From IMG/VR virus record IMGVR_UViG_3300005264_000012, positions 1-43,552 of that record: 43,552 bases of DNA; one strand, written 5' to 3'. The translations under genes and the position numbers were made by a program. Origin of the DNA: a virus. Numbering within the stretch: position 1 is the first letter of the stretch; each line of letters starts with the position of its first letter. The notes beneath the pieces were generated by a model. That model was not told the origin of the DNA. It was given only the letters and a program-made list of their open reading frames with translations, and did no database searches. Below are positions 1 through 43,552 of this stretch, piece after piece.

Positions 1-3000
1 AGTATATGAAAAAATAGAAGTACGGGATGAAACGGGTCCTGTATATGAAAAACATAAAGGGAATGTAGCAAAATTTGAAAAAGACGTTCAAAAAAAGATG
101 AAGGCCATGGGGGATCAGTTTACGGAGACTGGTAGATCTATGTCTATTGGTTTAACCGCTCCTTTGACTTTATTAGGTGTGACGGCTTTAAATACTGCAT
201 CTTCTTTTGATGAAATAACTGTTGGAACTGCTGCAATTGCTAAAGCTTCTGGTTATGCGCAGAAAGATATAGAGGCAATGGAAGATAGTGTTCTTGAATT
301 TACCAAAAAGGGCATTTTTGGGATGGAGGAGGTGGCATTAGCAGTTGATGATATGGTCAAGGATGGTTTAGATCCTGCCATTGTTGCGACTTCTCAATTA
401 CCTGCAGTTTTTAATTTGGCTGCGGCTTCGGGGGAAGATATGGCTCAAACGCAAGTCGCCTTATCTGATGCAATGCAAGCATTCGGAGCTGATACAGATG
501 AAGCTATGAAGTATGCTGATGTTTTTGCTAATTTTTTAAATGAGACTCCTGGATCTTTGACGGAATTTCAAGATGCCTTAAAACCTGTTGGTCCAATTGC
601 TGCTTCAAATTCTATTAGTATAGAAGATTTAAGTGGTGCTATGGTCGCATTGGCTCAAAATGGTATCCGTGGAAGTGATGCGGGTAATAGTCTAAAGCGT
701 GTTTTGACAAATCTCTTTGTTCCAACGTCAAATATGGCAAAAGTGATGGATGAGTTGGGTGTAACCGCTTATGATAGTGCAGGTAATACCAGACCATTGG
801 TAGATATTATGGGCGATCTTGCGGGAGCTTATGAGGGGGCAACAGATGAACAACAGAATTTGATTGCAGCGACTATTGGTGGGGCATATGGACAGACATC
901 TTTAAATGTATTGATGAACGAAGGGGTTGATGCTTTAAAAGGATATATCTCTAGTATGGAAAAAACAGGAACAGCTTCGCAAATAGCGGAAGATAGGCAG
1001 AAGGGTTTATCTGCTACAATGAAGAGGATGGAAGCAAATGCGCAAGTAGCTATGCTTACTTTGGGAGATGCAATGGCCCCAATTATTGAAGATATTGCCA
1101 GTAAATTAATCCCTATGGTACAAGAGGCGGTGGAGTGGTTCGAAAAACTTCCCGCCCCAATGAAAAAGGGTATAATTATGTTTGTAGGTTTGTTGGCAAT
1201 TATTGGGCCAGTACTTGTTGTTATTGGGTCTGTTATAGGGGCTCTATCAAATTTGGTTCCAATTATAGGGACAGTCGTTGGGGTTGCAACCACATTGATT
1301 TCAATTTTCGGATTATGGTTAATTCCAATAGGTCTAGTTGTTGCTGCATTAGTAGGATTTGGTGTTTGGCTTGCAACAACATTGGTAAAATCGGAGGAAT
1401 TTAAAGATAAAATAGTCGGTGTATTTGAAATAATAAAAACAAAAGTTCAAGAAGCCATTCAAGTATTAATAGGTATGTTCCAATTATTGATTGGTGCTTT
1501 TACTGGGGATGTAGGAATGACGAAGGCGGGTGGTGATACGATGAAGGAGATGTTTGGTGATACTGACTCTGTCAATGCCATCATTGAGGCTATTTCGGAA
1601 TTTGGAAAGTCTGCAAAAGAGATGGCTGATTTTGCGATAGAGGTTTTTACAAAGGTAAAAGAGGCAATCATTTTAGTGGGTGAAAAGGTTCAACAATATG
1701 TAACTCCTATGTTGGAGAAGTTAAAACCAATTATTGAGAATATACGGAAACAATTTTCTAAAGCATTTGTTAAATTACTTCCTACTTTGAAGTTTATTGG
1801 TAAATTATTGTTGATTGTTATTGGTGCATTTATTGTAGTCGCTGCAATTATTATTGGTGTTGTTATTGTTGCTATAGTAGCATTGGTAGTAATTTTCGCA
1901 AAGATAATAGAGGTTCTTGGTATTGTTATTAATGCTGTAATTGATTTCGTAAAACGAATGATTAAGACTTATCAAGAATTGCCTGAAAAGATTGGAGTAA
2001 TAGTTGAAAATATTAAACAATGGTTTGAGAATATGAAAGAAGGAATTAAAGATAAGTTTAATCAGGCAGTGGATGCGGTAATTTTATTTGTTCATAATGT
2101 GATATTGTGGTTTAAGGAGTTGCCAGAACGGATTGCAACTTTTATATCTGAGTTGGTTACAAATATTGTATATTGGTTTGGATATATGTCAGTATGGTTG
2201 CCAAATAAGGTTAAGGAAATTAATGAGGCGGTTATTAAATGGTTTATGGAATTGCCAAGTAAAGTTGGAGCCACATTAATTGCATTGTGGGAAACGACCA
2301 AAACTAAATTTACAGAAATTAAGGATTCGATTATCACAAAAGTCAAAGAGATTATTGCAAGTGTAGTTGTTATCTTTTCGGAACTTCCCGGAAAGGTTGG
2401 GGCGTGGTTATCGGTCACTAAAGACACAGCTACAACTAAATTTGAAGAAACAAAAACGAGCGTAATTGAAAAGACAAAAGAGCTTATTGAGAAAGTTGTG
2501 GAATGGTTTAAAGGATTGCCTGAGAAAATAGCAGAAGGATTAAAGAATTTGTGGGCGGACATGAAGGAAAAATTTGTTGAGGCGAAGGATAGTTTGAAAA
2601 TATTTATGGAGGAATGGGCTGCATCGGCGTTACAATGGGGTAAAGATTTAGCCACTAATTTCGTTGCTGGTGTCAAGGATAAAATTGCTGGTTTGGGGGA
2701 TGTCTTTAGTAGGGGGCAGGAGGATGCAAATCAATACATCGAGAGTCATTCACCGCCCAAAAAGGGTCCATGGAAAAATATTGACAAATTCGGTTATAAT
2801 ATTGGTACGTCATGGGCTGAAGGTATTGCACAGGGGATGTCCATGTTGAATACCGTACAGCCGTCAGCTAGTGGGTTTGATACAAAAGCAGGCCAGGGAG
2901 ATGTTGCATTGGGAGGTGGGAAGTCTAATACTTTCACGCAAAATATCACGGATAACATTATTGATGAAAGTGTTTACGACAGATTGAAAACTGATATAAT

Positions 3001-3064
3001 GTCAGGAATGAGTAAGATGCTAGGAGAGGAATTTAAATTATCTTTGATGGAGCAAACACGATGA
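1..3064 (+). CDS. Tail tape measure protein (main part; start lies at 43527 across the circle junction)
   Basis: Sets tail length and sits in the tail lumen, with a role in DNA passage into the host. The frame is open from base 2, and joined to the ATG at 43527 it gives 1029 aa. Numbered from that start: a TP901/PhageMin-type core (about residues 60-350, with 'GIRGSDAGNSLKRVLTNL'), a long hydrophobic stretch at about 397-470, a second at about 610-660, then degenerate repeats built on 'WFKxLPxK' motifs to about residue 860. The C-terminus has 'SPPKKGPW', common near the end of tape measures. An internal ATG at 98 would drop a well-formed N-terminus, so it is not the start. By the usual rule of about 0.15 nm per residue the tail would be near 150 nm (inference). 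The stop overlaps the next start (ATGA). Confidence 0.93.
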   Translation, partial: VYEKIEVRDETGPVYEKHKGNVAKFEKDVQKKMKAMGDQFTETGRSMSIGLTAPLTLLGVTALNTASSFDEITVGTAAIAKASGYAQKDIEAMEDSVLEFTKKGIFGMEEVALAVDDMVKDGLDPAIVATSQLPAVFNLAAASGEDMAQTQVALSDAMQAFGADTDEAMKYADVFANFLNETPGSLTEFQDALKPVGPIAASNSISIEDLSGAMVALAQNGIRGSDAGNSLKRVLTNLFVPTSNMAKVMDELGVTAYDSAGNTRPLVDIMGDLAGAYEGATDEQQNLIAATIGGAYGQTSLNVLMNEGVDALKGYISSMEKTGTASQIAEDRQKGLSATMKRMEANAQVAMLTLGDAMAPIIEDIASKLIPMVQEAVEWFEKLPAPMKKGIIMFVGLLAIIGPVLVVIGSVIGALSNLVPIIGTVVGVATTLISIFGLWLIPIGLVVAALVGFGVWLATTLVKSEEFKDKIVGVFEIIKTKVQEAIQVLIGMFQLLIGAFTGDVGMTKAGGDTMKEMFGDTDSVNAIIEAISEFGKSAKEMADFAIEVFTKVKEAIILVGEKVQQYVTPMLEKLKPIIENIRKQFSKAFVKLLPTLKFIGKLLLIVIGAFIVVAAIIIGVVIVAIVALVVIFAKIIEVLGIVINAVIDFVKRMIKTYQELPEKIGVIVENIKQWFENMKEGIKDKFNQAVDAVILFVHNVILWFKELPERIATFISELVTNIVYWFGYMSVWLPNKVKEINEAVIKWFMELPSKVGATLIALWETTKTKFTEIKDSIITKVKEIIASVVVIFSELPGKVGAWLSVTKDTATTKFEETKTSVIEKTKELIEKVVEWFKGLPEKIAEGLKNLWADMKEKFVEAKDSLKIFMEEWAASALQWGKDLATNFVAGVKDKIAGLGDVFSRGQEDANQYIESHSPPKKGPWKNIDKFGYNIGTSWAEGIAQGMSMLNTVQPSASGFDTKAGQGDVALGGGKSNTFTQNITDNIIDESVYDRLKTDIMSGMSKMLGEEFKLSLMEQTR

Positions 3065-6000
3065 ATCCTGAAAAATTAGTATTTTTTGGAGGTCACTGTC
3101 TTACAAATGAATTGTTAAGGATTTCTGATAGTGGTAATTTTTGGGACCAAAAGGTTCAGGTATTTGATAGTCCTTTAATTCAAAAAGATGGGCGTAAAAT
3201 CGTTGGAGCTCGTAAAGATGGTGTGCCTCAATCTATTCGAGGGAGTATTGCTAACATTAATCAGCCTGCTGGTTTTACCAAAACATTACTCAGTATAAAA
3301 TCAGAATTAGATACAGCACTTAATAGTAGAAATAGATTCATCAGAACGGTTTGGGATTATCATGTCTTCGATAAAGTGGAAGATATAAATAATTGGTATG
3401 CCAAAATTGGTGTTACAGATCTGGAAATTGATTCAAATAACTTCCAATGGGGAAAGGGATCATTGAAATTTAGTGTCAATCCTGAACAGGTCAATCAAGT
3501 AAAGAATGGTGATTTTGAAGATTTTACAGATAATATAATCGGTAGTGATCTAATTTCAAATGGAGACATGGAATTAGATTCTAATTGGTCTGATTGGGGA
3601 TCACCAACATCGAATACGAGGAGTTCGGATGAGGCTCATGGCGATACATATAGTCGAAAATTCGTGGGGAGTGGTGTTAGTGAGGGCATTCAGAGTGATA
3701 CTTTTACTGTGGGCTCTGCAAATTTGTATCGAATTGAAGCATGGGTTAAACCAGAAGACAATGAAGAAATTGGGGTTTGGTTTAGGAAGGGTGATGACTC
3801 TGGGTATGAATTAGAGGAGGAGTTTTATGGATTGAATCGTAATGAGTGGAACAAAGTTGTGTTGTTTGTTAGATCTGGTTTTGCTGGTAATGATGCATAT
3901 GTGGCTTTTGGATCAAAGACTGCTGGAGGGACGTGGTATATTGATGATGTTTCTATTATGGAGGTAGATAATTCAACTGTTGAGGATTGGGTTTTATCAA
4001 GTTCGGGGGATTCAAAGATCGCGGTTGGTGGGGCAGAATACAAATCAGATAATTTCTTGGTTATCGGTAAATCAGATCCACAGAGTGCCAAAACAAATGT
4101 TATATTGGAAGCTTCTACAGAATATATGATTGGTTTTAAATTTCGATCATTTGAGGGAAGATTGGAAACTAAGATTAAAGCTCTTGATGGAACTGATGAA
4201 TATTTGCAAGATGATGGGGCAACGTGGAATTCAACAGATAACACTCTTGCTGATATTGAAGGGGATATTACTGAAAACCAATGGGTATATAAATATATGA
4301 GGTTCACAACTAAAGATTTTCAGGGTGAGTATGAATTGTTATTTCAAAATGGGGTGAGTTCAACTGAATGCTATATAGCAGATGTTCTAATTCGTGAATC
4401 GGTAGAAACTAGAATCACGATGATTGAGGATCAAATGGGACAATGGGACGAGGATAGTAATAGTGAGGTGTCAAGGTTTGATTATAACGATGCAGGTTCA
4501 ACCCAGTATATATTAGATCAATATATTGATAGCGATGGATATATATATATTCATTATTGCGATTACACTAACAGAGATAATTATTTAGCAAAATATGATT
4601 CTAATTTGGTAAAACAATGGGAGGTTAAGTTAAATTCAGGGACGACCTCAACGGCTGCGGATTTTGGACATGTATATGAGGATCAAAGTGGATATTTGTG
4701 GGTTATGCTTGAGAAAGATCCAAGTGAAGGTAGGGTATCGAAGGTTACAAAAGATGGAATAGTATTATTAACAGATATTGCCACGGGGGGAGGACTGGCA
4801 TCTTATGGGAGGCGATTTGTTGAAGATAGTGAAGGGTTGTTGTATGTAATTTACCATTCTGGAACCTATTTGAAACGAAAGGTAGTAGATAAGTCTACGG
4901 GACTAGGTAGTGATGATACTAATATTGGTGGCAGTAGTTCATCAATGCTTAAACCATCTGTATATTTTGTTGATGATTTATTTTATATTTTTTATATTAC
5001 ACAAAATCTTGGGTATGATGAGTTAAGATTAACTATATATAATCAAGATTGGACGGAGTATCAATCAGAGATTATTTTAATTGATGAGAATGAAGGGGTC
5101 CAAGATGGGTTGTATGATGTGGCTATCAATTCAAAAGGGGAAATTTGGGTTGGGTATATTAAAAGGATAAGTGGATCTGATTCTAGGGCCACATATAGGA
5201 AGTTCACCAAATACGGAAATTCTGAATTGATTGCCCCTACAGAGCTTAGTTCTACTAGAGTGTTAACTTCAATCCCTAGTGTGTATGTAGATCGATTGGA
5301 TAATTTTTATGTGACCTATGCTTACTTAGCGTCTCCATATGATATTTTTTATACTGGGTTTAGGGATAATGGAGACACATTCATTGTAGCTAATAATGTG
5401 GTTGATGTTTTTACTAATTTTTTGGGTGTCGTGGCATGGGAGGATTATCCTACAGCGAGTCTGGCATCTATCTATGGGTCGGGGTTATCTGTGAAAGATA
5501 TGACCGATATGGGTTTGCAGGGCAGTTTCGGGGTTATTGTTCATATCCCAGATCCTGTTCATATTACTCATTTTGTGATCAGGGTTGGGAGTGATGAAGA
5601 TAATTTTTTCTACAGTCGAGATCTAGAGGCGAACTATGAAGGGTTAGCTTTTGATTTAGGTGATAATTTGTTGGTTGAAAATTGGGAAGATATGACCGAG
5701 GTTGGGGCAGTAGATCTTACGCAGGTTGGGGCTTATTTTGAGGTTGGAATTTATTTTGATGATGGATTAAAAGCAAGTCTTGAGGATTTTAGGTTGGATA
5801 TGCCTCAGTGGAATAATGAAGATGAAACACGAAATTGGGAATCATGGCTAAAATCTTTAAAGTACAATTTTAAAGAGAGGAAATTATTGACATATTCAGC
5901 TCAATTTTTATCTCCAAAAGGAATTGGTGAATCTACATTTCGGTATAATGTTCTAAGTGAACAAAGTCTTGGTGATTTGATTCTAGAAAGGTCTATAACT

Positions 6001-6798
6001 TTTGGGGGAAGCGCAAAACCTTTGCCTATTATGGAGATTGACTTCACAGCAGTAACGGGAATCGGTAGCATTCAATTGACAAATGTATTAACAGGTGAAA
6101 ACATGTTAATTGATAACCTCTCCTTAAATGATAATGATATATTGACAATTGATCATTCTCAGCCAGAAGTTTCAAAAAATAATACTCCTATATTCTTCAA
6201 AGGTTGGCCTGAATGGGGCAGGGGGGTTAACAATATGAGACTCCAATTGTTGGGTAGCAGTGGTGAAACACTTGAACAGCTAGATGATAATACTTCGAGG
6301 GGGAATGGGACATCAGGTGAGGAATACATATCTGAATCATTTACTCCTGCTGATACAGGGTCAATTAGTTCATTTTTTCTTCAAACTAGTCTATTCTTTC
6401 ACCCAAGTGCTCATGGTTGGGTGTATATTTGCGCAGATAGAGGAGATGGAACCCCAGGAACTATTCTAGGAACTGGATGGATTTATGCTCCTGCTTATAC
6501 AGAAGGATTTTATGAAGTTGTGGGACTGGAATCTCTTACCCTAAATGCTGGAACTCAATATCACTTTGTTTTCCAAACTACTTATGGAGGATATAATGGC
6601 TATGTTCGGACTAATAGTGGTGGTGGATTTGCAGGAGGCAGTGCTTATAAGGCAAGTGCATCCCCTCCATGGAATTTCCCACCCACAACTCCTTGGACCG
6701 CATTGACGGGTGAAGATGTCCATTTCAGTATGGAGATATCAGCGAACCCCTCAGCCGTCTACAATCTTGATGTTTTACATAAAAAAAGATATCACTAA
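3061..6798 (+). CDS. Large distal tail protein with carbohydrate-binding-like and propeller-like domains
   Basis: A 1245-aa protein directly after the tape measure (ATGA overlap), the usual place of the distal tail/baseplate protein. The N-terminal 100 or so residues look like a Dit-type tail domain. Residues about 130-460 hold two jelly-roll-like segments resembling CBM4/9 modules ('NGDMELDSNWSDWG', 'YIDDVSIMEVDN'). Residues about 480-800 contain repeated 'D..G..W/Y..Y' strands typical of a beta-propeller. Near 930-1020 there is a second tail-like segment, and the last 170 residues form another beta-sandwich-like domain ('GWVYICADRGDGTPG'). It probably binds host surface glycans or adapts the baseplate to fibres. 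Tail location is firm from context. The domain assignments are pattern recognition, not a search result. Confidence 0.72.
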   Translation: MNPEKLVFFGGHCLTNELLRISDSGNFWDQKVQVFDSPLIQKDGRKIVGARKDGVPQSIRGSIANINQPAGFTKTLLSIKSELDTALNSRNRFIRTVWDYHVFDKVEDINNWYAKIGVTDLEIDSNNFQWGKGSLKFSVNPEQVNQVKNGDFEDFTDNIIGSDLISNGDMELDSNWSDWGSPTSNTRSSDEAHGDTYSRKFVGSGVSEGIQSDTFTVGSANLYRIEAWVKPEDNEEIGVWFRKGDDSGYELEEEFYGLNRNEWNKVVLFVRSGFAGNDAYVAFGSKTAGGTWYIDDVSIMEVDNSTVEDWVLSSSGDSKIAVGGAEYKSDNFLVIGKSDPQSAKTNVILEASTEYMIGFKFRSFEGRLETKIKALDGTDEYLQDDGATWNSTDNTLADIEGDITENQWVYKYMRFTTKDFQGEYELLFQNGVSSTECYIADVLIRESVETRITMIEDQMGQWDEDSNSEVSRFDYNDAGSTQYILDQYIDSDGYIYIHYCDYTNRDNYLAKYDSNLVKQWEVKLNSGTTSTAADFGHVYEDQSGYLWVMLEKDPSEGRVSKVTKDGIVLLTDIATGGGLASYGRRFVEDSEGLLYVIYHSGTYLKRKVVDKSTGLGSDDTNIGGSSSSMLKPSVYFVDDLFYIFYITQNLGYDELRLTIYNQDWTEYQSEIILIDENEGVQDGLYDVAINSKGEIWVGYIKRISGSDSRATYRKFTKYGNSELIAPTELSSTRVLTSIPSVYVDRLDNFYVTYAYLASPYDIFYTGFRDNGDTFIVANNVVDVFTNFLGVVAWEDYPTASLASIYGSGLSVKDMTDMGLQGSFGVIVHIPDPVHITHFVIRVGSDEDNFFYSRDLEANYEGLAFDLGDNLLVENWEDMTEVGAVDLTQVGAYFEVGIYFDDGLKASLEDFRLDMPQWNNEDETRNWESWLKSLKYNFKERKLLTYSAQFLSPKGIGESTFRYNVLSEQSLGDLILERSITFGGSAKPLPIMEIDFTAVTGIGSIQLTNVLTGENMLIDNLSLNDNDILTIDHSQPEVSKNNTPIFFKGWPEWGRGVNNMRLQLLGSSGETLEQLDDNTSRGNGTSGEEYISESFTPADTGSISSFFLQTSLFFHPSAHGWVYICADRGDGTPGTILGTGWIYAPAYTEGFYEVVGLESLTLNAGTQYHFVFQTTYGGYNGYVRTNSGGGFAGGSAYKASASPPWNFPPTTPWTALTGEDVHFSMEISANPSAVYNLDVLHKKRYH

Positions 6799-8846
6799 TG
6801 AGAGGATCAATTGAGAACCGACAAACTTTCTATAATAAAAGAGGAATTGCGGCTATCTATGATTCAGCTGATAATTTTGTTGGAATATTAGAGGAGCTTA
6901 CTGATATATCTCATGTATCTATAATGAATGGTGGTGTTGCAGGGAAGAGATTAATAGTTCCCATATCTTTTGATGAAATCGGGGATGACCCTCGTTTTGA
7001 AAAATTCAATAAGATCGAGGTTACAATAACTGACAAAGATGCTCCATCCGGAATAAAAACATATACAGGATTTATTGGGGGAACCAGAGGTATTGCAGAT
7101 GATAAATTTGAAGGGATCGAAATTGACATGCGTTCATATTCAAATGAACTAGAGACCACACCTTTTATGCATAATGGGGATGCTATTAATCCCTTATTTG
7201 ATCCATCAGTTATTCGAAATGACTATCTACCTCATGAAATTTTGGAATATATTATTGATAATTATCGTATATATATGAATAATCCTCATATTAATTATAC
7301 AAGTGGATCTCTAGAGGTTTTGGATAGTGATAAAAAAATTGCCTATACCTTCAATCATAAGACAGCCTTATCTGCAATTAGGCGTTTAATGGATTTATGT
7401 CCAATTGATTATATTTGGTTCGTAGATGCAACCAACACTATTCATTCGAAGACTATTAGCACAACACCTGATCATTATTTTATCTTTGGGCGTGATATTG
7501 TTGACAGCCTTACCTTCGAGAAAAGATACGCTGATATCCGTACAGGTGTATTGTTTTGGAATGGGAAGTATGCGGAAGAAAATGAATTGGCTCGATTGAT
7601 GCATAGGGAAACGGCAGTTGATGAATATGATAAAAGAGTGGAGATACTTTCGGATGGCAACCTAAAGAGGTGGAACAGTTGGGCTTTTAAAGCCAATCGG
7701 TTTTTGGATGGAGCGACTCAAGAAGATGGTTCGGTTGAATTTGTTGTCATTGATAATAATGCTGGGGATTATGGGGTTGATTTAGAATCATTGCAAGTCG
7801 GTGACACTTTCAAAATAGCTGGAAGTGAAAGAGATTATGGGGATTTATTGGTGATAACTTCAATTGAATATCATCTATATATGGCCATAATTATAGCAGA
7901 AGATCGACAAACTCTATTGTCCCGTGTTTTAAAGGATTTTAGCAGGCGGATTGATAATCAAGAGTATAATGATGAAGGTGCGGGGGCATTGGGGGTAGGA
8001 ACTTATGAAGCTGGATTTGTGGTTGCAGATGAACAATGGACTGAAATTCCTCTAAAACATACATATAAGAGTCCGATTATCATTGCGAATATGAGGACAT
8101 ATAATGGAACTTTTGCGGTAACCAACGTTCAGGCAAAAAGAATTCAACAATCAAATGGGTCATGGAAATGCTATGTTCGATGTGCAGAAAGTATAGATGG
8201 AGATGATGTACATTCAGATGAAGATGTTTGCTATATGGTGGTCGAGGAGGGAGTTTCCAGATTACCAAATGGTGATTTAGTAGAGGCAGGAGTTCAGAGT
8301 GGATTAGCAACATTTGATAGCACGACGCCTTCGTTTACAACTGTCAATTTGGTTGCAAGCCATATTGCTACGACTGTAGTATATACTGCATATAATACTA
8401 GCAATGATGAATTCTGCAATATTCGATTACAAAATGTTGGAACCACAAGTTTTGAGGTTGCAGGACAACGAAGTCAAACTGATTCAACATCTAAAACTAT
8501 AGAAATATTCCATATAGCCGTAAGAAGTCATAACAATTACAATCTTCAACTAGACGGAGGATTGCCAACCAACGTAGAAGGAATAGGTAATTATTCTGGT
8601 ACGTGGGAGGTTTACCCTTGGGATGGACCTACCAATTTTAATGATATACCAATTGTGTTTCATCAGATCCAAACGATGAATGGCGGTGATCCAGTTACAT
8701 CAAGGGTTAAGAATGTAACCAGTACTGGTATGGAGGTGGTATGTGAAGAGGATGTTATTGGAGATCTTGAAACCAACCATGCGGCTGAAACAGTAGCTTT
8801 AATGGGTATTGCCAGAAATGCTTCAAATGATGATTACCTTGCGTAG
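6798..8846 (+). CDS. Baseplate hub/tail-associated protein with three C-terminal lectin-like repeats
   Basis: 682 aa, starting in a TAATG overlap with the upstream tail gene. The N-terminal ~390 residues resemble siphovirus hub proteins of the Gp37/Tal type ('ISHVSIMNGGVAGKRLIVP', 'GFIGGTRGIADDKF', 'DYGDLLVITSIEYHL'). From about residue 399 there are three beta-rich repeats of roughly 90 residues resembling H-type lectin folds: 'YKSPIIIANMRTYNG', then 'TTVNLVASHIATTVVYTAY', then 'FNDIPIVFHQIQTMNGGDP'. Such repeats in phage tails are thought to bind saccharides. The last gene of the late block; it stops at a TAG, and the P1/P2-type regulatory sequence begins about 70 bp downstream. No endopeptidase motif is visible. 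Confidence 0.7.
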   Translation: MRGSIENRQTFYNKRGIAAIYDSADNFVGILEELTDISHVSIMNGGVAGKRLIVPISFDEIGDDPRFEKFNKIEVTITDKDAPSGIKTYTGFIGGTRGIADDKFEGIEIDMRSYSNELETTPFMHNGDAINPLFDPSVIRNDYLPHEILEYIIDNYRIYMNNPHINYTSGSLEVLDSDKKIAYTFNHKTALSAIRRLMDLCPIDYIWFVDATNTIHSKTISTTPDHYFIFGRDIVDSLTFEKRYADIRTGVLFWNGKYAEENELARLMHRETAVDEYDKRVEILSDGNLKRWNSWAFKANRFLDGATQEDGSVEFVVIDNNAGDYGVDLESLQVGDTFKIAGSERDYGDLLVITSIEYHLYMAIIIAEDRQTLLSRVLKDFSRRIDNQEYNDEGAGALGVGTYEAGFVVADEQWTEIPLKHTYKSPIIIANMRTYNGTFAVTNVQAKRIQQSNGSWKCYVRCAESIDGDDVHSDEDVCYMVVEEGVSRLPNGDLVEAGVQSGLATFDSTTPSFTTVNLVASHIATTVVYTAYNTSNDEFCNIRLQNVGTTSFEVAGQRSQTDSTSKTIEIFHIAVRSHNNYNLQLDGGLPTNVEGIGNYSGTWEVYPWDGPTNFNDIPIVFHQIQTMNGGDPVTSRVKNVTSTGMEVVCEEDVIGDLETNHAAETVALMGIARNASNDDYLA

Positions 8847-8913
8847 ATTGTTATCTCATTGTACAATATTAGTATTATTACAGCTATGTAATATAGGGGG
8901 TTCTTCGTCTCGG

Positions 8914-8983
8914 TTTTTTAAAAGAAAATTAGGGTATTCACAGATATGCTTGCTATCATTAACTATTTTTCCACGTCAACCCC
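8914..8983 (+). repeat. Upstream regulatory repeat, copy 1 (of 2)
   Basis: About 70 bp immediately before the -35 box of P1 aligns without gaps to 10236-10305 before P2. Shared blocks include a T-run plus AAAAGAAAA, then AGATATRCTTGCTAYC, then ATTAACTATTTT, then ACGTYAACCCC. Conservation well beyond the promoter core suggests an activator or repressor site, or a recently duplicated promoter region. Basis: direct comparison of the two stretches. Confidence 0.75.
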
Positions 8984-9012
8984 TTGACAAGATCAAATTA
9001 ATAGTATATAAT
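8984..9012 (+). promoter_or_regulatory. Early promoter P1 (TTGACA-17-TATAAT)
   Basis: Perfect sigma-70 consensus: TTGACA at 8984-8989, a 17-bp spacer and TATAAT at 9007-9012. The -35 box is the right arm of a perfect inverted repeat GTCAA-CCCC-TTGAC (8975-8988), a likely operator. The -10 box ends 33 bp before the ATG at 9046, so the leader would be about 25 nt. Confidence 0.93.
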
Positions 9013-9045
9013 CTTATTAATAATTTAATTAATAAGAAACAAGTT

Positions 9046-9390
9046 ATGAAAGACATCCAAAAAAAACTAAAAGAATCCAAGTTTTGGAGTGCTCAATATC
9101 AGAGTTTTGATGCTCGAAGCTCTGAGGCAGAGAAATTCTTAAAAGATTTAAGTTTAAAAACTGAATTTAAGTTTGGGAAAGAGGAAGGTATAGGGGTGAC
9201 GGCTTTTGAGGGTTATTTCGGGGATGATTCAGGATATAAGGGGAATCTTGACAATGCAAAAGTATATTCGGGGAAGGTTCCAACATTGCTTAATATCGTT
9301 AAAATACTATCCGAAGAGGAGATGGACCTGTTAAGAGAGCAATCTCTAGCCGAGAAGGCGGAGAAAGAGCAAAGAAGAAGATTAGGGTGA
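9046..9390 (+). CDS. Unknown early protein, 114 aa (first gene under P1)
   Basis: Not recognised. A charged, soluble protein with 'FWSAQYQSFDARSSEAEKF' near the N-terminus, a glycine-rich middle ('GYFGDDSGYKGNLDNAKVY') and a helical, highly charged C-terminus ('EEEMDLLREQSLAEKAEKE'). The ATG at 9046 is chosen because it follows P1 directly. The frame extends further upstream only by running through the promoter and the end of the tail gene. The leader is pure A/T plus AAGAAACAAGTT, with no Shine-Dalgarno. A terminator follows at 9508, so it is probably a one-gene early transcript, the sort of position where host-takeover proteins are found (inference). Confidence 0.8.
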   Translation: MKDIQKKLKESKFWSAQYQSFDARSSEAEKFLKDLSLKTEFKFGKEEGIGVTAFEGYFGDDSGYKGNLDNAKVYSGKVPTLLNIVKILSEEEMDLLREQSLAEKAEKEQRRRLG

Positions 9391-9800
9391 ATTAAATTTT
9401 TAATTTTACTTCTTTTAGGAAATAAGTTATAATAAACAATGTTAAAAATAAATAAAACATACAATTTTTCAAAAAAGATGTGTAGGCAGTACAAATCTTT
9501 AACATGCAAAAAGAACCTTTCGGGGTTCTTTTTGTTTGTATTGGGGACATTAGCATGCCAGAGTTCACAAACCCAGACGGAAACTCAAGCGTCATAAAAT
9601 AAAATGATTGTGAGAAAGGTGGGGTGAAAATAATGAGCCATACCGCAAATTTTCATTTCAAAAACGTTAAGGATTAATAGTTTATGCACTAAGACTACCT
9701 ACTTCTGGACGTAAGGACATAGGACCAGTTTATTAAGTTAGTGAGCTTAAATCTCGAATATAGAATCGATAAAGATTGATACAATTGCTTTGCATGGATT
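9391..9800. other. 410-bp stretch without a convincing gene
   Basis: Contains the terminator at 9508-9535 and only very short ORFs (for example 9555-9602 and 9633-9677, 15 and 14 codons). I see no tRNA cloverleaf, strong promoter or long inverted repeat after the terminator. It could hold a small RNA, an origin or debris from the degenerate HNH gene next to it. Confidence 0.5.
9508..9535 (+). terminator. Rho-independent terminator after the P1 gene
   Basis: AAAAAGAACC (9508-9517), six-base loop, GGTTCTTTTT (9524-9533), so the stem ends in a T-run followed by TGTTTG. Ends the P1 transcript about 120 bp after the stop codon. Confidence 0.9.
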
Positions 9801-10049
9801 ATGATAAAGATAATAATTGCAATAGTTTCCATTAATGATCCATTCATTAAAGGGGATCTATTGATAAGCAACCCGCAAATAATGATAAAATTAAATGAGA
9901 AACAAAAAACAATACTGCAACAAAACCTAAATCGATTAGGCGCTGAAACCATGAAAGATATTGTAATATTATGCAAAATTTGTCATTCTAGGTATCATAG
10001 AGGATTAATAGAGCCAAAACAACTCTTGTGGATTATTAATAACTGTTGA
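9801..10049 (+). pseudogene. Degenerate HNH-endonuclease-like ORF, 82 codons
   Basis: The C-terminal half resembles the end of small phage HNH nucleases: 'LNRLGAETMKDIVILCKICH' followed by 'SRYHRG', matching the usual LGNE-(D)-LxxLC-xxCH-xxYH layout. The position where such proteins carry the catalytic His-His is occupied by Gln-Gln ('TILQQNLNRLG'), and the N-terminal CxxC zinc motif is absent. I therefore read it as an inactivated or decaying HNH gene, although a short repurposed protein is possible. No promoter or Shine-Dalgarno precedes it, and a terminator follows at 10108. Confidence 0.45.
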
Positions 10050-10107
10050 AAACTTAAGTCCTAAATGCTAAAATAAATTGCATACGACATGCTAAAATAT
10101 TCTTACT

Positions 10108-10137
10108 ACAAAGAGGGACCTTCGGGTCTCTTTTTGT
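10108..10137 (+). terminator. Terminator with TTCG tetraloop
   Basis: ACAAAGAGGGACC (10108-10120), loop TTCG, GGTCTCTTTTTGT (10125-10137). The stem pairs fully if G-U is allowed. The C(UUCG)G loop and the T-run are typical of strong intrinsic terminators. Confidence 0.92.
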
Positions 10138-10212
10138 ATTTATAAGACAACCCCTCTAGGAAGAAGCCCTAAATCCCTGTGCTAAAGTTCAGAACATGCT
10201 TTGTCAACTAAA

Positions 10213-10234
10213 GGCACCCACAAGGGACTTGAAC
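10213..10234 (-). other. Short segment resembling a tRNA 3' end (minus strand)
   Basis: On the minus strand this reads GTTCAAGTCCCTTGTGGGTGCC, like a T-loop followed by a 3' acceptor strand. There is no matching T-stem or 5' half nearby, so it is not a tRNA gene. Phage att sites often carry such fragments, but no integrase is present. It may be a relic or chance. Confidence 0.2.
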
Positions 10235-10235
10235 T

Positions 10236-10305
10236 TTTTTTAAAAGAAAATGGAAGATTTTGTAGATATACTTGCTACCATTAACTATTTTCTTACGTTA
10301 ACCCC
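10236..10305 (+). repeat. Upstream regulatory repeat, copy 2 (of 2)
   Basis: Aligns without gaps to 8914-8983, ending at the same distance from the -35 box. The two copies share the T-run/AAAAGAAAA block, the TTGCTAYCATTAACTATTTT block and ACGTYAACCCC, and differ mainly in a 14-bp variable middle. Confidence 0.75.
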
Positions 10306-10334
10306 TTGACAAAATCTCATTACTAGTATATAAT
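10306..10334 (+). promoter_or_regulatory. Early promoter P2 (TTGACA-17-TATAAT)
   Basis: TTGACA at 10306-10311, 17-bp spacer, TATAAT at 10329-10334. The operator-like repeat is GTTAA-CCCC-TTGAC (one mismatch from P1). The -10 box ends 33 bp before the ATG at 10368, the same spacing as P1. Confidence 0.93.
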
Positions 10335-10367
10335 ATTATTAATAAATTAATTATTAATAAATAAATT

Positions 10368-10646
10368 ATGAGAAAACATAGAGATGAATTAGAGGGATTA
10401 GTTGTTGATTATTTAGCAAATGGGGTTGATGCAGGCCAAATTATAGAACTTATAGGCAAAGAAAATAGTGAGGATATATTAATGATATTAGAGGGAGCTG
10501 AAAAAGAATTAGATAATATGGGATTATTGTTGGAAAATGGTTTATTAATTATTGATACAGAGAAAATGACGGATTGGCAAGACGAGCAGTCGGGTAAAAT
10601 TATTAATAAGTATGTGGAGAAGTTAATTCTTCTTGTTAGTTTTTAA
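10368..10646 (+). CDS. Unknown early protein, 92 aa
   Basis: Not recognised. An acidic, helix-rich soluble protein ('LVVDYLANGVDAGQIIELIG', 'MILEGAEKELDNMGLLLENG'). First gene under P2. The start is fixed by the promoter and by a pure A/T leader that ends exactly at the ATG. Short candidate genes follow to 11245, so P2 probably drives a run of small accessory proteins. Confidence 0.78.
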   Translation: MRKHRDELEGLVVDYLANGVDAGQIIELIGKENSEDILMILEGAEKELDNMGLLLENGLLIIDTEKMTDWQDEQSGKIINKYVEKLILLVSF

Positions 10647-10673
10647 TAATTTATTTTAATTTTTAATTATTAT

Positions 10674-10766
10674 AGGAGAAGAGGTGATTCTAAAACCAAA
10701 GAAGCAGAAGAGAAATTTGAAAAAGAAATAGAAAAGTTAGTTGAAGAGGCAAAGGCAGTTTTATAA
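10674..10766 (+). pseudogene. Small ORF lacking a start codon, possible frameshifted remnant
   Basis: The frame from AGG at 10674 to TAA at 10766 gives a strongly coding-like helical peptide ('KTKEAEEKFEKEIEKLVEEA', then KAVL) but has no ATG, GTG or TTG. A GTG at 10684, with AGGAG just upstream, starts a different frame that stops after 15 codons. One indel in the A-rich stretch after this GTG would join the two. Either a decayed gene or a sequence error. Confidence 0.35.
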
Positions 10767-10796
10767 TTTTACAAATAATTTAATTAATTAGAAAGA

Positions 10797-10955
10797 ATGA
10801 TGTATCAAATCATAAGTAATTACCGAAATGGTAAATTCAGTGCAAGGGTGGAGCCACAAGATTATTGGTGTGACCCTATAGGAGGAGAGGAGATTATGGG
10901 GTCTCATATGTCACTTGAGGAGGCAAAAGAAGAAGTTGCAAGCTATAACAGATAG
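10797..10955 (+). CDS. Small unknown protein, 52 aa
   Basis: Not recognised. The peptide begins 'MMYQIISNYRNGKFSARVEP' and continues with 'WCDPIGGEEIMGSHMSLEEA'. Such compact proteins with a YR.GKF..RV opening look like small phage hypotheticals. It follows an A/T leader (TAATTTAATTAATTAG) like the other early genes. Two adjacent ATGs (10797, 10800) could serve as start. A 13-codon ORF with the same kind of leader follows at 11021-11062 and may or may not be translated. Confidence 0.55.
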   Translation: MMYQIISNYRNGKFSARVEPQDYWCDPIGGEEIMGSHMSLEEAKEEVASYNR

Positions 10956-11110
10956 ATTCTCAACATTGTCCATCTACAGGGTGGATAGTGATTGGTAATT
11001 TAATTTATTTGAAAAAAAATATGAATAAGGAAGTGAAAGAAATGAGGAAGTGGAGGACTTAATCTCTCTTATTAATTTAAAAAATTATTATAATTGTAAA
11101 AGAAACAATC

Positions 11111-11245
11111 ATGCAAAATGATCAAACAAAAAAACTTATTGAAGATCTTTTTGGAGAGGATGCAAAGGAATATTTGAAGGGGGATTTACAGGTGGTGGAG
11201 GAATTTCTATTTGTTAAAAATCAATATAAAAATGAACAGTTTTAA
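11111..11245 (+). CDS. Small unknown protein, 44 aa
   Basis: Not recognised. An acidic helical peptide ('QTKKLIEDLFGEDAKEYLKG') with 'EEFLFVKNQYK' at the end. Leader A/T-rich plus AGAAACAATC, similar to that of the gene at 9046. Ends 31 bp before the -35 box of P3, so it closes the P2 unit. Confidence 0.5.
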   Translation: MQNDQTKKLIEDLFGEDAKEYLKGDLQVVEEFLFVKNQYKNEQF

Positions 11246-11276
11246 TAAAAATGAGATAATAGTGGCCGTCAACCCC

Positions 11277-11305
11277 TTGACAAGATTGGGCCAATAGTAT
11301 ATAAT
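11277..11305 (+). promoter_or_regulatory. Early promoter P3 (TTGACA-17-TATAAT)
   Basis: TTGACA at 11277-11282, 17-bp spacer, TATAAT at 11300-11305. Carries the perfect inverted repeat GTCAA-CCCC-TTGAC (11268-11281), as in P1, but lacks the 70-bp upstream repeat. The -10 box ends 32 bp before the ATG at 11338. Drives the replication genes. Confidence 0.93.
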
Positions 11306-11337
11306 CATTTTAGTAATAGTTTTTAGTATTTTAAGTT

Positions 11338-11382
11338 ATGTCAAAATCAACACATGCGCAAGTGATGAGGGATAAGTTTTAA
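11338..11382 (+). CDS. 14-codon leader ORF downstream of P3
   Basis: Starts exactly where a P3 gene should start (same leader type and promoter spacing) but stops after 14 codons, two bases before the ATG of the next gene in another frame. It may be a translated leader coupling ribosomes to the downstream membrane protein, or the remnant of a longer gene. Confidence 0.35.
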   Translation: MSKSTHAQVMRDKF

Positions 11383-11384
11383 TC

Positions 11385-11543
11385 ATGAATAGGAAAGATA
11401 GAGTCAAGATCAATAAAATAAAGGGGCGTATAAGAAGAATATATGACATATATGGAGTAGTGGGATGGGAAAAACAACTGTCCATTGGTTGGTTGGGATT
11501 TGGTATAGTGATTGTTGTAAGTATAATACTTTGTTTGAATTGA
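11385..11543 (+). CDS. Small membrane protein, 52 aa
   Basis: Not recognised. A strongly basic N-terminal half ('NRKDRVKINKIKGRIRRIY') is followed by one membrane helix ('LSIGWLGFGIVIVVSIILCL') at about residues 32-51. The positive-inside rule predicts a cytoplasmic N-terminus. Expressed early from P3, ahead of the replication genes. Single-helix early proteins of this sort include superinfection-exclusion factors and small inhibitors, but nothing here points to one role. Confidence 0.6.
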   Translation: MNRKDRVKINKIKGRIRRIYDIYGVVGWEKQLSIGWLGFGIVIVVSIILCLN

Positions 11544-11622
11544 ATAGAGTATTATACCCACACTTTGGATTTACAATTTCTGAGGTGTTGGTTTAGTATT
11601 TTATTTTTTTATTTATTAAATC

Positions 11623-11856
11623 ATGGAGAAGAAAAAACCATTAGAACGTGATTCAGATTATATTGGGACTGCGGTTTATTACGGTGAGGACGAAAGACTG
11701 ATCAGTTATGTTACATATAAGGTTCGGATTTTCAATGTCAAGGAAGGACGTATAGCAATTAAAATTATAGAGGGTAGTCGAGAGGGGATTGTATTACAGT
11801 ATGATAATATTGGTGTTTTTTTAAATAATTGGAAGAATATTGAAAGTAAATCTTAA
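11623..11856 (+). CDS. Unknown early protein, 77 aa
   Basis: Not recognised. A compact beta-rich sequence ('DYIGTAVYYGEDERLISYVT', 'GRIAIKIIEGSREGIVLQYD') that could be a small SH3- or OB-like barrel (weak inference). Preceded by a long A/T leader with no Shine-Dalgarno. Sits between the small membrane protein and the replication initiator in the P3 unit. Confidence 0.7.
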   Translation: MEKKKPLERDSDYIGTAVYYGEDERLISYVTYKVRIFNVKEGRIAIKIIEGSREGIVLQYDNIGVFLNNWKNIESKS

Positions 11857-11878
11857 TTAATTGATTAATTAAATAATT

Positions 11879-12346
11879 ATGTTATCCAAAACAGAGGTGG
11901 GAATTCTACGGCTTAAATTACAGCGTCTGTATCCTATGAAGGACAGGGATCAATTTAGTGAGACGTCTCTTGCGGAGGAGTTTGATTTGGCAGTTGAGGA
12001 AATGGTTGACTCTATGAGTAAATCACAAAAGAAAAAATATGAGGGAGAGTTCATATTGAAATATAAATTTGACGAATTCTGGGATCTTTACCCAAGAAAA
12101 AAGAGTAAGGGAATTTCAAAAAAGAAATTTGTTCAAAAAATAAATGAGTCAGAAAATCCAGAAAAAGCTTTTCAGATAATTATGAAAGCATTAAGTGATA
12201 TCGTAAATTATGAATGGAAGAATAAAGATCCACAATATATTCCTCATGCGAGTACATGGTTGAATCAAGAGCGATGGAATGATGAGATTGAGATGGGCAA
12301 ATCTAATTTTGATGGAGAGAGAAATGAAGGATATAATGAATGGTAG
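11879..12346 (+). CDS. Phage replication initiator (replisome organiser-like), 155 aa
   Basis: Probably binds the phage origin and recruits the helicase loader encoded next. The C-terminal half carries the signature of many phage replication proteins: 'FDEFWDLYPRKKSKG' followed by 'YIPHASTWLNQERWND' at about residues 63-140. The first 60 residues are helical and may form the DNA-binding part. Such genes often contain the origin within the coding sequence, but I could not identify clear iterons here. It overlaps the loader gene downstream, the classic initiator-loader pair. The family is a confident match by motif; the exact DNA site is unknown. Confidence 0.82.
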   Translation: MLSKTEVGILRLKLQRLYPMKDRDQFSETSLAEEFDLAVEEMVDSMSKSQKKKYEGEFILKYKFDEFWDLYPRKKSKGISKKKFVQKINESENPEKAFQIIMKALSDIVNYEWKNKDPQYIPHASTWLNQERWNDEIEMGKSNFDGERNEGYNEW

Positions 12347-12881
12347 TATAAGTTCACATCAGCAAGTTGTTGAAGTATTAGCAGCAAACTTCTCAATTCC
12401 TCAAAGATTCGTAGGGGTCAATGGCAATGTTGAGCTAGGAAAAACATTGCTCGATAAAGGTTTATTAATTACAGGAGGAGTAGGAACGGGAAAAACTCAT
12501 CTATTAGCACAAGCTATAATAGGGATTGCAGATGTAAAAGACTTGGGAAGTGGAATGAAGATACGGTTTCGAACTTATGGGGAAGTAGCTAGAATGATTA
12601 GAGGTTCAATTGGCAATGGATCATATCAACAAGTTTATAGGCAGCTAGCAACTGAGGATATCTTAATTATGGATGATCTTGGAACTGAGAATAATACAGA
12701 ATTTATGGTGGAATTTTTATATAATATAATTAATGATCGTTATAATAAGATGAAGCCAATTGGAATTACAACCAACCTGGGATCAAGGGATATTATTAAC
12801 ATTTATGGGGAGAGAATAGCTTCACGATTAAATCATATGTGCAGAGTTATCAAGCTAAATGGGGGGGATAGAAGGAAATGA
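12324..12881 (+). CDS. DnaC/IstB-like AAA+ helicase loader
   Basis: 185 aa with this start. Walker A 'GGVGTGKTH' at about residues 52-60, Walker B 'ILIMDDLG' at about 113-120, and a C-terminal 'TTNLGSRDI...GERIASRLNH' sensor/arginine-finger region typical of DnaC-type loaders. It should load the host replicative helicase onto phage DNA, since the phage has no helicase of its own. The ATG at 12324 is preferred because GGAGAG lies 5-10 bp upstream. The frame also has ATGs at 12279, 12312 and 12336. Overlaps the initiator gene by 23 bp. Confidence 0.88.
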   Translation: MKDIMNGSISSHQQVVEVLAANFSIPQRFVGVNGNVELGKTLLDKGLLITGGVGTGKTHLLAQAIIGIADVKDLGSGMKIRFRTYGEVARMIRGSIGNGSYQQVYRQLATEDILIMDDLGTENNTEFMVEFLYNIINDRYNKMKPIGITTNLGSRDIINIYGERIASRLNHMCRVIKLNGGDRRK

Positions 12882-12901
12882 TAAAAAAATACGTAAACCC
12901 C

Positions 12902-12930
12902 TTGACAAGATCAATAAAGTAGTATATAAT
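12902..12930 (+). promoter_or_regulatory. Early promoter P4 (TTGACA-17-TATAAT)
   Basis: TTGACA at 12902-12907, 17-bp spacer, TATAAT at 12925-12930. Operator-like repeat GTAAA-CCCC-TTGAC with one mismatch. The -10 box ends 32 bp before the ATG at 12963. Drives the recombination ATPase unit. Confidence 0.93.
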
Positions 12931-12962
12931 ATACTTATAGATTTAATTCTTAGTAAAAGATA

Positions 12963-13085
12963 ATGACAACAATTTTTAAAGAAAGTGGAAAAAAATATTC
13001 TTATTCATTTAAAGATGAAAAAGAGGCTTGGGAATGGTGTTCTAATCAGAATGTTTTTGACAAAATTGTTGAATGGAAATTGTAA
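12963..13085 (+). CDS. Small unknown protein, 40 aa (first gene under P4)
   Basis: Not recognised. 'TTIFKESGKKYSYSFKDEKE' followed by 'AWEWCSNQNVFDKIVEWKL', a compact alpha/beta peptide rich in aromatics. It sits at the fixed promoter-to-ATG distance seen for P1-P4, which is the main support. Stops 36 bp before the next start. Confidence 0.65.
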   Translation: MTTIFKESGKKYSYSFKDEKEAWEWCSNQNVFDKIVEWKL

Positions 13086-13120
13086 TTTTAAATTATTTTA
13101 TTTTATATGTATGTAAAACT

Positions 13121-14035
13121 ATGATGGCAAAAGGAAAGCAAAAGGCACTGGTGAAGCAAATCAGTGGAGAGGAATTAATAAAGACATTTGGAGCCTCGAC
13201 GGGAAGCAATGTCTCAAAATCAGGGGGTGGATATCCATATATCAACATCCTACAATCTGATAAGCAGGCGGAGAAATTTAGTGATCCTGAGAATATTAAT
13301 ATGAAGGATGATTATGGAAAAATGTATATTAGGAGTCGAAACTCTAATTCAACAAAGGATTTAGTATCAGAAATTAAGGGTACTATTATTAAGGAACAAA
13401 AAGGGAGTGAATTATGGGTGAATGGAGAGCAAGTTTACGCCAAAAGTAATGATACTGCTTCACAGGAAGAGAAGGACAGAGTATTTGGGACGCACAGTGC
13501 TTACCCAACTAATGTGATTAAAATGTTGATTAAATTAGAAGTACCCCAGACACTGGGAAATGGTGAGGAGTATCAGTTTGTGATGGTCACTATTAAAGGA
13601 AGTTCATGGGGTGGATATTTTGATTTAGTTGAAGCTCAAAAAAAATTGGTATTAGAAAGTAATGAAATTGGTGGGGCATTAGATGCAATTCATGTATGTT
13701 TTTGGAATTTGACATTGAAAACCACAAAGATGGAAAAGAATGTAAATGGACAGAAAAGAAAATGGTATGCTTTTGAATTCGGCGTTGAATTGAATTCAAT
13801 AGATAAAGCAAAGGGGTTTATAGGTGATATGGGGGAATCTGAATCAATTGATTTGATACGGATTGGATCTACTAACACAGTGGCGGAGGCTGAGGTGGTG
13901 AATCAATCAAGCGATGCAGAGGTTGAGGGTGCATTTAGTCAGGCGGGGGCGGGAGGTGCTACTCCAAGACAATCTAAAGCTAACGCAGAAGAGGATTATG
14001 AAGAATATAAAGTGATGTCTCAAGACAAGCTTTAA
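13121..14035 (+). CDS. Unknown protein with acidic tail, possible ssDNA-binding role
   Basis: 304 aa from the ATG at 13121 (a second ATG follows at 13124). The frame opens at 13073, but that would overlap the small gene upstream and skip the A/T leader. The core is beta-rich ('GYPYINILQSDKQAEKF', 'YQFVMVTIKGSSWGGYFD', 'KWYAFEFGVELNSIDKAKG') and the last 50 residues are low-complexity, ending acidic ('NAEEDYEEYKVMSQDKL'). An acidic disordered tail plus position directly before an SbcC-like ATPase fits a single-strand binding or recombination mediator protein, but I do not recognise the family. That role is inference from context only. Confidence 0.7.
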   Translation: MMAKGKQKALVKQISGEELIKTFGASTGSNVSKSGGGYPYINILQSDKQAEKFSDPENINMKDDYGKMYIRSRNSNSTKDLVSEIKGTIIKEQKGSELWVNGEQVYAKSNDTASQEEKDRVFGTHSAYPTNVIKMLIKLEVPQTLGNGEEYQFVMVTIKGSSWGGYFDLVEAQKKLVLESNEIGGALDAIHVCFWNLTLKTTKMEKNVNGQKRKWYAFEFGVELNSIDKAKGFIGDMGESESIDLIRIGSTNTVAEAEVVNQSSDAEVEGAFSQAGAGGATPRQSKANAEEDYEEYKVMSQDKL

Positions 14036-14057
14036 TTTAATTTTAATGTAATTTTTA

Positions 14058-15836
14058 ATGAAAATTAAAGGGATAACCCTTACAAATTTTAAAAGCTGTA
14101 GGAGTGGAGAATATAAATTTGGGAAATATAATATAGTTACAGGGGCAAACGGGGTAGGTAAATCAAGTATTCTCGAGGGGATTGTATATGTTTTGACTAA
14201 TAAAACCTCAATGGGGACAACGGGAGTTGATAGGTATATCACAAATGGGAAGTCTAAAATGAGAGTAGATCTTGATATTGAGGGAATTGGAATGGTTACT
14301 CGTGGGATTAATAATGGTAAGGGAGTATTGATGGTGAATGGAGATCAGGTTACTAATAGTAGTTTTGAATCTCGTTATTGTGTAGAGATTAATTATCTTA
14401 TGGGTGCGATATGTCCTGAATATTGGAAATCGATGCTATATGGGGATCGCAGAAAATTAGTAATGGGTCTATTGCCTGAGGTGGATAGGAATGAAGTATT
14501 TGTTAAAATGTTTGATCGTGAGGATTTGCGAGAAAGGTTCCAAATGGAATCTTATGCGGAAGTCAATGCTTCAGTTCGGTCTTTGGAGGGAACTATCCAG
14601 GATAAAAATGGGCGTGTGGCTCAAATTATATCTGAAATTGAGGAAGTAAAGAACGTTGAGGGGGATGAAGTGGAATTTTCTAAGTTAGAGAAGTATCAAG
14701 AGTTGAAGGAGAAAATAGAAAATGAGTCGGTAATTGTTAAGGAATTAGAAAAACTAAAAGTAGAAAAGGAGGAAGAACTACAGATTGATAAAAAGGTTGA
14801 AAAGGCAGTTCAAGATTTATCTGAAAATCAGGAGGAATTGGAGGTACATAGAAGAGAATCAACTGCACTGGAGAATCTAAAAGTGGAACTTGAATTGGGA
14901 ATTGAGAAGACTGGAACGGTGGATAAGATAGAGGCTGTGCTGGACATTACAAATCAAAGGTTAATCCAAATAAGGAAAAATTTGGATAAATGTCCTGTGT
15001 GTGATAAAAAATATAATCCTTCTAAAATGATTAAGGATCTTGAAAGGGAGATAAAAGATTTTGAGATTAAGCTTCAAAAGGCAAAAGGTCAGAGGGATGA
15101 ATTACAAGCAATGGAACTAAAGATTGCTAGCATTGATCATAACATAAGAAAAGCACAAGAGATCATTGATCAATCTGAGAATATAATTGAGTTGGCACAA
15201 GATAGAAAGGAAAAATCTTTGGATCCCGATATAGCTAAATTAACTAAAAGGTTAATTACAGATAATGATCGAGGGGAATATAGTGATCTTGATAAACAAT
15301 ATACAAAATTCAAAGTAGATCAAGGGATTATGAAAGATAAGCAAAAAAGATTAAAGAGATTGAAAGAAGAGGGGCAAGAGAATAAAAAGCAAATAGAGTC
15401 TGATAAAGTAGAGCTAACCAATTTAAAAGTATTATCAGAGGCGTTATCACCTAAAGGGGTGGACGCTGAGATAATTAAAACAAAAACGAAAGTACTTGAG
15501 GGGTATATTGAGCGATATGCTAATGGTGTACGAATCGAAACAATTCAAGATTTAAAATCAGGAACAGGTGTAAAACAAGTATTCAATATAACAAAAATGG
15601 GGGTTAGTGAGAGTCAACTATCTACAGGGGAGAAGATGAAATTGGCAGTAGCATTCTCATTGGGAATTCAAGATTTAGTTAAAAAGCAATTACATAAAAA
15701 TATAAAATTCTTGATGATTGATGATGCTTCATTAATTACTGATACAGATGTATTCTTAAAGGTTATTGGAGATCGGCAATTAATCGTTGTGAAAAATACA
15801 GACAGTAAGGAGGTTGACATTAAAGTACAGTCATAA
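14058..15836 (+). CDS. SbcC/Rad50/RecN-type recombination ATPase
   Basis: 592 aa. Walker A 'GANGVGKSS' at about residues 31-39, a first coiled coil to about 300, a zinc-hook-like 'CPVCDKKY' at about 313, a second coiled coil to about 450, the ABC signature 'LSTGEKM' at about 522 and Walker B 'KFLMIDDAS' at about 550. This is the SMC-like ATPase layout used for DNA end processing and repair. Phage versions usually partner an SbcD/gp47 nuclease. None is visible here, but a RecB-type nuclease is encoded at 19102. Pure A/T leader. Shorter than cellular SbcC (about 1000 aa), as usual in phages. Confidence 0.88.
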   Translation: MKIKGITLTNFKSCRSGEYKFGKYNIVTGANGVGKSSILEGIVYVLTNKTSMGTTGVDRYITNGKSKMRVDLDIEGIGMVTRGINNGKGVLMVNGDQVTNSSFESRYCVEINYLMGAICPEYWKSMLYGDRRKLVMGLLPEVDRNEVFVKMFDREDLRERFQMESYAEVNASVRSLEGTIQDKNGRVAQIISEIEEVKNVEGDEVEFSKLEKYQELKEKIENESVIVKELEKLKVEKEEELQIDKKVEKAVQDLSENQEELEVHRRESTALENLKVELELGIEKTGTVDKIEAVLDITNQRLIQIRKNLDKCPVCDKKYNPSKMIKDLEREIKDFEIKLQKAKGQRDELQAMELKIASIDHNIRKAQEIIDQSENIIELAQDRKEKSLDPDIAKLTKRLITDNDRGEYSDLDKQYTKFKVDQGIMKDKQKRLKRLKEEGQENKKQIESDKVELTNLKVLSEALSPKGVDAEIIKTKTKVLEGYIERYANGVRIETIQDLKSGTGVKQVFNITKMGVSESQLSTGEKMKLAVAFSLGIQDLVKKQLHKNIKFLMIDDASLITDTDVFLKVIGDRQLIVVKNTDSKEVDIKVQS

Positions 15837-15865
15837 TTTATATATTAATATAAGGAAACAAAAAA

Positions 15866-16183
15866 ATGAAGAAAGAAAAGAAAAAGAAAGAAGATGTGTT
15901 TTCTATTCAGCAGGTTGCTGATTTACACAAAGACATTTCTTATGATGTTATCTATGAGCAGGCAAGGGCAGGTAAGCTTAGTATTATTACGAAAAAGCAA
16001 GGAAAGAAGACTATGTATTTCTTTCATGGGGATTTGGTTAGACGTTCTCTAATTGATGGATTTAAAGTTCTTAAACTTGATTATGAGGGATTGATGTTAC
16101 CACGGGAGTTGCCTCGAAAAGAGGTGGTGCAGGATTTGGGGGAAATCCCAGGAAGTGGTAAAAATGTAGTAAGTAATTATTAA
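15866..16183 (+). CDS. HTH-domain protein, 105 aa
   Basis: Lysine-rich start, then a winged-helix/excisionase-like HTH segment 'FSIQQVADLHKDISYDVIYE' followed by 'QARAGKLSIITKKQGKKTMY', which matches the helix-turn-helix plus wing pattern of MerR/Xis-type DNA-binding proteins. It could be a regulator of the early promoters or a DNA architectural protein. No integrase is present, so a true excisionase role is unlikely. Leader AT-rich with AAGGAAAC about 15 bp upstream. Confidence 0.68.
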   Translation: MKKEKKKKEDVFSIQQVADLHKDISYDVIYEQARAGKLSIITKKQGKKTMYFFHGDLVRRSLIDGFKVLKLDYEGLMLPRELPRKEVVQDLGEIPGSGKNVVSNY

Positions 16184-16205
16184 TTATTAATTATTAATCA
16201 AAATA

Positions 16206-16268
16206 ATGCTAAGGACTGAATATAATATACCAGAGGCATATATTTTGCACAAGTATATTCATGTTTAA
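16206..16268 (+). CDS. 20-codon ORF, first of a coupled micro-cluster
   Basis: Short ORF after an A/T leader of the early type. Its TAA overlaps the ATG of the next small ORF (TAATG). Translation is plausible only because of that coupling; the peptide itself shows no motif. Confidence 0.3.
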   Translation: MLRTEYNIPEAYILHKYIHV

Positions 16269-16363
16269 TGCGGAGTTGTGATAATTGTTTAGCTTATTTT
16301 TTTCAAAGGTGTTATGAAGAACCTCAGAAAGGGGATGCAGCAGTTGGTCAAAGGAGAGGCTAG
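16268..16363 (+). CDS. 31-aa Cys-containing small protein
   Basis: Begins in a TAATG overlap. Contains 'MRSCDNCLAYFFQRC', so C4, C7 and C15 could form part of a metal site. Stops with TAG one base before the ATG at 16365. The coupling on both sides and the CxxC argue for a real tiny gene, but evidence is limited. Confidence 0.4.
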   Translation: MRSCDNCLAYFFQRCYEEPQKGDAAVGQRRG

Positions 16364-16364
16364 G

Positions 16365-16706
16365 ATGTCTTCCCATAGAAGGGTGATGGACATTTTGCAA
16401 GGGGAAAGGGATTATGTAGATTTACCCGACCCAATAAAAGAATGGGAAGAGTTTAACAGTTATCTAAGAGAAAAAAATTTGGTCTTTTGTGAGAATGAAT
16501 ATTGGATATTGATTAAAAATAGTTATATTGATGATCAGCATGTATTGTTTTGTAAATTGCCTTTCTCTTCAGTTTATGAAATTAATAATGACATGATGAA
16601 GGCAATGTTAGATATCTTAGGCCCATACGGTTGTTATCATTGGTATATTAATGCCTGTAAAGACAGATCGGTTCCTAATAGATTACATATACATATAAAG
16701 TTATGA
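16365..16706 (+). CDS. HIT-like (histidine triad) protein with altered motif, 113 aa
   Basis: The C-terminal half follows the HIT pattern: 'DDQHVLFCKLPFSSVYEI', then 'YINACKDRSVPNRLHIHIKL', close to the N-x-G-x(5)-V-x-HLHxHxx core of HIT hydrolases/transferases. The first triad His is replaced (NRL for HL) and the last is absent, so catalysis is doubtful. The ATG at 16365 is favoured by a strong Shine-Dalgarno (AAAGGAGAGG) and by coupling to the ORF ending at 16363. An in-frame ATG at 16314 would add 17 basic residues. Possibly a nucleotide-binding protein. Function not assigned. Confidence 0.58.
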   Translation: MSSHRRVMDILQGERDYVDLPDPIKEWEEFNSYLREKNLVFCENEYWILIKNSYIDDQHVLFCKLPFSSVYEINNDMMKAMLDILGPYGCYHWYINACKDRSVPNRLHIHIKL

Positions 16707-16882
16707 ATGACACAGTTGTTAATTTTTGGTTATAGAATAATGAAAAGATTCATACTCGGGCTAATGCTAAAATATATAACTTTCGAGATAATAGGTCTAG
16801 ACCAGGGGGGGATGGAAAGACGATGCTATACCGTGCGCTAAGGAAGGTGTGTGGGAGAATGCAGAAGATCAGGTTGGAATAA
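16703..16882 (+). pseudogene. 60-codon ORF interrupted by one in-frame TAG
   Basis: The ATG overlaps the stop of the HIT-like gene (ATGA). The frame gives ten residues, a TAG at 16733-16735, then 48 more sense codons ('GGDGKTMLYRALRKVCGRMQ' near the end) to TAA at 16882. The coupling and the coding-like second half suggest a real gene broken by one nonsense change, or one read through at the amber codon. TAG is a normal stop elsewhere (for example 8846, 17676, 34786), so general recoding is excluded. Confidence 0.45.
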
Positions 16883-16901
16883 TTGTTAAATGGAGGAGTA
16901 G

Positions 16902-16961
16902 ATGAATAGTTATCAATTTAAATGGATAGGTAGACATTATCCTTCTCTATTCGGTTGTTAG
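16902..16961 (+). CDS. 19-codon ORF with strong Shine-Dalgarno
   Basis: GGAGGAG sits 4 bp before the ATG, the best ribosome site in the early block, yet the ORF 'MNSYQFKWIGRHYPSLFGC' is only 19 codons. Could be a micro-protein or a leader peptide ahead of the pentapeptide gene. Confidence 0.35.
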   Translation: MNSYQFKWIGRHYPSLFGC

Positions 16962-16992
16962 TATTTTAATTATTAGTTATTAATTATTAATT

Positions 16993-17676
16993 ATGAATAA
17001 TTCGGGAAACTGGAATTCGGGACACAGAAATTCGGGAAACTGGAATTCGGGACACAGAAATTCGGGACACAGAGATTCGGGACACTTGAATTCGGGAAAC
17101 AGAAATTCGGGAGACTTGAATTCGGGAAACTGGAATTCGGGACACAGAAATTCGGGACACTTGAATTCGGGAGACAGAAATTCGGGACACTGGAATTCGG
17201 GAGACTGGAATTCGGGAGACTGGAATTCGGGAAACTGGAATTCGGGAAACAGAAATTCGGGACACTTGAATTCGAATCAACCGACGGTAAGAATGTTTAA
17301 CCGAGAGACAGGGATGACTCATAGTGAGGTCGAAAAATTAATCCCTAAATTCTTTTATTTTGATGCGATAGAATGGGTTCAGGAAGAGGTTATGACCGAT
17401 GAGGAAAAAAGAGTATATCCATCATATAAAACCACTGGTGGCTACCTTAAGGATGTCGCCTACAAAGAGGCATGGCGGAAAGCGTGGAATAAAGCTGGGG
17501 AAGATGATAGGAAAAAGGTTCTTAAGCTACCGAATTGGGATAATGATATATTTAAAAGAATCACGGGGATTGATATTGAAAAGGAGCTAAAACCAAAACG
17601 TACAATTGAAATTGATGGTAAGACCATAAAACTTTCCAAAGAGAGTTATGCTAATCTCAAGAAACAGTTGGAGTAG
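16993..17676 (+). CDS. Pentapeptide-repeat protein with conserved C-terminal domain
   Basis: 227 aa. Residues 3-92 are 18 tandem pentapeptides of form N-S-G-[N/H/D]-[W/R/L], expected to fold as a right-handed quadrilateral beta-helix (related to the NxGxx repeats of Pentapeptide_2). Residues about 95-227 form a separate domain: 'VRMFNRETGMTHSEVEKL', 'SYKTTGGYLKDVAYKEAWRK' and 'LPNWDNDIFKRITGIDIE'. I recognise this pairing from hypothetical proteins of other phages, but no function is known to me. Some pentapeptide proteins mimic DNA and inhibit gyrase; here the helix surface would carry W, R, H and D, so that role is speculative. Leader is pure A/T. Confidence 0.82.
   Translation: MNNSGNWNSGHRNSGNWNSGHRNSGHRDSGHLNSGNRNSGDLNSGNWNSGHRNSGHLNSGDRNSGHWNSGDWNSGDWNSGNWNSGNRNSGHLNSNQPTVRMFNRETGMTHSEVEKLIPKFFYFDAIEWVQEEVMTDEEKRVYPSYKTTGGYLKDVAYKEAWRKAWNKAGEDDRKKVLKLPNWDNDIFKRITGIDIEKELKPKRTIEIDGKTIKLSKESYANLKKQLE
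16999..17268 (+). repeat. 18 x 15-bp tandem repeat within the pentapeptide gene
   Basis: Each unit is AATTCGGGA plus [A/C/G]AC plus TGG, AGA or TTG (one unit starts GAT). The first nine bases are otherwise invariant. Fourth residue: H 8, N 6, D 4. Fifth residue: W 7, R 7, L 4. Units ending in G create 11 EcoRI (GAATTC) sites in 270 bp. Confidence 0.97.
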
Positions 17677-17686
17677 TATTTTAGTT

Positions 17687-17800
17687 GTGACAACAACAGA
17701 AAATACACAGAGGTATAGCAACTCAAGGGGAGAGCAAACCAACTATAAACCTGTCCGACTAGATGATGATGATGCAGGTTCAGACACAAATTCCAATTAA
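17687..17800 (+). CDS. Small acidic-tailed protein, 37 aa, GTG start
   Basis: Frame from GTG at 17687 gives 'TTTENTQRYSNSRGEQTNYK' then 'PVRLDDDDAGSDTNSN'. The sequence is polar and probably disordered. Support is modest: it fills an otherwise empty 150-bp gap, ends just before the A/T leader of the next gene and has a plausible composition. No Shine-Dalgarno. Confidence 0.4.
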   Translation: MTTTENTQRYSNSRGEQTNYKPVRLDDDDAGSDTNSN

Positions 17801-17830
17801 TTTATTTTATTTATTATTTATTTATTCGCA

Positions 17831-18295
17831 ATGAGTAAAGGACAAAAAGTTATAGAATTATGGCAAGAACTCGAATCCATAATAGGGGGCAAAAGTCTTA
17901 TTGAAGAACTTAGAAGCATGCCAATGTCTGAATTAGACCTTAAATTACAAAGTGATGATTTAAAACAAATCCTTACTAGAATTCCAGAATATTTGAGATT
18001 GAAAAACATGGCAAGATTTGAGAAAATGAGACAGTTTAAGGAGATCAAAAGAAAATTAAAAGAAACGGATGGTTTCATTATGTTATCATTAGATAACAAT
18101 GAATATAAAAACAAGGAGATGAGGGAGGCTGCATTGTATACGAATGAAGCGCACATGGCTCAGGCTGAAAGAATGGATAAATTGGAAGTGGAATTAGAGG
18201 GATTACAAGAAGAATACTGGATCTATAAAACATTAGAAAGTAACCTAAAGTCTTTAGCGGATTTGAAGGTGCAGGAATTGAGATCTTTGGGGTAA
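17831..18295 (+). CDS. Coiled-coil early protein, 154 aa
   Basis: Not recognised. Almost entirely helical, with heptad-like charge patterns: 'RFEKMRQFKEIKRKLKET' in the middle and 'AERMDKLEVELEGLQEEYW' near residue 120. No Cys or membrane segment. Last gene of the P4 unit, ending just before P5. Could be an accessory factor for recombination or DNA binding. Leader is A/T only (TTTATTTATTATTTATTTATTC type). Confidence 0.72.
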   Translation: MSKGQKVIELWQELESIIGGKSLIEELRSMPMSELDLKLQSDDLKQILTRIPEYLRLKNMARFEKMRQFKEIKRKLKETDGFIMLSLDNNEYKNKEMREAALYTNEAHMAQAERMDKLEVELEGLQEEYWIYKTLESNLKSLADLKVQELRSLG

Positions 18296-18305
18296 TGTTT
18301 ACCCC

Positions 18306-18334
18306 TTGACACAGGGTGTATATTATTGTATAAT
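18306..18334 (+). promoter_or_regulatory. Early promoter P5 (TTGACA-17-TATAAT)
   Basis: TTGACA at 18306-18311, 17-bp spacer, TATAAT at 18329-18334. CCCC precedes the -35 box, as in P1-P4. The inverted repeat is weaker (GTTTA-CCCC-TTGAC, two mismatches). The -10 box ends 26 bp before the ATG at 18361. Confidence 0.9.
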
Positions 18335-18360
18335 ATATTATTAATTAAACTTAGAATTGA

Positions 18361-18618
18361 ATGGAAGATTTGGAATTAAATGGCAATAAATTGAAAGAGG
18401 TTAATGGTAAGAGGTTGTCTACCTATGAGGCTAGTAGGTTGCTAGATATTAGTCGTAAGCGTGTTTGGGAACGAATTAAAGTGTTTGTTGAAACAGAGGG
18501 GAAGCGAGGGATGGGTGGTATTTATGATGAACATATGAACCAATACTACACTACATTTGATGATGTTGTAAAATATGATGAACATCGAAGGGCTCTGTAT
18601 CCAGGTATGTTTAATTAA
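18361..18618 (+). CDS. HTH DNA-binding protein, 85 aa (first gene under P5)
   Basis: Contains 'LSTYEASRLLDISRKRVWER' at about residues 19-38, a good helix-turn-helix of the MerR/excisionase type, followed by a possible wing. A small DNA-binding protein placed first after an operator-bearing promoter is a natural candidate for the regulator that reads the GTCAA-N4-TTGAC repeats, though this is inference. Another HTH protein is encoded at 15866. A/T-rich leader with no Shine-Dalgarno. Confidence 0.72.
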   Translation: MEDLELNGNKLKEVNGKRLSTYEASRLLDISRKRVWERIKVFVETEGKRGMGGIYDEHMNQYYTTFDDVVKYDEHRRALYPGMFN

Positions 18619-18642
18619 GCAAAAAAATAAAAAAATAAATAA

Positions 18643-18897
18643 ATGAATAATAAAAGAGAGAATCATATATTTCATTTTGTTTTTCGAAATGGTTTTCAAG
18701 TGAGTAAGGTTTTGACAGGGGAAACATACAAAGATCTAATAACTTTGCTAAACAAAAGTAGGATTGGGGATAAGGACTCTATAAATTTTATATCTGAGGG
18801 GGAAAGTATAGGGATTGTGTGGGGTGATGTAGTATATTATAGCTTTTCAAAAATTGATGGGGAAAATATCGAAAAAGTTACGGGAAAAGATATGTGA
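18643..18897 (+). CDS. Unknown protein, 84 aa
   Basis: Not recognised. Beta-rich opening ('NHIFHFVFRNGFQVSKVL') and a conserved-looking 'INFISEGESIGIVWGDVVYY'. A short A/T and A-rich leader separates it from the HTH gene. Its end overlaps the HNH gene by about 40 bp, in a different frame. Confidence 0.65.
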   Translation: MNNKRENHIFHFVFRNGFQVSKVLTGETYKDLITLLNKSRIGDKDSINFISEGESIGIVWGDVVYYSFSKIDGENIEKVTGKDM

Positions 18898-19105
18898 GAA
18901 ATATAGTTTTTGTTGTGTAGTCTGTGATGGGTGGCTATATAATGAACCGTGGGGAGTTCACCACTTGAAGAAGAGGAGTCAAGGTGGAGAGGATACTTTG
19001 GAAAATTTGGTTCCTTGTCACAATAAATGCAATTCTTGGATTGAGGATTTCCCGCGAGAGGCTAGGAGGCGAGGTTTTGTAATTAAAAGTTGGGAGAACC
19101 CATGA
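18857..19105 (+). CDS. Small HNH endonuclease, 82 aa
   Basis: Classic compact HNH fold: C20/C23 zinc pair ('FCCVVCDG'), the His-His at 35-36 in 'WGVHHLKKRSQGGEDTLENL', then 'VPCHNKCNSW' with the second zinc pair and the last His. Free-standing HNH proteins in phages nick DNA during packaging, recombination or homing. Here it sits beside a RecB-type nuclease, so a DNA-processing role is likely. The ATG at 18857 is preferred over an upstream TTG. The stop overlaps the next ATG (ATGA). Confidence 0.85.
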   Translation: MGKISKKLREKICEKYSFCCVVCDGWLYNEPWGVHHLKKRSQGGEDTLENLVPCHNKCNSWIEDFPREARRRGFVIKSWENP

Positions 19106-19881
19106 AATTAACAATTAAGAAAAAACTAACACATCTAAGTGCATCTCAAATCTCTCTATATGAGCAATGCCCTTTATGTTATTATTATCAATATCTCTCA
19201 GGAGAGGATAGAGAGCGAGGATTTACACCATATTTTTCGATAGGATCTACATTTCATCTAATTCTTGATAGTTTGGGACAAGGGAAAACTTTGGAGGACT
19301 CTTTGGAGATAGGGAGGGAGGATTTTGATAAATATAAAAGAAGATTAAGTGGTTCACAAAGGGGTGAAATGTCTATACTGATTTGGAATTTAAAATTATA
19401 TCACGAGTATGAATTTTTAAAAAACAAGCAAGATATTATAAGCACCGAAGAAGAAGTTAAAGTAGTTGTCCCAAATCTTCCTATCCCTGTTGTTGGGTAT
19501 ATTGATGTAGTTTTACGCACGGGAATTCGAGACTATAAAACGGTAGGGAGAAAGGGTTTTAGTCCTGACAAATGGCAAATGTATATTTACAGTTTGTGGT
19601 ATCAGCAGAAGTATGGAAAATTGCCAAGAACTGTTGAGTATGTTTGTTTTTCAAAAGTAAATACAGGTGAAAAGGATGGTAGGTCTAAAGGTTATTGGAT
19701 AGAGAGAGTTAAGGTTAATAGGGAGAACTTGTTATTACAACAAGCTCAAATATTGGGGGTATATCAGGCAATAGAGAAAGGAGTGTTTTACCCAAAACAG
19801 GCTCAATCATGCAAATATTCAGCATTCAAGGAAGAGCACTTGAGATTTGCAGAAGATAAATTAGATTTTAAGTTTGATTGA
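19102..19881 (+). CDS. RecB/Cas4-like PD-(D/E)XK nuclease
   Basis: 259 aa. 'LSASQISLYEQCPLCYYYQY' at the N-terminus, 'SIGSTFHLILD' (the GxxxH motif), 'VVGYIDVVL' giving the acidic residue, 'IRDYKTVG' giving the D-x-K pair and 'WQMYIYSLW' (the QxxxY motif) are the full set for the PDDEXK_1 (RecB C-terminal) nuclease family. Cys residues after the first motif (CPLC) and at 'QSCKYSAF' could be an iron-sulfur remnant, but the full four-Cys set is not clear. Probably works in phage recombination with the SbcC-like ATPase. Start supported by GGGAG six bases upstream and the ATGA coupling. Confidence 0.88.
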   Translation: MKLTIKKKLTHLSASQISLYEQCPLCYYYQYLSGEDRERGFTPYFSIGSTFHLILDSLGQGKTLEDSLEIGREDFDKYKRRLSGSQRGEMSILIWNLKLYHEYEFLKNKQDIISTEEEVKVVVPNLPIPVVGYIDVVLRTGIRDYKTVGRKGFSPDKWQMYIYSLWYQQKYGKLPRTVEYVCFSKVNTGEKDGRSKGYWIERVKVNRENLLLQQAQILGVYQAIEKGVFYPKQAQSCKYSAFKEEHLRFAEDKLDFKFD

Positions 19882-20141
19882 TGTTAATTAAAAAGAAGAG
19901 TCCAGAAGAGGTCGGATTGTTAGTTGAACTACGAGGTCCAATCGCCATTTTTGTTAAACATACTAATATTTTAAGGGGTAAGGCTGAGGGGCAACGAATG
20001 GACTTAAAGAGGGGGAAATCTTTAATTATGATTCATCCTGACCATGTGAAGGATTTGGTGGAAACATTGCGTGAATATCCAGAGGTAGCTAATATTTATC
20101 AAGTGAAAAATGATGAAGCAAGAAAGGCAGCAGGGTATTGA
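19881..20141 (+). CDS. Unknown protein, 86 aa
   Basis: Not recognised. Starts in a TGATG overlap with the RecB-like nuclease. Compact alpha/beta sequence ('EVGLLVELRGPIAIFVKHTN', 'LIMIHPDHVKDLVETLREYP'). The close coupling suggests it is made with the nuclease, but no functional motif is visible. Confidence 0.7.
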   Translation: MLIKKKSPEEVGLLVELRGPIAIFVKHTNILRGKAEGQRMDLKRGKSLIMIHPDHVKDLVETLREYPEVANIYQVKNDEARKAAGY

Positions 20142-20343
20142 GTGGATATTAATTATTCTTTTTTGGTTTACTGTTGCATTTGGCCTAGGATGGTTATTAG
20201 CAAACAGAGGGAATAAAGATGCCAGGGAGTTTTGGGAATATTTAGAAAGCACTTGTTCGCAAGATAATCCTGAGCTTATTTTGGGAAAAACGGTTCTTTC
20301 AAATGGGAATCTAGGTTATGAGGTGAAGTGTAAAGTTGATTAA
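20110..20343 (+). CDS. Single-pass membrane protein, 77 aa
   Basis: One strong membrane helix, 'WILIILFWFTVAFGLGWLLA', at about residues 12-31, after a short polar start with basic residues, followed by a soluble C-terminal part ('AREFWEYLESTCSQDNPELI'). Overlaps the upstream gene by 32 bp; two consecutive ATGs are available. Followed by another membrane-anchored or secreted protein, so the pair may form an envelope-acting early module. Function unknown. Confidence 0.65.
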   Translation: MMKQERQQGIEWILIILFWFTVAFGLGWLLANRGNKDAREFWEYLESTCSQDNPELILGKTVLSNGNLGYEVKCKVD

Positions 20344-20368
20344 TTTTATTTTTTATTTATGTTAATTG

Positions 20369-20722
20369 ATGAATTATCAAAAGGTTTTCGCCGTGATTGT
20401 ATTAGCTCAGGCTTTTCTTGCTGTTTTTACGGTAGGATTGATAACTCACTCAGGGGCTCGATCACAATCTCAAAACGCAGTTGAAATCCAGGACGGAGAT
20501 TGTTTCTCGGACCGTGGAGGTATGGTAGAGAGAGAGGGTATCATGTATTGTACAGCTCATTGCATAACTAAGGAACGGTTAGTTTGTCATAATTGGGTAA
20601 TTGAGGGGGATATAGCAACATGTATTGAATTTGAGATATTTACAAGATTATATTGTAATGGTGAAATTAATGGTGAATGTGTAATGAGTCCAGCTGAACC
20701 TAGTGGGGATATTTGGGAATGA
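20369..20722 (+). CDS. Secreted or membrane-anchored Cys-rich protein, 117 aa
   Basis: N-terminal hydrophobic segment 'VFAVIVLAQAFLAVFTVGLI' (about residues 6-25) acts as signal or anchor. The remainder has seven Cys ('DGDCFSDRGG', 'MYCTAHC', 'LVCHNW', 'ATCIEF', 'LYCNGE', 'GECVM'), suggesting a disulfide-bonded domain outside the cytoplasm. Early expression plus an external domain fits a superinfection-exclusion or host-surface-modifying protein, but that is inference. The ATG at 20369 is preferred over an upstream TTG. Stop overlaps the next ATG. Confidence 0.68.
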   Translation: MNYQKVFAVIVLAQAFLAVFTVGLITHSGARSQSQNAVEIQDGDCFSDRGGMVEREGIMYCTAHCITKERLVCHNWVIEGDIATCIEFEIFTRLYCNGEINGECVMSPAEPSGDIWE

Positions 20723-21090
20723 AAAGCCCAGAACATGATAGTCAAGCGACGTTATTTACATGGGCCAATCTGCAGTCGGGAAAATACCCTGATCTAAAAT
20801 TGATGTTTGCCATACCAAATGAAAGCTATGGAGGGACCCGAAGAGATATGATAAGGGGTCGTAGGCTAAAGGCGGAGGGACGTAAGGCAGGTGTTCCTGA
20901 TATCTTTTTACCAATTCCGAAATTTTCTTATAATGGATTGTTTATTGAGATGAAAAGCAAAAAGGGTAGAGTTAGTGATAGGCAAAAGGGATGGTTAGGT
21001 AATTTAGGAGATCAGGGATATAGGTGCGAGGTTTGTTATTCGTTTGAGGAAGCAAAACAAGTTATCTTAGAATATCTAAATAATGAGTAA
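20719..21090 (+). CDS. VRR-NUC domain nuclease
   Basis: 123 aa spanning a whole VRR-NUC domain (PD-(D/E)XK superfamily, as in FAN1 and many phage proteins). Seen in order: 'SPEHDSQATLFTWA' (E/Q motif), 'FAIPNESYGG', 'GRRLKAEGRKAGVPDIFLP' with the catalytic D, 'GLFIEMKSKKG' with E-x-K, and 'SDRQKGWLGNLGDQGYRCEV'. Phage VRR-NUC proteins act on branched DNA or replication intermediates and are common beside replication genes. All key residues are present. Starts in an ATGA overlap. Confidence 0.93.
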   Translation: MKSPEHDSQATLFTWANLQSGKYPDLKLMFAIPNESYGGTRRDMIRGRRLKAEGRKAGVPDIFLPIPKFSYNGLFIEMKSKKGRVSDRQKGWLGNLGDQGYRCEVCYSFEEAKQVILEYLNNE

Positions 21091-21604
21091 AAAGAAAGCT
21101 TTTTTAGTTTTGGGTGCAAGGAGTACGGGGACTCGGATGTTTACGGAGATGTTGATTCAGGCAGGGTGCTATGGTGATAGTACTCATAAGCAAAGACTTG
21201 ATGAGTCTTTATATATGAAGCCTGTTACCAGACGATTTACAGTATGGAGAAGAAGCGTTCCCCATTTTGATGACAAGCAATTCATTGACATTGGTGAAAT
21301 GGTAAGTATGTTGTATGGGTGTGAAATATTTGCTTTTGTAATGGTAAGAGAGTGGTTAGTAATGTTGGAAAGCCAAGTTAGAGCAGGGCATGAGGCTAAC
21401 AGGGATGATGCCTATAGTCTATCTATGAAAGCTTATAGTCATATCATTAAGGGTTTAGAGGATCAACATTTGAATTGGCAGTTTGTCAGTTACGAAGCAC
21501 TAGTCTATGGTGGGAATAGTGTATATAATAGGATTTTGAAAAGTCATGGGTTGAATACAATAGATTTTAATGTTAAAGATGAAAATGCTAAATATTATAA
21601 ATAA
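21083..21604 (+). CDS. Sulfotransferase-like protein, 173 aa
   Basis: N-terminal 'FLVLGARSTGTRMFTEMLIQ' (residues about 7-26) resembles the PAPS-binding 5'-phosphosulfate loop of sulfotransferases, and 'FVMVREWLVMLESQVRAG' (about 85-102) resembles the 3'-phosphate motif (R...S). It would then transfer sulfate from PAPS to a small molecule, protein or glycan. The domain is shorter than most family members (about 250 aa), so it may be a minimal or divergent form. It overlaps the VRR nuclease gene by 8 bp. Assignment rests on these two motifs only; another P-loop role is possible. Confidence 0.6.
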   Translation: MSKKKAFLVLGARSTGTRMFTEMLIQAGCYGDSTHKQRLDESLYMKPVTRRFTVWRRSVPHFDDKQFIDIGEMVSMLYGCEIFAFVMVREWLVMLESQVRAGHEANRDDAYSLSMKAYSHIIKGLEDQHLNWQFVSYEALVYGGNSVYNRILKSHGLNTIDFNVKDENAKYYK

Positions 21605-21625
21605 TTTAATTTATTAAAGCTTAAA

Positions 21626-21943
21626 ATGCAAAAACCCCAAAAAAAGAAAGATAATCTTTCTAAAATTAATGTTGTTTTAAGAGGGAGGAAGGAGTTTGAG
21701 ACATTGTTCGCAAAAAGTGGCATGTTTGATGGGTCTAAGTTGGACCATCATCCCCTTTTGGTTTTTGTTATTGAGCAAGACAAAGTTAGAGTAGAGATTG
21801 AGAAAACTTCTAATGATTTATTAAAATATGAAGATAATGTACAGGTGATGGCGCAATGGGGTGAGAAATGGAGATCAGATTGGTTCAGATTTACTGTTGG
21901 TGATTACAAAACATTCTTGTTAGGTAATTCAACAAAGTCATAA
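21626..21943 (+). CDS. Unknown protein, 105 aa
   Basis: Not recognised. Lysine-rich start, then 'INVVLRGRKEFETLFAKSG' and 'WGEKWRSDWFRFTVGDYKTF'. Tryptophan-rich and beta-like in the second half. Short A/T-rich leader. Coupled to the next gene by TAATG. Confidence 0.68.
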   Translation: MQKPQKKKDNLSKINVVLRGRKEFETLFAKSGMFDGSKLDHHPLLVFVIEQDKVRVEIEKTSNDLLKYEDNVQVMAQWGEKWRSDWFRFTVGDYKTFLLGNSTKS

Positions 21944-22176
21944 TGAACAAAAAAATAGATTGGAATAATGTTGATCCTGTTGATGTGAAAACTGAGGATG
22001 GTAAGAAGACCATTAAATATATCTATAAGGATGAGAGAAAGACCTGTGAGGGTTGTATTTATTTACAACTCAAAGGTTGCAGTAAGACCAATATTTTAAC
22101 AATAAAGAAAGATGTTGCAGGTAATGATAAATATCAAAAGGCATGTATTTTATATATCAGCAAGGAAGAGCCGTAA
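21943..22176 (+). CDS. Small four-Cys protein, 77 aa
   Basis: Contains C35, C38, C46 and C68 ('KTCEGCIYLQLKGCS' and 'QKACILYIS'), a spacing that could bind zinc or an iron-sulfur cluster. Not recognised further. Last intact gene of the early block; translation is coupled to the preceding gene. Confidence 0.66.
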   Translation: MNKKIDWNNVDPVDVKTEDGKKTIKYIYKDERKTCEGCIYLQLKGCSKTNILTIKKDVAGNDKYQKACILYISKEEP

Positions 22177-22256
22177 AGAAAACAACCAAAAAGGATTTTG
22201 AATTATATAAGTAATATTGTAAGGAATTCATTATAATTGGGAGGTATTTTATTCCC

Positions 22257-22446
22257 ATGGGGAGGATATTGAGGGGAGAGGTGCAATACACATAAAATAG
22301 ATAATTTAGCACAAAGTAGGTACTCTAGTGAGGAGGAAATCGGTGAAGCTATAGAGGAGACAAATAGAAAAATTGATAATATAATACAAAAATTGGGGAT
22401 ATTTATCAAAATAGAGTCTCATGTTGCCACAAAAGCCCAGAGATGA
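22257..22446 (+). pseudogene. Frameshifted small gene between early and late blocks
   Basis: The ATG at 22257 follows GGGAGG but stops after 12 codons. A +1 shift near 22288-22293 opens a coding-like frame of about 50 codons ('SSEEEIGEAIEETNRKIDNI', 'LGIFIKIESHVATKAQR') to TGA at 22446. The second frame has no start of its own. The whole 22177-22493 gap otherwise shows no gene and no consensus promoter; TATAAT occurs at 22232 but lacks a -35 box. Confidence 0.4.
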
Positions 22447-22493
22447 TAATATAATAACAAGAAGTTTAAACTTTGTTTGATTAAAATCCGGAA

Positions 22494-23069
22494 ATGGGTA
22501 ATAAAAAGCTCCAAAGATTAAAATGGAATACAAAAAGTATCCTAATTAGTGAACTTTCTAAGCTAAAAGGAAATCCTCGAACTATTTCAAAAGAACAGGT
22601 TGAGTTTTTAGAAAAAGATATTAATGATTTGGGGCTATTCCGTCCTTTAATTATTAATTCTGAAAATGTAGTTATTGGAGGAAATCAAAGATTATTGTAC
22701 TTGAAAAAGAAAAAGGTTAAGCAAGTAGAAGCATCCTATCCAAATCGAAAACTAACTGAAAGTGAGCAAAAGCGCATTGTATTATTAGATAATATTCATA
22801 GAGGGGATTTTGATTTAGATGTTCTGGTTGAAGATTTCTCAGAAATTCTAAATGAATTTGAATTTGATATTGAATTGCCTCAGGATATTGATTATTCCGA
22901 GAAAAACAAAGAAATAGAAGAAGATGAATTAGAAGAAGATCGTGTTGTTAAGTTTAAATATAATGATCAAGACTATTTTAGGGTGTTGGGGTTATTGTCA
23001 CAATATACGGAGGAGTATCAACTTGATAATGAGCAATTATTAATTAAACTATTAAATGAAAGATCATAA
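22494..23069 (+). CDS. ParB/sulfiredoxin-fold nuclease-like protein
   Basis: 191 aa. The N-terminal 90 residues match the ParB/Srx domain: 'LKGNPRTISKEQVEFLEKDI', 'LGLFRPLIIN' and 'VVIGGNQRLLYLKKKKVKQV', where GGNQRL stands for the usual G-x-H/Q-R nucleotide-binding motif. The C-terminal half is acidic. In phages such domains commonly sit beside DNA methyltransferases and terminases, as here, and may take part in DNA modification or packaging. Overlaps the methyltransferase gene by 14 bp. First gene of the late block; no strong promoter is visible in front. Confidence 0.85.
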   Translation: MGNKKLQRLKWNTKSILISELSKLKGNPRTISKEQVEFLEKDINDLGLFRPLIINSENVVIGGNQRLLYLKKKKVKQVEASYPNRKLTESEQKRIVLLDNIHRGDFDLDVLVEDFSEILNEFEFDIELPQDIDYSEKNKEIEEDELEEDRVVKFKYNDQDYFRVLGLLSQYTEEYQLDNEQLLIKLLNERS

Positions 23070-24084
23070 ATTCCCTTATAAATGGAAATTAAGAAATGGG
23101 TATCCATCTTCTAAAATAAGGTTTCATTCAAAGAAGGTTTACAGTACATTTGCTTGCGGTGGTGGGTCGACAATGGGGTATAAGCTTGCAGGATATGATG
23201 TGATAGGCGCAAATGATATTGACCCTAAAATGGCAGAGGTATACAAAAAGAATCATGACCCTCAATTTTATGATTTATGTCCTATTGGGGATTTACTAAC
23301 AAAAGAATTGCCAGAGCAATATTATAATCTTGATATACTAGATGGTAGCCCTCCTTGTTCAACATTTAGTATAGCGGGAAAGAGGGAGAGGGTTTGGAAG
23401 AAAAATAGGCAGTTTAGAGAGGGACAGTCGAAGCAAGTTTTATCAGATTTGTTTTTTGATTGGGTGGATTTAGTAAAAGAATTGCAGCCAAAAACAGCAA
23501 TAGCAGAAAATGTAAAGGGTATGGTAATAGGAAACGCCAAGGCTTATGCTAAATTAGTTGTACAGGAGCTTGATAAAGCAGGATACAGTGTCCAATTGTT
23601 CGTATTGAACGCCGCTAGCATGGGGGTTCCTCAAAAAAGGGAAAGAGTTTTTTTTATTTGTAGACGTAGGGATCTAAAGTTGCCCAAAATAAAATTAAAT
23701 TTTAATGAAAAGTCTATACCTTTTAAAAAAATAGAACAGTTAGGTATTAAGCGAAAACTTATTACGGGGGATTATATTAAGGATTTGTGGGATAAAACAT
23801 TAAGTAATGGGCGGGCATTGGTTAGTGCAGGCAATACATTTGGGTTTCTATATAAGTGTTTACCAGAAAGGGTGGTTAATACCATTACGGCAGGTGGTAG
23901 TTTCGTACACTATAATACTCAGACTTATATATCTGATGGGGAATTATCTGTAATTGGTACGTTTCCACAGGATTATCAGTTTCTAGATAATAAGGCACAA
24001 TATATAATAGGAATGTCTGTTCCTCCTATTATGATGGCACAGGTTGCACATCAGGTTTATTTACAATGGTTAAAAGATATATAA
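23056..24084 (+). CDS. C5-cytosine DNA methyltransferase
   Basis: 342 aa with all principal motifs: SAM-binding 'FACGGGSTMGYKLAGYD' (about residues 32-48), 'GSPPCSTFSIAGKR' with catalytic Cys101, 'AENVKGM' (ENV, 151-153), 'QKRERVFFICRR' (193-204) and 'NTITAGGSF' late in the chain. The target-recognition region between 210 and 270 is short, so the recognition sequence cannot be read. It likely methylates phage DNA before packaging to evade restriction. No cognate endonuclease is adjacent, so it is an orphan methylase. Coupled to the ParB-like gene upstream and to the small terminase downstream (TAATG). Confidence 0.95.
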   Translation: MKDHKFPYKWKLRNGYPSSKIRFHSKKVYSTFACGGGSTMGYKLAGYDVIGANDIDPKMAEVYKKNHDPQFYDLCPIGDLLTKELPEQYYNLDILDGSPPCSTFSIAGKRERVWKKNRQFREGQSKQVLSDLFFDWVDLVKELQPKTAIAENVKGMVIGNAKAYAKLVVQELDKAGYSVQLFVLNAASMGVPQKRERVFFICRRRDLKLPKIKLNFNEKSIPFKKIEQLGIKRKLITGDYIKDLWDKTLSNGRALVSAGNTFGFLYKCLPERVVNTITAGGSFVHYNTQTYISDGELSVIGTFPQDYQFLDNKAQYIIGMSVPPIMMAQVAHQVYLQWLKDI

Positions 24085-24656
24085 TGAATATTAATCAATT
24101 GTCTGATAACGTCCAGAAATTTGAAGTTAAAGCAGGGATGTTGAAATGGGTTGCGGCGGCTTGTTCACCAAATTCTGCTCCAACAATATATGGTATAGCA
24201 AGACATTTGTCCTTGATAGAGTATTCACGAAAAGAAGGTATAACAATTGATCAGGCCAAAGCAATATCTGGACATAATGAAAAAATACAAAAGATTATAA
24301 ATAGGGGAATGTTAAAATGGGATAAAAGATGGTACAGATGGAAAAAGGATCCTTTGTTTATGCCTTGGTATATGGATGAATTTAAACGAATGATGGGGGA
24401 AAATGAAATATATCTCGATAAAGTCGGTATGATGAAATCGGCCTCAGACTTTCGTTACTGGGAAGCAATGCAAATGAAATATGCAGGATTTTCCAGAAAA
24501 GAGGATGTAAGGAATACGAATGTTAATCCACAGATACATCATCATATGAGTGATGTAAATAATATAGATGATATTATGAAAAAATATGATGTTGAAAACA
24601 GGGCCACAGAAACTTACAAAAAAAAGTCAAAGACTACTAAAGTACCAGTTGGCTAA
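24084..24656 (+). CDS. Probable small terminase subunit
   Basis: 190 aa from the ATG in the TAATG overlap; an in-frame ATG at 24066 is less likely. Highly helical, with an N-terminal segment that could be an HTH ('TIYGIARHLSLIEYSRKEG', 'IDQAKAISGHNEKIQKIINR') and a C-terminal 'QIHHHMSDVNNIDDIMKKYD' resembling the end of small terminases. Position directly before TerL is the main support. It would recognise the packaging site in phage DNA. Overlaps TerL by about 70 bp. Confidence 0.65.
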   Translation: MNINQLSDNVQKFEVKAGMLKWVAAACSPNSAPTIYGIARHLSLIEYSRKEGITIDQAKAISGHNEKIQKIINRGMLKWDKRWYRWKKDPLFMPWYMDEFKRMMGENEIYLDKVGMMKSASDFRYWEAMQMKYAGFSRKEDVRNTNVNPQIHHHMSDVNNIDDIMKKYDVENRATETYKKKSKTTKVPVG

Positions 24657-26115
24657 TGATAGACAATTCTTTTTTGAATATATGTTTCCTCATTACCAAA
24701 AGACAAGTAATACGCCTGATTTTCATAAAGAATGGTTTCATCTGTTGGAAACAGAACCCAAGCTAGGTTTAATAGCTCCTCGCGAACATGCTAAAAGTAC
24801 AATTGTAAATATGTCAGATAACATATTTGATATATGTAATCATGGGTTATCGGTTCATGAGCCATATATTGTTATATTTTCGGATTCAGGTCCACAGGCG
24901 GTTGAGCATTTAGATAATATTGTTCGGGAACTCGAAGGGAATGAGCGTCTCATAGAGGTGTATGGGAAGTTGTATGAGGGTAAAAAAAGGCAAAGAGGTA
25001 AGACTAAATGGACAGAAGATACTATCATTACGACAAATGGTGTTAGGGTTATTGCTAGAGGGTGGAGATTTAAGGCTCGTGGTATGAGAACGGGAGAGGA
25101 GAGGCCTAGTAAGATAGTCATTGATGATATAGAGAATGATGAAGACGTTATATCTCCTACGTTGAGGAGAAAATTGAAAATGACATTTGAAAGGAAAATT
25201 CTTAATTTGGGTTCTCAGAATACTAAGTTCCGAATTATTGGAACAATCTTACACAGAGAGTCATTACTGAAAACTGAGAGCGAGGATCCTCGTAAAAATT
25301 GGAAATGGGGAATGTATAAGGCGATGGATGAAAAGGGGAAAATTTTATGGGAGGATTGGTGGACTAAAAAGAGATTAATAGATAAAAAAGAGGAGTTGGG
25401 GTCTTTGGCATTTGCACAAGAGTTTTTGAATGAGATTCATGATGATGAAACTTCCATATTTAAACAAGATTGGGTTAAATATGCCAAGGATGTTGGGAAG
25501 GACTATGTTTTATGGAGTAGATTTGATACTACAAAAAGCCCTTTTGAACCATTATGGATTGTGGGGGGGGTAGATCTTTCAACTGGAGTTGGCAGGGATT
25601 ATTTTTCTTTTGTTACTCTTGGGGTTGGCAAGGAGACGGGAACTCGTTATTTGTTGAATGTGATTAGAGGTAAACTGACTCCTGCACAGCAAAGGGTATG
25701 TATTGAAGACCAATATCATAGATTCAATCATTATGCTATAATGGTTGAGAGTAATTCCTTCCAAAACACGTTAACGATCGATATGAAGGAACAAACAAGT
25801 GTACCAGTACAAGCATTTACGACAACCAGTGAGAAGTTTGACCTTGTAATGGGGATAAACTCATTAGCAGTATTATTCGAAAACAAAAAATTCATGATAC
25901 CATCTAATAAGTCTGATGCAAGAACTCGAATTATGACGGGTCATTTGACAGAAGGATTATTAAGTTATCACCCTGAAAGTCATACAGAAGACTCGGTAAT
26001 GGCTTTGTGGTTTGCGAATACGCTTGCAAGGGAGTTGGAAAAGCAGTATGCTAGTGTAGGCTACGAGGCGCAACATAATTTATATAAGCTAGACGGATCA
26101 GATGAATATAATTGA
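24586..26115 (+). CDS. Large terminase subunit (packaging ATPase-nuclease)
   Basis: 509 aa. ATPase: Walker A variant 'APREHAKST' (about residues 63-71), Walker B 'SKIVIDDIEND' (about 176-186) and a coupling region 'TKFRIIGTILHRES'. Nuclease of RNase H type: 'GGVDLSTGVGRDYFSF' (about 327-342), 'MVESNSFQN' (about 386) and 'HTEDSVMALWFA' (about 465). Drives genome packaging at the portal. The APREHAKST form is common in a subgroup of terminases. The start at the first of two ATGs gives a long overlap with the upstream gene, but the sequence before 'FFFEYMFPHY' fits the family. Confidence 0.95.
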   Translation: MMLKTGPQKLTKKSQRLLKYQLANDRQFFFEYMFPHYQKTSNTPDFHKEWFHLLETEPKLGLIAPREHAKSTIVNMSDNIFDICNHGLSVHEPYIVIFSDSGPQAVEHLDNIVRELEGNERLIEVYGKLYEGKKRQRGKTKWTEDTIITTNGVRVIARGWRFKARGMRTGEERPSKIVIDDIENDEDVISPTLRRKLKMTFERKILNLGSQNTKFRIIGTILHRESLLKTESEDPRKNWKWGMYKAMDEKGKILWEDWWTKKRLIDKKEELGSLAFAQEFLNEIHDDETSIFKQDWVKYAKDVGKDYVLWSRFDTTKSPFEPLWIVGGVDLSTGVGRDYFSFVTLGVGKETGTRYLLNVIRGKLTPAQQRVCIEDQYHRFNHYAIMVESNSFQNTLTIDMKEQTSVPVQAFTTTSEKFDLVMGINSLAVLFENKKFMIPSNKSDARTRIMTGHLTEGLLSYHPESHTEDSVMALWFANTLARELEKQYASVGYEAQHNLYKLDGSDEYN

Positions 26116-27844
26116 AAGAATTAAGAGAAACCCCCTGAACAAATATATCGCACAAAAGGCTAGCAATGGCTTACAGACTATTTCAGAGGTGAAATTAATA
26201 AATCGTAACTATATAATGAGTTCGGTTTTCCAAAGATTACAGAATTACTTTGATTTATATGCAGCCTCCCCCACGATTGACGAAAGTAAAGTTAATTACT
26301 TTTTGGCTAGAGCTCTATACAAGGGGACCGTTATCACAGATGATAAGGGGATTAAATATGGCAGTGAATACCTTTTATCGGCTCCATTTGCAAAACCCAT
26401 TGTAAATGCAATTGCTGCTTTTTTACTAAACAATATCTTTAAAGTAGCCTATGAAGATGGTCAATTTGAGGGTCATGAGGATTATGTTAATTCATGGATA
26501 GAGTCAAGGAGTACGGATATTTTTAAGCTTTTGGTTAAATCAATGACAGAAGGTGATTCGTATGTCCTTATTAAGAATGAATTCGATGCCCCATTGGTTA
26601 GGCTAAAGCCTGAATTAGTTGAAAAGGTGGTAAATCCCGCTGATTATACAGATGTATGGGGGTATAATGTTTCTAATATTGTATATGAGGGGAATGGTAT
26701 AGATAATGAAGGTCAAAAAAAGATTATGTACAAGACATTGTATCGAAAGTATGCTCCATATGTAGTAACAATTCGTTCTGAAAAGGCAAATGATCATGTA
26801 ATCGTAAATGTTGATGGGAATGCTACTGAACAACCGTATACTAATCCTAATTTCTATAGTGAGAGATTTGCTTTGATTGATGATTTTGATGATTTATTTA
26901 ATGTTAACTCAGAAGAAAGGCCATTACCTATTGTTCATTTCCCTAACGAGATGGATGAGCAATCTATTTACGGAGAAAGTGAATATAGGAATTTATACTT
27001 TTTATTTCTTCGCTATCACCAAGTATTCGACAATGCGATTAAGAATAATGTATTTAATTCTGTTAGCACACCGTACGTTTCAGGCATTACCAACATGGAT
27101 GCGTTTCTAAAAGAAAATGGTGTGTTTGATAAAGAGACGGGAACCTATAAATTCGATTTAAGGGCAGGGAAAATGGTTATGGGTGGGGAGGGGTTTGATA
27201 TTAGAATGATCCAGTCAGCTTCTACGGTAGAATCAGCGGAAAAGTTATTAAATCTTATTTTCTGGTTAATAGTCCAAGCTTCTGAAATACCTGAATTTGT
27301 ATTTGGAACGGCAGTACAAAGCACGAATGCTAGTGTTAATAACCAAATGCCTGTTATGGTAAGGAAAGTGAAGAAAAAGCAAAAAGAATTTTACAATCCT
27401 GTGAAGGAGCTGGTAGAATCAGCTGTTTATTATATGGGTATAAATGGAAACACAGGAGTAAAGGTTGGGGATTTTAAGGTAGTTTGGGGTGATATATTAG
27501 GTGATGATATGGAGTCAAGAATTAAATTAGTTAATTTATTAGATTCTCTAGGATTGGCTACTGATAGGACAAAAGGAGCAATTGTAGGATTGGACAAATA
27601 TGTTGCAAGTATAGATCAGGAAATAGAAAATGCTGGTAAAGAGGCACGGGAAAGATTTGAGCAATTTGAGTATGCAAGGGTTAAAACTCCTGAGGAAGTC
27701 AAAGAGGCTGAAAAGGAAGTAAAAGAGATGATCAAAAGTGAACAAAAGAAAGTCGATATTAAAGGTTTGGTTAATAATAAAGTGAAAGAGCAGATGGAGG
27801 CCACTCAATCTAAGTTATTAGAGGTATTGGGAGATAAGCTGTGA
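26102..27844 (+). CDS. Portal protein
   Basis: 580 aa, SPP1 gp6-type portal by context and features: 'FLARALYKGTVITDDKGIKY', 'KPIVNAIAAFLLNN' (clip/stem entry), 'HFPNEMDEQSIYGESEY', 'IVQASEIPEFVFGTAVQST' and a charged helical C-terminus ('VKEAEKEVKEMIKSEQKK'). Forms the twelve-subunit ring at one head vertex where the terminase docks. Overlaps TerL by 14 bp and the next gene by four bases (GTGA). Confidence 0.92.
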   Translation: MNIIERIKRNPLNKYIAQKASNGLQTISEVKLINRNYIMSSVFQRLQNYFDLYAASPTIDESKVNYFLARALYKGTVITDDKGIKYGSEYLLSAPFAKPIVNAIAAFLLNNIFKVAYEDGQFEGHEDYVNSWIESRSTDIFKLLVKSMTEGDSYVLIKNEFDAPLVRLKPELVEKVVNPADYTDVWGYNVSNIVYEGNGIDNEGQKKIMYKTLYRKYAPYVVTIRSEKANDHVIVNVDGNATEQPYTNPNFYSERFALIDDFDDLFNVNSEERPLPIVHFPNEMDEQSIYGESEYRNLYFLFLRYHQVFDNAIKNNVFNSVSTPYVSGITNMDAFLKENGVFDKETGTYKFDLRAGKMVMGGEGFDIRMIQSASTVESAEKLLNLIFWLIVQASEIPEFVFGTAVQSTNASVNNQMPVMVRKVKKKQKEFYNPVKELVESAVYYMGINGNTGVKVGDFKVVWGDILGDDMESRIKLVNLLDSLGLATDRTKGAIVGLDKYVASIDQEIENAGKEARERFEQFEYARVKTPEEVKEAEKEVKEMIKSEQKKVDIKGLVNNKVKEQMEATQSKLLEVLGDKL

Positions 27845-28662
27845 GTATATTGAATGACTTCGGTTACAACATTCAAGTTATTAAATCCTTAAAGAAAATA
27901 AAGGATTCTATTAGTACCTATATTTCTTCTGAGATTTCCAAGCTAAGGGAGAAGGATAGCAAGCAAGATGTCAAAATCATTCAAAATGAAAAGGATATCG
28001 GCAATCTTGGACTTGAGGTACAAAGGATAGATAATAAAAAACAAAAAGTCCCAATCAAGGGTCAAGATTATTTTACTCAAAAAGAACTTGACGAGATTAA
28101 ACAAGAGATTACACCAAAACATTCCATTGATTATTTCACAAGCGAGGAATCAAGAAAGTTCAGAAAAGATATAACCCCTCAAAAGGGGAGGGATTATTTC
28201 ACCAAGTTGGAATTGGCAGAAATCAAGAAAGAAGTAACACCAAAAAAGAATGTTGACTATTACGATGGTAAAGATGGTGCCCCGGGGATGCGGGGAGAGA
28301 CCAGAACCTTCATAGAGGAAAAAGAATTATCCCCTGATGAAATTAAGGAGAAAATTGTTCAAATAAAAGATACAAGGTGGTTTGACTCTAAATTTATTAA
28401 AAATTTGCCAAAGCCACAAGTAGTAAGGGGTGGAGGCAGAACGGTTATGACTCAGATTCAGAAAGGTGATCCTAAAGAAACTTGGTATGTTTTTGACAAT
28501 GTGGCAGAAAGGGATACATTTTTTATAGCTAATCCAGACCTTTTGGTTGAGGATATATTGATATGTATTAAGGATACCACACCTCCACCAACACCAGGAG
28601 TGAGGAGTTTGGATTTTTCAGAAACTTACAATTCACAGTATAAACTTATTTTATCTATTTAA
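27841..28662 (+). CDS. Coiled-coil/collagen-like fibre protein with DYFT repeats
   Basis: 273 aa, GTG start in a GTGA overlap with the portal. N-terminal coiled coil, then four repeats of about 24 residues built on 'P.KG.DYFT.KELDEIK.EIT' (about residues 75-150), ending in a short collagen-like 'YDGKDGAPGMRGET'. Such DYFT/KGxDY repeats occur in trimeric fibre and baseplate proteins. The C-terminus ('PKETWYVFDNVAERDTFFIA') may be a short binding domain. Probably a neck or tail fibre component attached near the portal or tail. Position after the portal rather than in the tail block is unusual. Confidence 0.7.
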   Translation: MSILNDFGYNIQVIKSLKKIKDSISTYISSEISKLREKDSKQDVKIIQNEKDIGNLGLEVQRIDNKKQKVPIKGQDYFTQKELDEIKQEITPKHSIDYFTSEESRKFRKDITPQKGRDYFTKLELAEIKKEVTPKKNVDYYDGKDGAPGMRGETRTFIEEKELSPDEIKEKIVQIKDTRWFDSKFIKNLPKPQVVRGGGRTVMTQIQKGDPKETWYVFDNVAERDTFFIANPDLLVEDILICIKDTTPPPTPGVRSLDFSETYNSQYKLILSI

Positions 28663-28672
28663 TAATTAAATC

Positions 28673-29551
28673 ATGGCGGATAATTATACTTTTCTCGATT
28701 CTGCAGAAGTGGAAAAGACAGCGGCCGCACAAGATATAGGCGGTGGTGTATTGGCAGGGAAGGTGCTAATGATAAACACTAGTGGGGAACAGTTATCATT
28801 CTCCCCACTGTTGGATATATCTAGAGGGCTTATCACGGGGCTTTCGTATGTGAATAAATTTGGGCGGGCTGATGACGTAGATACAGGAAATTATTCTGCT
28901 ATATGGGACGGGAAACGAACGGGTGGCGACTATCCTAATGCGGATTATACAACTCCTTCAAACGTGGGGACTACTTTTTACATTAGTTCTTCTGATAACT
29001 CCGATACTCAGACTTATGAAGTGCAGGGATTGGATGCTAATTTTGATCCACAAACCATAACGGTTACCAATGCAGGAAATACAGTTACCCCTATAATTTC
29101 AGGGGGAACGGAGAAATGGACTCGTGTTTTCAGAATTAAAAATACAGGAACAACCGATAACGCAGGAATAATCTTTGTTGCCTCGGAAGATAATCATACG
29201 AGTGGAGTACCTGATGATTCAGCGAAAATAGTAGGTATGATCAGTATCGAAAAAAACCAAACATTGATGGCTATTTACACTGTGCCAAACGGCAAAACGG
29301 CATATATGTTGCGTAACTATATCAGTTGTGGAAGGGGTGAGGATTTTGAGGTAGAGATGTTGGCGCGTTCATTTGGAGGTGTTTGGCAGGTCAAGGATCA
29401 CCAGCATCTATACCAGATGAATATTCAGAATTCTTTCACGCCTTACCCTAAATTCACGGCAAAAACAGATATAAAAGTAATGGCAAAGTCACTGTCAACG
29501 ACTGATAAACCAGTTAGTGCAGGATTTGATTTAATTTTAGTTGATGATTGA
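28673..29551 (+). CDS. Virion structural protein, fibre-associated, 292 aa
   Basis: Beta-rich, no Cys pattern, with 'TYEVQGLDANFDPQTITVTN' and 'EKWTRVFRIKNTGTTDNAGI' followed by 'VPNGKTAYMLRNYISCGRGE'. This layout is familiar to me from hypothetical structural proteins of many environmental phages, with a role in head or tail decoration. The last 100 residues look like a jelly roll. Coupled to the next fibre gene by TGATG. GC-richer than most of the genome (it includes a GCGGCCGC), like its downstream neighbour. Confidence 0.65.
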   Translation: MADNYTFLDSAEVEKTAAAQDIGGGVLAGKVLMINTSGEQLSFSPLLDISRGLITGLSYVNKFGRADDVDTGNYSAIWDGKRTGGDYPNADYTTPSNVGTTFYISSSDNSDTQTYEVQGLDANFDPQTITVTNAGNTVTPIISGGTEKWTRVFRIKNTGTTDNAGIIFVASEDNHTSGVPDDSAKIVGMISIEKNQTLMAIYTVPNGKTAYMLRNYISCGRGEDFEVEMLARSFGGVWQVKDHQHLYQMNIQNSFTPYPKFTAKTDIKVMAKSLSTTDKPVSAGFDLILVDD

Positions 29552-32190
29552 TGTCTTTAGTATTCCAAAGGTATAACGGGACGGAATGGATAACAGAATC
29601 AGAGGGTGACACTTCTGGTTCAAGTAATCACGCTTCGCTCACTAATCTTTCATGGCTTAATTCACGCCATACGGGAGCGGCTTTGCGGGTTGCGGGTTTT
29701 GATGCAGATGGTAATGCGGTTGAGGTTGATTATGCAAACTGGGATATTGCTTATACTCATACACTCTTAACGGATAACCCACATTCGACAACTAAAGCCC
29801 ACGTTGGACTGTCGGATGTTCCTAATACCGATTTTACGGCTTCGGTCGCATTGAACACTACTCATAGAGGATTGACTAATAACCCTCATACCGTTACAAA
29901 TGCACAGGTTGGGCTTGGCAACGTCACAAACGACGCTCAACTGAAAATAGCCAGCAACTTGTCAGATTTGAATAACACAAGCACGGCAAGAACCCACTTA
30001 GGATTGGGGACTGCCTCGGTTTTGAATGTTGGGGTTGCAGGTGGAAATATCCCCATTTTAGACGGCGGGGGAAAAATCAACTCGTCTATACTTCCAGCTT
30101 TAGCAATATCAGAAACATTTGTGGTTGCAAATCAAGTGGATCAATTAGCTCTAACCGTTCAGGAAGGCGATGTTGCGGTTAGGTCAGATGAGAACAAATC
30201 ATACATTGCGCTTAATAGTGATAATGCTAATATGGGAGATTGGCAAGAACTACTAACTCCTACAGACTCAGTACAATCAGTATTCGGAAGGCAGGGAGCA
30301 GTTACCGCCCAAGCAGGTGATTACACATGGGCACAAATTAACAAAACAACGTCAAATATAGCGGATATAGCGTTGCGCTCACACACGAACTTAACTGATA
30401 TTGGAACGAACACACACGCCCAAATTGATACGGCTATTACAGCCTCGTCAGCCCATATTGCTGATAATTCACAAGCACACTCAGATTATTTAATTAATAA
30501 CGGCAATGACTCCACAAGCGGAAGTTTAACAGCCTCTAGTTTTTACGTGGGCAATGGTGGCTTTACTGGGATTTCTGGTGATGTTGGTTGGTTGTATGAC
30601 TCCACGAACGGAGATATTTCGACGACGGGCAAGGTAGGAGTCGGCACGGATAGTCCTAGTGCGAAATTGCATGTACTGGAATTGCAAAACAAGCTCGGTG
30701 CGGCACTTGGGGCATATCAAATAGTATCAAAAACTGCCGGCATCGCAGACGCTGGCACGCAAGACTTCTCAAACAATAAATATTTGGTTCGAGATAACAC
30801 GACATCAACTGATTGGACAACTGCAAGATGGCATGATTCGATTGGGGTACAAAGCTCATTTTTAGTTCCAGGAACAAATTCAAGAGTATGGTGGGAACGC
30901 GACCCCAACAACAACATACAATCTTGGGGGAACGGATCTGATACGTACTTGACAATCAATGATGGCGACGTGGGAATCGGCACGGTTGACCCTCAGCACT
31001 TACTTGAGGTTAGCGCCTTGGGGACATCTAGTGGTACAGGTATCCCACAACTATCGGTACACAACTCGTTTAGTGGGACTTATGATGCTCCTAACACTCC
31101 TATGGCTGAGCTGCTATTCAAAAGTAATGATTTGTCTGGGGGCTGGTCTGCTAACTCTACAAGAGCCAAGGTTTCTGCAATCGTAACGAGCAATCTTTTG
31201 GGATCGCGTACTAGTCTTGGTTTTTATACATCGTCTGATAATTCCTTGTCTCAAGGCATGATACTTACCCACAGCGGCGACGTGGGAATCGGCACGGGTA
31301 GTCCTGATACGAAGCTACATGTCTCAAGTACTCATGGGGAACTTTTGAGGCTTGAAGCCAGGACCACGGGAACTCCTGCCAATTATGTACAATTTGAAGA
31401 CGCGAATGGGATAAGTTCCTATGTTGGTCATGCCTCTGGAAGTAACAATGCCTTTGGTATAGTGAATCAAAAAAATGATTCCCTTTTCTTTGGTACAAAT
31501 AGTATTGCACGAATGACTATAGACAACGCTGGCAACGTAGGAATCGGCACAACTAGTCTAAATTACAAATTACAAGTCAACGGCACACTTGCACCTGAAA
31601 CAACACGACAGGATTTAGGAACAACGGCTTTGAGATGGGATGGATTCCTTGGTAGTGCTAATGTTGGCAATAATTTAACAATGGCTAACGTTGTGGGTAA
31701 CAGAATTATACATACAGCCAAAAGCGATTATGACAAAATCAGAGTGTGGAGTAGTGGAAGTTACACTATCGGGATGAAGTCTGCGCAAACATTTGGAGAT
31801 TTAAACGACTATGCAATGACGTTCACTATGAATAATGACGCTGATAGAGGCTTTCTGTGGCGGGACTCGGCTGATTCTGCTAGTGATGGAGCAATGAGCT
31901 TAACCACGGGGGGAAAGTTACACGTCAAGACACACGTAAAAACACCAAAACTGAGTAGCAGAAGTGGAACGCTATACCTACAATCTGCAGGAACAACAAA
32001 ATTAGAATTAACAACAACAAAAAACAATAATAAACAGCGTGCTAAATTCTCAGGAGGGACTGAAAGTAGTGGGGGCAATCATGGGATAACGGGAGAGTTG
32101 CTTGTTAGTGCTGGTGATGAAGTAACGTGGTATATTGAGGATGGCTTGATTATTGATGTCGAAGTGGGGGGTACAGGGGGATGGACATAA
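29551..32190 (+). CDS. Tail fibre/receptor-binding protein with GNVGIGT repeats
   Basis: 879 aa from the ATG in the TGATG overlap. N-terminal half has fibre-shaft repeats ('LLTDNPHSTTKAHVGLSDVP', 'LTNNPHTVTNAQVGLGNVTN'). The middle and C-terminal half carry four 'G(D/N)VGIGT..P..KLHV' repeats typical of trimeric phage fibres and adhesins. There is no S74 intramolecular chaperone domain; the end is a small beta domain ('GELLVSAGDEVTWYIEDGLI'). It likely contacts the host surface. Codon use differs from the rest of the genome (more C- and G-ending codons), suggesting acquisition from another phage. Confidence 0.8.
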   Translation: MSLVFQRYNGTEWITESEGDTSGSSNHASLTNLSWLNSRHTGAALRVAGFDADGNAVEVDYANWDIAYTHTLLTDNPHSTTKAHVGLSDVPNTDFTASVALNTTHRGLTNNPHTVTNAQVGLGNVTNDAQLKIASNLSDLNNTSTARTHLGLGTASVLNVGVAGGNIPILDGGGKINSSILPALAISETFVVANQVDQLALTVQEGDVAVRSDENKSYIALNSDNANMGDWQELLTPTDSVQSVFGRQGAVTAQAGDYTWAQINKTTSNIADIALRSHTNLTDIGTNTHAQIDTAITASSAHIADNSQAHSDYLINNGNDSTSGSLTASSFYVGNGGFTGISGDVGWLYDSTNGDISTTGKVGVGTDSPSAKLHVLELQNKLGAALGAYQIVSKTAGIADAGTQDFSNNKYLVRDNTTSTDWTTARWHDSIGVQSSFLVPGTNSRVWWERDPNNNIQSWGNGSDTYLTINDGDVGIGTVDPQHLLEVSALGTSSGTGIPQLSVHNSFSGTYDAPNTPMAELLFKSNDLSGGWSANSTRAKVSAIVTSNLLGSRTSLGFYTSSDNSLSQGMILTHSGDVGIGTGSPDTKLHVSSTHGELLRLEARTTGTPANYVQFEDANGISSYVGHASGSNNAFGIVNQKNDSLFFGTNSIARMTIDNAGNVGIGTTSLNYKLQVNGTLAPETTRQDLGTTALRWDGFLGSANVGNNLTMANVVGNRIIHTAKSDYDKIRVWSSGSYTIGMKSAQTFGDLNDYAMTFTMNNDADRGFLWRDSADSASDGAMSLTTGGKLHVKTHVKTPKLSSRSGTLYLQSAGTTKLELTTTKNNNKQRAKFSGGTESSGGNHGITGELLVSAGDEVTWYIEDGLIIDVEVGGTGGWT

Positions 32191-32585
32191 TGAAAAAATA
32201 TCAAGAATGGAATAAAGAAGACAAGGTAAAATTGTTGAAATTGTTGAAAAAACAAATTGAATATTACGAGGTGGATAAAAAATATTACATATGCGGTAGT
32301 AGGATATGTGATTACTATACAAATGACAGTGATATTGATATGATGGTTGTTGTGGAGTTTAAGGATTATTGGGATGGGAGAAGGAAAAAGGATCGGGGCA
32401 CTTTTCGTTTTAAAGGTAAGAGGTGTTCTTGGATAGTCCAGAAGAGAAAAAATGTACGGGGTAAAAGCAAATGGCGTTATTGGGGGAAGTGGCATCTTCC
32501 AAGGATAAATATGGAAACGGGGAAATATTACGAAGGTAAAGATTTAGAAAAATACATAAAAGAGAGGAAGTCAGATCGTGTTTAA
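32190..32585 (+). CDS. Minimal nucleotidyltransferase-fold protein, 131 aa
   Basis: Contains 'ICGSRICDYYTNDSDIDMMV' at about residues 34-53, the G-S-x(10)-D-x-D signature of the pol-beta/MNT nucleotidyltransferase fold, with both acidic residues (D48, D50) intact. The C-terminal half is short and basic ('RGTFRFKGKRCSWIVQKRKN'). Family members transfer NMP to proteins, RNA or small molecules, and include the MntA antitoxin and aminoglycoside modifiers. No HEPN partner is visible. It starts in a TAATG overlap with the fibre gene and stands just before the lysis cassette. Substrate unknown. Confidence 0.7.
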   Translation: MKKYQEWNKEDKVKLLKLLKKQIEYYEVDKKYYICGSRICDYYTNDSDIDMMVVVEFKDYWDGRRKKDRGTFRFKGKRCSWIVQKRKNVRGKSKWRYWGKWHLPRINMETGKYYEGKDLEKYIKERKSDRV

Positions 32586-32601
32586 TCTATTAAAATAAAT
32601 C

Positions 32602-32811
32602 ATGAAGAATATAAATGCAAAAAAGGTGCTTCAATTTAAGGTAGACGAAAGGTTACTACAGGAGACTGTTAATTATTTAGGGACTCGTCCATATATGGAA
32701 ATACATAGGCTTATTATGGCACTACAACAATGTCAGCCCCTCATTGAGAATCCACCTGAAAATACACAAATAGATAAACCTATCAAGAAGGAGGGGCCAG
32801 GTACCAGTTGA
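32602..32811 (+). CDS. Unknown protein, 69 aa
   Basis: Not recognised. 'NAKKVLQFKVDERLLQETVN' and 'RPYMEIHRLIMALQQCQPLI', a helical core followed by a proline-rich polar tail. Sits between the nucleotidyltransferase-like gene and the lysis genes. Confidence 0.6.
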   Translation: MKNINAKKVLQFKVDERLLQETVNYLGTRPYMEIHRLIMALQQCQPLIENPPENTQIDKPIKKEGPGTS

Positions 32812-32844
32812 GAGTGGGTATTAAATTTACAATATTATTTATCA

Positions 32845-33105
32845 ATGGATCAATTGTTTACAGAATTAACACAATATGGGATGAATGGCCTATTCATTGG
32901 TTATCTGATTTATGATTCACAGAGGCGCGAAAAAAGAGCTAATGATCGTATGGATATTGAGAGTAAGCGTAGCAATGAGTACCTTGAAACATTAAGTAAA
33001 ATAACAGGACAACTAGAAAGTTTGTCTCGCAGTAGTCAAAGACAAGAGGTTAAGAATGATAGGGTTTTAGAGAATGTTCGAGATTTTATTAAAACTATAA
33101 AGTGA
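32845..33105 (+). CDS. Holin-like protein of the BhlA/UviB type, 86 aa
   Basis: One N-terminal membrane-associated segment ('QYGMNGLFIGYLIYDSQRRE', about residues 12-31), then a long charged helix ('ESKRSNEYLETLSKITGQLE'), the arrangement of BhlA/UviB-like holin proteins. First of three membrane proteins ahead of or around the endolysin. Overlaps the next gene by four bases. Likely contributes to membrane permeabilisation at lysis. Confidence 0.7.
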   Translation: MDQLFTELTQYGMNGLFIGYLIYDSQRREKRANDRMDIESKRSNEYLETLSKITGQLESLSRSSQRQEVKNDRVLENVRDFIKTIK

Positions 33106-33404
33106 GTATATATGAAATAAATTTAATTAGTTGGATGATTTCTTTGGTCCCTACGTTGTGGGTTCTTTTTTTAATTGTTGGGAGTATATACCGACGATTC
33201 ACCTATACGGGGTTATTGATGTTATTGACCTTTGGAGGTTTCGGGTTATTTTCGTTATCTTCATTGTGTGTGGATATCTGCATGTACTTAAAATTAGATT
33301 TCGGGATGGACTTGAAGCTATTATCAGTGTATAGAAGATTGATTTCGGCATGGGTTACTACTATAATTAGTTCGGTTTATTTATTTATTAAATATTCAAA
33401 ATGA
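33102..33404 (+). CDS. Three-helix membrane protein, putative holin component, 100 aa
   Basis: Three hydrophobic helices: 'WMISLVPTLWVLFLIVGSIY', 'GLLMLLTFGGFGLFSLSSLC' and 'LISAWVTTIISSVYLFIKY'. Start uses an alternate codon (GTG) within the four-base overlap with the previous gene. Placed between the BhlA-like protein and the amidase, it fits a holin or antiholin. No family recognised. Confidence 0.65.
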   Translation: MSIYEINLISWMISLVPTLWVLFLIVGSIYRRFTYTGLLMLLTFGGFGLFSLSSLCVDICMYLKLDFGMDLKLLSVYRRLISAWVTTIISSVYLFIKYSK

Positions 33405-33535
33405 AAAAAGCAGAACGTACAATTGAGGATGCAAGGAAGGCAAAACAGGCAGTTAAGTTCTCAAAAGCCCTATTAAGTGAGTACGCAAAAGCTCAGAAGG
33501 GTGAAGATTTGAAAGGGGGTGATAAAGATGAGTAG
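33401..33535 (+). CDS. Small basic helical protein in the lysis cassette, 44 aa
   Basis: 'KKAERTIEDARKAKQAVKFS' followed by 'KALLSEYAKAQKGEDLKGG'. Starts in an ATGA overlap and ends inside the start of the endolysin gene (8-bp overlap). Its 3' end also supplies the Shine-Dalgarno of the endolysin. Role unknown, possibly a lysis regulator. Confidence 0.6.
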   Translation: MKKAERTIEDARKAKQAVKFSKALLSEYAKAQKGEDLKGGDKDE

Positions 33536-34559
33536 ATTTCCCTATGTATTAGTTGCGGATAAAATTGGTAATATTGGAGGACATGGGTATTTGGATGCAT
33601 CTAGCATTACTGAGCATCATGCAGGAGTTCAAAGAGTGGATGGACAAATTCCCGCCATTGAAATCATGAAAGCTTATTGTTCATACCATAAAGGACATAT
33701 GCCATACCATGTTTTTATTCCGTTTGACAGCAAGGATAAAAATATCTATATATCTCAATGGCTCAACCAGAAGTTGTGGCATAACAATAATGGAGCAGCT
33801 AATGCAGATGCTCTATCTTTATGTGTTGATGGGAACTTTGATGAACAACAGCCATTAAATATCCAATTGGCGAAAATGAAGCAGTTTCTTGATGACATCC
33901 CTAATTGGTTTAAAGATAATGGATGGATACCTGAAATTCATGATATCAATCCTCGTGATAATAAGAAGATGTTGACGTATTGGTTCGGGAAAACAGTTCA
34001 TGTCTTACATTCTCACCAAGAGGTAGGAAAAACTTATACTGCGTGTTGTGGTAAAAATTTAATTCCAAAAATGATTGAATATCGTACCAAGGGGGGTAAG
34101 GTTGATTGGGTATCACCACAAAAACCAGCCTGTGAAGAAAGTCTGAAAAAGTGTAATCTTGAAAAGGAAAAACTAGCCACAAGCTTGAAGAAAGTCAACA
34201 TTGACCTGAAAACTTATAAGGAGGTTAGTTTGAAAAGAAAACAGGAAATAGAGAGGTTAGAGAAGGAAATGCAAGCCATCGTTATTCAAAATGATGTAAT
34301 TGTGGGGGATTTGAGACGTGAAATTAGAGAGGGCGAAATTAAAATTGATTTTCAAGCACTAACTATTGAGAAATTACAAAAAAACAGTACAGCACTGAAA
34401 GAGGCAAATCAGAATCAAGTTGAAAAAATAGAAAGACAGGCAAGTGAGATTACGAAACTAAAAAAGGCATTAAAGAGATGTCAAGACGGGGTGGATTGTG
34501 ATCTTGGTAAATTATTAAAACAATTTGTTAAGTTTATTTTATCAATATTCAAAAAATGA
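33528..34559 (+). CDS. Endolysin: N-acetylmuramoyl-L-alanine amidase with long coiled coil
   Basis: 343 aa. Residues 1-200 form an amidase_2/PGRP domain: 'SSITEHHAGVQ' (His30/31), 'HMPYHVFIP' (Tyr60-His61), 'ALSLCVDGNF' and 'HSHQEVGKTYTACCGKN' (zinc ligands His163 and Cys173 or 174). It cuts the bond between muramic acid and L-Ala. Residues about 205-320 are a continuous coiled coil and the end is hydrophobic-basic ('LLKQFVKFILSIFKK'), unusual for an endolysin and possibly a wall- or membrane-binding device. ATG at 33528 is supported by AAAGGGGGTGAT upstream; a GTG at 33519 is an alternative. Confidence 0.88.
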   Translation: MSRFPYVLVADKIGNIGGHGYLDASSITEHHAGVQRVDGQIPAIEIMKAYCSYHKGHMPYHVFIPFDSKDKNIYISQWLNQKLWHNNNGAANADALSLCVDGNFDEQQPLNIQLAKMKQFLDDIPNWFKDNGWIPEIHDINPRDNKKMLTYWFGKTVHVLHSHQEVGKTYTACCGKNLIPKMIEYRTKGGKVDWVSPQKPACEESLKKCNLEKEKLATSLKKVNIDLKTYKEVSLKRKQEIERLEKEMQAIVIQNDVIVGDLRREIREGEIKIDFQALTIEKLQKNSTALKEANQNQVEKIERQASEITKLKKALKRCQDGVDCDLGKLLKQFVKFILSIFKK

Positions 34560-34786
34560 CAGACGTAAGAATGGTGCAAGAAAGGGACACGCGAATTATC
34601 AAAAAGGAGGATGTGAAGATTGGGGGATATTTAATCTCATCTGCAAGTATTACAGCAATACTTGTTATGCTATTTCCCAGATTAGATCAGGAAGTTGTTG
34701 GTTTAATGGCAATTGCTATGCCTGGACTAATTAATATCCTGTTGATATTGGGTAAAAGATTGTTGGCGAAATATGATTTAGTATAG
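34556..34786 (+). CDS. Holin, two membrane helices, 76 aa
   Basis: Basic N-terminus, then helices 'GGYLISSASITAILVMLF' and 'GLMAIAMPGLINILLILG', ending with a charged tail ('KRLLAKYDLV'): the size and topology of many small holins. Directly follows the endolysin with a four-base overlap. Probably the pore former for release of the amidase. Confidence 0.78.
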   Translation: MTDVRMVQERDTRIIKKEDVKIGGYLISSASITAILVMLFPRLDQEVVGLMAIAMPGLINILLILGKRLLAKYDLV

Positions 34787-34859
34787 AGGATAGACTTGAT
34801 AGGAAGGCAAAACGATTGGGCTATCAAAATATTAAGAAGTAATTTAAAAGAATTTTGAA

Positions 34860-35816
34860 ATGGCTACACAACAGCTACCAAAAGAGGTCCGTGGGGGAAT
34901 GCGTAGAATGATGATGGCTATTGATAGTATATACGAACATCTGACAGATGATTTATTAAAAGTTATTATTAAAATCAAATCTGAGGCTGATTTAGAATTC
35001 TATAAACCCGAACTTCACTCAATTATTACACAAGCTGGTAAGGACACAGAATATTATATTGGCACATATTCTAAGTTTAGTGCGGATTTGGCTTTGACAC
35101 GGAATTTAAGAGATTTCAAACAACTTCGAATTGATACAAAATTACCCGATTCATGGGGAGATTATCTAAAAATAATGAATAATATGGTCCGTAGGGATAT
35201 GACATATTATACATTGCATCGGTGGAACGATGGGAAAAACTTGACTGATAGAATCAAAACCATTATTCACGGAACTGAACAAACCGTTGAAAGTTTGATC
35301 AAGTTGGGGATAAGTGAGGGTGAAGATGCAATATCGCTTGCTAAGAGGATTGCACAATATATTCATCCTGATAGACGAAGTAAGGTGGTAGCTCCATGGT
35401 CAATTATACGAAGAGAGAAAGGTTTACCAGTATCTTTTGTGCCTAAGAAGGTTCCTGCGGGGGCGGTAGATTTTAATGCTTATAGAATAGCTAGAACAGA
35501 AGTTGCTCAACATTACCGCTGGATGACTATTGATTCTTCAAAGAATTTGGATTTTGTAGTGGGTTGGCAATGGATGTTGAGTGGTTCTCATCCTGTTCCT
35601 GACATTTGTGATGATTGGGCTGGGTATGATGAGGGATATGGACCAGGGGTCTATACTGACCCAATAGCAATCTCACTGTTAGGCCATCCTTTTTGTCTAT
35701 GTTTTGTTCAAACAATAACGGCATTTCATAGACAATTTAAAGAATTTTATAAAAAAGCTAGAGAGGAAATGAATCTTTCGGATGGGGTTTGGGGTGCGAT
35801 TGGATACAACAGTTGA
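34860..35816 (+). CDS. MuF-like minor head protein
   Basis: 318 aa. The C-terminal part carries the MuF/SPP1 gp7 signature: 'AYRIARTEVAQHYRWMTID' followed by 'GWQWMLSGSHPVPDICDDWA' and 'LGHPFCLCFVQ', including the HPxCxC motif. Minor capsid proteins of this family associate with the portal and enter the prohead. Normally the gene follows the portal; here about 7 kb of fibre and lysis genes lie between. A 73-bp gap upstream holds a 7-bp inverted repeat (TTGATAG at 34796, CTATCAA at 34821). Confidence 0.9.
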   Translation: MATQQLPKEVRGGMRRMMMAIDSIYEHLTDDLLKVIIKIKSEADLEFYKPELHSIITQAGKDTEYYIGTYSKFSADLALTRNLRDFKQLRIDTKLPDSWGDYLKIMNNMVRRDMTYYTLHRWNDGKNLTDRIKTIIHGTEQTVESLIKLGISEGEDAISLAKRIAQYIHPDRRSKVVAPWSIIRREKGLPVSFVPKKVPAGAVDFNAYRIARTEVAQHYRWMTIDSSKNLDFVVGWQWMLSGSHPVPDICDDWAGYDEGYGPGVYTDPIAISLLGHPFCLCFVQTITAFHRQFKEFYKKAREEMNLSDGVWGAIGYNS

Positions 35817-35841
35817 AAAGAAGACCAATATCTGATATATT
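35813..35841 (+). promoter_or_regulatory. Possible promoter before the head genes (TTGAAA-17-TATATT)
   Basis: TTGAAA at 35813-35818, 17-bp spacer, TATATT at 35836-35841, overlapping the end of the MuF gene and 33 bp before the ATG at 35875. The same -10-to-ATG spacing as P1/P2 supports it. It lacks the CCCC element and the inverted repeat of the early promoters. Confidence 0.55.
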
Positions 35842-35874
35842 AAGTCAAATAATCTAATTATCTAAACCTCAATA

Positions 35875-36177
35875 ATGACGGAAACAATCAAATGTCTTAA
35901 GGGTGGGTGTGTAAGAATTGTTGCACATAAAAATGGAAAGTTGATCAGTATGAAGAGAGGGGATCACCACTTTCAAATGTTAGGTAATAATTATTCATTA
36001 ATTGCAACATGCCCTGACAAAGAATGTGCCACAAGGACAAGTATAATAATGAAGGATGGGAAGTTGAATAGTGATGATTTAGAGGTTAATCCATTAAATA
36101 AAATTAGTAAAAAGAAAGATGGAGAAGCAGAAAAACCTAAAGGTGGAGAATCGAAAGGGGAAGGCGGAAAATCCTAA
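35875..36177 (+). CDS. Small four-Cys protein in the head cluster, 100 aa
   Basis: Cys at 7, 12, 46 and 51 ('IKCLKGGCVRI', 'ATCPDKECATR') could bind zinc. The last 30 residues are low-complexity and lysine/glycine-rich. Lies between the MuF gene and the scaffold gene, and overlaps the next gene by 59 bp in another frame. No family recognised. Confidence 0.65.
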   Translation: MTETIKCLKGGCVRIVAHKNGKLISMKRGDHHFQMLGNNYSLIATCPDKECATRTSIIMKDGKLNSDDLEVNPLNKISKKKDGEAEKPKGGESKGEGGKS

Positions 36178-36505
36178 AAAGACAGAACCAAAGAAAAAAA
36201 ACCCTAAGGTTGGCGTAAAAATCACACTCAAGAAAACAAAGATTAAGAAAGTTAAAGCTGAATCGGTTCCAAAGCCAACTTATGATACAATAGGTATTGA
36301 AAAGAAGCTGAATTTGAATCAATTTAGAGGTAGGATCGTAACAATGGCAGAAGACCTTGTTGTTCCTGATTACATTAAGTTGGTTAAGTTAGATAAATTG
36401 CAAAGTTCAAAAGCTTGTTTTGATGAGTTAAAGAGGCGTGGATTTAGCGCAGAATTATCAAAACTTGGTGTTGAAATAGTAAAAAATAATGAGCAAAAAA
36501 AATAA
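36119..36505 (+). CDS. Lysine-rich unknown head-region protein, 128 aa
   Basis: Very basic N-terminal 50 residues ('KKTEPKKKNPKVGVKITLKK') and a folded C-terminal half ('DYIKLVKLDKLQSSKACFDE', 'LKRRGFSAELSKLGVEIVKN'). The long overlap with the previous gene is odd, and both overlapping tails are Lys-rich. A shift in the A-rich overlap could fuse the two, but independent initiation at 36119 is the simpler reading. Confidence 0.55.
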   Translation: MEKQKNLKVENRKGKAENPKKTEPKKKNPKVGVKITLKKTKIKKVKAESVPKPTYDTIGIEKKLNLNQFRGRIVTMAEDLVVPDYIKLVKLDKLQSSKACFDELKRRGFSAELSKLGVEIVKNNEQKK

Positions 36506-37595
36506 GGAGAACCTAGAATCAGCATATTTCTATAGTGAGGAACCTGTAACAATATCAGAGCAAGTGGATAGGGATGAAATTGATATCAAGTTAGCAAAAG
36601 ATGTTGATGTTGAGAAATTGATAGAAGGTGACAAAGATCCCATGTTTGTTACGGCAGAGGCGATGAATGAATTTATTACTGGGAATCGGAATCATTTTGA
36701 TGCTACAATACTTGAGGATGTTAAAAACCAAGTATTAGCTAAGAAACCAAACTTGTACCAAGGGCATATAAAAGATGAGGATGAATCCACAAGGACTCCT
36801 GATCCGAAGGTTATTTGGATTGGGGCAGGATTGAAAAAAATAAAAGGGAAGCAACGGTTGTTCACAAAAGGGTATGTATTACCAACAGCAAGAAAGTTAA
36901 GAACCTATCTAAAAAAGGCAAATGCATCGGGAAAGGATTTCCCTGTTTCAGTTTACGGGAAAGCCGCAATTAAATATGATCCGATAAAAAAAATAAACCA
37001 AGTTAAAAAGTTTGTTGTCCAGAGTATTGATTGGGCCAGAGAATTTAATGAGGGAATACAGCATAAAGCTGGTCTTATGTATCTCACATCGGAGATGAAA
37101 CAATCTGATGACATATCTAATATTAGTGATGATGAAACTATGGATTATACCAAAGTGACTTTGAAGGAAATAAAGGACAATAAACCTGAGATCCTTGAAG
37201 AGGTCAAAACAGCGGAAGTTGAAAGGATTGCCGAAATGTTAAAAGTGGAGCCAAAAAATCTTGATAAAACCATCAAGGAAATGGTTAAGGCAAATAAGGA
37301 ATATGAAGCAAAAATAAAAGAATTTGAGATTAAAGCATCTCATAGGGTTGCTGAAATGTTCGTTGACGCAAAAGTTAAAAAGAAAGCAATTAACCAAGTC
37401 GTAAAAACATTGGTTATTTCAGAGATGGGCAATCTAGAAGACAGAAGTGATGAAGGTGTACAGGCGCATGTTGATAAAGTTCTTGAGACAGAAGAGGTAA
37501 AAACCTTACTAAAGGAGCAAAAGGACTCCACAATCATTTCACCGCCAAGGGAAGCTGGTAAAAGCGGAGGCTCAGGAGTGATCGAGATATCTTAA
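36489..37595 (+). CDS. Scaffold protein with probable prohead-protease-like N-terminus
   Basis: 368 aa just before the decoration and capsid genes. Residues about 55-190 resemble the prohead protease/scaffold fold ('YQGHIKDEDESTRTPDPKVI', 'RLFTKGYVLPTARKLRTYLK', 'FPVSVYGKAAIKYDP'). Residues about 220-360 are a charged coiled coil ('VKTAEVERIAEMLKVEPKNL'), as expected for a scaffold. A His near 74 and Ser/Val around 164 could belong to a serine-protease site, but I cannot assign a triad with confidence. Its likely job is to direct assembly of the major capsid protein and, if active, to cleave itself. Confidence 0.75.
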   Translation: MSKKNKENLESAYFYSEEPVTISEQVDRDEIDIKLAKDVDVEKLIEGDKDPMFVTAEAMNEFITGNRNHFDATILEDVKNQVLAKKPNLYQGHIKDEDESTRTPDPKVIWIGAGLKKIKGKQRLFTKGYVLPTARKLRTYLKKANASGKDFPVSVYGKAAIKYDPIKKINQVKKFVVQSIDWAREFNEGIQHKAGLMYLTSEMKQSDDISNISDDETMDYTKVTLKEIKDNKPEILEEVKTAEVERIAEMLKVEPKNLDKTIKEMVKANKEYEAKIKEFEIKASHRVAEMFVDAKVKKKAINQVVKTLVISEMGNLEDRSDEGVQAHVDKVLETEEVKTLLKEQKDSTIISPPREAGKSGGSGVIEIS

Positions 37596-37614
37596 TTTAT
37601 TTGGAGGATATATC

Positions 37615-37953
37615 ATGGCCAAGAATCATGAGATAAGTGACGGTCGTACCGTTCAAATTACTCTTTTGACTACAAAAGAAAAGGGTGATCCTCATTATCT
37701 AGAGGGCTTCCACGGAGTGGTTCAAGAAGATGGATCTTCTGGGGATAGCATTTCTTTGGATATTGGGACAAGAGAATGGCAGGTTAATGTTGGTTCATTG
37801 ACTGCAGCAAAGGGTGATGTTTTATATATTGATACTGATGGTGCCCTGACAAATACGGACACCGACAGATCATTTGGTAAGGTGTCACAGGCAAAGGATA
37901 GCAATAATGTCGCACTTGTTATTTTACTTCCACAGGAAGTAGATGCATCTTAA
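37615..37953 (+). CDS. Capsid decoration (DUF2190-like) protein, 112 aa
   Basis: Small beta-rich protein: 'NHEISDGRTVQITLLTTKEK', 'AKGDVLYIDTDGALTNTDTD' and 'FGKVSQAKDSNNVALVILLP', the pattern of DUF2190/cement proteins that stabilise HK97-type heads. It has one of the clearest ribosome sites in the genome (GGAGG nine bases before the ATG), fitting a highly expressed virion protein encoded right before the major capsid gene. Confidence 0.83.
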   Translation: MAKNHEISDGRTVQITLLTTKEKGDPHYLEGFHGVVQEDGSSGDSISLDIGTREWQVNVGSLTAAKGDVLYIDTDGALTNTDTDRSFGKVSQAKDSNNVALVILLPQEVDAS

Positions 37954-37976
37954 CTTTATTTTATTGAGTAAAAATT

Positions 37977-39023
37977 ATGGAATTTGATGAATTAGAACAG
38001 TCAGTTTCGAACGCTCAAGAAGTAGCGATGCAAAAAGTATCTGAGATGACAGATTCAAATGATATTAAAATCAATTGGGGAAAGGATCTTAGAGAAGGCA
38101 AAACTACTCTTAAAGAGAGTATTACTACCTCTGATGGCGGAAAAGACTATGTTCAAAAAATAACCTACGATGCATATCGTGGGCGAGAGAATGTGAATTT
38201 AGTATATAAGAATTTATATACAACTCAGATTGATGCTACGTTTCCTGAATTAATTACTGCGAAAGAAATGGGGCCTGTACAGGTTGTATTCCTTCGAGTA
38301 ACTGAGGGTGGGTCAGTTAAATTTGGTACACTAAAAGCAGGGGAAGAGGCAGTTGTTAGATTCTATACATATGCATCAGGAATTGAAATCACTGATAATA
38401 TGATTGAGTATAACAAAACTTGGGAGATTTCAGATGTTGCAGTTGCATTTGGGGAGGCTTATAACCACCTTTTAAATCATTTGCATATGGACCCAATAAT
38501 CAATGGTACTTACACAACGACTGGTGGGGGATTGGCAGCTCAAAAAGCGGCACAAGAGGATGCGGATAGTCCTGTAGCTCAGTTGGTGGCTTTTGATACT
38601 GATCTTGAAACGACTCTAAGAAATGCAATGACAATTTTACCGAAAGGTTCTGCGGTGATTGCTAATTCTGCTGATAAGTTTATTCTTGAAGATGCAATTT
38701 TTGGCTCACTTTATAGTGATAATGTGACTCCAACGGTTGTTCAAAGATCTCTTTCACCAGAGGACTTCATTTATTATGATGGAGAGACTGTGAAAGTTGG
38801 TGATAAAGAATATGAGTATGGCGGAGTTGCTTCTGGTTTCATTTATATGTTAGTTCCTAAAAGACAGCTCCAAGAGAAGATCAAGCATGACTTGAGGCTT
38901 GAAGCTTTAAGTGCGGAACCACGTAGATTGATCGCAGGTGGTCAAGTAGGTGTTACCCGAAGGGCAACTTACTACAAGTTGGGTGGTAAATATGGAGTAA
39001 TCAAGGTTGATATTGCTGCATAG
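37977..39023 (+). CDS. Major capsid protein (HK97-like fold)
   Basis: 348 aa. Order decoration-capsid-terminator and the composition fit the major capsid protein. 'TTQIDATFPELITAKEMGPV' (the start of the mature core), 'VRFYTYASGIEITDNMIEYN', 'VAFGEAYNHLLNHLHMDPII', 'AVIANSADKFILEDAIFG' and a beta-rich C-terminus ('VGVTRRATYYKLGGKYGVIK') match the HK97-like A- and P-domain layout. The first 60 or so residues may be a delta region removed or reordered on maturation. Followed at once by a terminator-like hairpin, which helps set its high expression. Confidence 0.87.
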   Translation: MEFDELEQSVSNAQEVAMQKVSEMTDSNDIKINWGKDLREGKTTLKESITTSDGGKDYVQKITYDAYRGRENVNLVYKNLYTTQIDATFPELITAKEMGPVQVVFLRVTEGGSVKFGTLKAGEEAVVRFYTYASGIEITDNMIEYNKTWEISDVAVAFGEAYNHLLNHLHMDPIINGTYTTTGGGLAAQKAAQEDADSPVAQLVAFDTDLETTLRNAMTILPKGSAVIANSADKFILEDAIFGSLYSDNVTPTVVQRSLSPEDFIYYDGETVKVGDKEYEYGGVASGFIYMLVPKRQLQEKIKHDLRLEALSAEPRRLIAGGQVGVTRRATYYKLGGKYGVIKVDIAA

Positions 39024-39045
39024 TAGTGAATATGGCTTTCATAAT

Positions 39046-39075
39046 AGGGGTAGCTCATTTATGGGTTACCCTTTT
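39046..39075 (+). terminator. Terminator-like hairpin after the capsid gene
   Basis: GGGTAGCTC (39048-39056), loop of six, GGGTTACCC (39063-39071) and TTTT. The stem extends by A-U and G-U pairs at the base. Likely a partial terminator that raises capsid relative to downstream genes. Confidence 0.8.
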
Positions 39076-39093
39076 AACTAATTAGAAAAAAAT

Positions 39094-39189
39094 ATGGCAA
39101 AGAAAGAAACAAAAAAGATTAAAAAAGGGAAAGATGAGATTCGAGTAACTGATCCTCTTACTGGGGAAGTGACTGCAACCAAAGGATAA
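39094..39189 (+). CDS. 31-aa basic peptide
   Basis: 'AKKETKKIKKGKDEIRVTDP' followed by 'LTGEVTATKG'. Lies between the capsid terminator and the glycosyltransferase gene, with an A-rich leader. Similar short Lys-rich ORFs follow capsid genes in some phages. Not recognised. Confidence 0.5.
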   Translation: MAKKETKKIKKGKDEIRVTDPLTGEVTATKG

Positions 39190-39209
39190 ATAAATTAATA
39201 TAAAATATC

Positions 39210-40331
39210 GTGAAAGATATCATTGTTAATTGGTATGGAACACCTTCTCAAGGGCAAGGCTATTCGGGGCAGAATGAATTATTAGCAATAGCACTGGATC
39301 ATATAGAAGGATTTGATGTTCATTTCATTTCGCCATCAAAGGTTATTATGAAGAACTTAACCTCTGATGGAAAAAGATTAATTAATAAATCATTTGTATA
39401 TGGAGATGTAGGTATAACATTGGGTTTTCCCAATTCCTTTTCATCTATAATCAATCGACATAAAATAGGTTTCACGATGTTTGAGACGGATAAATTACCA
39501 AATGGTGTTAATTCTGGACAGCCGAATGAATGGTCTGGTATTACAGGACGAGCATCTGACATGTGCAACCTTATGGATGAGTTGTGGGTTCCATGCCAAC
39601 ATAATGTTGACTTGTTTAAAAGAGAAGGAGTCAAAATGCCAATTAAAAAAATGAACCTGGGTTATGATATTCGAATGTATCAAGATGAAAGTGAACGTAG
39701 AGCTAAAACACGGAAAAACCGTCCTTTTACATTTCTTATGACAGGGACATTGACAAGTAGAAAAAACCCGGGATATGTTATAGCAGCATTTATGGAATTA
39801 TTCATGAATGAAGGTCCTGAAAAGGTTAAGTTAATATTGAAAACAACTAGTGGAACATTGAGCCACTTTATTTTTCCAAAGGGGATTAATATTGAAGTGA
39901 TTGATAAATATGTAACCTCACAAGAGATGAATAGATTGTATGCAGAATCAGATTGCTTCGTTTTTCCTTCAAGAGGAGAGGGATATGGAGTTCCTCCCGT
40001 AGAGGCGATGGCAACAGGCTTACCAGCGATTATTGCAGACAATACAGGGATGAGTGAATTTGCTAATGATGAATATAACTACCCGATAAGAAAACATAAT
40101 AAAGTTCCAAGTGGTAGATTTCCTCAAAATTGGGGTGATGTTGGAAGTTGGTATGATCCAGACTTTAAGGAATTAAAGCAATTGATGAAACATGTTTATA
40201 ATAATCAAAAGGAAGGGATAGACAAGGGGATGAAAGCTGCAAAATGGGTTAGGGCTAATTATACAATGGAGAATACGGCCCGAAAAATGGCTAAAGATAT
40301 TCGTTTATTAATAGAAAAAAATGACCAATGA
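39210..40331 (+). CDS. GT-B glycosyltransferase (GT4-like) in the head gene cluster
   Basis: 373 aa, GTG start after a short A/T leader. The C-terminal half has the GT4/GT1 signature: 'TFLMTGTLTSRKNPGYVIAA' (donor-domain start) and 'SRGEGYGVPPVEAMATGLPA' (about residues 254-273), the E-x7-E nucleotide-sugar motif. The N-terminal half is an acceptor domain ('TPSQGQGYSGQNELLAIALD'). Lying between the major capsid gene and the connector genes, it is co-transcribed with virion proteins. It could glycosylate capsid or fibre subunits, or host surface polymers (inference). Overlaps the connector gene by 11 bp. Confidence 0.9.
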   Translation: MKDIIVNWYGTPSQGQGYSGQNELLAIALDHIEGFDVHFISPSKVIMKNLTSDGKRLINKSFVYGDVGITLGFPNSFSSIINRHKIGFTMFETDKLPNGVNSGQPNEWSGITGRASDMCNLMDELWVPCQHNVDLFKREGVKMPIKKMNLGYDIRMYQDESERRAKTRKNRPFTFLMTGTLTSRKNPGYVIAAFMELFMNEGPEKVKLILKTTSGTLSHFIFPKGINIEVIDKYVTSQEMNRLYAESDCFVFPSRGEGYGVPPVEAMATGLPAIIADNTGMSEFANDEYNYPIRKHNKVPSGRFPQNWGDVGSWYDPDFKELKQLMKHVYNNQKEGIDKGMKAAKWVRANYTMENTARKMAKDIRLLIEKNDQ

Positions 40332-40878
40332 AGAGAAAGTTAGAAATGCCATAGGAGACCCCAAAAAATATAGTGAAGATAATTACATTGCAGATGGTAC
40401 TACAAAGAGATTTAGACTTTCACATCATAGGGTGGATGTATCTACTATTAAAGTTTTTGTAGAAGATACTGAAACAATAGATTTCACCTCAACGGAAGAG
40501 GGGATTATTACTTTCGACACGGCCCCTAATACTGGAAATCAGGTCTTTGTTGAATATAAGTTTTCCGCATTTACGGATACTGAAGTTACTGATTTCATTA
40601 ATACTTATGGGGGTACTAAAATGGCTAGCATTAAGCTCGTGGAAAGCTTGATGGCTGATACTTCAAGAAGGTTCGATTATAGTACTGGAATGGAGGATAT
40701 GAAACCGTCCCAGATCTTTGGTCAATTAAAGAAATTAAGGGATGTTCTGGTTGAAAGTTCAGAAGATATTGCTAATTATGGGAATGCCAGGACTATTGAA
40801 ATGATTTCGGGATATAAGGTGGATGATGACATGCCAGAATATGAGGAGCCATATAATCCACGCTTTACGAATTATTAA
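40321..40878 (+). CDS. Head-tail connector (adaptor), 185 aa
   Basis: First of four small genes between capsid and tail tube, the invariant place of adaptor, stopper, completion and terminator proteins. The N-terminal part is beta-rich ('TTKRFRLSHHRVDVSTIKVF'), then a helical gp6/gp15-like region ('DTEVTDFINTYGGTKMASIK', 'QIFGQLKKLRDVLVESSED'). Binds the portal ring to seal the head. Confidence 0.75.
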   Translation: MTNEEKVRNAIGDPKKYSEDNYIADGTTKRFRLSHHRVDVSTIKVFVEDTETIDFTSTEEGIITFDTAPNTGNQVFVEYKFSAFTDTEVTDFINTYGGTKMASIKLVESLMADTSRRFDYSTGMEDMKPSQIFGQLKKLRDVLVESSEDIANYGNARTIEMISGYKVDDDMPEYEEPYNPRFTNY

Positions 40879-40879
40879 G

Positions 40880-41245
40880 ATGAGTAGACTAAGTTTTGCA
40901 CCACGAATTGGAGATCATGAAGATTTTCAACAACTGATAGATGACAGAGGAGAGGTCTTTATTGTCAAGCAACTAGCATTAGATGATACTCCACAAGCTA
41001 ATGAGGAACCTGTTTTTATATCATTTAATATGACTGGTTTTTTGTATCAATATAAATCAACAGAAAAAGAGCCACAGGGGTATGGGAAGTTCTCTAGTAC
41101 TGGTATGTATATTCTTACTCGTAGACGTGATATTGATAATGATGCTATTCTTATTCGTAGGAAGGATGGGTTACGCGGGGAAATTGATGGAATTGAATTA
41201 TTAACTGAGGGATTTAGTAGAATAAAATTAAAACGGAAAAATTAA
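40880..41245 (+). CDS. Head-tail stopper-like protein, 121 aa
   Basis: Begins one base after the previous stop ('MSRLSFAPRIGDHEDFQQLI'). An upstream in-frame ATG at 40823 would overlap the adaptor by 56 bp and is rejected. Beta-rich ('VFISFNMTGFLYQYKSTEKE', 'GLRGEIDGIELLTEGFSRIK'), compatible with a gp16-type stopper barrel. Assigned mainly by position. TAATG coupling to the next gene. Confidence 0.68.
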   Translation: MSRLSFAPRIGDHEDFQQLIDDRGEVFIVKQLALDDTPQANEEPVFISFNMTGFLYQYKSTEKEPQGYGKFSSTGMYILTRRRDIDNDAILIRRKDGLRGEIDGIELLTEGFSRIKLKRKN

Positions 41246-41580
41246 TGAGTGCCAAAGATATTGCCAAAAATCTAGATAGGGTTCGGAAGAATCGTCAAGC
41301 ATCGGTAGCTGAGTTGATGTATCTCGCAATGAAGGAGGCTGAGGGAATAGCTAAAAGTTTTGCACCTTGGACTGATAGAACCACCCATGCTCGGAACTCT
41401 ATCTATGGTAACTCATATAAATTTGGGGATACAATACTTGGTCTGCTGGGGATTGGTATGTCATATGGGATATTCCTTGAACTATCTAATGACAAGCAAT
41501 ATGCAATCATTCACCCAACAGCAATAATCACACGCGCATTTGTTAAACAAAAATTACCTAAAATTAAATTAAAGAAATGA
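41245..41580 (+). CDS. Tail completion protein (HK97 gp10-like), 111 aa
   Basis: Carries the typical gp10 pattern 'AKSFAPWTDRTTHARNSI' and 'GIGMSYGIFLELSNDKQYAI' followed by 'IHPTAI', seen in HK97 gp10/putative tail-component proteins. A clear family match by eye. Helps join the tail to the completed head. Four-base overlap with the next gene. Confidence 0.85.
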   Translation: MSAKDIAKNLDRVRKNRQASVAELMYLAMKEAEGIAKSFAPWTDRTTHARNSIYGNSYKFGDTILGLLGIGMSYGIFLELSNDKQYAIIHPTAIITRAFVKQKLPKIKLKK

Positions 41581-42017
41581 AAAATATTGTTCAAGCAGTA
41601 ACAGATCATATAAAAGCAGATAGTACGGTTCTAAATATGTTGGCTGAAAATTCAACATGGATTGGAAGAGGGTATAACATGTCCAAGGGAAATTCGATAA
41701 TTTTGAGAGGAAAAATAAAAGAAAGCACTAAACCAGTTTTTCTAACAGTGGGGGAAGATGTGTCTTCAAGATTGGGGCATTATTCAGAGGAGGGTAGTTT
41801 AACTATTCGTGCATATGACAAATTAGCTAGTACTGGATATAATATTAGTACATTAGCATCCTTGTTGAAAGATTTGCTAAACGACACGGTTGTGGAGTAC
41901 AATGATGGTGAGATCATAAGATACAAGTTTATGTTTGATAGGTATCAACCTATCAGAGAAGATGAGGCATTAAGCCTCTTATATAAGGAGATAACCTTTT
42001 CAACCTTAACCCCATAA
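41577..42017 (+). CDS. Tail terminator protein, 146 aa
   Basis: Alpha/beta protein of the gpU/gp17 size: 'NIVQAVTDHIKADSTVLNML' at the N-terminus, 'GSLTIRAYDKLASTGYNIST' and 'YKFMFDRYQPIREDEALSLL' in the second half. Its place between tail completion and tail tube genes is the main support. It caps the growing tail tube at the length set by the tape measure. Confidence 0.75.
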   Translation: MKNIVQAVTDHIKADSTVLNMLAENSTWIGRGYNMSKGNSIILRGKIKESTKPVFLTVGEDVSSRLGHYSEEGSLTIRAYDKLASTGYNISTLASLLKDLLNDTVVEYNDGEIIRYKFMFDRYQPIREDEALSLLYKEITFSTLTP

Positions 42018-42051
42018 AGCGGGGCATATATAAAATTAGTTGTAATAGATA

Positions 42052-42585
42052 ATGGCTATAGAAGATAAGATGTATGGGGCTGGTCTTCAGGAGGTTTTCG
42101 TAAAACTTGCTGACGCTAGTGAATTTCAGGGGAAGGGGGCAGTTGATGCGTCCGGAGATCCTGAAAATGATGTTGTAAATGTTGATGGTGATGATCAAAA
42201 GTTAGCTCGATTTGTTTTCGGACAATCTGAAAGTGTTAGTGTTGTTCTTAATTCAGTTTCATTTGAATTTCTTGAAGCCTTGACTGGTAATACAGTTGCA
42301 AGTTCTGCAACAGGAATGGAGATTGAGTTAGGTACCGACAGTGAACAGAATCCACCATTCTCAGAATTGAGAGCTAAATCTTTGGCAAAGAATTCAGATG
42401 GAACTTCTGGATATTTTCAAAAGACGTGGTATAAATTCCAAATTACAAGCGTTAAAGTTACCCAGGCGAGTGGTTCGGAATTGAGTTGTGAATTAGAAGG
42501 AACAGCATATAAAACATCTGCGGACATTGAAGGTAATGCTTTGACTAATGATGCAATCGCTAAGATTGAACATTGGACGGCTTAA
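42052..42585 (+). CDS. Major tail (tube) protein, 177 aa
   Basis: Beta-rich, with 'SVVLNSVSFEFLEALTGNTV', 'GYFQKTWYKFQITSVKVTQA' and 'GSELSCELEGTAYKTS', matching the fold of siphovirus tube proteins. Followed by a strong 9-bp hairpin and then the tail chaperone genes, the standard order. Forms the hexameric rings of the tail tube. Confidence 0.83.
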   Translation: MAIEDKMYGAGLQEVFVKLADASEFQGKGAVDASGDPENDVVNVDGDDQKLARFVFGQSESVSVVLNSVSFEFLEALTGNTVASSATGMEIELGTDSEQNPPFSELRAKSLAKNSDGTSGYFQKTWYKFQITSVKVTQASGSELSCELEGTAYKTSADIEGNALTNDAIAKIEHWTA

Positions 42586-42598
42586 ATAGGCTCGAGAT

Positions 42599-42630
42599 TA
42601 GAGGGGGTTATTGCGATATTTCCCCCTCTA
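42599..42630 (+). terminator. Strong hairpin after the tail tube gene
   Basis: Perfect 9-bp stem TAGAGGGGG (42599-42607) with CCCCCTCTA (42622-42630), loop of 14. No T-run follows (CGAACAATTT), so it may be an attenuator or an RNA-stabilising 3' structure rather than a full terminator. Sits 30 bp before the tail chaperone gene. Confidence 0.7.
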
Positions 42631-42659
42631 CGAACAATTTAATTTATTAAGAGGACAAA

Positions 42660-43184
42660 ATGGCAAAAACCAAACCTCAGACTAATAAAAAGTTATCAAT
42701 GGAGCAAATGCAAAAGATAGCAAAAGAAGCTCAGGATAAACAACGAAAAGAGATTGAAGCTCATCAAAAAGAGTTATTTTCTGCAAAAGAAGATGAAGTC
42801 CTTTCTTTCGATGATGCTCGCAAACAGTTAGAATCCAAGACGAATTTTCCTATCAAGCTCCCATCGAGCGGGTTGGTAGTTATTTTAAGATTACCTTCCA
42901 TGTCCAAATTAGTTAGAGATGGTTCTATCCCAAAGCATCTAATGGCGGTTGCTATGAATGTGTCTGGTGGGGGAAGTGCTCAGGATATAGACCCAGAACA
43001 AATTTCAAAATTCTATGAATTGATTGATAACATCGTTTGCAAAACAATTGTTAAACCAAAGTTTTCAATGAATCCATCCCCTGAAAACTCAGAATTGGAT
43101 ATTGCTCTATTGAATGAAGAAGACAAAAATATTATTTGGTCATTGATCCAAGGAGGGGTCCCGAATTTAGCTAAATTTCGTTGA
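42660..43184 (+). CDS. Tail assembly chaperone, upstream product (gpG-like), 174 aa
   Basis: Located between tail tube and tape measure. Charged N-terminal helix, then 'FPIKLPSSGLVVILRLPSMS' and a helical C-terminal half ('DPEQISKFYELIDNIVCKTI', 'LNEEDKNIIWSLIQGGVPNL'), as in many tail chaperones (a tail-tube-like strand pattern followed by helices). Ends at TGA 43182-43184. A second frame, open from 43171, continues the fold, so a share of ribosomes probably shifts to make a longer fusion. AAGAGGAC lies eight bases before the ATG. Confidence 0.8.
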   Translation: MAKTKPQTNKKLSMEQMQKIAKEAQDKQRKEIEAHQKELFSAKEDEVLSFDDARKQLESKTNFPIKLPSSGLVVILRLPSMSKLVRDGSIPKHLMAVAMNVSGGGSAQDIDPEQISKFYELIDNIVCKTIVKPKFSMNPSPENSELDIALLNEEDKNIIWSLIQGGVPNLAKFR

Positions 43185-43509
43185 GGATGAGGAAGAAACG
43201 TTTTTACTGGATTTGGTAGCTCGTAGATATGGACAACGGCCAAGTCAGATATTAGAATTAAACCCATATGAAGGGTATCAGCTAGATCAGGCTATTGCGT
43301 TAAAGTTTCATTATTTAGACGAGGATAATATGGAGCAACGCTTTAGAACGCTTTTAGCTTCAATCCAAATAATAGGAAAAGCTTTTGGGGTTAAATATCC
43401 TAGAATGAGGCCCTATAAGCCTAGATATCCAAAGAAGAAGAAACAATTGGATATGAATAGAGTGCCAACTCAAGAAGAATTGTTTCAACAATGGGGGGGG
43501 GGTGGATAA
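43171..43509 (+). CDS. Tail assembly chaperone, frameshift extension (gpT-like part)
   Basis: This frame is +1 relative to the upstream chaperone and opens at a TAG just before it (43168-43170). It has no ATG before residue 50 of the region; only a TTG at 43213 exists. The sequence 'VEDEEETFLLDLVARRYGQR' then 'PSQILELNPYEGYQLDQAIA' is the classic start of a T-type extension. The 14-base window 43171-43184 (CTAAATTTCGTTGA) is where the shift must occur; CGT before TGA could slip +1 to GTT. The C-terminus is basic and ends after a run of ten Gs. Confidence 0.72.
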   Translation, partial: LNFVEDEEETFLLDLVARRYGQRPSQILELNPYEGYQLDQAIALKFHYLDEDNMEQRFRTLLASIQIIGKAFGVKYPRMRPYKPRYPKKKKQLDMNRVPTQEELFQQWGGGG

Positions 43510-43526
43510 GTTTATTAAACTAAATT

Positions 43527-43552
43527 ATGACACAGGCAATCGAGTTAGGTTC
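43527..43552 (+). CDS. Start of the tail tape measure gene (continues at base 1)
   Basis: ATG at 43527, 17 bp after the chaperone frame, followed by eight complete codons' worth of sequence and two bases. Adding base 1 completes a Ser codon, and the frame stays open through to 3064. This is the evidence that the window is a closed circle or a circularly permuted assembly. Joined N-terminus: MTQAIELGSVYEKIEVRDET. Confidence 0.9.

Follow-up and report, generated by a model that had tools for sequence, protein, structure and literature searches.

Whether five similar promoter-like sites in the early region of a phage genome represent a regulon under the control of a dedicated phage protein, or a set of strong sites for the host polymerase, is the question raised by this locus. 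The window, a 43.5 kb virus record of 43,552 nucleotides, contains five perfect CCCC-TTGACA-N17-TATAAT sites on the + strand of the replication or early region (P1 to P5, with -35 boxes starting at 8984, 10306, 11277, 12902 and 18306). The first-pass annotation regarded these as five matched early promoters carrying an operator-like inverted repeat over the -35 box, governed either by one dimeric regulator or by modification of host RNA polymerase. The view that these sites are strong, mutually matched promoters of the early region stands up well; the proposal of one dimeric regulator fares poorly.

A reiterated promoter-like element in the replication module

All five sites were located as described, with sigma70-type hexamers matching perfectly at 17 bp spacing in every case, and a recount reproduces the distances of 33, 33, 32, 32 and 26 bp from the -10 box to the first ATG. 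Only 0.14 TTGACA-N15-19-TATAAT sites would be expected by chance, as opposed to the five seen, and none of 100 shuffles gave five; no perfect TTGACA-N17-TATAAT with CCCC is present elsewhere in the contig. The five are less uniform than the term 'matched' suggests. P1 to P4 are copies of a 39 bp element, CGTNAACCCCTTGACAARATN8TAGTATATAAT, while the overlap of P5 with them is limited to GTNNACCCC, both hexamers and the spacing. A position weight matrix built from P1 to P4 and scored across the contig gives these sites 51, 47, 50 and 48 bits respectively, P5 20 bits and the next best site 12 bits; hence P1 to P4 are one tight family, of which P5 is an outlying relative. Nor are the sites independent, because P1 and P2 belong to a single 136 bp duplication with 82% identity between its copies.

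Table 1. Coordinates in the window of the promoters and neighbouring features
Feature	Position	Strand	Remarks
Duplicated segment with P1, leader and start codon	8914..9049	+	136 bp, 82% identical to 10236-10371 (P2 copy)
P1	8974..9012	+	39 bp element, CGTCAACCCC-TTGACA-N17-TATAAT; perfect GTCAA/TTGAC dyad at 8975-8988
First gene after P1	9046..9390	+	114 aa, no family match
Intrinsic terminator closing P1 cassette	9506..9535	+	13 pairs, UUCG-type loop, U tail; -19 kcal/mol, z -5.6
Second intrinsic terminator, upstream of P2	10108..10142	+	UUCG-type; -18.1 kcal/mol, z -6.2
P2	10296..10334	+	39 bp element, upstream arm GTTAA; inside 136 bp duplication of P1 region
First gene after P2	10368..10646	+	92 aa, no convincing family match
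P3	11267..11305	+	39 bp element, perfect dyad at 11268-11281
DnaC-like helicase loader	12279..12881	+	Early-region marker
P4	12892..12930	+	39 bp element, upstream arm GTAAA
First gene after P4	12963..13085	+	40 aa, without assigned function
SbcC-like ATPase	14058..15836	+	Early-region marker
HTH candidate	15866..16183	+	105 aa; HTH_17 sub-threshold, E=0.037
Perfect palindrome GGGGTAA-TGT-TTACCCC	18289..18305		Abuts P5 -35 box
P5	18297..18334	+	Outlier, GTTTACCCC-TTGACA-N17-TATAAT; spacer differs from P1-P4
First gene after P5, weak HTH candidate	18361..18618	+	85 aa; HTH_23 sub-threshold, E=0.11

All five sites fall in the replication module, which also encodes a PD-(D/E)XK exonuclease and a VRR-NUC resolvase, and none in the structural module, the structural genes being located elsewhere. 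The first ATG downstream of P3 opens a frame of only 14 aa. Shine-Dalgarno-like motifs are depleted before starts (5/42, against a background of 22%). The tape-measure gene appears to be split over the contig ends (1-97 and 43520-43552), and the record is probably an almost complete, circularly permuted genome. Positions 9391-10142 are mostly non-coding, with a weak promoter-like site upstream of each of the two UUCG-type terminators (9405-9433 and 10046-10074); these units are possible small RNAs, and the interval has no match in Rfam. Two further observations on gene content are a pentapeptide-repeat protein at 16993-17676, with a 15 bp tandem DNA repeat (NSGxx units) and matching phrog_14105, and a glycosyltransferase gene at 39210-40331, immediately downstream of the major capsid gene.

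One explanation for the similarity of the promoters is that a promoter block was copied along with a small gene, leaving the shared upstream bases as functionless remnants of descent. The inclusion of the leader and start codon in the duplication of P1 and P2 fits such a history, as does the presence of two terminators between the two copies, but P3 and P4 are little alike beyond the 39 bp block. When P1, P3 and P4 are compared, there are two to five matches per ten bases upstream of the element, which is near background, nine to ten across its outer parts, and only three to six in the mid-spacer, although P1 and P4 retain some likeness in the AT-rich leader outside the element. Divergence in the mid-spacer next to well-kept edges means that conservation of the flank and spacer edges does not simply reflect recent copying. 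The pattern favours functional maintenance of the outer bases over a residue of duplication, and descent alone is judged an unlikely explanation.

The additional conserved bases, CGTNAACCCC upstream of the -35 box, ARAT after it and TAGTA before the -10 box, are asymmetric about the -35 box and reach into the edges of the spacer. On the pattern of the sequence, P1 to P4, and the diverged P5, probably constitute a reiterated cassette of strong early promoters for the host sigma70 polymerase, with extra conserved contacts. Unmodified host RNA polymerase would most likely fire the set upon phage entry, starting five short transcription units across 9-18.3 kb, each with an AT-rich leader of about 20-27 nt (assuming initiation 6-7 nt past the -10 box) and without a Shine-Dalgarno sequence. 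Selection would keep the extra bases as points of contact, either for the polymerase or for one DNA-binding factor, and the imperfect dyad that they form with the -35 box would be incidental. Reiterated CCCC-TTGACA promoters without a dyad are also found in unrelated phages, with three copies in one contig (L072) and two in each of two others (L020 and L055).

The dyad over the -35 box and its candidate readers

The alternative is that the dyad is an operator, whereby a dimeric phage regulator would bind GTCAA-N4-TTGAC (centred at about -37.5, over the -35 box), exclude sigma region 4 and shut off early transcription, with mismatches weakening P2, P4 and P5. The annotated counts of mismatches to GTCAACCCCTTGAC (0, 1, 0, 1 and 2 for P1 to P5) are confirmed. 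None of the 89 other TTGAC sites in the contig has GTCAA at a spacer of 4, even allowing one mismatch, which makes a purely chance origin of the dyad unlikely, though its copies share ancestry or selection; at any spacer from 0 to 10, two of the 89 have it. The restriction of dyad sites to promoters, and the position of an HTH candidate as the gene driven by P5, would likewise be in keeping with an operator. However, GTCAA-CCCC-TTGAC is perfect in P1 and P3 only, rather than preserved across the sites as would be expected of a set of symmetric dimer operators. The upstream arm takes all the mismatches in P2, P4 and P5, since the downstream arm coincides with the -35 box, and P2 and P4 are altered at the same base. 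Moreover, the asymmetry of the conserved bases, and their extension into the spacer, mean that there are simpler readings than a symmetric dimer operator; the half-site centres, just 9 bp apart, would be close for a canonical HTH dimer; and the contig contains no free-standing dyad sites away from promoters. An operator thus appears unlikely, if still deserving of consideration, and the suggestion that graded mismatches set the timing of expression is speculation.

An arrangement of back-to-back divergent promoters, using the upstream arm, was considered and rejected: on the minus strand no -10 box with more than 4/6 matches is found at 15-19 bp. The left arm of the palindrome beside P5 contains the stop codon of the ORF at 17831-18295, and only two perfect repeats with 7 bp arms (at least 4 G/C per arm, loops of 0-10) exist in the contig. 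As an RNA hairpin the palindrome folds unremarkably (z -0.5).

The proteins starting at 15866 and 18361 had been put forward as candidate regulators of the HTH type. Their family matches fall below threshold, and the structure models of both are of low confidence and too poor for a fold search; both are tentative candidates. The proteins scanned included no recognisable CI-like repressor or integrase.

The other suggestion was a change in the polymerase itself. Alt modifies host RNA polymerase, favouring some T4 early promoters, and a phage-modified host enzyme could similarly favour P1 to P5. A consensus extending beyond the hexamers is likewise present in T4 early promoters (PMC2988021), but a scan of a subset of the early proteins, some without a family match, recognised no RNA polymerase, sigma factor or modifying enzyme. 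For one head-morphogenesis protein, at 34860-35816, the PHROG Bxa ADP-ribosyl transferase is a weaker, secondary match, its best being to head morphogenesis. Modification of the polymerase is consequently considered very improbable, and use of the unmodified enzyme is preferred.

Host context and occurrence of the motif elsewhere

Of 287 Patescibacteria genomes, 32 carry a relative of the terminase (best E 9e-31), as do 5 of the 150 genomes from the phylum to which a Ruminococcus belongs (best E 7e-24). These matches, together with the depletion of Shine-Dalgarno signals, make a host among the Patescibacteria likely. The TTGACA-17-TATAAT pair occurs in 249 of the 287 Patescibacteria genomes, and with CCCC upstream in 12; both CCCC and GTNAA precede the pair in one, which was chosen as a centre for having it. 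The first-pass caveat that the CCCC context could be the ordinary host promoter consensus thus finds no backing in the Patescibacteria, and would fall if the host does belong there. Because the context is rare in that group, the conserved upstream bases do not reflect a usual preference of its members, which leaves scope for a dedicated regulator. CCCC-TTGACA is frequent among phages and in some Clostridia, with eight sites in one Ruminococcus genome, such that the CCCC context appears to be a widespread preference in some lineages, of which the GTNAA arm is not part. The patescibacterial prophage-like regions around the terminase matches contain terminase and ParB-like homologues, with only one TTGACA-N16-18-TATAAT promoter among the 20 stretches read. 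A lookalike promoter in one Patescibacteria genome (L285), CCCCTTGACAAGAT...CTAGTATAAT, was discarded as having no GTNAA arm. A literature search on Patescibacteria promoters with TTGACA found no paper.

The exact 39 bp element has no match elsewhere in the viral or genome collections searched. The nearest terminase relatives (L328-L330; 47-49% identity) have little else in common with this phage, and their records contain no TTGACA-N16-18-TATAAT. Searches for relatives through SbcC, the portal protein and the promoter pattern returned none of use. A scan of genomes for GTNAACCCCTTGACA-N17-TATAAT gave 24 single matches, mostly in Clostridia and none reiterated, which in part represent one apparently conserved coding sequence.

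In viral contigs, GTCAA accounts for 22 of the 31 GTNNA loci preceding CCCCTTGACA-17-TATAAT. Many of these loci are near-copies of each other; across distinct contexts the share is about 8 of 16, where column frequencies predict about 5%. This over-representation, an argument in favour of an operator, keeps that reading alive without establishing it. The form GTCAACCCC-TTGACA-17-TATAAT is seen in viral contigs L097, L146-L149, L151-L160, L162, L167-L169, L171, L173 and L175. Judging from translations of neighbouring genes, several of the contigs with GTCAA promoters look like marine T4-like phages. In L154 the promoter is followed by a gene that matches gp55, the late sigma factor, and in a named relative, phage C48C1 (OQ984149), the gp55 promoter is GTCAACCCCA-TTGACA, with a dyad spacer of 5 bp rather than 4, a point against an operator. 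That unrelated phages, this one and the marine T4-like ones among them, independently acquired GTCAA-N4/5-TTGAC over the -35 box as an operator, read either by a common class of regulator or through some property general to sigma region 4, seems improbable. A different perfect dyad, TGTCAAG-CCCC-CTTGACA, lies over the -35 boxes of three phage promoters (L010, L032 and L086), and another phage contig (L040) has, within about 400 bp, three CCCC-TTGACA promoters that are almost identical and share a 10 bp upstream flank.

Comparison with known systems

Reiterated early promoters are an already known arrangement and a common phage strategy, and as a regulatory principle the present set is ordinary. 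If real, it would be a compact set of early promoters in a phage of a probably uncultivated host group of ultrasmall bacteria, and the 39 bp element could mark related phages.

In Cluster A mycobacteriophages (L5/TipsytheTRex), a monomeric repressor acts at more than 20 asymmetric 13-mer operators and stoperators, many of which are intergenic and outside promoters (PMC9283540). One short motif repeated in the genome and tied to early promoters is common to both cases, but here the sites number only four to five and are confined to promoters, with neither a repressor nor an integrase recognised. The marine T4-like phages (L154 and C48C1) have the same dyad over the -35 box, at 17 bp from TATAAT in the contigs, but are unrelated to this phage and carry it as a single copy (within the 150 kb of C48C1 examined, where the dyad spacer is 5 bp), with a different spacer and leader. 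Intergenic repeats in halovirus HF2 carry promoters whose activity has been experimentally shown (PMC8707807); one repeated intergenic sequence would similarly serve as promoters here, with activity predicted from sequence, although HF2 is an archaeal virus.

T4 early promoters are sigma70 promoters with extra consensus beyond the hexamers (PMC2988021). They have a TGn extended -10, whereas P1 to P4 have GTA at -15 to -13; in addition, there are only four to five copies here, and the upstream CGTNAACCCC does not qualify as an A-rich UP element. What the two systems share is the reiteration, at early genes, of near-consensus promoters of the host type, with conserved bases beyond the -35 and -10 boxes.

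Follow-up and report, generated by a model that had tools for sequence, protein, structure and literature searches.

High internal conservation (HIC) WD40 repeats in the fungal NLRs het-d and het-e are kept near-identical by concerted evolution and are polymorphic in length, and within each repeat a few codons, located at the binding surface, are under diversifying selection; their target is HET-C (PMC12222747). Among pentapeptide proteins, the mycobacterial PE/PPE-MPTR proteins carry large tandem expansions of PF01469 repeats (PMC4858275), and PF00805 proteins (Qnr/MfpA, which form a quadrilateral beta-helix) follow the consensus A(D/N)Lxx with L/F at the centre (PMC8145042).

The window analysed here is the whole of IMG/VR virus record IMGVR_UViG_3300005264_000012 (43,552 nucleotides), in which the product of one gene begins with an array of N-S-G-x-x units. 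This array has its repeat consensus in common with PF01469 proteins, PE/PPE-MPTR included. It differs from PE/PPE-MPTR in lying in a phage gene, probably an early one, that lacks a PE/PPE domain and has a C-terminal domain of its own, and from PF01469 proteins generally in that two residues vary within a frame that is silently uniform. Its NSGxx consensus does not conform to that of PF00805. Phage proteins of phrog_14105 annotated as “pentapeptide repeat-containing” have the same two-part layout and the same C-terminal domain, although compared with those that bear DUF7666 the window member lacks that domain and has its array at the very start. There is no homology to the HIC repeats, which form a WD40 propeller where the phage protein has a pentapeptide array, but the phage arrays resemble them in two respects: they are near-identical by concerted evolution, and few codons per unit are diversified (family-wide ratio 5.9, CI 3.9–11.2, for which a difference in mutation rate remains an alternative). 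The HIC repeats are the closest working parallel, and we propose, at about even chances, that their logic applies to the phage arrays too. In TAL effectors, near-identical helical repeats of 34 amino acids each carry a repeat-variable di-residue that reads DNA bases; two adjacent variable residues are found in the phage array too, which is an analogy only and implies neither a relation nor a code. A search of the open-access literature found no described phage N-x-G-x-x arrays of such a pattern, although other journals may hold one. The new element is that, across the family, the frame is silently uniform and the dipeptide diversified, a contrast that opens a recognition hypothesis to direct test.

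A Pentapeptide Array in a Phage Genome

The array gene comprises the following features:

16993–17676, plus strand: gene of 227 amino acids, consisting of Met-Asn, 18 N-S-G-x-x units, and a C-terminal part of ~134 amino acids (open reading frame, translation, phrog_14105 E = 1.4e-50)
16999–17268, plus strand: tandem array of 18 × 15 bp, the N-terminal half of the protein (PF01469 E = 6.9e-16)
17074–17088, plus strand: lone D-S-G-H-L unit (GATTCGGGACACTTG), the sole break of the unit frame (sequence parse)
17269–17598, plus strand: conserved C-terminal domain (NSNQPTVRMFN...MTDEEK...GGYLK...LPNWDNDIFKRITGID), pLDDT mostly >90
17599–17673, plus strand: C-terminal tail TIEIDGKTIKLSKESYANLKKQLE, a variable extra with two strands and a helix (model)

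Parsing the sequence reproduced the array as first described, namely 18 units of 15 bp at 16999–17268 with a three-by-three alphabet at codons 4 and 5 and a single GAT. The units read AATTCGGGA in 17/18 cases and GATTCGGGA in 1/18 (at 17074, an Asn-to-Asp change); codons 1–3 are AAT TCG GGA in 17/18 units and the remaining unit begins GAT. Apart from this one change, unit bases 1–9, 11, and 12 are constant and variation is confined to bases 10 and 13–15. Codon 4 is CAC in eight units, AAC in six, and GAC in four, and codon 5 is TGG in seven, AGA in seven, and TTG in four.

The array (TRF score 349; 47% GC vs. 36% for the window) contains no silent change across its 18 units, in agreement with the preliminary description, which had seen almost no synonymous change and read the array as young or homogenized. 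Homogenization is supported. TCG makes up 8.7% of Ser codons in the window’s other genes yet 18/18 in the array, and C-ending His, Asp, and Asn codons make up 15–23% elsewhere yet 18/18 here. Codon bias as the source of silent uniformity is ruled out by the rarity of these codons elsewhere in the window. Eight of the nine possible codon 4/codon 5 pairs are present (Asn-Leu is missing), which is also what random permutation of codon 5 relative to codon 4 gives most often. Mutual information between the two codons (P = 0.27) and linkage across the constant core are both nonsignificant, at the low power of 18 units. The earlier wording that the two positions are “freely shuffled” is compatible with these values, for which 18 units give little power, while the idea of a “programmable” pattern of W/R/L and N/H/D found no support. 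An accompanying count of 11 EcoRI sites in the array is correct, the last of them overrunning the array end (17268–17273), but carries no weight as an argument on restriction avoidance: the window has 26 sites against 18.7 ± 4.2 expected, 15 of them outside the array, and such sites are not avoided elsewhere in it.

Wholesale assembly error, which had also been raised, is an unlikely origin of the array because its longest exact repeat is 42 bp, its frame is open, and a conserved domain lies downstream; the copy number of 18 is that of the assembly. A minus-strand ORF of 111 amino acids over the array (16987–17322) was rejected as a by-product of the 15-bp repeat, whose reverse frames have no stop. 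Short AT-rich intergenic repeats (TTAATTA/TAATTAT) occur at 10319–10369, 16174–16198, and 16966–17002, the last directly preceding the start codon of the array gene; they may be regulatory or merely AT-rich spacing.

The array belongs to a known, annotated, and functionally unexplained phage family. Against Pfam PF01469 (Pentapeptide_2) it scores 58.3 bits over 18 N-x-G-x-x units, compared with a curated cut-off of 26.4 bits and a requirement of at least eight such repeats. The match to phrog_14105, annotated as of unknown function, spans both array and domain, and the C-terminal part alone reaches E = 6.3e-22. About 90 relatives have the same layout, mostly in phages and prophages of Firmicutes; the alignment-based search placed them in 72 viral contigs and 19 genome contigs, the latter mostly from Clostridia, and 6/299 genomes of one bacterial family carry relatives. 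Named examples are C. difficile phage AR1086-1 and phage-plasmids, Roseobacter phage CRP-811, and a faecal phage. A single-sequence search of the viral contigs with the C-terminal domain returned no relatives, only the alignment query reaching any, and searching the DNA for the exact pattern of the window array returned no match.

Many relatives have an additional N-terminal domain, DUF7666 (PF24703), which was found in 36/36 aligned relatives of the DUF7666-pentapeptide layout. It is absent from the window by the same search that detects it in known carriers, and ten further relatives lack it in their phage records; in the open-access literature we found no mention of it. Tails like that of the window protein (EIDGK-x-hydrophobic-x-L) also end the proteins of four relatives (L010, L014, L043, and L083) and are found in only some members; this C-terminal tail looks like an exchangeable add-on.

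Array Turnover

Unit order is private to each phage. Nearly all intact relatives contain N-x-G-x-x units, about 7 to 34 per array, and a comparison of unit order, as the preliminary description had proposed, found no identical order in distant relatives; identical order occurs only between near-identical loci. Even close loci can differ. In C. difficile, 900 bp of flank on either side of the array is 99.9–100% identical between L006/L020 and L021 (100% between L006 and L021), but L006/L020 have 12 units (L006 is a complete plasmid record) and L021 has 17 (from IMG/VR, where copy number may reflect assembly), the difference being an exact five-unit duplication. Flanks of L003 and L040 are 94–96% identical, and their arrays are wholly different, with 21 units in L003 (a complete phage record) and 27 in L040 (IMG/VR, with the same reservation).

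Codon 4 and codon 5 are strongly or significantly linked within units in most arrays, and few arrays show linkage across the constant core, a pattern that fits whole units as the currency of exchange (unit-level shuffling). Copy numbers of the relatives are soft because most come from short-read assemblies and because the contig ends in or beside the array at 12/91 loci (L008, L017, L019, L022, L029, L054, L058, L059, L078, L081, L083, and L086), which is also a warning that short-read assemblies often break at such arrays. The evidence for turnover comes from other phages because no close relatives of the window phage were found: a search with its terminase gave one match only, at 30%, and a search with its SbcC-like protein gave none.

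Structure of the Array Protein

Periodicity within the arrays is consistent with a helical coil. Independently of any model, residue 4 tends to recur at even unit lags (P = 0.0007) and at lags of 4 and 8 (P = 0.02); similarity between neighbouring units falls slightly below chance at odd lags and exceeds it at even ones. This period-2/4 signal makes the beta-helix of the preliminary description plausible and is compatible with a coil of four units, whereas AlphaFold modelled the array of the window protein at a pLDDT of only ~30–40, against the high confidence of its C-terminal domain (mostly >90). A DUF7666-bearing relative shows the same split, with poor confidence in the array.

The same lag pattern would also arise if unit heterogeneity served folding, since identical adjacent beta-repeats might slip register or aggregate; unit order would then hold no recognition information. 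The recurrence of a small palette across phages is likewise what a structural need would give. Nevertheless, an array can be built from just two kinds of unit, with the same unit up to five times in a row (L031), and under a structural need unit orders should become alike, whereas the order differs in each phage. We regard this explanation as possible but improbable.

Fold searches of the PDB with the C-terminal domain gave no significant match, nor did PDB sequence searches. Among viral models the fold of this domain had one significant match; the “Pentapeptide” protein of Rheinheimera phage Barba28A matches it by fold with E = 0.013 and is possibly a family member. Models of DUF7666 (L062:2473–2750 and other carriers) reach high confidence; in the PDB the domain comes closest to the rifampicin ADP-ribosyltransferase Arr (probability 0.84, E = 0.12), a weak likeness in fold that we treat as a lead only.

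Silent Uniformity and Dipeptide Diversity

Across the family, the frame of each array is silently uniform while the two positions described as variable in the window stay variable. We compared 46 nonredundant arrays, which are related to varying degrees and are therefore not 46 independent events. Units were accepted only with N or D as residue 1 and G as residue 3, and codon 2 was used to trim array ends; base 9 played no part in the parsing. Codons 1–3 are almost always silently uniform inside each array, and codon choice varies from phage to phage, with 28 different triplets among the 46 arrays. At the fourfold degenerate base 9, identity is 0.93 within and 0.25 between arrays, compared with 0.445 and 0.376 at base 10 (first of codon 4) and 0.485 and 0.351 at base 13 (first of codon 5; n = 46 throughout). 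Base 9 is invariant in 37/46 arrays, as G, C, T, or A according to the phage, and base 10 is variable in 46/46. Bases 10/13, nearly as variable inside an array as between arrays, exceed silent bases 6/9 in diversity by a factor of 5.9 (bootstrap over arrays, 95% CI 3.9–11.2), and the inequality holds in all 46 arrays. The residue palette is N/D/Y/H at position 4 and R/W/C/Y/G/L and others at position 5.

Because duplication and conversion affect the whole 15-bp unit, the excess at bases 10/13 implies either faster mutation there or selection on the protein. Since the base preceding base 10 is G, C, T, or A in different phages, a DNA hotspot set by sequence context is unlikely. The contrast suggests protein-level diversifying selection on residues 4–5 as the best reading; it is a family-wide contrast, the window array by itself being too small for such a test. 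The arrays would offer a compact natural system in which concerted evolution is combined with diversifying selection.

Neutral repeat turnover, in which positions 4–5 would be free surface sites with unselected diversity, fits some of these observations: both are non-consensus sites of N-x-G-x-x repeats, and turnover by duplication is clear. We nonetheless consider it unlikely, as neutral sites cannot be ~6 times as diverse as silent sites of the same units unless they mutate faster. Still less credible is a DNA-level device, in which the 15-bp unit would itself matter as a binding site, a recombination substrate, or a target of mutagenesis. The DNA is very uniform inside each array, as such a device would have it, but the frame DNA is private to the phage, so that the protein motif is conserved and the DNA motif is not; moreover, the base adjoining the variable one differs between phages, and little variation is seen at adjacent adenines (unit bases 1, 2, and 11), in contrast to retroelement mutagenesis. 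A diversity-generating retroelement was rejected on this last ground, and no reverse transcriptase was found among the larger window ORFs scanned. Pentapeptide repeats and an early phage gene would also suit a DNA-mimic or gyrase-directed protein of the Qnr/MfpA type, but this is highly improbable given a match to PF01469 and none to PF00805, a consensus of N-x-G-x-x rather than A(D/N)Lxx, the lack of any significant match to a PDB pentapeptide protein by sequence or fold, and many Arg units that leave little of the acidic surface a DNA mimic needs.

Genomic Context and Proposed Role

Array genes lie among regulators and recombination genes. The window encodes tape-measure, terminase, portal-like, helicase-loader, SbcC-like, and exonuclease genes, and its array gene sits between the SbcC-like gene and the exonuclease with no adjoining tail gene. 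In relatives, upstream neighbours are most often repressors, regulators, and antirepressors, and downstream neighbours include RecE-like exonuclease, helicase, Holliday junction resolvase, Erf annealing protein, and methyltransferases. Because of these neighbours, the array protein is probably early and intracellular and not on the virion surface, which argues against the surface-variation device (virion or cell) envisaged in the preliminary description. One may speculate that the adjoining annealing and recombination genes promote the exchange of units.

Diversifying selection on residues 4–5 could reflect recognition, with the shuffled array of an early intracellular protein acting as a diversified target-contacting surface, a reading that we hold to be evenly poised. 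The N-x-G-x-x pentapeptide scaffold would turn residues 4 and 5 of each unit outward as the target-contacting face. Unequal exchange or slippage between 15-bp units would constantly duplicate and delete units, so that codons 1–3 become silently uniform in each phage while order and number turn over fast, as the comparison of loci shows, and selection on the protein would hold the two adjacent residues diverse within a small palette, as base diversity suggests. The constant part of the job would fall to the conserved C-terminal domain, together with DUF7666 where present. A likely role would be to bind variable host factors, for example proteins of defence or regulation, in the early phase of infection or at about the time of the lysogeny decision. 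More doubtfully, a widespread early protein of Firmicutes (and other) phages might be an HIC-like module in which unit order decides which host factor is bound and evolves as fast as the host target.

If the diversity does serve recognition, phages would possess in these arrays an equivalent of the fungal self-diversifying repeat receptors, with a binding surface remade through shuffling of 15-bp units. The phrog_14105 family, often with DUF7666, would then gain a testable function, and a fast-evolving host target, possibly in defence or regulation, would be implied.

Two other genes in the window have secondary matches. The SbcC-like gene (14058–15836; phrog_77) also matches PADLOC LmuB (E = 4e-20), probably via the common SMC-like ATPase architecture. 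At 34860–35816, the C-terminal part of a head-morphogenesis-like protein weakly matches a PHROG of Bxa ADP-ribosyltransferase (E = 1.6e-11).
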